DNA from: Ischnura elegans
Lineage: Eukaryota; Arthropoda; Insecta; Odonata; Coenagrionidae
DNA length: 64,000 bases
Reading direction: 5' to 3'
Assembly (NCBI RefSeq): GCF_921293095.1
Contig: NC_060257.1
Location: forward strand, 54,224,968 to 54,288,967
Positions 1 through 64,000 of the stretch are shown one piece after another. Position numbers and translations under genes: made by a program. Every line of letters starts with the position of its first letter. Position 1 is the stretch's first letter. The notes under the pieces are model-generated. The model ran no database searches and had not been told where the DNA came from. It was given only the letters and a program-made list of their open reading frames with translations.

Positions 1-264
1 ATCAAATTTTTCCTCTCCTAATCTAGCAGTTGCTAAAGACCAATTTTTGCTCATTTTTACTTTTAGGACCACACCAGGCGATGAAATAGACGATCACGAA
101 CGTATATATATATTCGGAATAATGTTTTGTGAATTCACTTCGCGGTATGGTGACATTATAAATTCAAAAGTAAACCATTTAGTATTCAATACAGTACTAA
201 TGAAAAAACTCAACCGGTTTCGATATTTTCAGGTATTTATCTAGAGGTTTACGATAACGCTAAT

Positions 265-438
265 GACCTGAAAAGAAGGAAACCGGTTGGTTTTTTAATG
301 CATACTGTGTGGAATACAACAAAGTTTGCAAATGAGCATTTTAATTAATAAAATATATATTATGGGCACAAAAATAAACTTTGTTGTATTCCACACAGTA
401 TGCATTAAAAACCCAACCGGTTTCCTTCTTTTCAGGTC
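265..438. repeat. Foldback (inverted repeat) element
   Basis: Two arms of about 63 bases face each other. The left arm begins GACCTGAAAAGAAGGAAACC and the right arm ends with its reverse complement; about 48 AT-rich bases lie between them. A diverged third copy of the right arm lies just upstream at about 175-240 and shares CAACCGGTTT and TTTTCAGGT. No coding sequence is visible. It is a MITE-like or foldback repeat of unknown superfamily. Confidence 0.7.
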
Positions 439-1480
439 TTTAGAGTTAATTGTATTGTATTCGATCGCTTCTCAGAACGACTTCAATCGCGTTTTGGTAA
501 TCTATTGAAGTAAATACGATAGGCTGCATGCTCTGCTAATGGGAAAATCCACTACCGGCTTCCCTTTCTTTCAATCCGAAGTGGCAAGAGACCCGTTTCC
601 CGAACACATGCCGGACGTGGGAAGTGGTCCTTAGTAGGGACCTTTTGTTATCTTAACTTGGTGCACCACCCAACTTGAGTTTATTGCTTTCCTAGGGGGG
701 GTCTGACCTGCAATTGAAGCTTCACGTGTTAATAGGTGAGGTCTTTACCCTCCACCCGCCTCCTTTTGGACGGGTTGTATTGCAGGTCCGCCGCTAGCAT
801 GCATTTTCGCACAAAATCTAAACATTTCACATTCTCTTTACGGGGTCCAACCCTACCCCTACAAGTTATCTGGGGGAATGGCCACATTTCCATGGCTCTT
901 CTTTTTAACTCCGTCCAAATAGCGGTCAAAACATTTTGGCACCCTTCAGTTTCTCCTTTTCTGTCGATTTGAACGCATACCCATTACTAATTGAGAAGTC
1001 CTATTTTGGCCACAGTTTTTGTGTTTAACAGTGATCTCACAAAGAAGTTATAGTGATGTGATAACTAAAAGAATGTGATTCAGTAATTTATTAGTTCCTG
1101 ACAACCACATAAATAAGGATTATTGAGCAGGTATACTATGTTTCATTTATTTCCGTTTCTAGTTTCCGTTTTTTTAAATTGGTCTGAGACGAGGCACGCA
1201 CTATTTTTCATATTTTCCCTTCTATTTTATATTTAAACTTTGTAGAAAGAGGACTGTTGTGTAGCTTTTTACAAACCTGTGTAATTATTGTTGACTGTCA
1301 AAAATTTCATGGACATTTACGCGGCGAGAACTGCACGGAAAAATGCTGGAGAAAAAAGAGAAAACCATAGTTGCTCGAAAAAGAATTTGAATGCATATCT
1401 AGGGGGTTGTTTCAGATTACACGGAGATGAAAGGCAAAACTTGAGCTTATTAATTTTTTGAACATGAAATTTTTTTATTC
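439..1480. other. Non-coding stretch, no gene recognised
   Basis: Only short, unrelated open frames occur here and none resembles a known protein. The stretch 590-970 is more GC-rich than its surroundings. No splice-flanked conserved frame, terminal repeat pair or RNA gene was found. Confidence 0.4.
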
Positions 1481-1489
1481 TGACGAGAG

Positions 1490-2278
1490 AAGATGGCGAG
1501 CTAGTTCACGATCAATCTCTTTTTTTTAGAGGAATGGCAACTGGTTGAACAAAATTGTTGATTTCCCTGATGTATTTCGCAACCTTCCAAGCACCTCGGG
1601 TTCGTATTTTCTTAGTATTTTAATGGTGACATGGGGTCCCCTGGGATATTGTTCTAGTAGTCTCATTTTTTAACAGGTACATCCGATAAACAAAGGGGTA
1701 GGCCAAGTAAACAATTCACTGACGTTACTACGCGCTCCAAAATTAGGAAAACGAAGCTGCTTGAAGTCAAGTAATTTGCAGGAGTAGAAGAAGAGTTAAT
1801 CCTTCAATTCTCAACAATTTTGAGATCTCTGTCTTGCGGATTATTGATTGATCCGGTAAAACTTAAGAAGTTCTGCTTAGATACAGCGTAAAATTTTGTG
1901 AGACATTATGGATGGTTTTACATGCCACCCACGGAGCACAAAGTGCATACGTGGTGCAGATGTAATCGAGTCGGCTCTTCTTCCTATTGAAGAACTATCG
2001 GAGGAGGCCCAGGAATCTCGCAATAAAGATATTAGAAAATACCGCGAGCATTACGCGAGAAAAATATCTCGAATTCATACGAATGAGGATATTTTCCGGT
2101 GACTGATCCTGACATCGAACCCTTTTATTAGCACATTAGGAACTGACTGAACAAATGTCGGGGCCTTAAAGATCTTTCGCAGGAGGTTCGTGATCTTGGT
2201 CTTGCTAGAGTCTCAAAATTCTGCGAGCGAATGCGAAGAGAGGGATGGGTGGGATTGGGAAGAATCTGATGATGAATA
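1490..2278 (+). pseudogene. Broken copy of a multicopy, transposon-associated ORF
   Basis: Translated pieces in the plus direction look like the two ends of one protein with its middle missing. Around 1683-1770 is a basic segment beginning GRPSKQFTDV followed by RSKIRKTKLLEVK. Around 1900-2100 is a segment containing ADVIESALLPIEELSEEAQE and then RNKDIRKYREHYARKISR, followed by a stop at 2101-2103; similarity continues past the stop as LILTSNPFIS. From memory, the pattern 'LLPIxxLSEEAQExRNKD...REH' recurs in many uncharacterised, high-copy insect proteins, which suggests a mobile origin; this was not checked. Stops and frame changes make it a pseudogene. No terminal repeats were identified. 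Confidence 0.5.
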
Positions 2279-2430
2279 ATTATAATACATAATCCGTAAA
2301 GAAATAAACCATTAACCATGCTTATATGAGAATAAAAGAGTCACTTAAATACTATTTTGACATTTATTTAAAAATTACTTTTAGTCCATACAGAAGAACC
2401 TCACGAAATCTGATAATCGCACCTCTTTAA

Positions 2431-5400
2431 CACTTTCAATGCTGACCATGTAAAACTCAAAATCGACCCCCGGTGCGGCTGTCGTTTTTTAATGCAAAAC
2501 GCATGCATGGGTGCCAAAAGAGCTGGAAAAAATAATGAAAAAATTTTCTTGGCCCTAATTTGTTAGCTATGAATTTTTTTATTCATGACGTGATATCACG
2601 TCACCCGCACAGCGGGATATTAACGTAATGCGGGTTGCATACTGTCGGATTTTTCCCCGCACCACCGTTTTCTTTCAATTTTTTTCTGCGCTATGTATCC
2701 AAAAAAAATACGAGGAAAATGAATTTGTTATGCTCTACTGGTATCGCCATTGGTATTTTGCCACTGCTATAGGGAAATTTTTGGCTTAGATGGATGTAAT
2801 GCAAGTTATAAGTACAAGGAATCGCCGTGAACAGCTGTTTGATTGTGATGGTAATTCTGCACAAGATATTTCGGCGTATTCCTTGTACTAGTAATCCTAA
2901 GTATCGGGGTAGGGTTCGATAATATTGAATAATTTCTACATTTTCTTCTGAAGCCACTATTCTCGTCACAAATTCCTTCACTCGTTTCATGTTTTCAGCT
3001 CCAATTCCTTTCTTCCCATACGACCACCCGTAAGCATCAGATATTTAACAAAAATGGTTTTCACATACCATTATGTATTCCCTTCACTGCAGGTGCTTGA
3101 GATGGGTGGCACTCTGCTTTCGAGATTATTTTCCGACGGTGTATTAGGGTGTTTCTTGACGTGCACCACTCCTGCCGGCTGTTCTAAGGTTGGAGGGGGT
3201 ACGGAGATGAAGCGAGGGGTGATAGTAAGATTTAGTCGGTCCACTTGTGAGAACTAGGAATAACCTTTTTGGAAGTGCTATCGGAACATCAAAAAGATGG
3301 GGAAGGTATGGGGAAATATTTTGCTGATACGTGTCCTTTTAGGGTTATTGGGGTATAGGCTCCGTTGCCGAAATAAAAATGGATGTGGAAACAGAAATAA
3401 TCAACCTATAACTTCCTCATTACTATCTTCTGAACTCAAGCCAATAACATATTTTTCAATATGATGTTACCGAGTTAGAAATTAATGCATATAAACTGGA
3501 ACTAATAGTATTTGTAAGCAAACATCTTACAAGTAATCTTCATTTAGGCCACGTATCGCGGTTCTTACTACGAATATTCTGCGAAAATCTGAAAATGATG
3601 TAAATTTTTACCGCAATAATATTTTTTCATTTGGTGCATAATAATATCAATTCGAGTAAACCATAAAATGATACGTATTGCTAGGAATAGATTTGCAGCA
3701 TCTATGCCCCTTATTACTTACCCGATTACCGAAAGCATCGATACGTTTTCTTTCTAATTACACGAGGGAAAGAGTAATTCCATCGCGCTAGGAAATCTCT
3801 AGTTACTTCTTATTTATGTAAGATCCCTAGACTATTGAAAAAAGGAGCACATAACATGAAAAAAAATATTTTATTTACCCAAAACAAATTCAATACAATC
3901 GAAATGATGACCATTTTTAAATTATATATTATATACCACTACGTACAGTCATGTATGTTTTACCTGTGTAGGAAATACCTCTCTCACAAATTTTATAACA
4001 ATATAACAACCTACAATACTATTGCAATATAACAAAGCAACTAAACAAGGCAACCTATAATACTATTGCAATATATGATACAAAAATATATAATACTATT
4101 TATGCCTTCTTATGAAAGAAAGAAAAAAGCTCGGGACAGAGTAGAGGAGACCTAGCAGCCAATGTAGATATCTGCGGTCTCTTTCCTACGCCCAAGAGTG
4201 CTTGCACCGCAATAGTGCAATACTTGCACCATCGATTTTTCTTTCTGCCACCTTCCTCTTGGATGAGTTCAGGGAAGTGAGATTGATATATTGATGGTAA
4301 AAGTGGCTTGGGATAAGGAATGTGGGATGGAAGAATAAAGGATCTAATGACAGAAAGACGGAATTTATAAGGGAAATCTTTCCGGCGGGTTCACGATCAA
4401 TGAAAAAGCGTGCATAGCTTTCGGGAAGGAATTATTAGGGAATCAATGGAGGAGTTAAATGAATCTAAAAGGGACGGATTTTTTTAGAGGAAATACTCAG
4501 GCTCTGAATCGTTTGGGCTGAAAAATGTAGGGCTTGAAGAATGCTAAAGAATCCATCACGACTCATATATATCCGAAAGCAAAGCAGGTCAAACAAGATA
4601 GCAATGCTCCATAAGTCGGATATATTGGTTATAGGAATACTTACCTTGTGAATTATTAGGCCTAAGAAGGTAAAACTCTTCATAGGTCAATTGTTTCCAA
4701 TTCCTAACCTATTCTTTCGAAGATTATGAGAAAGTATGTCTGTATACGAAAGAGGGTGTCTGGGAAAAGGAGACGCAAAAAACACTTGGGTGGAATGGTG
4801 AGAGCTGGGTTTTCTATGAAAGTGATATTTTGAGGGGTCACTGAACTAAGGGTCCACCGCAAAGGACGGACGGTATTGTCAGAGGGTTCAGGAAACAATA
4901 GGACAAAGGGGATGGGCCAGTGATTGACATAAAGGGATCTGGCGTAGAAGGAGGCAACGCAGTACCTGACTGTGAGGGTTCAACCTCCTCCCCACCCTCC
5001 TCCTCTCTAATTTCTAGCTCGGAGTCTTCAGAGAATGCCTGATCCCGCTCTCTTCCAGGAGCTCCCCCTTCTTCGTGTACATTCTTCTAGAGAAGGCAGA
5101 GAGCTAAGAAGCAAATGTTTGTGCCCTTGCGGAGGTTTCCTCCCTCGACGTCGATGGCTGCAGGTCCTGATGGAAGGTCGAAGACTACTGATCATCTACA
5201 AAAGCTGATGAATAGAGAATTTCACCTCTTTCAGGCGGCATTGACTACCGGCCAGCATGAAACATTTTCCGTTTTACTTCTCGCTTCCGTACCATCTGCA
5301 ATAAATACATTGTATTTTTTTAAATTCCGATAAATAACAGGATCAAAGTAAACACTCTCGGTGAAATAGGCCAAAGCTGAAATGCTACAAACAGCTTTAC

Positions 5401-6346
5401 TAATGTAAAACTATGTTTAGGAACTAAATATTCACAATGGCGAGACAAAGAATTGAAAGCACCCATAAGCCATTGATTTCACGGTTATCGAGAAAATAAA
5501 AGCATTTTTATAAAGTAACTCCTAAGCACTTTTTCACCAATCCATTGGATAATGTGCAAACAGTTATTTGCAATTGTAATAATAATGTTTATAAGTGCAT
5601 AATATACATATATCAACAATAAATATTATAAATAACTTACACTTTTTCCGTAAATAACTTCCTTTACTCTCGTAATATTGCCGCTTGTCGATCCCCTCAC
5701 TGCTTAGGAGTTGCACTGACAAACAAAGGAAGGGTGCAAAAGTTAGAGATATGTTACGTTGCATAAAAAAATGTAATGGCATTTTCAAATTTACATTAAA
5801 GTATAACTAATCACAGTACTGCATGTATTAATTGAATAAAACTTATTAACGTCAGACAATAAAGGTTCGAAAAATGAAAGGCTCGCAAGAAGAAAAAAGG
5901 AAGGATGGAAAAAATCTATATTCTCGCTAAACATTATTAAAACAATAAAAAATTAATAAACACACATAAGTAAGTTCCAGTTAGTAAATACTTTTGATTT
6001 GTAAAATAAAACTCAAATAAAATTTGTCATACTCACGCATTAATAGAAATAAATAAAAATAATAGCATAAAATACAGGGGAGAAAATGAATGGAAATTGG
6101 CTTACCTTAAGATAAAAGAAAAAATTTCTCCCGATCCTCCCAGGAAAGGTTGCTTGAAACGGCGTCCACAAATGCGCTCCTAGATCCCTGCTGAACAACT
6201 TAGGGGGGTGAAATGTCATAAAAGAACTGAACCGAGCTCTTACGGAGGGCCGGAACCCTCGGGGTACACATGACGTGATATCACGTCATCAGCACTAGGG
6301 GATAGCGCACCATGACGTGATATCACGTCATGCCGCACTCAAGGTG
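2431..6346 (-). mobile_element. piggyBac-like element, copy 1
   Basis: The element is flanked by TTAA on both sides (2427-2430 and 6347-6350), the target duplication used by piggyBac. Its ends form imperfect inverted repeats: CACTTTCAATGC at the left and the complement CACCTTGAGTGC at the right. An 18-base perfect palindrome, TGACGTGATATCACGTCA, lies near the left end (2586-2603) and twice near the right end (6271-6288, 6313-6330). Much of the interior matches the shorter copy at 21846-24970. Transposase remnants lie on the minus strand inside. The copy is about 3.9 kb and not autonomous as it stands. Confidence 0.75.
4110..4900 (-). pseudogene. piggyBac transposase remnant (copy 1)
   Basis: On the minus strand, 4683-4465 encodes a stretch with FLGLIIHKVSIP, ISDLWSI and MSRDGFFSILQALHFS. 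It matches the usual piggyBac (DDE_Tnp_1_7) pattern of GLLxxMGLVKxPxIxDYWS followed by MSRxRFxxILRxLHFS. Downstream, around 4230-4110, a frame containing LGRRKETADIYIGC resembles the start of the C-terminal cysteine-rich domain and is then broken by a stop. The two conserved pieces lie only about 300 bases apart, so most of the catalytic core, including the aspartates, is missing. It is a dead internal-deletion copy. Confidence 0.55.
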
Positions 6347-6350
6347 TTAA

Positions 6351-9300
6351 CGTAAGTCAATGAACCCAACAACCCTCTTTTTAGCCTTTTTTATTTATTG
6401 ACTAATTTCAAAGATCATTAACTCATACTTCATTACTAAATATCATTTATTTTCATGTTTTATTATGATTTGCGTTCGTCTAAGCAGTCAGCGTTACGAT
6501 TAGCCATATAATAAGTTAAAGTTCCACGTATCGCCTAAAATAATATTTTTTCGCAAAAATAACTGCAGAAATGAAAGTAGCATGCCAAAAAACGTGTAAA
6601 GAGCAATTTTCAAAGACATCCAACGAAAATATGATTTTGGTCAAACTTTTTCGCGATCTGGGCCTTTGTGCGCCGCCTCTCCTTCTATGCTCTCTCAGTC
6701 TTCCCTTCCTTCGATGCTTGGGGTACTGACAGAGTTTGAAAGACGGGGAGCGGGAAGGAAAGGGGATAGGCGAGGTGACCTTGAAGAAAAAGACCCTCTC
6801 GCCTCTGGTTAGCTACTCTCGTGCCACCTTCCTGCTTTTTGAGAATTAAAACTGTCGATACGATTTCCTCCTATGCCGTGAGCCCTCTATAATATACTTA
6901 CTCTATGGTACTATTTTTCCAAATGTAAAACATCTTGGTTGAAACGCTCACTGTGTTCATCTCTAACAGGGCTGAGTTTTGGTGGTAAAGGCAAGGTGCG
7001 AGTCGTGAAAAAATATTTTTTTAATCATATTGCAGCTCGTTTTTTGGTACAATTAATTATATTAGCCACCAGATCATGATAATTTCAGCCATGATATTTC
7101 CTAAAGAATGTCCAGATACATTTCTGAATGCGTTCCACGCGCTTTTTCCGTTGACCTCAATTGCTGTTGAAATTCCTAATCCTTCAGCCCGTCCCTATTC
7201 TGTGGCCCAATACAAATTCCTTCTTTGATCTTTGCCTCACTTAATTGAAGGACTTTTTGTTCCAAATAAGAAAAATCAGCACTATTTTTGTCCATTGCTT
7301 TCAAAAAATTGAAAAAGTCCTTATTTCATATTCAGAGGTGGAAAAAGGATATTTTTTGGATCGACCAAAGGCTGACAAAGGACATTTTTTGATCCAGGAA
7401 CGAGTTCTATATGTTCCGGACAATTTTTCTTTCAAGTAATAATTCTTTTCTGTCTCTTTTATCCCACTCGCAGATGAAGCAACAACATTTCGTATAACCA
7501 AGCTAGTCAAATTGAAATTACTTTTAAGTGGCCTCAAATTTTCCATTTATATTTTTGGTAGTGATTTTTTTCTAAAAGTAACTGCATATTCTCGTAATAA
7601 TCTTTCATTTCATTTTAATTAGTTAACAGTATCAATGGGAGCTCATTGCCATTATGTAAGAGATTAGTCTTTAATATAACCTAGTAGGAGTAAATGAACA
7701 AACGTAATCATCTGTGTTGAATTCAAAATTAAGAGTATCCATAACGGAGAAAACATCATTGCAAAAATCAAATGGTTTTCTAGAGAAAAAATCAATTCCA
7801 ATTTGTCATGGCGAGATCGAGACATTAAAAGTTTCGTTTGTGGATCCAGCAATTTCCAACCAATCTTAGGACCAATCGTGGTCTTAATATTTCACCCTAC
7901 TTTTTTGATAAAATTTAAACCGTGCACTTGATCATTTAAATTCTCTTTGCCATAAAATGAGGTCCATCAGATGTACTCGCTCCAAAATTTGGGTCCTCCG
8001 AGTTTCCGAATCCTTCCTTATCACGTTTTTGATTATTTTCTGAATCTTCGCTAAGACTACCATCTCCATTGGTTCCACCTCTTGTACATTTTCAGAGTGA
8101 GGGAACATTAGTATCGCTGATTCAAAGTTGTCTGGATATTTTACTGTGTGTTTTGACTTCAGTGTAATTCGTTTCATTTTTTCAACAAAAATAACAGTCT
8201 GAAGAAGGATCCGCCAAATCATGACAATGGCAAATTCCTTATGATGTTTTCCCTTAGTCCAACCAGTAAGAAGCCCTAAACTGGTGCCTCACAACCCATG
8301 GGGAGCCCATCCTTTATCATGGCCACCCAACAGGCAGTCAAAAAAAACCTTATGTCTGAAAAAGGGAGTAATTTTCCACCTTTGAGCCTTAAAAGTAATT
8401 TCACCGTATTCATAACAAAAGTCATCTGGATGGTTCACGCACTATCTAGGATTGAATAAATCTAAGCCACTTCTCAGCGATTACTTTATAATAAGCTGAA
8501 TTTCCTGCGATCAACAAAATTCTCAAACTATTCTGAAACAACTCGGTTGAAACCAATTTGATTCCAATGTGCAGCACTCTTTTATATTTTGAATTCATAA
8601 GTTAGCAGCAAGATTATTCCATGCAAGCGAAATTTTAATGCGCCATTGTGGGTACTTAAGCACTGAATTTTTAATCAAGAGAAACTCTCGATTCCCCCAA
8701 AAATATAGGGGGTAGGATGTGCCGCGTAAGTTCAGTCCTGCTGTACTACAGTCTGCGCCAGAGAGAGGCTCACGGGCGCCGCGCCGATTACATTACAGCT
8801 ACAGCTGCATATACATAATAACCTGCGAGCCACGTCTAGGGTGTTTAACAGGGGAGCACGCATTAGGATACGCCGACGACCAGAGACCGGAAGTCTTAGC
8901 CTCTGAATGTTTGTCCAACCATACATGCGTCGGCAATGGATTTGCGCAAATAAAGAATGTTCACGGGCACAAATAAGCGTCAAAAGCAATTGTAGTCACA
9001 GCGGATGCAGTACCGAGCGATTGTCAAAAACACCCACGTCAATCTTTGCGATGATACGACGTTTTTTCTTAAAAGACAGTAAATACTGAGTATTGAGAAT
9101 CGGATATCTTTTATTCGTCCGGTCTTTTTCGGAGTGATCCGAAATTATTATGCTCGTTCTAGAGGTCATTTAAAAAATATTTATTGCCGCAAATCATCAT
9201 GGGACACGTGACACATGGATGATGCCTGGGTGAGACATGGGTGTTACTAACATCCGTGAGGGATGATGTCTTCCGATTTCCCCTCTTTGGTGGGTCCACG

Positions 9301-10500
9301 GTAGCTCACAATGCTATATAAGCATTTGTATATAAGCATAATTCATTGTAAATGATTTTCCCCACCCTGAAAAAGCTATTTCCAATATTATCCATCTAGA
9401 TATTTCATGGACTTGGTGTTCAAAGACATACGACAATTACTTTCAGCCGCGAGCCGTTGCTTCGACAAAAAAATTTGTAAAAAAGTAAGGAATGGGCCAG
9501 ACGTATATTTTTGAATTCGAGAGTCAAAGAGGTATTTTCCCTCGAAACGGTTTTAACAGATGCTATCCTTAATCTACGCAACCCACGTATAATTAAAGCC
9601 AAGTGGGTCAACTTAGGGGCAAGTGTTTTGTATGGAGCGTAGCTTCAATGGCTGAGGTTGGAGCTAGCTGTCTGCGCTTTGATTTTTGTTATGAGTATAT
9701 ATTTTATGAAATTTTTACTCCTTCCTTACGTGATGTTCGCATCATTGGACCTCATGGGATAGAAATGGATTGCACTCATACATTGGTATAATTTAACAAG
9801 TCTTTAAACATAATTTACATTATATGTAAGAAAAGGCTTATATTTACCTAGTCACCCTCATTACATTGAATTGTCTGCATATTAGCTATTGGTAGAGTAG
9901 GAAAGACTGTGGTTGTAATACCTCCACAAAAGAAAGTAATGTTATGGAAATTTTCTGGAGACACCGTGAAATACTTTTCGAAAAGTTGAAAGTTTAGTAA
10001 ACTTTTTTAAATTCATTGATGTAACTAATATTTGAATCATTGTCTTTCAAAACCTATCACCAATGTTGGTGTACTTCCTGCTCATTACTTCCCATCATCC
10101 AGTTTATGACATTAAAAATATGAGTCAGTTCGAATATCTAAAACCTTCTTCAGGGAGCGTGCATGCTTAAGTAGTTGGTGACGAAGTAAACTCCGAACAT
10201 CAAGGTGGCCCAGGGAAAGAAATTTATTCCACGGACCTGATTTCTTAAATGTCAGTTTACTGCAACTTAGTCTGGGGTGAGAATTATCTTTCGGGTTTAA
10301 CTATTGAGTGAATGAGTTTCCTTTTAATGAGGAAAAAGTTAAATTATATTGGAAATTATTATGTGGGCGAATGAAGCCAACCCATCCATTACCTGCGGGA
10401 AAAATTTTTTAGGTAAAAAATTTAAAAGTAAAAAAAATTTAAAAGGTAAACATGATAAAACCAGAGTGAAATACAAGTCGTTTTCCGTATTTTCGGCCAA
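6351..10500. other. Repeat-poor to unclassified non-coding stretch
   Basis: No exon with flanking splice sites or recognisable protein was found. A short segment at about 8813-8865 (AATAACCTGCGAGCCACGTC) resembles the retroposon tail family seen at 39955, 48732 and 54000. The open frames at 7301-7546 and 7932-8222 have no recognisable domain and lack supporting context. Confidence 0.4.
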
Positions 10501-10511
10501 TACGACTGAAT

Positions 10512-10640
10512 AATTCAATGACAATCCTCGCAATTGCAAACATTTTATTTCAAAATATTGGAAAAAAGTGGATCGCATTGCACTTATCACCACACCGTGG
10601 ACATTTTTGAAAACCGACCGAAGTGGCAACACAAATCACC
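10512..10640 (-). repeat. Dispersed repeat, copy related to 11587-11890
   Basis: This segment contains CCTCGCAATTGCAAACATTT, GTGGATCGCATTGCAC and GGACATTTTTGAAAACCGAC. The reverse complement of 11765-11890 carries the same blocks in the same order, so the two are inverted copies of one family. The function is unknown. Confidence 0.6.
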
Positions 10641-11586
10641 TTTATATGGGATGGATTGGGGCCTCCTCTATGCAGCCCCCCTGTGCAAACCACTGTACTT
10701 CAACCAATCGATTCCTCATAACCCCTCCCAGTGTGAAGTAATGACATTGCGCATCTGGCCATCTTAAGAAGAACCTCCATAGTTGTGCCTCATTAAAATG
10801 TGCAATATTAGTGATAATATTCGGCACTCCCCTCATACATTTTGGATTTGATGGCGGCTTGGAAGATAAGTTTCTAGGATCCCATGCGATCGTTTCTTCG
10901 CCTAAAAATGCACTCACTATTTTTAAATCGAAATTTGCCTAATTTCCCATTTCAAAGACTCGCGGGTGGGACCCATATTTCAGCATGGCTTCAACCGCTC
11001 CCGTGCGCAGTAGCGGATAAGGAAAAAACTCAAGGGAGCGCAAAAGATATTTTGAGCTACCTATACTTTTATCGTAATAAAAAATAATCAAGTTACATGT
11101 AAATTTTAAGATACTTTTGTTTAAACTGGTTATACGCAAAAACATAACAATGTTATCTTATGATATAAAAAAGTCACAATTGTAGTCCTACAATGTTCGG
11201 AAATGCGGGCAACTCCGCAAGGGGGGACGCGCGCCCCATGCGCCCCCCATATATATCCGCCACTGCCAGTGCGCGATGCATAGCGACCAGCATTACATAG
11301 TTTAAAGATCAGTGTAATTGTTTATTATCTGTAATACAGGGTCACCATAAAATAATGGTACTATTTCAGTAATCCATAGGATTATGGTAGGAAAATATCA
11401 GTCACGCCTTGCGTGCGTTATCGACCAAAACATCATCGTTCATTTTGATTCCTACTTCCATCAGCTAACCAGGATTAAAGTTTCGTGACGCGATTTTTCT
11501 CCACCCTGCATAATAATGGCGCTGTGTTCGCCAAGGTAACTGCATAGAGGGGGCCAAATTCCATCCCACGGAAGGCTGATTTCTGT

Positions 11587-11890
11587 TGCCAATTCGGTCC
11601 CATTTTAATCGGTTTTCAAAAATTAGATCTAAGGATTCCGCAGCGTTTCTTCATATGATTCTCGGCTTTCGGGGGTTCTTCCGCGTTGAGATGACCATCG
11701 GTGACAACAGTTTCTTCAAGTTCTTTCAACGTCGTCACCGATGGACATCTCCACGCGGAGGAACGCCCGAAAGAAAGAGGGACTCTTTTGGTTTTCAAAA
11801 ATGTCCGCGGCGCCGTGATGGGTGCAATGCGATCCACTTCTTCCGATATTTTGCAGTAAAATGTTCGCAATTGCGAGGATAAGCATTGAA
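11587..11890 (+). repeat. Dispersed repeat with internal hairpin
   Basis: This is the inverted relative of 10512-10640. Inside it, 11669-11779 forms a hairpin: CTTTCGGGGGTTCTTCCGCG on the left is matched by the complement of CGCGGAGGAACGCCCGAAAG on the right, with arms of about 43 bases and a loop of about 25 bases. The phrase 'ggttttcaaaaa' occurs on both sides of the hairpin, which suggests the hairpin segment was inserted or duplicated within the older repeat. Confidence 0.55.
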
Positions 11891-12019
11891 AAGTTATGAA
11901 TTTGATAGATCACGTCATCACGTATATAAATTTCGGTTTGCACCCCAATGATGCCTATTTTTCCCGTGAAACTCGTAAATTATGCATAATTAAAATCGGA
12001 AATTTTTCCTTCAGCGACG

Positions 12020-12190
12020 CGACCATACACTAATCGTATACATTGTATTTAAATTATATACATTGTATACAAATTGTATATGCTGTGTACAGCAAGTGAC
12101 TTATTACAATTTATACAATTTGTGTATAAAATGTATACAACCTGTATAAGTTGTATAAAATTTTTATACGGTTTAATACAATTTTTTCAT
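12020..12190. repeat. TGTATA-rich low-complexity tract upstream of trypsin A
   Basis: The tract repeats variants of ATTGTATA and TTGTATAC over about 170 bases and ends about 60 bases before the start codon of gene A. It may have expanded from a simple repeat. Whether it holds a TATA box for gene A cannot be decided from sequence alone. Confidence 0.5.
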
Positions 12191-12247
12191 AGGGGTAGAT
12201 ATACTGCCAGTGAATTACGGAACGCGCCCTGCCATCGCTTAGCAACT

Positions 12248-15200
12248 ATGAGGATGAATGCGACTACAGCGGTCATCGCTTTGGCTGTTATAGCCAGCGC
12301 TTCGAGTGAGTACCTAAACAGTCACGTTTATTTGTAGATAGATGCACAGACATTGAGAGCACCCATAACTCACTCTTTACCGGTCGTGTTTTGTGTATTT
12401 TTTGTGTATTTGAGCGACGGATTTCTCTCGTAACCCATTTCCGGCAAGAAAAATGTCTGCTTGCGATTTTGAAGATATTAATGAGCTCCGCTCCTATATT
12501 GTCGTCTTTAAGTTATCTTTCGAAAATATTTTAATGGCGCTCAGGGCTGGGCATTATTCCAAATATAAGTATTTTAAAATGCATATTTGAAATACATTTG
12601 TAATCTTTACTTGATATTTCATATACACGACTTGAATGCATCTTGCATTTTGACTTCATGTACAGATTTTTAGTATATTACAAAATTTAAAACACGAAGA
12701 ATAATTATATAAAACACGAAGTACTCCGACCATGAATAACGAAATGGTCGAAAGTTAAAACAAAACACTCAGTATAACGGCTAAAAAATAACTTTCGACT
12801 ATTTCGTTATTTATGATAGGAGCACTTCGTGTTTTATATCATTCTTCTCAGCTTTTTTGGTACTTTAAAAATATGCTATTAAGATTGAGATATTATGAGA
12901 AAGTAAAAAAAGTTAATAATTCTATTAGAGGTGCTAGTTGCCTTCGTCGGGGGGAGGAAAGGGACGGGCGAACGGACCCACCAACTACCTGTGTCGTTCC
13001 TGTACAGTTTTTTTGTCGGTCCTTTCCTACCCTCCTTTGCTCGCGGCTCTGGTACTTCGCGGACCTGTACGCCAACTTACGGTGTAAACAGTATAAACTA
13101 ATTTTAACACTTTTCATATTCGCAAAAATAATTTGTTAAAGAAAATTTGGTAAATTCATGATTTTTCTATATTTTGTTTTCATTTATGAAGGAGAATAAT
13201 TGTGCTTTTATATTTCGGGGGGGTGTCCGGACCCCGCGTATCCCCCCTGGCTACGCCACTGGGTGCAACACTATGACTGGCAACAGTGCAACAACGATAG
13301 GTGACAAGGCTGCGACAGGTACTGCAGCAGAGTCAACCTGGCTGTGGAACAGGCAGGCTAGCCCTGCTTGTCAACATTATTCGTCTCAGTGGCGTAACTA
13401 TGGGGGGGGGGGGGGTGGTGAGGGAGTAGATCCCCCCCAAAAGGCCTCAGATAAATAACAAAATATATTTAAAGCTATTGCCTAATTTTGACACATAACA
13501 ACTGCATCTGCTTTAAGTTCAATCTTTAAAAGGGAAGGTGATGTAAAATGTATTTCCAGGCATGTCATTTTTCAAAACGTTTACCAGATTTTGCCCGTCG
13601 GGGAGGGGGTCGCCAACTCAGGCCATCTCATCCCCCCCAAGGCATACTCCTAGTAACCCCACTTATTCATCTCATTCTTTTGTCAACATTATTCATCTTA
13701 TTCTTTCCCAAGGCTTCCGAGTGCCCAATGGGCGACCGCTACTTGACGGGAGAATTGTTGGTGGGGAGGATGCAGCCCCCGGAGAGTTTCCTTACCAGGT
13801 AAGGAATAAGATCAAGGGCACACCTAGGATCAAAACTTGGGTGGGGGGGTGGCAAACCATTGTTGTTCAAGTTATAGGTAAGATTTAAGCATGGAAAAGG
13901 TGAATGAAATCAACATTTTGAGAAAACTGTAACGGCTCCTTATTAGTTTTTAAAATTATTTGGTTGAAAAAATATTATTTTCCTTAAAAACATATGCAAT
14001 TTTTGTTTTTAGAGGGGGCAGCTGCCCCCTCCTGCCCCTCGCTGGGTACGCCCACGACTAAGATCATCAATATTATCACTGGTCAACGATCCTAAGATTG
14101 GTTTTACGCAGCTCTACACTCAATTCTACTATTAGCTATGATCCGTTTAAAATATTTTAATGACCGGCATTGTCCTGCAATTTCGGAAGGTTTTGATTTT
14201 TGGTTTTATTGCCTAGTTTTGTTTTTATGGCCAAAATTGAAAGCCATCCACAGAGCCAGTGGTACATCGAGGGAGGTTCCGACCCTGCCCTCCCCTCCCG
14301 CGGGAATATAAAAACACAATAACTTCTTGAGAATTAATTATATTTTAACAAAATATTTTATAAAATGAAGTTTTTTCCGATTGTAAAAAGTGTTTAAATT
14401 AGTTTAAAACACACTACTTAGTTCCCTGATTTTCAAAAGTTTTCCCGCGAACTTCCCTGGTTCAACCCTTGTTTTAGATTCCCGCCCCGAAGAAAATTCC
14501 TGGCTGCGTCACTGTGTGGAGCCCTGTCGTTTATTTTATTTAATTTATTTAAATCTGCATGTTTAAACCATATTTTCTTCATGTATATGACCTCGTGTCC
14601 AATTTCTCCTATTCCATCTTTCAGCTCTCCTTGAGAATAGGCGGATATCACATCTGTGGTGCATCCATCTTGAGCGAAGACTGGGCCGTGACTGCAGCAC
14701 ACTGCTTAGACGAGTGAGTATCAACGAGAAACAGAAACTTGTATCCAATGGCCGTGACGTAGGTATTACTTCATAGGTGCAAAAAAATACTGTGTTGGTT
14801 TGCTGGAACGGAAGAATTCGCAGCAGTGACCATGAGCGTATCCAGCGGGGGTCAGGAGGGGTCAGCTGCCCCCCACACCCCCATTAAGAAAAAATTGCAA
14901 AAGTCTTTAAGGAAAATTAGGACTGGATGGAAATGAAAGTTTTCAACAATTTTTACATTTTCTTTAAACTCATGTATTAGACATGTTACAAAAATAATTT
15001 TTTTTCCTGCAAATAATTTTTAAAACTAATAAAGTGCTGTTTTCTAAAAATTAAATAAAATTTTCTTAAAATGCTGGTTCCTTTCACCTTTCCCATGCTA
15101 AAATATTACAACTTGAACGGCCTTAGCTTACCCTCCCCTAGTTTTGATCCTGGGTTCGCCCATTGACAATGACCTGCCCAAGCTTCTCAACCGGAAATCG

Positions 15201-18200
15201 CTGCCAAGCACTAATCTCACATGAGATTGGTCAAAATGCGTATTTTCAGTATAAAAACGTTAATATATGCTTCATTTTAGTTGCGTTGCAATGCATTCAT
15301 TGCGTGGGATTTATTTAAAATAAAAACAACTGCTTTTGCTATTTTTATGTAAGATAAGTTAAGGCTAGTATTTAAGATAACTAAGATCATAGTCTATAAT
15401 CACATTTTACACTGATTCTTGCGGAAAAAAATTACGTGACACTGGCCCCCTCTCCCCAACGTGAGATGGAGTGAGAATCGGCTCAACCCCCTCCACTAAA
15501 CGACTCACGTAATTAATGGATGCCGCCTAAACCGTTGTGGAGTTGTGTTCAGCGTTTCGCCCAATCTTTGTTATTCACGCAGCGAATTTTTTTTGGCTCC
15601 AGCCATACGCAGAAAGATCAGTTCGTCACCATCACAATAGGGTGGTTTCCTATTATTTTTTTATTGCCTTAATCGAAAGATTATTACTCCTGGAGTACGT
15701 ATTTCACGCTTTTAGATTTTTAAATGACAATATCTATTTTTCGCGATTAAATGAAAATTGAAAATTTTCAAGCGCGCAAAAACGCGACGCTCAAGTATGA
15801 ATGCCGGGAAATATCTCCGTACCTCGTATTTCTGGTTCCCCCTCCCGCCCGGTGAGGTGACCTTGAGGCGAGCCTTAGCGCTGATACGTCGCAGACTGCC
15901 AGCAGGTAGCTGAGTTCCTTGTTGAATGGTAGCACTTGGCATAAAAAAGGTTTATTAATACCTTATCAAACGAAGAAAACTTTCCGACCTCAGCCAGTTT
16001 TTGTAGGTGATTATTAAGACATGTTTCCCTGGGCTCTGTGCCTCATGCATGCATTGGTAACCTCAGACGATGTATTACTCCTATCCTCTCGTGTAGAAAC
16101 TAGGTCCCTATGACGTCACGTGGAGTGGAATCGCATGGGCGCCAATCTGGCCTTTTTCAAATGAGGATAAAATTTGACCCTTGCCATTCGTCAAAACCGG
16201 TATTTCAAAAACCAAATAATTTGTGTATTATGAATACACTAATAGTGGGTAACGAATCGTAATCAATGCCTTTCGTTTTCTTTGATGAAGGAAACTAGCC
16301 TATTGTTATGCATTGTTACATGTTGCAGGATAATTACACTTTCTGTGCAATTGCCTAGGTTTTTCAACATACGAACAAGGTCTCGGAATGTGTCTTGTTC
16401 GTATATTGAGAACTTTCTGTGCCTGCCTTCAATACCCTTTTTCCTGACTGTTGGTGGCTGGACAGGAGAGAGCTAGTAACCAATAGCATATTCAATCCTT
16501 GCTCCTTTAGAGAAACATGCTCCATATATCAGTGGCGTAGTGATGGGTATTTTTGGGGATACCCCCCCAGAACTCAGTGAAATCTTAAAATTTAATAGAT
16601 TTTACTTAATTGGATATATTTTACCTATAGAATAGTGTAAGAATAAAATATTCCTCAGTAAGCCGTTAAACTCACCATTTTGAGCTATTTATCTTAAATA
16701 TTTCTGGGGGAGGGCACCCACTCCTCCCTTATTGCATATCCCCCAGTATTAGTGTCTCCTAAATCCCCCCTAGCCTTAATTCCTAGCTGCGCACCTGCTA
16801 TATTCATCAGATGCTTTATATATGCTTTGTTTCCTTACTTCTACGCTTGTACTCTCAGGTGTAAGGAGATTCTTCTTTTTGTAGAAAGCCCTCTTCAACT
16901 GCACTATTCTACTGATGATTTATTTCTCTCTGATTCCTTTGTTGGTAACTCGGCTTCTTAGATCCAATGGATCCTTCCTGCTGGTGGATAATAAAATGGA
17001 GTATTGCTGTTCTCTTTATTTTTCACTCTTCATTACAATAGATCAAAATAATAGTGAACCACCCACGTTCTCCAAATAGCAATTTTTTCTTTGAACATGA
17101 CAGCTACAGGATAACTATGTATAGTGCTTGAATGGAATCCTTCATGCAATTGTGGCCAATTATTACCTTTCAGTGTGGGTCGCAAACGCCTGCAGCTCAT
17201 GGCTGGTTCTCTTGACGTTGATGAGGGGGACATTTATCATGTAACTTATTTCACTGTTCACCCCAATTATGATCCAGTCACCGTAGACTGGGATATGGCA
17301 GTACTCAAGGTAATTTTTTGTTCTTCTATAGCTATATGGGTATGAGATAAAATATTAAAATATGTTACTAGAAGACCACTAATTTTTGTTTATTTTTCTT
17401 TTTGTTAGTTGTATTTGAATATTTAATAATAGTGTTTTAGTACACATAGACGAATCCAGGGGGGAGGGCACGTGCCCCCCTCCCTGAACCTTAAAAAATA
17501 TGCAAGATTTTTAATACGGTCCCATTATCATTGCGTTCATTTTGTATTAAGAGGTATACTTGTGCCCCACCAGAAGAAAATCTTGGACACGGCCTTCCTT
17601 CCCCCCCCCCCCAGAAAGAAATCCTGGATCCGCCCCTGTTAGTACAAACTGCTATTTTTATACTTAAAACATATGCTGACGACTTTTTGTTAAATAATTT
17701 CCTGAATATTTATAAAACTTTAATCTTTAAGTATAAAGATTTTTAAAATTTAATTAATTTTGTAGTGAATATTTTGGATATTGTATTAATTTATATTTAA
17801 TTATATTTTATTAATGTATATTTCAATGTATTAGGGTATTAGTTTATATTCGTACAAGAGCGTTTCTGAGTTGATTTGGTGGAAGTACAATATATATCCA
17901 TGTTGAAGATCACAAATGATAATTACCACATTTTTAAATGCAACACTCAACAACCGACCATGGTTTCAACATCTAGCGCCATTTTCACTTTGAAATGACA
18001 CAATGTGTTGAATCCATTGGAGGTTGTTGAGTTTTGGAGTTAAAAAGTGTGGAAATTACCATTTGTGTTCTTTCACCATGAGTTAATTTATGTTGTTGTA
18101 ATTTTGAATATTATATAAATAAATGAATACTTATTTCAATATATTAACACAAATTTTTTTCCATTTTCAGTTGCTCAAAAAATGTATATAATTTTTTCTC

Positions 18201-21200
18201 AAGGGGTACAGTCTCAGAGCCATTAATAAATCTCATTTCATTTCATACTACAGGTCTCAAGACCTTTTGTCTTCAGTTGTACAGTGTCTCCTATTGCATT
18301 GCCTGCAGAAGGAGAGGAGCTGGATGCTGGGACAATGGTGGTGATAAGTGGATGGGGTGACTTATCGGTATGTGCACAAGTGCAGTCTGGTCACGTTTGC
18401 TGGAGGCTGATCACTTAGGCCCCCCTCAATACTCCCATCTTTCATGAAGCATATATAAAAAAGTTTAATAAAAAACACTCAAATTCCTTGAACTGAAAGT
18501 TTTCTTTTTGCTATTATAAAATTCAACATTTGTATCGGTTGGTTTATTTATAACATACTCAGTGTAAAAATATCATATAAAAAATAAATAAAATGAAGGT
18601 GGTTGAAGAATCAATGGCGTAGCTAGGGGGGGGGTCCGGACCCACCTCCAAAATACAGAAACACAATTATTTTCCCTCATAAATAAAACAAAATATTGAA
18701 AAATCATTAATTTACAAAATATTTCTTTAACAAATAAAGTTTTTTGGATAGTGAAAAATATTAAAATTAGTTTAAAACCCATTATTAGTGCACTATTTTC
18801 CAAAACTTTTCCCCCCTCACCTGAACGAAATCCCTGGCTACGCCTCTGAGAAGAATAAAGGTAATCGTGATGCTATTTTGAAATGGTTATTCGTATAGAT
18901 TATTTTTGAGGTTTTCTTAGATTTCAGTGCAGTTTCAGGGAACAAATTCCCTAATATAATAATCGAACCATAATTCATTGTTAAACTTTATAAGCTGTTA
19001 AGTTCTCACGTTTGAAAATATTTTTTCTTACAAAATTGCTATTTTTTATTGACATTTTATTTAGTTTTTATGACTCAGAATAGCATCAAAAATTCTCCAC
19101 TCCCCACTCACCCCAGACCACCCCTGAATCTGAATATTTCTAAGTTTCAGTGCACAGAGCTCTGAGAAACCCATGCTTATATGTACTTCTGAGTTCCTAT
19201 CCTCTGTAGGTACCCCTAATTATAATAACTATTTCTGTTCCATGGCAAACCACCATAAAAAATTAAATAAGTTTTCATTATTAGTTTAAAATTTGATTAA
19301 AAAATTACAATATATTTTTCAAGCATTAGTATTTTCAATGGTTTTTCACAATTTGAACCCATGAATGCCAAATTTGAATTGGTATTTTTAGCAAACAAAT
19401 ATTTGAACAAAGTCAAGATTTTCAAACTTTAGATAAAGGTAAATTTTCATGTGGGTCAATACCATTACAATTTTGAAGATGATAACTTATGTTTTTAACA
19501 ATTCTTCAATGTTGGTTTATACATGCTCTCTTAAAATAATGATGAACAATTCCATTTCCTCAGGAAGAAGGCTTTAACGCTAAATTCCTTCAGAAGGTTA
19601 CAGTCCCTGTATACGACCGATATGAGTGTTTTCTGGATTACATAACGTACGGTGGGATTACAAATCAAATGTTCTGTGCTGGAGTGAAGGAAGGAGGCAA
19701 GGATTCTTGTCAGGTAAATTGCATTTACATACTTTATATCTTCTATTGTAATAAATGATATAGTTATTTTGTGGGCGTGGGCATGGGCGTAAGCCTTAAT
19801 AACATATCAATACCTCCACTGCACATTATCTCAGCAATCGCCTACCGAATCAATTCCGCTCATCTAGGAGCCCAATTATAATACCGTAGCAGAGAATTGG
19901 AGGTGAGCGTTTATGCTCCGGCTACTGCCAGCTGAGAGCATCCGTATTGTTGGGCCCCTAGATGAGCGGATTTGTTTCAGTTGTCGATCATTGAGCATTT
20001 TTGCAGCGAAGGAATTGATATTACAAATAAAATGCATTGCACCATCATCCAATGTACGAAAATAGATATCATTAAAACCCTGTGCTGAAATGACAAGTCT
20101 AACTCATCGTTAAATTCTGTTACCAAATTGTGCATATCATACTAATGCCTCATGGTGAATGCAAACATAGGTAAAAATGTATTTATTAATTACATAATTT
20201 ATATATTGATTTTATGCACCCACCCTGAGAAAAAAGTTGTGTTTTCCTTGAGCATGGCTCTTGGTGGGGGTTTACTGAATAAAAAATTGTTTGGAAGTTT
20301 CAGACTATTAATCTATTTTTGTAGTCATACATATTATCAGTATATGCACAATAGTATTTTAATGCTTTTGTCAAATATGGGTGCTGTTGTAGAGGCCATA
20401 CATACATCTTAAATTCAGAATTTATATTTCTCTTAATTTTCTCTTTGACAAATGAAGTTTTTCATGGTCATTATTATCCTTACCATAACAATCTAATTAG
20501 ATTGGTCTGGTCCAATTAATTACCATTCACCCTTTCTGATTTGAACTTGAAAAATTGTATGAAAATGTCAGCTTTGAAGCTTTTGGAAGCACTTAAACAT
20601 GTAGGCACTAAGATATTTACTAAATACAATAAATCTTACTTATATCATATTTTGGGGGACCATCATTCCTTTTTGTTATAAACGGGATTTTGTTAAATGC
20701 ATAATGAAGGATTTTGCCGTACGCATCACAGTATTGCCGGCTAACATTCCATAAATCGTCTTTAGTGTAGCAATAGATTCGTAATGATGAACTATCATCC
20801 CACCCTTTCCATTAAACAGCAGTAAAGGGAAGAATTTTAAGATCTACAGTAGAACTATGAGGTGATAGCCACATGTGATAACTACCGGTGATAAGGTAAG
20901 GAACGGTTAAGTATCAAAGATGGCCTTAATGTCTTTTTAAAAGAGGAAATAATTCCTTGAGGGACCAAAGAATAGTTCGTAATTGCAGGGATTTTTTATC
21001 ATCAGAACTCAACACATGCAGTGAAATTAACATAGGCTATCGTAGCAAAGTCTAAAAGACCAGAAACTACCCTCAGTATAGGCGGGATATCTTTACATGC
21101 GTGATCCTTATAAGCACGTTTCGCTGTACATATTTATAATTATTGTACACAGCGGAATCGTACTCTCAAGAAGCTTTAATCCACCATTATCATGAAAGCA

Positions 21201-21637
21201 CACACTCATCGGAAGGGAATACATGCATCAAAACAAGGACAAAAAGAACAACGTAATAATATAAGCATAATGGCGGGGGATATTCAAATACATAGTCTTT
21301 ACATTTGAGATTATAATTCCACATTTTTCATGGTCACTATTATCCTTACCATAATAATCTAATTAGATTGGTCTGGTCCACATGTATTACCTGGCAATAG
21401 TCATGAGGGTATTCCATACTTGGAGATATTTTATAGTGATTTTAAATGATTTTTTGTGAATGGATAAATCAAATTCTCTCACAGGGTGATAGTGGTGGTC
21501 CTCTGGTCGCCAATGATAAGCTGTACGGCATTGTATCCTGGGCAATAGGTTGCGCCCAAAGAGGATACCCAGGAGTTTACGCCAAAGTATCGTCAATGAA
21601 GGCATTCATAGCCAAGGAAACTGGCTTGAAGAAGTGA
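12248..21637 (+). CDS. Trypsin-like serine protease A (complete, 7 exons)
   Basis: Exons: 12248-12305, 13713-13798, 14625-14713, 17174-17309, 18254-18367, 19564-19713, 21485-21637 (stop TGA). All junctions have GT..AG sites and phases join exactly (1,0,2,0,0,0), giving a 261-residue precursor. Residues 1-20 form a signal peptide, and a short propeptide ends at Arg33 before [15 protein letters not shown]. His74 sits in TAAHC, Asp118 in DWDMAVLK and Ser214 in GDSGGP. Asp208 corresponds to chymotrypsin Asp189 and predicts cleavage after Arg or Lys. Cysteine pairs 59/75, 183/199 and 210/234 match the three disulfides of insect trypsins. Two oddities: Cys132 has no partner, and the pocket reads SWAIGC, so Ala replaces the usual Gly216. 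A polyA signal follows. The enzyme is secreted; digestion is the likely role but is inferred. Introns carry many MITEs. Confidence 0.93.
12707..12839. repeat. Foldback repeat in trypsin A intron 1
   Basis: Arms of about 50 bases form an inverted repeat: AAAACACGAAGTACTCCGAC on the left pairs with the complement of the right arm ending CTTCGTGTTTTATAT. Both arms contain 'ataacgaaat..gtcgaaagtta'. No target duplication was resolved. It is a non-autonomous foldback or MITE. Confidence 0.65.
13387..13663 (+). mobile_element. hAT-like MITE (CAGTGGCGTAACTA family), copy 1
   Basis: The left end reads CAGTGGCGTAACTATGGGGG and the decayed right end reads CCTAGTAACCCCAC, versus CCTAGTTACGCCACTG in the sister copy ending at 33642. 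The interiors share the blocks 'ttttgacacataa', 'aactgcat' and 'gatgtaaaa'. CAGTGGCG ends are typical of hAT elements. The element ends only about 50 bases before exon 2 of gene A. Confidence 0.6.
13810..14058 (-). mobile_element. MITE of the TGGGCGTACCCAG family
   Basis: The right end GCTGGGTACGCCCA is the complement of the family's left end seen at 14832 and 32114, and GGGGCAGCTGCCCCCTC lies just inside. The other end carries CCTAGGATCAAAACTTGGG, matching the family's opposite end. It lies within intron 2 of trypsin A and has no coding capacity. Confidence 0.5.
14250..14514 (+). mobile_element. hAT-like MITE in trypsin A intron 2
   Basis: It begins CAGTGGTACATCGAGGG and ends CTGGCTGCGTCACTG. 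The matching copy in the inverted duplicate lies at 30430-30715, so it was inserted before the A/B duplication. Flanking 8-mers (cacagagc and tgtggagc) agree at only four of eight positions, so the target duplication is uncertain. Confidence 0.5.
14832..15164 (+). mobile_element. MITE of the TGGGCGTACCCAG family
   Basis: The left end reads GAGCGTATCCAGCGGGGGTC and the right end reads GATCCTGGGTTCGCCCA, imperfect inverted repeats. 'tcagctgcccccc' follows the left end as in the other copies. It is shared with the inverted duplicate at about 29775-30116, so it predates the duplication. Confidence 0.55.
15639..16301 (+). mobile_element. 0.66-kb MITE, AGGGTGGTTTCC family (in trypsin A intron 3)
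   Basis: The left end is AGGGTGGTTTCCT and the right end is the degenerate GGAAACTAGCCT; the flanking dinucleotide AT is duplicated (15637-15638, 16302-16303). The inverted duplicate of this intron (29297-29302) holds the uninterrupted site CAATTG, so this is a clean insertion with a 2-base AT duplication made after the A/B duplication. The two halves match copies at 51523-52185 and 54351-55012. No transposase is encoded. Confidence 0.8.
16530..16797 (+). mobile_element. hAT-like MITE in trypsin A intron 3
   Basis: The left end reads CAGTGGCGTAGTGATGGG and the right end reads CCTAGCTGCGCACCTG. G-rich and C-rich blocks lie just inside the ends. A counterpart at about 28800-29073 in the inverted duplicate shows that it predates the duplication. 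Confidence 0.5.
17450..17637 (+). mobile_element. Short MITE with C/G-rich ends in trypsin A intron 4
   Basis: Ends read GACGAATCCAGGGGGGAGGG and CCTGGATCCGCCCCTG. The inverted copy at 27969-28170 is present at the equivalent place in fragment B. There is no coding potential. Confidence 0.5.
17908..18070. repeat. Foldback repeat in trypsin A intron 4
   Basis: The left arm GATCACAAATGATAATTACC pairs with the complement of the right arm GGAAATTACCATTTGTGTTC; both arms end in 'actcaacaacc' toward the loop. The equivalent intron in fragment B is shorter by about 490 bases and lacks this piece, so it was either inserted in A or deleted from B. Confidence 0.65.
18612..18848 (+). mobile_element. 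hAT-like MITE with 8-base target duplication
   Basis: Ends are CAATGGCGTAGCTAGGGG and CCCTGGCTACGCCTCTG. The flanking 8-mers TGAAGAAT (18604-18611) and AGAAGAAT (18849-18856) agree at seven of eight positions, as expected for hAT. It lies in intron 5 of trypsin A. A related right end occurs at about 13243-13261 (CTGGCTACGCCACTG). Confidence 0.65.
19840..19978. repeat. Foldback repeat in trypsin A intron 6
   Basis: CCGCTCATCTAGGAGCCCA at the left is the near-perfect complement of TGGGCCCCTAGATGAGCGG at the right, with outer bases also partly paired. It is a short MITE-like hairpin with no coding content. Confidence 0.6.
20458..21381. repeat. Direct repeat pair of about 55 bases in trypsin A intron 6
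   Basis: TCATGGTCATTATTATCCTT followed by 'accataacaatctaattagattggtctggtcca' at 20458-20513 recurs with two or three changes at 21327-21380. The 0.8 kb between them has no clear open frame. The repeats are too short and internal to be taken as LTRs; a local duplication is more likely. Confidence 0.6.
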
Positions 21638-21709
21638 TGGAGAGTAATGGCATATTAGCCTATATACATGTATGACCATTATTTTCATGTTCTGAAAACT
21701 TTTGTTCTC

Positions 21710-21715
21710 AATAAA
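21710..21715 (+). terminator. Polyadenylation signal of trypsin A
   Basis: AATAAA occurs 73 bases after the stop codon of gene A. A MITE begins at 21726, so the 3' end of the transcript lies at or just inside that repeat. Confidence 0.7.
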
Positions 21716-21845
21716 TATTTCAAATAGGGTGGTTTCCTTTTTATTAATTGCCTAAATCGAAAGATACTAAAGAAATACGTACTCCTGGAGTGCGTATTTC
21801 ATGCTATTTGATTTTTAAATGACGATATCTAATTTTCGCGATTAA

Positions 21846-24800
21846 CACTTTCAATGCTGACCATGTAAAACTCAAAATTGACCCCCGGTGCGGCTGTCGT
21901 TTTTTAATGCAAAACGCATGCATGGGTGCCAAAAGAGCTGGGAAAAATAATGAAAAAATTTTCTTGGCCCTAATTTGTTAGCTATGAATTTTTTTATTTA
22001 TGACGTGATATCACGTCACCCGCACAGCGGGATATAAACGTAATGCGGGTTGCATACTGTCGGCTTTTTCCCCGCGCCACCGTTTTCTTTCAATTTTTTT
22101 GTGCGCTATGTATCCAAGAAAATACGAGGAAAATGAGTTTGCAATGTTCTACTGGTATCGCCATTGGTATTTTGCCACTGCCATAGGGAAATTTTTGGCT
22201 TAGATGAATGTATTGCAAGTTATAAATACAAGGAGTTTCCGTGAACAGCTGTTTGATTATGATGGTAGTTCTGGGCAAGATATTTCGGCGTATTCCTTGT
22301 ACTAGAAATCCTAAGTGTCGGGGTAGGGTTCTATAATATTGAATAATTTTTACATTTTCCTCTGAAGCCACTATTCTCGTCACAAATTCCTTTACTCGTT
22401 TCTTGTTTTCAGCTCCAATTCCTTTCTTCACATACGACTAACTGTAAGCATCAGATATTTAACGAAAATGGTTTTCACATACCATTATGTAGCCCCTTCA
22501 CTGCAGGTGCTTGAGATGGTTGGCACTCCGCTTTCGAGATTATTTTCCGACGGTGTATTATGGTGTCTCTTCACGTGCACCACTCCTGCCGGCTGTTCTA
22601 AGGTTGGACGGGGTACGGAGATGAAGCGAGGGGTGAGAGTAAAATTTAGTCGGTCCGCTTGTAAGAACAAGGAATAGCTTTTTCGGGAGTGCCATCGGCA
22701 CATCAAAAAGATGAGGAAGGTATGAGGAAAGATTTTGATGACACGTGTCCTTTTTGGGTCGCTGGGGTGGAGATTCCGGTGCCGAAATAATAATGGATGT
22801 GGAAATAGAAATAATCAACCCATAACTTCCTCATTACTATCTTCTGAACTCAAGCAAATGACATATTTATGCAATATGATGCGACCGAGTCAAAAGTTAA
22901 TACATAAAAACTGGAACTAATAGTACCTATTTACAAGCAAATATCTCACAAGTAATCTTCATTTAGGCCACGTATCGTGGTTCTGACTACGAATATTCTG
23001 CGAAAATCTGAAAATGATGTAAATTTTTTCAGCTATAATTTTTTTTTTCATTTGGTGCATAATAATATCAATTCGAGTAAACCATTCAATAATACGTACT
23101 GCTAGGAATAGATTTTCAGCATCTATGCCCATTATTACGTACCCGATTACCGAAAGCAACGTTTTATTTCTAATTACACGAGGGAAAAACTAATTCCATC
23201 GTGCTTAGAAATCTCTAGTTACTTCTTATTTATGAAGCAGCCCTAGTCTATTGAAAAAAGGAATCACATGACATGAAAAAAATATTATATTTACCCAAAA
23301 CAATTTCATTACAATCGAAATGATAACCATTTTCAAATTATATATTACATACAACTACGTACCGCCATGTATGTTTTACCAATGTAGGAAATACCTCTCT
23401 CACAAATTTTATAACAATATATTTAGCCTATAATGCTATTTGCAAAATATGATACAAAAATATATAATACTATTTATGCCTTCTGATGAAAGGAAGAAAA
23501 AAGCTCGGGACAGAGTAGAGGAGAATCCTTGCAGCCAGTGTAGATATCTGCGGTCTCTTTCCTACGCCCGAGAGTGCTTGCACCGCAATAGTGCAATATT
23601 GCACCATCGATACTTCTTTCTGCCTCTTGGATGAGTTCAGGGAAGTGGGATTGAGATAATGATGGTAAAAGTGGCTTGGGATAAGGAATGTAGGATGGAA
23701 TAATAAAGGATCTAATGACAGAAAGACGGAATTTATAAAGAGGAATCTTTTAGGCGGGTTCACGATACATGAAAAAGAGTGCATAGTTTCAAGAAGGAAT
23801 TATTAGGGAATCAATGGAGGAGTGAAATTAATCTAAATTGACGGATATTTAGAGAAAACCTTCAGGCTCTGAATCGTTTTGGCCGGTGTTCGGTGAAAAA
23901 TGAAGTGCTTGAAGAATGCTAAAGAATCAATCACGACTCATGAAAGCAAAGCAGGTCAAACAAGATAGCAATGCTCCATTAGTCGGATATATTGGTTATA
24001 GGAATACCTACCTTGTGAAATATTAGGCCTATGAAGGTAAAACTCTTCATAGGTCACTGTTTCCAATTCCTAACCTATTCTTTCGGAGACTACAAGAAAG
24101 TATGTCTGTATACGAAAGAGGGTGTCTGGGAAAAGGAGACGCAAAAACACTTGGGTCGTTGGAAGGGGGTGGAATGGTGAGAGCTGGGTTTTCTATGAAA
24201 GTGATATTTTGAGGGGTCACTGAACTACAGGTCCACGGGTCTACCGCAAAGGACGTTGGGATGGAGAAGGACTGACGGTATTGTTAGAAGGTTCAGGGAA
24301 AGAATAGGACAAAGGGGATGGGCCAGGGATTGACAAAGGGATCGGGAGTAGGAGGAGGCAACGGAGTATCTGAATGTGAGGGTTCAACCTCCTCCCCACC
24401 CTCCTCTCAAAATTTCTAGCTCGGAGTCTACAGAGAATGCCTGATGCCCATCTCTTCCAGGAGCTCCCTCTATCCTCCTTCGTGTAAATTCGCCTAGAGA
24501 AGGCAGAGAGCTAAAAAAAGGAAGAATGGAAAAAAATATCTATATTATCGCTAAATATTATAAAAACGTAATAAAAAATTAATAAACACACATAATTAAG
24601 TTCCAGATAGTAAATACATATTACTTGTAAAGTATAACTCAAATAAAATTTGTTATACTCACGCATTAATAGAAAGAAATAAAAATAATAGCATAAAATA
24701 CAGGGGAAAATGAATGGAAATTGGCTTACCTTAAGATAAAAGAAAAAATTTCTCCCGATCCTCCCAGGAAAGGTTGCTTGAAACGGCGTTCACAAATATG

Positions 24801-24970
24801 CTGCTAGATCCCTGCTGAGCAACTTAGAGTCGAAAAATGTCATAATAGAACTGAACTGAGCTCTTACAGAGGGCCGGAACCCTCGGGGTACGCATGACGT
24901 GTTATCACGTCATCAGCACCAGGGGATAGCGCATCATGACGTGATATCACGTCATGCCGCACTCAAGGTG
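21846..24970 (-). mobile_element. piggyBac-like element, copy 2
   Basis: It is flanked by TTAA (21842-21845 and 24971-24974) and its ends CACTTTCAATGC and GCACTCAAGGTG match copy 1. Palindromes lie at 22001-22018, 24894-24911 (one mismatch) and 24937-24954. It is 3.1 kb, about 0.8 kb shorter than copy 1, mainly through deletion of the segment corresponding to about 5100-5870 of copy 1. It carries minus-strand transposase remnants. Confidence 0.75.
23474..24330 (-). pseudogene. piggyBac transposase remnant (copy 2)
   Basis: The lower end of this minus-strand region encodes a better preserved C-terminus than copy 1: CGASTLGRRKETADIYTGC followed by KDSPLLCPELFSSFHQKA and a stop at 23474-23476. 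The spaced cysteines and the 'CPELF..FH' ending resemble the cysteine-rich tail of piggyBac transposases. The region 23860-24060 corresponds to the MSRDGF segment of copy 1 but is frame-broken. The catalytic core is absent. Confidence 0.5.
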
Positions 24971-25167
24971 TTAAACGAAAAGTGAAAATTTTCAGACTGA
25001 TACGACGCTGGATACTAACAGATGGCAGAGTACCTACTAGCTGGTAGCACTTGGCTTCAATAAGTATTATTAATACTCTATCAAACAAAGGAAACTTTCC
25101 AACCATGGGCAATTTTAATTGGTGATTATGAAGAGATGTTTCTCTGAGTTCTGTGCCTCATGCATGC

Positions 25168-26451
25168 CGTCCAACTACTTTCCGTTTCTTTCCCGAAGGT
25201 TTTTTTGTTAGAGGCTTTCTATTGGACTATGGAGAATTAATTACTACTCTGCCAACCCATTCCTATTTCAAGAAGAATATATTTTAGATAAAATGTGTGC
25301 ATTCAAAAAAGAGGTGAATTAGATGTACGAGCATGGCAGTATGAATTTAATATAATTCAAGCTTTATTATGTTTGAAAGGCTCCTTGCAAAGCTATGAAG
25401 CCATGAAAGCATTTTAGAAACCAGATAATAATTAGATTTTCCATCATTATTTACATGAAAATACTGACCAAACATATTTTAGATACATATACTTCCAGTA
25501 TCCACCAAATACAAACCAGTATTATTTTTCAAGAGAATTGAAATCCAATAAATAAAAGCCAAAATTAACTATCCTTTTTGCAATAAATTTGGGGCCAACA
25601 TGAACTGCACCATGAATCAAAATCATGGTATGAAGCAACACATAGGATACCTCTATTGGACTCAATGTTATGAGCAAAAACATTTGTAGTACCTATCAAT
25701 CGAAATGGTGATGGCTCAAATGAGAAGGTGTTGGAGTAGGAAGGGGTGAAGGATCTTAAGAACATAGGTATTGGCTGACACAATCAGTTCCAAGGCAGTT
25801 TAGGATTAAGTTACAAGGGGGATGAGGATCAATTACATCCATTCTGGTGGGTTACAGAGGCTTTAGTTTCCCAGAGATTTCTTCATAAATATGATTCTTC
25901 TCCACAAAAAAATATTGTGTCAGACAAAACTAAACCCTCTGAGCCATTCACAGAAGCCTAATTTAAGCAGGAAATTGCCAGGCTATTTCACACAGAAATG
26001 CTGACGTTTATAAAAATGTCAAAACCATTAACATTCCTCATTATATACTGACTATTAATCTGAGTGCAGAAAAATTCTCTTCTTTAGTACATATTAAATA
26101 AACTATGTATTTAAAAAATCATATCACTGAAATAATTTTATAAATAATGAAAATTGACATGCCAAGGAAAGGTGAATGTTGGCACTTTTAGGGTTAATGA
26201 ACAGTGAACATGAGGTTCAATAACATATTGTTAGGTACATGTATCACTTTACATTCAAAATTAAGTCATGCATATGTTAATTCTTTTGCAATTTTCGCAA
26301 AGTGATGGCAGCCCATGTGCCAATTTAACTACATAGTTAGTTTTCATAAATTTAATGAAGAAATAGCTTTATGGACTTATATGTCACTGAAAGAGTTTCA
26401 GTTTCTGTTTTTAGGGTTTGCATGTGGTAGTAAAGTCTGAAAAAGGAATTC
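25168..26451. other. Non-coding stretch between repeats
   Basis: AT-rich sequence with no supported exon. I looked on the minus strand for the missing exons 6 and 7 of the inverted trypsin fragment B and did not find their motifs (GDSGGP, KDSCQ) here. Confidence 0.45.
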
Positions 26452-26929
26452 CCCAGTGAGAAATGGGTGGTGGAATCCACGTGGAACCCACGTGGAGAAT
26501 TAACGTGGATACCACGTGTTTTTGGTCGTGGAATCAACGTGGAACCCACGTGGAAATTTGGTGGAAAAATTAAAACAGCAGTAGGTGCTGTCCTTAAACC
26601 ATTAAAACCTCAACCACTCTATATCTAAACCTTCTATATATGTGTCTACGATTTTTCATGTGCTCTCATGGCTGCCTTTCCACGAATTATATAAAAATAG
26701 AATGTGCGATACATTTTCACATAACTAGCGTGGTTTCAGGATGATAAATGACGCAATGTCACCAGAGAGTTAAGTTCCACAAATTAGAAATTCTGTTTAA
26801 CATTTTATGATAATCACCACAAATCCACTTGAAATCAACGTGGATTCCACGTGGGTCCAACCACTCAATATCCACCACCACCAAATTTACACCACTCAAC
26901 GTGGATTCCACCACCCATTTCTCACTGGG
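26452..26929. mobile_element. ACGTGG-rich foldback/MITE
   Basis: Terminal inverted repeats of about 33 bases differ by one base: CCCAGTGAGAAATGGGTGGT at the left is mirrored by ACCACCCATTTCTCACTGGG at the right. The termini continue into repeated GTGGAATCCACGTGG / AACCCACGTGG units, each itself palindromic (CCACGTGG), with at least six CACGTGG or CCACGTGG occurrences in 0.48 kb. No transposase is encoded. The flanks do not show a clear target duplication. The superfamily is unknown. Confidence 0.7.
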
Positions 26930-27600
26930 ATCAATTGTACAAAAATGCCACTTATGTCAACAAGCACTGGAAAGTTGAGCAAAAACCACAAAATGCAAAA
27001 TGTATCACAAAAATTAGCATTGTCAACCATCAAAGTTCGAAAAAATTTGTTCACAGTGAAAATAAATAATATGAAAAAATAAATAATCAGTCTTACAAAT
27101 TTTAGTACAATTAGTAGGGGAGTTGTTGATAAAAAAATGGACTGTAATGTGTTGCATACAGATCAGGAAAACCCCATCACTTATTCATTTTACCGGAACC
27201 AGGACGGATGGCAAGAATTCTCGTTTTTACTGTTGACTCCTTTTATTTTGACAATTTTATTTAATTATCTATGTTTGTTCTCATGAAATGGACAAAAATC
27301 ATTAATAATGTGATTTTTTCGTAAGTTTTACACTTTTAGGATGCCACACATTTTTTTTTTGTTTAAAAATTTGTATTCATAGTTGCTACTTTCACCAATA
27401 TGCATCACATATAAATGGATTGCTAACATCATACCTGTGCAACTACAAAAAAATTCCATTAAAAATCATTTTTAAAATTATGAAACAAAAAAGAGGAGTG
27501 CACGTTAAAGTGTTCCAGTTTAAATACCTGCCAGAAAGGAGGGGCATGAGGGATTTAAACAATGCTGTATGCAACGTGTTGATCAGAGAGAGAGTAGTGG
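26930..27600. other. Non-coding AT-rich stretch
   Basis: The open frame at 27420-27644 has no recognisable domain and overlaps the end of the A/B inverted duplication. No other structure is seen. Confidence 0.4.
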
Positions 27601-27724
27601 GACCGATACAACCGATAAAAATGTTGATTTTTATAAAAGCATAAAGAATACCTTCAGTTCAAGTAATCTGAGTGTTTTTTTACTAAACTTTTTTATATAT
27701 GCTTCATGAAAGATGGGAGTGTAC

Positions 27725-30324
27725 CGATATGTAACCCCATCCACTTATCACCACCATTGTCCCAGCATCCAGCTCCTCTCCTTCTGCAGGCAATGCAATA
27801 GGAGACACTGTACAACTGAAGACAAAAGGTGTTGAGACCTGTAATATGAAATGAAATGAGTTTTATTAATGGCTCTGAGACTGTAAAGTTTTAAAATATA
27901 TTCAGGAAATTATTTTTAAAAATTCGTCAGCATACGTTTTAAAGTAAAAAATAGCAGTTTGTACTAACAGGGGCGGATCCAGGATTTCTTTCCGGGGGGG
28001 GGGGGGGAAGGAAGTTTATATCCAGGATTTTCTTCTGGGGGGGCACAAGTATACCTCGTAGTGCAAAATGAACGCAATGATAATGGGACCGTATTAAAAA
28101 TCTTTCATATTTTTAAAGGGTCAGGAAGGGGGGCACGTGCCCCCCCCTGGATTCGTCTATGTATACTAAAACACTATTATTAAACATGCAAATACAACTA
28201 ACAAAAAGCAAAATAAATAAAAAATTAGTGGTTTTATAGTAACTCATTTAATAATTTATCTTAAACCCATATAGCTATAGAAGAACAAAAAATTACCTTG
28301 AGTACAGCCATATCCCAGTCTGTGGTGGCTGGAACATAATTGGGGTGTACAGTGAAATTAGTTACATCATAAATGTCCCCCTCGTGTACATCAAGAGAAC
28401 CAGCCATGAGCTGCAGGCGGTAGTCACCCACACTGAAAGGTAATTATTGGCCATAATTGCATGAAGGATTCCATTCAAGCACTATAGTTATCCTGTAGCT
28501 GTCATCTTCAAAGAAAAAATTGCTAGTTAGGAAGAACGTGGGTGGTTCACTATTATTTTAATCTATGGTAATGAAGAGTGAAAAATAAAGGGAAAAGCAA
28601 TAGTCCATTTTATGATCCACCAGATGGAAGGATCCATTGGATCTAAGAAGCCGAGTTACCAACAAAGGAAGCAGAAAGATATAAATCATCAGTAGAATAG
28701 TGCAGGCAAAGAGGGCTTTCTACAAAAAGAAGAATCTCCTTACACCTGAGAGTACAAGCGTAGAAGTAAGGAAACAATTCATCAGATCCTATATATAGCA
28801 GGTGCGGAGCTAGGAATTAAGGCTAGGGGGGATTTAGGAGAAACTAATAGTGGGGGATATGCAATGAGGGAGGTGTGGGTGCCCTCCCCCAGAAATTTTT
28901 AAGATAAATAGCTCAAAATGGTGATTTTAATGGCTTTCTGAGCAATATTTTATTCTTAAACTATTCTATAAATAAAATTTATCCAATTAAGTAAAATGTA
29001 TTAAATGTTAAAATTTCACTGAGTTCTGGGGGGGGGGCTTATCCCCAAAAATACCCATCAATGCGCCACTGATATATGGAGCATGTTTCTCTAAAGGAGC
29101 AAGGATTGAATGTGCTATTGGCTACTAGCTCTCTCCTGTCCAGCCGTCAAAGGTCAGGAAAAAGGGTATAGATGGCAGGTACAGCAAGTTCTCAATGTAC
29201 GAACAAGACGCATTCCGAGACCTTGTTCGTATGTTGAAAAACCAAGGCATTTGCACGGAAAGTGTAGTTAACCCAACAACATGCAACACTGCATAACAAT
29301 TGTGATGGTGACGAACTGATCTTTCTGCGCGTGGCTGGAGCCGAAAAAATTTCGCTGCGAAAATAACGAAGATTGGGCGAAATGCTTAACAGTTCCCGAC
29401 TTCACAACGGTTTAGGTGGCATCCAATAATTACGTGAGTCGTTTAGGGGATGGTGTTCAGCCGATTCTCACTCCGTCTCATGTTGGGGAGAGGGGGCAAG
29501 TGTCACATAACTTTTTTCCGCAAAAATCAGTGTAAAATGTGATTATAGACTATGATCTTAGCTATCTTAAATACTAGCCTTAACTTATCTTACATAAAAA
29601 TAGCAAAAGCAGTCGTTTTTTTAAATAAATCCAACACAATGAATGCATCGCAACGCAACTCAAATGAAGCATATATTAACGTTTTTACACTGAAAATACG
29701 CATTTTGACCAATCTCACGTGAGATTAGTGCTTGACAGCGATTTCCGGTTGAGAAGCTTGGGTTGGTCATTGTCAATGGGCGTACCCAGGATCAAAACTA
29801 GGGGAGGGTAAGCCATGGCCGTTCAAGTTGTAATATTTTGGCATGGGAAAGGTGAATGGAACCAGCATTTTAAGAAAATTTTATTTAATTTTTAGAAAAC
29901 AGCACTTTATTAGTTTTAAAAATTATTTGCTGGAAAAAAAATTCTTTTTGTAACATGTCTTATACTATTATCATTTTACATGAGTAAAAGAAAATATAAA
30001 AATTGTTGAAAACTTTCATTTCAATCCAGTCCTAATTTTCCTAAAGACTTTTAGGATTTTTTCTTATTGGGGGGGAGGGGCAGCTGCCCACTCCTGACCC
30101 CCGCTGGGTACGCCCATGGTCCCTGCTGCGAATTCTTCCATTCCAGCAAACCAACACATTAATTTTTTGCACCTGTGACGTAATACCTACGTCACGGCCA
30201 TTGGATACGAGTTTCTGTTTCTCGTTGATACTCACTTGTGAACGCAGTGTGCGGCAGTCACGGCCCAGTCTTCGCTCAAGATGGATGCACCACAGATGTG
30301 ATGTCCGCCTATTCTCAAGGAGAG
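27725..30324 (-). pseudogene. Trypsin-like fragment B (exons 3-5 only)
   Basis: Minus-strand exons 30324-30236 (89 bases), 28432-28297 (136) and 27838-27725 (114) have exactly the lengths and phases of exons 3, 4 and 5 of gene A. They encode the His region (TAAHC), the Asp region (TDWDMAVLK) and the SGWG segment, with no stop or frameshift. Exons 6 and 7, with Asp189 and Ser195, were not found downstream; exons 1 and 2 would lie in or beyond the N gap. A deletion just after exon 5 changes the donor from GTATGTG to GTACACT. Against gene A, about 15 codons differ in sense and about 5 silently. It is probably a non-functional partial copy, or an exon donor if the scaffold is misjoined. Confidence 0.75.
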
Positions 30325-30648
30325 CTGAAAGATGGAACAGGAGAAATTGGACACGAGGTCAAATACAAGAAGAAAATAAAGTTTAAACATGCAGATTTAA
30401 TTATAAATTAAAAAAAATTTACGGCAGGGCTCCCGCAGTGATGCAGCCAGGAATTTTCTTCGGGGCGGGAATCTTAAACCGGGGTTGAATCAGGGGAGTT
30501 CGCGGGAAAACTTTTGAAAAATCGGGGAAACTAAGTAGAGTGTTTAAAACTAATTTAAACACTTTTTACAATCAGAAAAAACTTCATTTTATAAAATATT
30601 TTGTTAATATATAATAAGTTCTCAAGAAGTTTTTCTGTTTTTATATTT

Positions 30649-30679
<31 letters not shown>
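30649..30679. repeat. Poly-G run beside the assembly gap
   Basis: About 30 consecutive G bases sit in the G-rich end of the hAT-like MITE copy matching 14250. The run is 51 bases before the N block and probably caused the assembly break. Confidence 0.8.
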
Positions 30680-30682
<3 letters not shown>

Positions 30683-30730
30683 GGTCGGAACCCCCTTCGA
30701 TGTGCCACTGGCTCTGTGGATGGTTTCCAA

Positions 30731-30930
30731 NNNNNNNNNNNNNNNNNNNNNNNNNNNNNNNNNNNNNNNNNNNNNNNNNNNNNNNNNNNNNNNNNNNNNN
30801 NNNNNNNNNNNNNNNNNNNNNNNNNNNNNNNNNNNNNNNNNNNNNNNNNNNNNNNNNNNNNNNNNNNNNNNNNNNNNNNNNNNNNNNNNNNNNNNNNNNN
30901 NNNNNNNNNNNNNNNNNNNNNNNNNNNNNN
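30731..30930. other. Assembly gap (200 N)
   Basis: Exactly 200 N. Left of it is an inverted (minus-strand) trypsin fragment and right of it the middle of a plus-strand trypsin gene. The missing sequence must contain at least exons 1-4 of gene C if the join is correct, so the true gap is probably several kilobases, or the join is wrong. Confidence 0.95.
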
Positions 30931-35692
<4,762 letters not shown>

Positions 35693-35831
35693 AAACGTCG
35701 ATAGACCAACTAACAATACCGAGACGTCTAACACCTGGATGACCGCTCCCTTTAAGACTGGGTCAAGTGGTCCAGTAAAAAAGTCGACCGATCAATCAAC
35801 AACATCATATATCTTTGCAAGTTGTTGGTTC

Positions 35832-35837
35832 AATAAA
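35832..35837 (+). terminator. Polyadenylation signal of trypsin C
   Basis: AATAAA lies 140 bases after the stop codon of gene C. Confidence 0.7.
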
Positions 35838-35839
35838 GG

Positions 35840-37174
35840 ATAAATAAGCAACGATTCGTAATTCATTCAATAGACCTCTCAATCTATATTGGTAGGAGTA
35901 AAAACGACTTCATTATTTTCCACCTAACGTTACCTCTTGGATCAACATGACTAATGCCTGGCCTTTTAGGTATTGTCAAACTCCCGTCCTCGAAGTTTTA
36001 ACCCAACTGGTTTAGCCTCTTCAAACCCATTAGTCTCTGAGATATTTTAGCTATGTTTCAGGCTGCTTTCATTATTACGGGGGATGGAAAAAATTAGAAT
36101 CACAGTGAAATGTGAAAGAAATATATATTGACAAATATTTTTCAGTATCGTACACATACGTGCCCATTAAGATTTTGCGACAATATTTTCATGCACTACG
36201 ACAATACAAAGAAATTATTCTCATCAATAATACTTCATTATCATTCATTATTTTCAATTGATATAACCTGTACAAAAACATTACTAACTAGTTTTAAACA
36301 ACTGAATACATAGCTTAATGAAAGGGTCATTGTCCCACAGTCGTACAAAATTATGTCCATGAACTGCCATAAAAAAACCAAAACTGTTAAATCAAAACTA
36401 AACTGGCTTATTATTTTATGCACAATTTTACTAATTTTAATGACAAATTAGTGAAGAAAAAAATTATAATCCCCAAATTTAATGTCCACAAACTATGATT
36501 CGTCATGTCCGTGGACATCTTGTTCATGAAATCTGCAGTCCAATCAACGGTCAGGTTCAAAGATCACTCCATTATAAGGTTACAAATACGAAATCATTTT
36601 CAAATAAAGGACTTCTTCCGATAGCTTCATGAAAAACTCTCGAGAAATGATTGATGGAAATGATCATTGATTTGAAAAAAGTTCTCAAAATTTCAAAACA
36701 TTTAAGTTGCATTAGCATTCTCAATTTTTTATTTAAAGACCACGTCTCTATGGCGAAGCCTCAAATATTCAACTCATATCAAATCAAGGCCTTTTTTCGA
36801 AAATCTAAAGCCCTTCAGCTAGATAAAAAAATCTCATCATGGAGAATGATTTATTGACTAAAACGAGAAATGTTTTCCGACTAAAATGCTAAAATAGTAC
36901 TAAAAGCGGCATTCACAGGCGAGAACTCCATCATAGTGTCTAAAACACGAAATCCTTATCAAATAAAGGTCTCTTTCGCGATTATCTCATGGACGATTTG
37001 CAATGTTAATCCGAGAGATCTAAAAAAAACATTTACGGGAAAACCGTCAAATTTCAAGGTAAAAAAAACAACATTCGGGAATTATCTCTTTCGGGTATCG
37101 GAAAAATAAGGCAAACCAGCAATCAGCTGATAAATGCATGCTAAAAAAATGTCACTAGAAGGCAGGCGGATTCC
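35840..37174. other. Intergenic stretch between trypsins C and D
   Basis: AT-rich sequence with no supported exon, terminal repeat pair or RNA gene. The open frames at 36651-36857 and elsewhere show no domain. Confidence 0.45.
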
Positions 37175-37210
37175 TTTAAAAAGGCCTGCGGATTCCCAAT
37201 ATTCACAGAT
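37175..37210 (+). promoter_or_regulatory. Putative core promoter of trypsin D
   Basis: TTTAAAAAGG (37175-37184) is a TATA-like box about 30 bases before ATTCACAGAT (37201-37210), a plausible initiator. The same TTCACAGAT occurs after TATATA at the second first exon of gene E (61355-61363). The ATG follows about 31 bases downstream. Confidence 0.45.
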
Positions 37211-37235
37211 CTCCCTGGTAGTTCAAGGAAGAAAA

Positions 37236-47916
<10,681 letters not shown>

Positions 47917-47977
47917 AAACGTAGACAAACACGAGAAGAAATATCCATCCAGTCCTTTATTTCCCTTCAACAATATG

Positions 47978-47983
47978 AATAAA
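47978..47983 (+). terminator. Polyadenylation signal of trypsin D
   Basis: AATAAA lies 62 bases after the stop codon of gene D. Confidence 0.7.
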
Positions 47984-48731
47984 AACTTCTATCACTGAAC
48001 AAAGCTCTTTTAAGACTATTTTATTTCCTACAGATTCCTCTCAAGTTTTCCTGGCGAATTGATTTTGGGGAGAGTTCTCGGGTAATCCACAGGGTATATA
48101 TGCATCGACGCTTCGCAACGTTTCGAAGGCGCATTCTGCTATCTACTCCAGGGTGAATTTGAATAGTGCCAATAGAAACCCAAGAACACTTCCTACTTAG
48201 TCTTTTCATTCCAGACAAGCGTTCATGATAGGTAACTGAGGAAAAATGGATTTCTAAAAATGAAATCCAATTCCGGCCACACTATCCATGCAAAAATGCA
48301 AAGAAGTAGTAAAACCAGCCAATAACTTGAAATGTTTCAACCAAAACAGCTAAAAAGAAAGCACCAAATCCTTCAACTAAAAGGAAGGTTTAATAGAGAC
48401 AAAACTACAATTAAAAACATTAAAACACACAGTTTCCAAAAACAGAATAAAATGAATTAAAAAGTAAAATAAATAACCTTTTCATCACTCGGAGATAAAA
48501 CGTCGTAGCTGATTATTTCATCAGAAATAACTGTTGAAGACACTAATAGGAAAGTTAGGATTGGCAAGCAATATTTATATTTAATCCTAATTTCCTAATC
48601 AGCAGCCACGCTTTATGCTCCGTGTGACGAAAAGTTTAATTTTTTTCCTTTCAGTGCATTTTATACTGCTTTTGAAAAAAGCCATTTTTCATTTTTTACA
48701 TAATTTTGGTTCTCTACGTTTTAGAGGTGAA

Positions 48732-48900
48732 TCGTCTACATAATACCCTGTGAGCCACCTCTAGGGTGTTTGGCAGGGGGTGATCAATCACCAGCATGCA
48801 GCATGCATTTGGACTCCCACATGCACACCACACGGTCCAAAAAACGTCACGCATACTAACACATTATACTACCAGATGCTATTAGAAATAATAATAAAAT
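48732..48900 (-). repeat. Retroposon tail copy
   Basis: GTCTACATAATACCCTGTGA, then GCCACCTCTAGGGTGTTTGG and 'gatcaatcaccagcatgcagcatgca'. It matches the complement of 53910-54076 over more than 100 bases. Confidence 0.6.
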
Positions 48901-49589
48901 TCAGATACATGCATTAAGTTACACATAAGTTAGTTGGCTTCACTACAAGTGATCTAATCTATTTGTGATTTCTAACGCTGCCGTTTTGATCTCTTATTGA
49001 CCGTGGAAAAAAAGACATTCCGAAGAATCATGTAATGGATTAAACCAGAGCTTCTACTGCAATTTCTTCTCAATCAATTCAACTAATTTAATCCATTGAG
49101 AAAATTTACAACTATTTTTCCATAAGGAAATGTATTTAATTAATTGGAGCACAAATTTCAAATGCTTGATTTTTCAACATTTCAAGCCGATCCGACATGT
49201 GTGTTAAAAATCAATCACTTAATTCCGTCGAGGAGACAAACAAACAGACGATGCGAATTAAAAATAAAGCTTGTAAAAAGGAAAATGTTAGTTTCAACCT
49301 CAAAAACATGAGGATTTCTCGATCCCTAAGACACTAAAACAGTGAACACCCTTGTGCGGGAAATTTAAATCTTTGGACAGAAGGCTTCCGCGGAGTGGTG
49401 TCGATGATTGGCTGCTTTCAGGTTCTCTCCCGCGCCTGTCCATCTCAGGCGACGACATGTTTCGCAAACGCAGCAGCAACGCTGCAGTTTGATTCTTCAG
49501 GTCCGAAGTGTAGAATGCAGTTGGTGATTTCCTTGTATACACCTTTCCTTCAGCCGGGGGCCGGTTCGTTTTTTGTGCGCCTTCTCGTT

Positions 49590-50300
49590 TTCGCTGTAAA
49601 CTAGTTTCCAACAGCTGGGCAGTGTGTAGCCATGTTCTCTATTGAAATCATTTGGGTTTTTATTCATTTCGATGGCTTCTATAATGAGTCTCGGATAATA
49701 GGGTCTTTCTTTCGTGAACAATCTTGCTTCTTCCACATTTGTGTTTCGGTCCGCACCATGTGTATTCGGCGATGGCTGAGGTACGAAAGTGCCTGTTTTT
49801 AATGGCTCTCCAGTGCTCTTGAAGGCGGAATCTAAGAACTCTAGACGTTTGGCCGATGTATGCCTGGCCGCAATCACAACTTCACCTCGTATACTCCTTC
49901 GTGGATACTTTCGGGAAGTTTGTCTTTGCAATTGCTGAGTAAATCTGCTGTCTTGGTGACGGATGGCGTACCTAGTCACCACTTCATGTCTCCTTACTAT
50001 TCTCGTGATTTTTTTTCGTGATACCAGCCACGTAAGGCAGTACGGCACAAATGGATTTTTTCAATGCTTGTAGTGCGGGCTCCTCAGAGGTCCATTTAAA
50101 AGCCGTAGATGACTTCTCTTCTACCTTTATGGCAGCCTTGAGGACATTTTTTTTACATTGAAGCTGTTATTTTGAAAGGCCTTGATGAGGTGGCAATTCT
50201 CCTTTGCGAGCGATGAAGAGTCCGACACCGAGTACGCCCGATGGAAGTGTGACTGAATTTTTATTGATTAAATATTGCATGGTTTCTTTCGAACCCCTTA
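49590..50300 (-). pseudogene. Penelope-like retroelement remnant (GIY-YIG endonuclease)
   Basis: Minus-strand frames give, in order: SSSLAKENCHLIKAFQNNSF (50240-50170, linker-like region), KITRIVRRHEVVTRYAIRHQ (about 50000), then CDCGQAYIGQTSR (about 49850-49890), EHWRAIKN, SAIAEY (about 49780) and ARLFTKERPYYPRLI followed by IEAIEMNKNPNDFNREHGY (about 49735-49620). This order matches the C-terminal GIY-YIG endonuclease of Penelope-like elements. At least two frameshifts separate these blocks; for example RSIRGEV runs into CDCGQAYIGQT in another frame. No reverse transcriptase core (YxDD) was found here. It is a dead, 5'-truncated copy. Confidence 0.75.
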
Positions 50301-50339
50301 ACCTATGGTGACCAGTCTGCAGCCAGAAATTTGAATCGG

Positions 50340-51520
50340 AGGATGTTAGGGCGGTACGCGGTTTGCCTGTAGTTAGTAATGTTTAGTCAATTTCCGAACA
50401 TTAGAAAACTTAAACATTAGAAAAAGAGATCATAAACTCTCCGTCATTCGCGTCACGTTTTCGACCGCTATTTGTCACCATGCGTCTCACAGACACCATT
50501 TTGAAATCGTTGAGCGGAATGCATGAAAGTAGAAATAACTTCTTCAACCACAATAAATCCTTTATTGAATGCTTAATTTCATGAAACAAAAACTTTATGC
50601 ATAATAATGAAGGGGATATTTTTATTAGTAAAAGACTGAATTCTAATACATATTTTGACGTTTCTTAAGGTTTTCTTTCATCAAAATTATATCAAATTGA
50701 TTAGAGTAAAAATTTCGTAGCAATAATACACATGTAAAATTTAATGCTCAAAATAGTTGTAAGTTTAAATTAAGAACGCATTTAAAAACATTGCGATAAA
50801 TATCACGAAGCTATTAGCATGCAACTCGAGTATTGTAACTCGAGTTGTTGCGTGGCGTCTTCTAGACTCCAAACACGACATCATATCAAAATTACTTCAA
50901 TAAATGTGACTAAAAATATAATATTAATGGTGACTATTTCAGAATCATGAAATAATAAGATACAAGGAATATGAGTTTCCTAACTATGAAAATACGATGT
51001 GGGCAAAAAAAAAAGAAAGTGGCCTGGAGTCTGGTCGGCGCCACGCGACCAACGGAGTGTTAAATAAGCTATACATTCCGTTTGAATGATGCTGTAAATC
51101 AACAATCAAACATTTTGGATTTGTCTCTTTGTACCTTAGGATAATGCCGCTGGGTCGAAACTAGTCGTACCTAAAAATAAATTGGCGGTATACAACGAAA
51201 ATTTTCATTCCATTAACGATAATCTATCCTCACTTTAATTTAGACACACTGTTTTAAATTGTCATTATAGTGTCATTTGTGAAAGCCACAAAAGTCCAGC
51301 TCGCCAATTGAATGTGGTAACAATTTTCGCGAAATGATTCTCAAAATCTGTGCGAGGCCACCCTGTTCCAAAAAAAAACATTTTTTTTATTTCTGAATGG
51401 TCAACCGGATTTCGATGACCCTCGGGTATACAAGGATAGGCAAAAAGAAATTTTCGAAAAATTTTAAATAATTAGTTAACGAGAGGTGCCTAAACATCAA
51501 CACCCTTAATTTGACATACA
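50340..51520. other. Non-coding stretch without recognised feature
   Basis: AT-rich, with one short palindrome (CTCGAGTATTGTAACTCGAG near 50825-50845). No exon or terminal repeat pair was found. Confidence 0.4.
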
Positions 51521-51522
51521 AT

Positions 51523-52185
51523 AGGGTGGTTTCCTTCATCAAAGAAAACGAAAGGCATTGATTGCGATTCGTTACCCACCACTAGTGTATTCATAATATA
51601 CAAATTATTTTGTTTTAGAAATACCGGGTTAGACGAATGGCAATGGTCCATTTTTATCCTCATTTGAAAAGGGCCAGATTGGCGTCCATGCGATGCCACT
51701 CCACGTGACGTCACAGGGACCTAGTTTCTATACGAGAAGATAGGAGTTATACGTCGTCTGAGGTTACCATTGCATGCATGAGGCGCAGAGCTCAGGGAAA
51801 CATGTCTTAACAATCACTTATTAAAACTGGCTAAGGTCGGAAAGTTTTCCTCGTTTGATAAGTTATTAATAATCCTTATTTAAGCCAAGCGCTACCAGCC
51901 AGCAGGGTACTAGGCTAGCCGCTAGCAGCCTGCGTCGTATCAGCGCTAAGCCTCGCCTCAAGGTCACCTCGCAGGGCGGGAAGGGGAACCAGAAATACGT
52001 CACGCGGAGAGACTTCCCGACATTCATATTTAAGCGTCGCGTTTTCGCGCGCTTGAAAATTTTCACTTTTCATTTAATCGCGAAAAATAGATATCGTCAT
52101 TTAAAAATCTAAAAGCGTGAAATACGTACTCCAGGAGTAATAATCTTTCGATTTAGGCAATAAAAAAATAATAGGAAACCACCCT
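51523..52185 (-). mobile_element. 0.66-kb MITE, AGGGTGGTTTCC family
   Basis: Ends AGGGTGGTTTCCTTCATC and AATAGGAAACCACCCT, flanked by AT on both sides (51521-51522, 52186-52187). It is the same 663-base length as the copy at 15639 but in opposite orientation. Non-autonomous. Confidence 0.8.
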
Positions 52186-52259
52186 ATTTCGCGGAAACTG
52201 TCAAAATAAGGGTAATCAGGGTAAGCTATGATCCGAAGGGCTAAAATTTCTTCGGTTTT

Positions 52260-52440
52260 AACATATCTTTCACAATTTAGGCTTTGCGGCCCGCGCAGCC
52301 TGGCGCCAAGAGTGGCGCTAAGCGATGCGGCTCGCGCGACGCGGCGCAACAGACGGCTGAGGCCGTCCCCCTCCCTCTCCTCCTCACCCACGGTCGCCCG
52401 CCGTGTTCACATGCTTCAGCTACTCTCTCTCTCTCAAATT
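52260..52440. other. GC-rich island
   Basis: About 180 bases rich in GCGC in an otherwise AT-rich region, with open frames on both strands. There are no domains or splice context. It may be a GC-rich repeat or an unmethylated CpG region. Confidence 0.35.
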
Positions 52441-52611
52441 CAGATTTTGAACTCGTTTCGTAGACCAAATCATGTCGGCACTTATGGTAATCAATCTTAA
52501 CTTTATTTTGGAAAATCGTCACAAACTTGTTAACCTACTGTGAAAATTATTCAACAAAGTCAGGTTTCAGTTGAACTATCTCTATCTTCGTACCCTTTTT
52601 TATCATGTGGC

Positions 52612-53033
52612 CCACCCTGGTGCGAGGCTAGGAGCGCCCCTACGATGCAGGCTGCTAGCAGGTAGCGCTTGGCTTAAATAAGGATTATTTATACCTGATC
52701 AAACGAAGGAAACTTTCCGACGATTGGCAATTTTAATAGGTGATTATTAACACATACTACCCTGAGCTCTGTGCCTCATTCATGCATTGGCAATCTCAGA
52801 CAATGTAAAACTCCTGACTACTCGTATAGCATCTGGGCCCCTGTGACGCCACGTGGATCGGCACCGCATGGGTGCCAATCTGGCCTTTTTCAAATGAGGT
52901 TAAAATTGACCGTTAATTTTCGTCTAAACTTGGATTTTTAAAACCAAATAATTTGTGTAATACGAATACACTAATGGTGGGTGACAAATCGCAATCAATG
53001 CCTTTCGTTTTCTTTGATGAAGGAAACTACCCT
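52612..53033 (+). mobile_element. 5'-truncated AGGGTGGTTTCC MITE
   Basis: It enters the family at 'gcgaggctaggagcgcc...gatgcaggctgctagcagg' and runs to the right end GAAGGAAACTACCCT. The first third is missing. It is more diverged than the copies at 51523 and 54351. Confidence 0.7.
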
Positions 53034-53909
53034 ACTAGCAATACGCTGGCATAATTAAATCGAGTCTTACCCATGAAATATTTCCCAGAAAGACGAATCC
53101 AGTCAAAAAGACGAAAAATACGAAATTAAATTTATTTCTACGTTGGATAATTTACTTCAAAAATGTTCTTTCCCGATGCTATTTCTTGTTCTTAATTTTT
53201 TCTGAAAAAGTACCCGTTTTTGCTGGCAAAATAAATTTCCCCAACTTAGAGCACTAGGTATTTCCATAATTTTCGTTCCAATTACTTGGAATTTTAGTAT
53301 AAGAAAGCCAAATCCGAAAATAATTTTTTTATATCTCGAAAATTTATATATTGGTTGTAAACAACGTAAATCTTGGCTAACTTCCGAAACAATGGATCAA
53401 TTGAAAATTGATTGGTTCCGATGTATACTCTACGATGAATTGAAGACTAGTATTTATAACATTTACAGTAAATATCACTGATAAAGTCAATATCGCTTAT
53501 TATTTATGTACATACATGGTTTCATACGCGTAACGGTAGCTCCGTCGTGGTAAAGGGAGGATAAAAGAGGCGCGTGGTTGCCACCGATTCGCCATAAACA
53601 AGCAGTGGATGATTCATAAACTGCCGGGGCACTGTGCGTCACGATGCACGATATGGCAAATACGCACTACTTTGCGAGACTTTCCCTTATCTGTCGCTTT
53701 GTTTTGGCCTGCCTCAATAGGCAGAGAAAAAAGCGACTACAAGAGCTCAATACAAAAATATATATCAAACGATATTGAATATGCTGTTGAAATTTAACGT
53801 GTATTAACTACATACCTGCATTACTTACATTCTACGGCACACAAAGATACTAATCAATATTTAATTGCTAACCTATGGAAAACTTAATGCATATTTCTTA
53901 ATTTTATTA

Positions 53910-54076
53910 TTATTTCTAACAGCATATGGAGGCATAATTTATTAGTATATGTGACGTTTTTTGGACCGTGAGGTGTGCATGTGGGAGTCCAATTGCATGC
54001 TGCACGCTGGTGATTGATCACCCCCTGCCAAACACCCTAGAGGTGGCTCACAGGGTATTATGCAGATGTAGATGGA
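53910..54076 (+). repeat. Retroposon tail copy (contains an empty MITE site)
   Basis: It reads '..ggtgtgcatgtgggagtccaattgcatgctgcacgctgg..' and ends GGGTATTATGCAGATGTAGATGG. The CAATTG here corresponds to the position that carries a MITE in the next copy (54254-55125). A short repeat of the tail end follows at 54077-54118. Confidence 0.65.
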
Positions 54077-54253
54077 TGGTGTTTGGCAGGGGTTTACCAG
54101 TCACCACTTGAGATGTAGATGTAATTTTCTCACGCCAACGTGGGAACGTGGATCATCTCCTCTCCTCTCTATGCCTTTCCCTCCTCTGCCGGTGTGCGAA
54201 TATCCTCTCCTTTTGCTGAAGTGCAGACTCACTGTAAAACCTAATGCATGTTT

Positions 54254-55125
54254 GTTAATTTTATTATTATTTCTAACAGCACATGTTAGTATATTTTGTT
54301 AGTATCCGTGACGTTTTTTGTAATGTGTGGTGTGCATGTGGGAGCCCAATAGGGTAGTTTCCTTCATCAAAGAAAACAAAAGGCATTGATGGCGATTCGT
54401 TACCCACCATTAGTGTATTCATAATACACAAATTATTTGGTTTTTGAAATACCGGTTTAGACGGATTGCAAGGGTCAAATTTTATCCTCATTTGAAAAAG
54501 GCCAGATTGGCGCCCATGCGATTCCACTCCACGTGACGTCACAGGGACTTAGTTTCTACACGAGAGGATAGGAGTTATGCATCGTCAGAGGCTACCAATG
54601 CATGCATGAGTCACAGAGCTCAGGGATACATGTCTTAATAATCACTTATTAAAACTGGCTAAGGTCGGAAAGTTTTCTTCGCTTGATAAGGTATTAATAA
54701 ACCTTTTTTAAGCCATGCGCTACCAGACAGGAAGGTACTCAGCTACCCGTTAGCATCCTGCGTCCTATCAGCGCTCAGAGCCTCGATCAAGGTCACCTAC
54801 CAGGCGGGAGGGGGAACCAGAAATGCGTCGTACGGACTTTTTCCCTTCATTCCTACTTATGCGTCGCGTTTTCGCGCGCTTGAAAATTTTCACTTTTCAT
54901 TTGATCGCGAAAAATAGATATCGTCATTTAAAAATCTAAAAGCGTGAAATACGTACTCCAGGAGTAATAATCTTTCGATTTAGGCAATAAAAAAATAATA
55001 GGAAACCACCCTATTGCATGCTGCATGCTGGTGATTGATCAGTGATTTGAACGGGGGTGATCAATCATCACCACCGTTCAAACACCCTAGAGGTGTCTCG
55101 CAGGGTATTTTGTAGATTTAGATGT
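54254..55125 (+). repeat. Retroposon tail copy interrupted by a MITE
   Basis: The left part, 54254-54350, ends 'gggagcccaat'. The right part resumes at 55013 with 'attgcatgctgcatgctggtgattgatca' and ends 'gtagatttagatg'. The interruption is the 662-base element at 54351-55012. Confidence 0.7.
54351..55012 (-). mobile_element. 0.66-kb MITE, AGGGTGGTTTCC family
   Basis: Ends AGGGTAGTTTCCTTC and GGAAACCACCCT, flanked by AT (54349-54350, 55013-55014). Comparison with the sister retroposon at 53910 gives the empty site CAATTG, independently confirming a 2-base AT duplication. Confidence 0.82.
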
Positions 55126-56457
55126 TTCGTTCCGTATTACTTGACGAAGTGATTTTACAGCATCATAAAGCTCCATCTAATGCTGCAAAAACCGTTATGT
55201 TATAGCCTACCTCTAAACGCTCACATGTGAAGTCCTTATCCACTCCCTACATTCCCCAGATATTGCGCAGCCTCATTTCTACTTGTTCTGTTCGGTGGCA
55301 TACAGTCCGGTTGATCAGCAGTTGCGCAAATTTTAAGAAATCAAAAAATGGCTTGATTCGTAGATGTTACGGAATTCGAGCACTGCCACAATGATAGGCA
55401 AAAGTTGTGGCTAGCGATGGACAATATTTGGAATAATTCGTTTATAACCATTTTTTACAATTAAGTTGCGTTTACATTTTTAAAAACAGCGAGAACTTAG
55501 TTGCCCACCTAATATTAATGTTAAAGTTGAATTCACTTCTAATTATCTCCAGAGCCGAGAGCAGTTTGTTGATTAGGTATCAGCTCCTTGAACTAATGCG
55601 GTGATTTTGTCGGAGGGCATTCTTTTATTTGCTTTGCCGCAGACTAAACGGAATGCAACTATTAATATTAAATTTGAATTATAAGTTATTGTTTTGATTT
55701 ACACAAGTATAATGTATGTTTCCCGAAAAATACGGTTAAAACGGTTAATACGGTTCCCTTTTTAGCACCCTTAATTAAAAGTTTAATGAAAAAACCACTA
55801 AGCTCTACTCCATCACGTTCCTACTTTTCCAGGGGTACTATCTTATTGGTGTCATTCTTGCCATTTAGGTAATATGCAAGTAAAAATTCTTACATCCAAA
55901 TTAAAAAAGTATTTAAACGCAGCGAGTTTCGCAGGAAAAATCCATTGCCGTGGGTCTATTTTTCTCGGTAGTATTTTCGCACTTCAGTATTATTACTTCG
56001 GATTTGAACCCTTCCAGATCTTTACCGTAGCCACCTTGCACAGTATAGACCTACTCGGCCACGGAGCGACATGTTGGTAACGGGTAAACGGTGATTGCAA
56101 ATATGAATCTAAAGATAGGAAAAGCCTGCCACGGTGCCCGAAAGAAAACACTCCGACGGCCCAACGTGAGTTACCCCAGTATATTCCATCCGCTAATCTT
56201 AACTCTGACTGGACACATGCTCCTGCAGTTTCACTCCATCTTCGGTAGCTAGGTCGCGTCCAACTCCATCCTCATCAGCTCTTGGTGGTAAACGAGTGAG
56301 GGACGCAGGTCGCTTTATGTGCCAACCTCACAAGTTTTCACGACCCGGCCCCATCAGTTAAGTGGGACTATGGGGTGTCTAAATACTTTTGGTACCTTGC
56401 TTCGGTTTTTTCAATGCCGTATTTTTTATGGCATTTGGAATGGCGAACACATCTCTA
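55126..56457. other. Non-coding stretch before the Harbinger element
   Basis: No supported exon. The open frame 55874-56080 shows no domain. Confidence 0.4.
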
Positions 56458-56878
56458 GGCCTGTTTACACGGTACATTAACTCGTACGGGTTAATGTCTA
56501 AATGTATGAACGCGATAATGAACGCCAAAATGCGCCGTGTAACCACTCCAAAATGTACAAATGTATGAATGCGTGAACAGAAAATAGAACCTGTTCTAAT
56601 TTGGTTCATGCATTCGCAAAAGTTGCGCTCGTTTCAGAGACACCTGGTGGTAGACAGTGGGAACGTCACTTTCAGCTTGCGTTGTTCGATGTGTTTTGGC
56701 TTGTGAAGTGGTGTTTACGGTGATCTTTCGACAGCTAATTTATCCTGACCTCTGCTCTATACGGACTTCTCTCTCTCTCCAGTTTGACCCTTGCATTATT
56801 TTTGGCTCTCTCACTCTCCCGTTTACGACTTTTGCGCGATTTGGACTACTCTTCACGGATTTTACTTTGCGGTCAGTA

Positions 56879-58340
56879 ATGGCTTGGACCAAAGGACAAG
56901 TGCAATCATTAATTAATTTGGTAAGCAAGAGGCCTTATTTGTTCGATCCGAGGATCTCTCTCTACAAGAACAAGGGGAAGAGGATGTCTGGCTTGACGGA
57001 GATAGCGCAGCAGATGAGATTTGAAAGGTAGTAATTTCATGTTAATGTCATTAAATATACTTTCCTTACATATTCTTGCTAGGTGGTTCACGTGATACCA
57101 GCTACGTTAGATTGTGTAATTCCTGTCAATTGTGCGAAGTTTTGATTGCTATAACCATAAATAATCATACCAGCCTTTTGCGGATTTCTTTTTCGTTTTT
57201 GGGTAGACCGGGGACGACTGCCATGGACATTTAGAGAAAATGGTACTCGTTAAGGACCAATTACATGGCAGAGAGAAGGAAGGTGACGACGTCCAAAAGG
57301 AGCGGCGCCGGGACGGATTCCGTAAGTTCATAAAAATTGAGACTACTGCCCATCGTTATTCTGTAGCTAGTGAATTGGTAGTTAAGTTGAAAATTATTTG
57401 ATAATTTCAGGTTTATGTACCATCTCTGTACTATTACGGAGAGATGGGGTTCCTGGATGAGTACACTTCACCAAGGGGGAGCACATCAACCTTGGATGAA
57501 GATGTTGAGGTAGGTTTATGCCAACTATTTACGTTTCCCTTTACCCTGCATGCAACCTCATCACTGACCCATTACCTAAGCATTCGATGAGTTCATTTGC
57601 AGATCAATTAGTGCAAAAAATGAATATTTAAATTTTAGTAGGTGGAGAGATTAAGTGATACATTTATAAATAAATACATTTTTACTATACATGTGCAACG
57701 AAAGAGAAAGGTCTTGATTTGGCTGAAATAGCTGGTATTATTGAATGTATTTTGTTCACCAAAATCATAATAGCTATTGGTTTTTGACTCAGAAGCTGTA
57801 TTTAAAGTGAGGTCAGCTGTGAAGGAAGTCAATTTGTCATTTTCCTGTCCATCATAGGGGAAAATGGCATTTCGATTTCTCTTTTGTTATTTTACACCAA
57901 GAGACAGTAATAAATTCACTTGCATTCCATAGGAATATGCTGCTGTTGAAGAGGAGATTCCGGTGGTGGAAGAAGGGGAAATTGGGGAATTGGGGGATCC
58001 ATCTGCCGTGATGGACATTGTCTTTGTGGATGATGATGCCCGTCCGGCAAGTGCTCCACCAATGGCAATGGCAGAGGCACGGGGGAGTGTGAGCCATTCC
58101 ACCCCAGTGTCATCAGGCGAGGGTAGGAAGAGGAAGGCATCCACACCTGATGACGCTAATGTGTTCCTCAAGTCGGCTGCAGAGGCAATAGGTCCCCTCT
58201 CTACAAAGTTCCAGCCAAAGGATGGCGACACTAGTTTTGGGGAACTTGTTGCCTGTAAGCTGAGGGGGGTCTCCGATAAAGGCATGAAGAACAAAATCAT
58301 GATTGAAATTTTGCAAGTATTCACTGATAATAAAGAGTGA
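56879..58340 (+). CDS. Harbinger accessory MADF/Myb-like DNA-binding protein
   Basis: Proposed exons: 56879-57027, 57207-57321, 57411-57509, 57933-58340 (stop TGA). Exon 1 encodes MAWTKGQVQSLINLVSKRP, a MADF-like N-terminus with the Trp and 'RPYLFDP..SLYKNKGKR' pattern; exon 2 holds KWYSLRTNYMAERRK; the last exon is acidic at first, then lysine-rich, and ends with a BESS-like helix (FGELVACKLRGVSDKGMKNK). Such proteins bind the element's termini and help import the transposase. Phases join, but the exon 2 frame meets TAG at 57232-57234, just before RKWYSL. In another frame that stretch reads TGDDCHGHLEK, which looks ancestral and points to small indels, one in the A run near 57238. The gene is probably damaged, or exon 2 is mis-modelled; about 256 residues if intact. 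Confidence 0.7.
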
Positions 58341-58395
58341 AGGTATTAAATGAGATAATTTGTTTAATTTATTTTCCCAAAGTTTCACCTTATAG

Positions 58396-59783
58396 TTAAA
58401 TTGTATTTGAGCTAAAATAACTTTTATATTTATTTCTAATGTCCAAAGCAGATTGGGTAGGTCTGTTCCCAGTTTGTTGTGGTAGCACTAGTAAAGGGCA
58501 GTCACCTTCAGCATTCCCGGTGTATGCAGCACCATTCTTTTCACAAAGAAAATTGTGCAGCCCTACTGCTGCCAAAACTGCACTTTCCACCTTCTCCGGG
58601 CTCAGGTTGATAGTAGTCAGGAAAACTCTGAAGCGGTTGCTCAATATCCCAAACGAATTTTCTACGACTCTCCTAGCCCTTGAAAGCCTGTAATTGAAAT
58701 TTCTCTTCTCCTCATCCAAGTCCCTGCTTGGATACGGCTTCAAAATGCGAGGAGTTAGTGGGAAGGCCTCATCGGCAACAAAAACGTACGGCACCTCTGC
58801 TTGCCCATGGGGTAGCCTTCTATTTGGTGGAAAGTTCAGGGTGTTGCAGGGTATAGCTTTGCACAAAGTACTCTCGCGGAATACTCCGCCATCACTCACC
58901 CTTCCATTGACTCCGACGTCAACATAAATAAATTTGCATTGAGCATCAGCGACTGCCAGTAGTACAATCGAGTGGCTACCCTTATAATTAAAAAAGTAGG
59001 AGCCAGCACTGGCCGGTGGGCTAAAAGCTATATGCTTCCCATCCATGGCACCCAGACACATGGGGAAGTTCCACAGGCTGCTGAACTTCTCAGCGATATT
59101 TTCCCACTCCTGACATTTCCGAGGAACCTAAAACAGGAATGAACCAATGAAACCAACCTTCGCCTTCAATTTTAATCATCAAACGTTCTTCATAATTCGT
59201 CTTCCTTATTAAATACCTGGAGATATTTTCCTTTCAAGTTGCGATAGATACTCATGCACACCTCAGGAATGATTTTGCTAATGGTGCTATGATGAATTCT
59301 GGTTGCATACATCAACGAGCGGTAGGCTTCTCCCGTGGCTAAAAACCGTAACGTTAACGATAACCTATAAGAAAGGAGTATATTCTATTAAATAAAGTCT
59401 ACCTAAAAATAAAATACAACGAGATAACACTTTCATAAACAAATAATGACCTCCGTGTCCGATTGATACCTTTTTTCTGCAAATATAGACTCCCGGATTG
59501 TCGTGTCCTGCTTTTCTATGTCATTTCTGATGAGGCGTAAGATTTCGTGAAATTGCTCTTCAGACATTCGCATAAAATTGCGGAAGGCGTTCGCATCCTT
59601 GACTGCTAACTCCCGATGTACCATATGCAATAAACCGCGGCCACCTTCTCTTCTTTGGATCCACGGCCGAGTCCAAACTGATCTCCTCCTCCTCCGCACA
59701 TTCTTCATTGTTCCTACTACTACCATCATTGATATCAATATTATTACGGCTGCGGCCGCAGTCCTGTCGTCGTCAAAATCCAT
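58396..59783 (-). CDS. PIF/Harbinger transposase (HARBI1-like), 3 exons
   Basis: Minus-strand exons 59783-59470, 59364-59217 and 59127-58396 (stop TAG) join in frame (phases 2 and 0) to give 397 residues. I chose the ATG at 59783 (MDFDDDRTAAAA), whose acidic start followed by an RRRRR run fits the family; an upstream ATG at 59861 is also open. Exon 1 has FMRMSEEQFHEILRLI, exon 2 LTLRFLATGEAYRSLMYATR and exon 3 the DDE_Tnp_4 nuclease: Asp183 in GAMDGKHI, Asp233 in GRVSDGGVF and Glu310 in RVVENSFGIL. All three catalytic residues are present and no stop or frameshift was seen. It would excise and insert its element in the nucleus with the help of the neighbouring MADF protein. Activity is plausible but unproven. 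Confidence 0.88.
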
Positions 59784-60282
59784 AATAAAAATTATAGGCA
59801 CTTTTGTAAACTCGTCAACAACTGAACAAGCTGAATACGACAGTTGCAGTGATGATTTCACCGGTTATCGCCAGATGGAACTACCGTACACTTATAAAGG
59901 AGAAAAAGGTAATTGAATATGACATAAATAATTGCTCTTTGATTGTCTGCTTGTGGTTTGACCTTTTGAAATAAGCGCGTTTTGATTGTAAACAAAAGCA
60001 ATCGCACATTGCGTTACCTAAAATTGTGTGAAAACTTGTGCGTAGGCAATCACCGTGTAACCGCCCATTCATGAATTCCGTTCACGCAAATGTACATGTT
60101 TTCGTGCATGAAACGGGACATGCATTCGTACATTAACCCGTACGAGATAATGTACCGTGTAAACAGGCCTTCTGAACTGGAAGTGGTTCCATTGAATGGG
60201 CCTTAGTTTGGCTGTATTTAATTTATTTACACGCGTTACTTTCAACAAGTCTTTTATAATTCCAAAATAGCATGCCTCCACA

Positions 60283-60356
60283 CAGATGGGTCAGTTGGTA
60301 TAGTGGTCAGCATCGCCGACTATCACAGACGGTGCCAGGAATCGGGGCTAGTCACG
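60283..60356 (+). repeat. tRNA-Asp-like segment (pseudo-tRNA or SINE head)
   Basis: GTTGGTATAGTGGTCAGCAT closely resembles the D-arm and A box of tRNA-Asp and is followed by an anticodon-arm-like CCGACTATCACAG. The T-arm is degenerate and the anticodon is altered, so it is unlikely to be functional. It lies just outside the Harbinger element. Confidence 0.4.
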
Positions 60357-60930
60357 AATGCAAATTTGTAGTCTTCATTTTGATCATACGGCGACAAGTA
60401 TTCAATTTATTTTAAGTGCAGCAAGCATAGGCATTAGAATTTTTTTCATCATCAAAACAGCGTTTAGGTATTTAAGCTGTGTCATTTCAAACGTGGTGAT
60501 ATGACGATACACTTGTAAGGTTTGATGAACGCTAAAATGTTATTTTATGTATTGCCTATACTGATTAACTTCAAAATTAACAATGAAAACCACTTTTTGC
60601 GAGAGCGAAATGCCATTAAGGCTCAGCCACGGCGGGCAGCAATATGCGTGCAGATTCAATAAATAAGAACACAGAGACAAAGTAAAGCATTCATTATAAG
60701 GACACAATTGTTTCACTAGTTGTAGACGAGAAATATCTTATGTTATACTAGCAGGTTTCAGGTATCATCACCAACTTTCTTTTTTTATCTTAAAGATAAT
60801 TTCACCATCATCTGGGAAAGATAACGATGGCAAAACGAAAATTCAAATTTTATCAGCCGATCAGATATCCACTAGATAGCGCGAACAGAGAGCAAATTTC
60901 TTGTCTTGGTTCTAACAGATCTCTCGACGA
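60357..60930. other. Upstream region of trypsin E
   Basis: No gene was found. The open frame from 60827 runs into the first exon of gene E in frame but has no domain before MFRLLLLTSL, so the ATG at 60986 is the likelier start. Confidence 0.45.
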
Positions 60931-60985
60931 ATTAAGACCTCATAAACTCAGCGCAAAATCTCAAAGATCTCTGAAGAAAGACGAC

Positions 60986-61560
60986 ATGTTCCGTTTACTT
61001 CTTCTTACTTCATTAGTGGTTTGCGCCCTTGGTAAGGATAAAAGTTTGGTCCTTTAGTCGTACATATTTTTAAGCAGACATTTCGATTTAAATCCACCGA
61101 ATTGAAGTTCCAATGTCCAGATTTATCCGCCAATGACCGCGAGTTAATAATTTAAAAAATATGAGTTGTCTAAAGCCGCCAAGAAGGAAGCGTACAGAAA
61201 CGCATTCGCGAATTTTGAAAGAAAAAACACTTGCAGAGCAGGGAAAGATCATGATGACAAAGATAACAGTTTGAAAGGAAGATAATTCAAATAATCGACT
61301 AATCAGATAAGGCAAACGAAGTCCTTTTTTACTGTTCTTATATAGAGGCCAGTTTTCACAGATATTTTGAAGAATTAAGGCTTCATAAGTTCAGAGCGAC
61401 ATCTTGAAGATCATGAAGGACAACATGTTCCGTTGCCTTCTTCTTGCTTCGTTGGTGGTTTGCTCCCTTGGTAAGTATAAAGGTTTGGTCTGTTAGCCGT
61501 ACATATTTCTGTGCAGGCATTTGAATTTCAATCCACCGAATTGAAGTTCCAATGTCCACT
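60986..61560 (+). repeat. Tandem duplication of first exon and flanks (unit about 439 bp)
   Basis: Besides the exons, the 5' flanks ('attaagacctcataaactcag' versus 'attaaggcttcataagttcag') and the intron starts share sequence; both copies contain CACCGAATTGAAGTTCCAAT. The spacing between the two ATGs is 439 bases. Confidence 0.8.
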
Positions 61561-62932
61561 GATCATCCAGATGGGTGGGATGGGCAGATGAGTTGCAACA
61601 TTTTATTGCCCTAAATAGAATTGCAGAAGTGATAACGAATAAAATACGGCAAAGGCGACGGATTTTTTAATTGTAGACAAATACTTTCGTATAGCATAAT
61701 GTTGAGATAAATTGAAGTGGTTTTAAAAATCTGAAAACAATTCATTAAAGATGTCGTTAAAATGAAAAATAATAATCATCGTATATAGCTACCCGTCATA
61801 ATCTTTGAAATACAATATGTTGACATGTTTAGGGAGTCCAGCCAAAGCAGAAAAATTCGTCCATAATTCCATCTTCTCCAGGGAAATTTCACAAAATTCC
61901 TGGTTAATCTTACCTGATAACTGCGATAGAAACGAATTTTAAAACACCCGAAATCACTTAAATGATTTCAAATAATATTATACTTTCGTATTTACAAGGG
62001 GAATGAATAGGTTAGTTAACATATTTTGCATTTAAAACTTGAATTCATTCAAAGCAATCCAAGGAGCTGCTTCTACCTCATAAGTAGATGTCGAGAGCCA
62101 AGAATGATGTCAAAGATGAGTCAAGAATTTGGTCAATGATGAGTGAAGAATGGTGTCAAAGATTAGTCAAGAATGGCGTAAAAAATGAATTAAGAATTAT
62201 GTAAAAGATGAATCAAGAATGATGTTAAAGATGAGTCAAGAATGATGTCAAATATGAGTCAAGAGTGCTAGATATTTCGATTCTTTTGTCTTGTCTGTCA
62301 TTCCACGTTTCGATACGGCTGAAAAAAATTCTACTTGGCTATTGCACTCAAAATTACAACATACATATTTTAACCAGATAATGGGCGTTGAACTGGAAAT
62401 ATTGTCTTTGAAATGAATTTTATATAAAAGTTTTTAAAATTCTAGGTTGGAGCAAATATACATGAATAATTCTTGCAAAATTCCCGACTATCGCGGTCGC
62501 TGGACACCCCTAGATTCAAATATATTGAACATTCATTCGGATTAGAGATTCACCCCATTCATTATAAACGATTTAAAGAACCGAATGATTGCTCTGAATC
62601 AAATCACATCCGAATCCACGAAATTTCCACCTCTACAATGTACAGTAAAGCTACAAATAGAATCGATGTAATCGGATTCGAGATTCGATTTTATAGAATC
62701 GGAAATGGAAAAAGTTGGAATTGATTCCTCCCTAATCTTTAGTCTTCATTCGTGTTTTGCAGTGATTAACTTTCATTAATTAATATACAACGTAAAAAAT
62801 TAATTAATAATCTTCAAATGCAGTGATTGAATGTTCCTTATTTCAGGCCACTCTCCAAAGTTGTGGCGTCCAAGATTCAATGGAAAAATCGTAGGAGGAG
62901 AGCAAGCAAACATCGAAGATTACCCATACCAG
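60986..62932 (+). CDS. Trypsin-like serine protease E (5' part; continues past window)
   Basis: Two alternative first exons occur: 60986-61031 (MFRLLLLTSLVVCALG) and 61425-61470 (MFRCLLLASLVVCSLG). Both end in phase 1 at a good donor (GTAAGG, GTAAGT). Either joins exon 2 at 62847-62932 (86 bases, phase 0), which encodes HSPKLWRPRFNGK then IVGGEQANIEDYPYQ. Exon 2 length and phases equal those of genes A and D. The activation site is Lys rather than Arg before IVGG, still cleavable by trypsin. The catalytic domain lies beyond position 64000. The protein would be secreted. Whether the two first exons serve one gene, or the upstream one is the relic of a duplicated gene, is open. Confidence 0.85.
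61339..61364 (+). promoter_or_regulatory. Putative core promoter of the second first exon of trypsin E
   Basis: TATATA (61339-61344) precedes TTTTCACAGAT (initiator-like, about 61353-61363). The initiator-like block also occurs in front of trypsin D. The upstream first exon has the related 'tctaacagatctct' but no equally good TATA box at the same distance. Confidence 0.4.
62096..62271 (+). repeat. Minisatellite, 23-bp unit, about 7.5 copies
   Basis: The unit approximates GATGTCAAAGATGAGTCAAGAAT. Copies diverge by substitutions and a few small indels. It lies in intron 1 of trypsin E. Confidence 0.75.
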
Positions 62933-64000
62933 GTGAGTACGAGAAATAATGAGATGCAAAACTTAAAAGATTGGAAAATGTCGTAATGCAGCGATTGAAT
63001 TACATTTCAGACCATTACTTACAATTTATTATGTTTACTTTTTTTTCTTTTTAAGATTTGACGCATACAATCATGCACTTTCGCGTTCTTTTTTTCCCCG
63101 TCAAAATCAAAACCAACTTTTATTATCGTTTCCTCCATGGCATCTTTGATTCTCAAAGTTATTGATAGTTTTCTATATCATTTAGAAAATGCGTCAATCA
63201 TCCCCCAAACCCCTCAATAACTAACAGTGAAACCTTGGTCTCATGTTATACCTAGGTCTCTGTGACTGGAGGTCACATTACTTGTTGGACCTCTTCAGGA
63301 GCTCCGTCTTCCCCCCTTTGCGATCGAGGTAATAACTCCAATTCGGTGAAACAACGAACAAACAACGAACGGTGAACCTTGGTATGAGGGTCTGTCCTCA
63401 GCATATAGATCCATTTCCTAGCTTCTTGTCAACCTCGAAAGGTCCGAGCCATTTAGGAACAAGACCACACCAAGGAACAATGGAACCTTAGTCCTAAGTA
63501 CCCTGGGAAGCTAGTTCCCTAACTAATTTTGTTATCCAGTATTATCTAATCCAGGACTATAATTTGTCTTATATTTACGTAAAAGCCGAAATAACGATGC
63601 TTAACACTTCAGAATAATAGTAAATGATGAAATTTATAACTTTATCTACTCTCTTTTGAGCCACTCCCGAATATTTTCATGCCTAACCCTCCCATGTACA
63701 AACACCAATTCCAAATCCCAAGCGTATTGGTGCCTACACACACATAAATTCCGAAACGAACAGATTTTTAATGGACGACACAACGAGCTGGCGACCTGAC
63801 GTCATCATTTCACGAATACGTCATCTGATTGGCTCGCGAGCCGCGGCGTCAACGACACGCCAAACTTTGAAGGCAACCTGCCTCCACGCCATACCGCGTT
63901 GCGCCGGCCCACCAAAAATACAAAAAAATTGAAATTTTGGCCACTTTTCAATTTTTTTGAGTGTTCGCATCTCTGAAAGTTGGTAAGTTGAATGTTCGCA
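62933..64000. other. Intron 2 of trypsin E (start) and unclassified sequence
   Basis: The donor GTGAGT follows exon 2 at 62933. No exon 3 (motif TAAHC) was found before the end of the window. The stretch 63780-63920 is relatively GC-rich and may be a repeat. Confidence 0.5.

What the first reader, a model, noticed from the sequence alone, without database searches (positions are those of the whole stretch)
15637..16303. MITE family with an AT (not TA) target duplication, proven by two empty sites
Filled sites at 15639-16301 and 54351-55012 can each be compared with an uninterrupted homologue in this same window: CAATTG at 29297-29302 (inverted trypsin copy) and CAATTG in the retroposon at about 53985. 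In both, inserted DNA plus one extra AT explains the difference exactly. Copies at 51523 also sit in AT..AT. Known TA-target families (Tc1/mariner) do not predict this, since an empty TA site would read CAATATTG. The superfamily of this AGGGTGGTTTCC element is therefore unclear and may be new.
Basis: partly seen in the sequence, partly recalled or inferred. Interest (0 to 1): 0.7.

Follow-up and report, generated by a model that had tools for sequence, protein, structure and literature searches.

The report
Abundant AT-target ISL2EU-type miniature transposon

Summary
In the 1.72-Gb host genome AATAGGGTGGTTTCCT occurs 20,789 times (reversed control 0). In the 40 scored copies most like the window's, flanking dinucleotides agree on both sides in 40 of 40 (39 AT/AT, one GT/GT) and the target is AATT in 39 of 40. 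The GT/GT copy favours a true 2-bp duplication over insertion between A and T. The first site is uninterrupted in 13 close paralogues and filled in 2, so the empty state is ancestral. 'Superfamily unclear, maybe new' is not supported: AT duplication inside A|AT|T is the published signature of the ISL2EU group (PMC4482050, passages). The genome carries ISL2EU-type elements (HTH_Tnp_4, DDE_Tnp_4, convergent YqaJ; THAP shown in one) whose 5' end reads AAT|AGGGAAATTGC at four unrelated sites. A full-length partner with the exact 13-bp TIR was not found. The closest published parallel is ATon of Aedes aegypti (ATAGGCC ends, AT sites), whose partner and superfamily were left open in 2012; it may be ISL2EU-type too.

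The parts
15639..16301 (-).
   Evidence: 90.9% identical to 54347-55016; ends AGGGTGGTTTCC and GGAAACTAGCCT
15637..15638 (.). Left copy of the AT target-site duplication (other copy 16302-16303)
   Evidence: the empty paralogue has AT once
29297..29302 (-). Empty site CAATTG in the inverted paralogue
   Evidence: 12 further close paralogues span the junction, one of them read directly (L097, CACAATTGTTATGC)
54351..55012 (+). Full-length young MITE copy (662 bp) in a dispersed retroposon-like repeat
   Evidence: mean 98.8% identity to 29 other genomic copies (L002-L030)
54349..54350 (.). Left copy of the AT duplication (other copy 55013-55014)
53990..53995 (+). Empty site CAATTG in the homologous repeat copy
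   Evidence: 39 of 40 scored genome matches span the junction
48735..48933 (-). Third copy of the repeat, uninterrupted at the site (CAAATG)
51523..52185 (+). Full-length MITE copy (663 bp) flanked by AAT and ATT
52652..53034 (-). Partial MITE copy (one end plus interior, about 84% identity)
24997..25167 (-). Internal fragment of the MITE (77-80% identity)
21723..21845 (+). End fragment of the MITE (AGGGTGGTTTCC at 21726)

Best explanation
The element is a non-autonomous cut-and-paste DNA transposon of the ISL2EU group of the PHIS (Harbinger-like) superfamily. A THAP/HTH/DDE transposase made elsewhere in the genome recognises the short terminal inverted repeat AGGGT(G/A)GTTTCCT, excises the element and inserts it into AATT. 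A 2-base stagger around AT (A|AT|T) is filled in by repair, leaving AT on both sides. Shown here: the anatomy, the duplication, the AATT target, the abundance, the near-identity of the best-matching copies, and the presence in the same genome of ISL2EU-type coding elements with the same AAT|AGGG boundary. Inferred: that an ISL2EU transposase moves it, the cut positions, and the staggered-cut chemistry.
For: (1) 40 of 40 scored copies have the same dinucleotide on both sides, 39 AT and one GT (30, 10); target AATT in 39 of 40. One of the 40 is the window copy itself; L026 and L027 have mirrored flanks and are one insertion duplicated, so 39 sites are independent as far as I checked. (2) The GT/GT copy (L019) fits duplication; insertion between A and T would need an unrelated A-to-G change in the last base of the element as well. 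(3) Empty sites: 13 spanning against 2 filled close paralogues, each filled one matching query 1-200 and 199-400, a 2-base overlap; 22 further stretches of 70-83% identity also span the junction. 39 spanning repeat copies. (4) Published signature: AT TSD, target A|AT|T, THAP-HTH-DDE transposase plus YqaJ protein (PMC4482050, passages). (5) The genome has HTH_Tnp_4, DDE_Tnp_4 and YqaJ matches in convergent pairs. One such family begins AAT|AGGGAAATTGCAT at four sites with unrelated flanks: L066 and L089, L093, L096; each of the four has HTH, DDE and YqaJ rows beside it; a THAP match (E 6e-12) was shown in L066 only. AATAGGGAAATTGCA occurs 648 times against 2 for its control. Two of the four read CAAT|AGGG; among the MITE copies C stands at that place in 19 of 30. 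(6) No long frame: at most 79 codons between stops in six copies examined.
Against: No full-length partner carrying the exact TIR was found. Of 20 YqaJ loci scanned two had a MITE end: one lies beside a stretch that matches the MITE over at least 205 bp, the other beside a YqaJ element with its own, different end. Flanks of three transposase/YqaJ pairs gave nothing closer than 2 mismatches in 12 to the TIR. The MITE and the ISL2EU-type family share only AGGG plus the target. The right end of that family was not reached; on C1 its left end is about 0.7 kb from the HTH match, against 1.4 kb in C9 and C12. PMC4482050 says ISL2EU TIRs usually begin GG; here AGGG. Among 16 older copies chosen because the left flank was not AAT, 6 had a recognisable right end near the expected distance and 2 of the 6 agreed (AT/AT, AA/AA); a mirrored pair with exact ends 434 bp apart (L078, L079) disagreed, AT/GT. 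I read these as decay or rearrangement.
Confidence: 0.88

Rival explanations
1. Tc1/mariner (Stowaway-like) MITE with a TA duplication and termini GGG...CCC.
For: The flanks read ...TA[GGG...CCC]TA..., which looks like a TA duplication if empty sites are ignored.
Against: The empty site would then read CAATATTG. The four empty sites read directly are CAATTG three times and CAAATG once.
Confidence: 0.01
2. Insertion without duplication: element TAGGG...CCCTA placed between A and T (Spy-like or Helitron-like insertion).
For: For AT targets this gives the same letters; the ATon paper could not decide between the two for its elements (PMC3422177, section 4 part 1).
Against: The young copy L019 has GT on both sides, a single case. 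Spy prefers AAATTT and leaves no duplication (PMC11304231, passages); none of the 40 inferred targets is AAATTT. Inverted termini at both ends argue against Helitron (recalled knowledge).
Confidence: 0.06
3. A new superfamily with AT targets, unrelated to ISL2EU; the shared AAT|AGGG boundary of the ISL2EU-type family is convergence.
For: No coding element with the exact TIR was found.
Against: The ISL2EU target signature is met, and ISL2EU-type coding elements with the same boundary tetramer exist in this genome.
Confidence: 0.05
4. The empty sites are precise excision products, so they say nothing about the target.
For: Cut-and-paste elements can excise (recalled knowledge).
Against: 13 uninterrupted against 2 filled close paralogues and 39 spanning repeat copies; repeated precise excision from all of these is not credible, even though the lists favour uninterrupted copies.
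Confidence: 0.01

Closest known systems
ISL2EU group (PHIS / Harbinger-like superfamily)
   Same: AT duplication, target A|AT|T confirmed by empty sites, short TIR; coding relatives of this type in the same genome (HTH, DDE, convergent YqaJ, THAP shown in one) with the same AAT|AGGG boundary
   Different: Non-coding; termini begin AGGG, not the usual GG; exact-TIR coding partner not found
ATon MITEs of Aedes aegypti (PMC3422177)
   Same: Short TIR elements, empty sites with a single AT, conserved A and T outside an apparent TA, terminal ATAGG (ATAGGCC there, ATAGGGTGG here), first catalogued as TA MITEs, many identical copies
   Different: ATon-I and ATon-II are 112 and 144 bp with 294 and 317 complete copies; here 662 bp and more than twenty thousand exact ends; no interior comparison made
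Spy group (PHIS)
   Same: AT-rich palindromic target; sister clade of ISL2EU (PMC11304231, passage)
   Different: Spy targets AAATTT and leaves no duplication
Tc1/mariner Stowaway-like MITEs
   Same: Short TIR, apparent TA at the ends
   Different: TA empty site not seen

Membership tests
ISL2EU group | 2-bp AT target-site duplication | tested here: met
   39 of 40 AT/AT, 1 of 40 GT/GT, 40 of 40 concordant; older copies agree less often
ISL2EU group | Target A|AT|T | tested here: met
   AATT in 39 of 40; AATT frequency in the window 1.1%
ISL2EU group | Paralogous empty sites with AT once | tested here: met
   one further copy reads CAAATG
ISL2EU group | TIR of 6-259 bp | tested here: met
   13-bp TIR with one mismatch
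ISL2EU group | TIR usually begins GG (a tendency in PMC4482050, not treated as defining) | tested here: not met
   Begins AGGG; the ISL2EU-type coding family of this genome also begins AGGG
ISL2EU group | Coding relative with THAP-HTH-DDE transposase plus YqaJ protein and the same TIR | tested here: inconclusive
   Such elements exist with the boundary AAT|AGGG, but none was found with the exact 13-bp TIR
Tc1/mariner | TA duplication, empty site with TA | tested here: not met
   Empty sites CAATTG or CAAATG
Spy | AAATTT target, no duplication | tested here: not met
   0 of 40 inferred targets AAATTT; the GT/GT copy indicates duplication
Pangu | ANT 3-bp duplication | tested here: not met
   AAT on the left, ATT on the right; 2-base overlap with empty sites
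ATon | TIR element at AT with ATAGG termini | tested here: met
   Termini ATAGGGTGG against ATAGGCC in PMC3422177; ATon is a descriptive label without a transposase, so this is likeness, not descent

The most novel reading that the evidence does not exclude
The orphan class of AT-specific MITEs, including ATon of Aedes aegypti, whose superfamily and partner were called mysterious in 2012, consists of ISL2EU derivatives. This family points there by combining a true duplication (GT/GT variant) with ISL2EU-type coding elements that share the AAT|AGGG boundary. Such MITEs may need little more than a terminal ATAGG and a short TIR to be moved by ISL2EU transposases.
Probability: 0.65. Interest if true: 0.4.

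Novelty: new member of a known kind. Interest (0 to 1): 0.3.

Why it matters
It places one very common short repeat of a 1.7-Gb genome in a known transposon group. With empty sites on two backgrounds and one GT/GT variant, it gives evidence for true duplication rather than insertion between A and T, the point the ATon authors left open. It offers a testable answer to the classification of ATon elements. No paper in the searched library holds both 'ATon' and 'ISL2EU' as whole words (0 papers); subscription papers and Repbase entries were not searched.

Tried and rejected
YqaJ loci as partners: of 20 scanned, L042 and L048 carried MITE ends. Beside L042 the fetched DNA matches the MITE over 205 bp up to its edge, so I take it for a neighbouring MITE. 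L048/L051 has a 42-bp MITE end beside a different YqaJ element; independent copies of that element lose similarity at CCCCTTAA (L060, L061, L063; L062 reads CCCCTGAA), away from the MITE end. A second YqaJ family starts TTAAGGGG in L038, L041, L042, L043 and L045 (L036 reads TAAGGGG), seen at one end only. A pattern for MITE-like ends that continue differently gave 20 places: 7 are the L051 locus and its duplicates; the other 13 lie at least 90 kb from the nearest YqaJ, HTH or DDE row listed, those lists being capped. The '228-aa' transposase copy L072 has no close MITE end within the 3.6 kb fetched. Flanks L066-L071 of three transposase/YqaJ pairs, and L031, L039, L049, had nothing closer than 2 mismatches in 12. 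CCCTATT in L039 lies between transposase and YqaJ and was put down to chance. The 16 copies with non-AAT left flanks were mostly diverged and gave a weak test. As single-stranded DNA the MITE folds better than each of 20 shuffles (z -2.25); I draw nothing from it. The host species was not identified. Papers: PMC4482050, PMC9179366, PMC11304231 and PMC9587614 seen as passages; PMC3422177 as abstract, passages and section 4 part 1. AGGGTGGTTTCC occurs in 7 papers, by title unrelated to transposons (listing only).

Full report
The observation. The window holds three full-length copies of one element (15639-16301, 51523-52185, 54351-55012; pairwise identity 90-91%) and three fragments. Each full copy reads AAT[AGGG...CCCT]ATT, except that the right end of the first reads AGCCT. 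Alignment breakpoints at the first site overlap by exactly two bases. A third copy of the repeat around the second site is also uninterrupted but reads CAAATG.

Genome-wide test. The window lies in a 1.72-Gb genome of 110 contigs. AATAGGGTGGTTTCCT occurs 20,789 times and its reversed control never. AGGGTGGTTTCCT occurs 23,798 times against 47, so 87.4% of these ends follow AAT. In 30 of 30 copies read in full, one end is AGGGTGG and the other AGGGTAG, so the count suggests ten to twenty thousand copies or fragments (inference). I examined both ends of the 40 copies scored, out of 4,337 first-look candidates. They were picked by similarity to the window copy, and one is that copy. The flanking dinucleotides agree in 40 of 40, 39 AT and one GT, and the target tetramer is AATT in 39 of 40. 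L026 and L027 have mirrored flanks and count once. Among L002-L030 the mean pairwise identity is 99.7% over 406 pairs, a young burst as far as this selected sample shows.

Duplication or insertion between A and T. For AT targets the two cannot be told apart. The young copy L019 has CAGT on the left and GTTT on the right, as duplication of GT predicts; the other reading needs a second, unrelated A-to-G change. This is one case. In 16 copies chosen for a non-AAT left flank, 6 had a recognisable right end near the expected distance and 2 of the 6 agreed (AT/AT, AA/AA); a mirrored pair with exact ends 434 bp apart disagreed (AT/GT). I read the disagreements as decay or rearrangement; that set adds little either way.

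Polarity. A query of joined flanks at the first site gave 41 rows: 13 close paralogues spanning the junction (10 on C12, including the window's own empty site, and 3 on C7); 2 filled loci (4 rows), whose pieces match query 1-200 and 199-400; 1 locus split differently (2 rows); and 22 stretches of 70-83% identity that also span the junction. One empty and one further filled locus were read directly: CACAATTGTTATGC, and CACAAT[AGGG with CCCT]ATTGTTATGC. At the second site 39 of the 40 scored copies span the junction. Both lists are ranked by score and so favour uninterrupted copies. Even so, the empty state is plainly ancestral at both sites.

What it is. PMC4482050 (passages) describes the ISL2EU group by an AT duplication, target A|AT|T confirmed by empty sites, a THAP-HTH-DDE transposase and a second ORF with a YqaJ domain. 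The MITE meets the target features. The genome contains 150 scored YqaJ matches, 133 HTH_Tnp_4 matches and 150 DDE_Tnp_4 matches; 150 is the tool's scoring limit. Several HTH and YqaJ matches lie 1-3 kb apart on opposite strands. In one such family, the copies at C9:114968811 and C12:37954807 begin to resemble each other at AATAGGGAAATTGCAT. The same boundary stands in a third flank on C19 and a fourth on C1. A THAP domain lies about 0.3 kb inside the boundary in L066. The 15-base terminus occurs 648 times (control 2). So ISL2EU-type coding elements here share the AAT|AGGG boundary with the MITE, though not the rest of the TIR.

What is missing. No coding element with both AGGGTGGTTTCCT ends was found. 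Two of 20 YqaJ loci with a MITE end nearby appear to be neighbours, and two YqaJ families have TTAA at the end seen, so YqaJ alone does not identify ISL2EU in this genome. The right end of the ISL2EU-type family was not reached.

Relation to the literature. ATon elements of Aedes aegypti (PMC3422177; abstract, passages and section 4 part 1) are TIR elements with ATAGGCC termini and empty sites with one AT. The authors could not decide between duplication and insertion between A and T, and found neither partner nor superfamily. The present family resembles them and points to ISL2EU. No paper in the library holds both names.

Verdict.

Noticed in passing
window 58396-59127 and 59433-59864, minus strand: A Harbinger-type transposase: DDE_Tnp_4 (E 8e-32) and an upstream ORF with no Pfam match that may be its N-terminal exon.
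   Followed up: partly
L036, L038, L041-L043, L045 and L060-L063: Two families of YqaJ-coding elements have TTAA at the end seen in most copies (5 of 6 and 3 of 4), Kolobok-like in target, so YqaJ seems not to be confined to AT-target elements here.
   Followed up: partly
L053-L059 (C1, C3, C5, C7, C9, C19): The same YqaJ locus recurs at about 97-98% identity in seven places on six contigs, six of the seven within 2 Mb of a contig end, suggesting subtelomeric segmental duplications.
   Followed up: no
window 14237-17722 and 27884-30730; C12:54.1-54.8 Mb and C7:84.2-84.5 Mb: A cluster of duplicated segments around the first insertion: 16 loci by the junction query, 13 on C12 and 3 on C7.
   Followed up: partly
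L026 and L027 (C1:124663102 and C1:124658034): Mirrored flanks around the MITE about 5 kb apart: an inverted duplication that includes one insertion.
   Followed up: no
L078 and L079 (C1:1923845 and C1:2357932): A mirrored pair with exact MITE ends 434 bp apart and unlike flanking dinucleotides, perhaps a nested or rearranged MITE copied in inverted orientation.
   Followed up: no
window 47254-47613, 255-448, 17899-18080: Stretches that match their own reverse complement at 77-81% identity: large imperfect palindromes, possibly foldback elements.
   Followed up: no
window 30731-30930: A run of 200 Ns (assembly gap) next to the end of the inverted duplicated segment.
   Followed up: no
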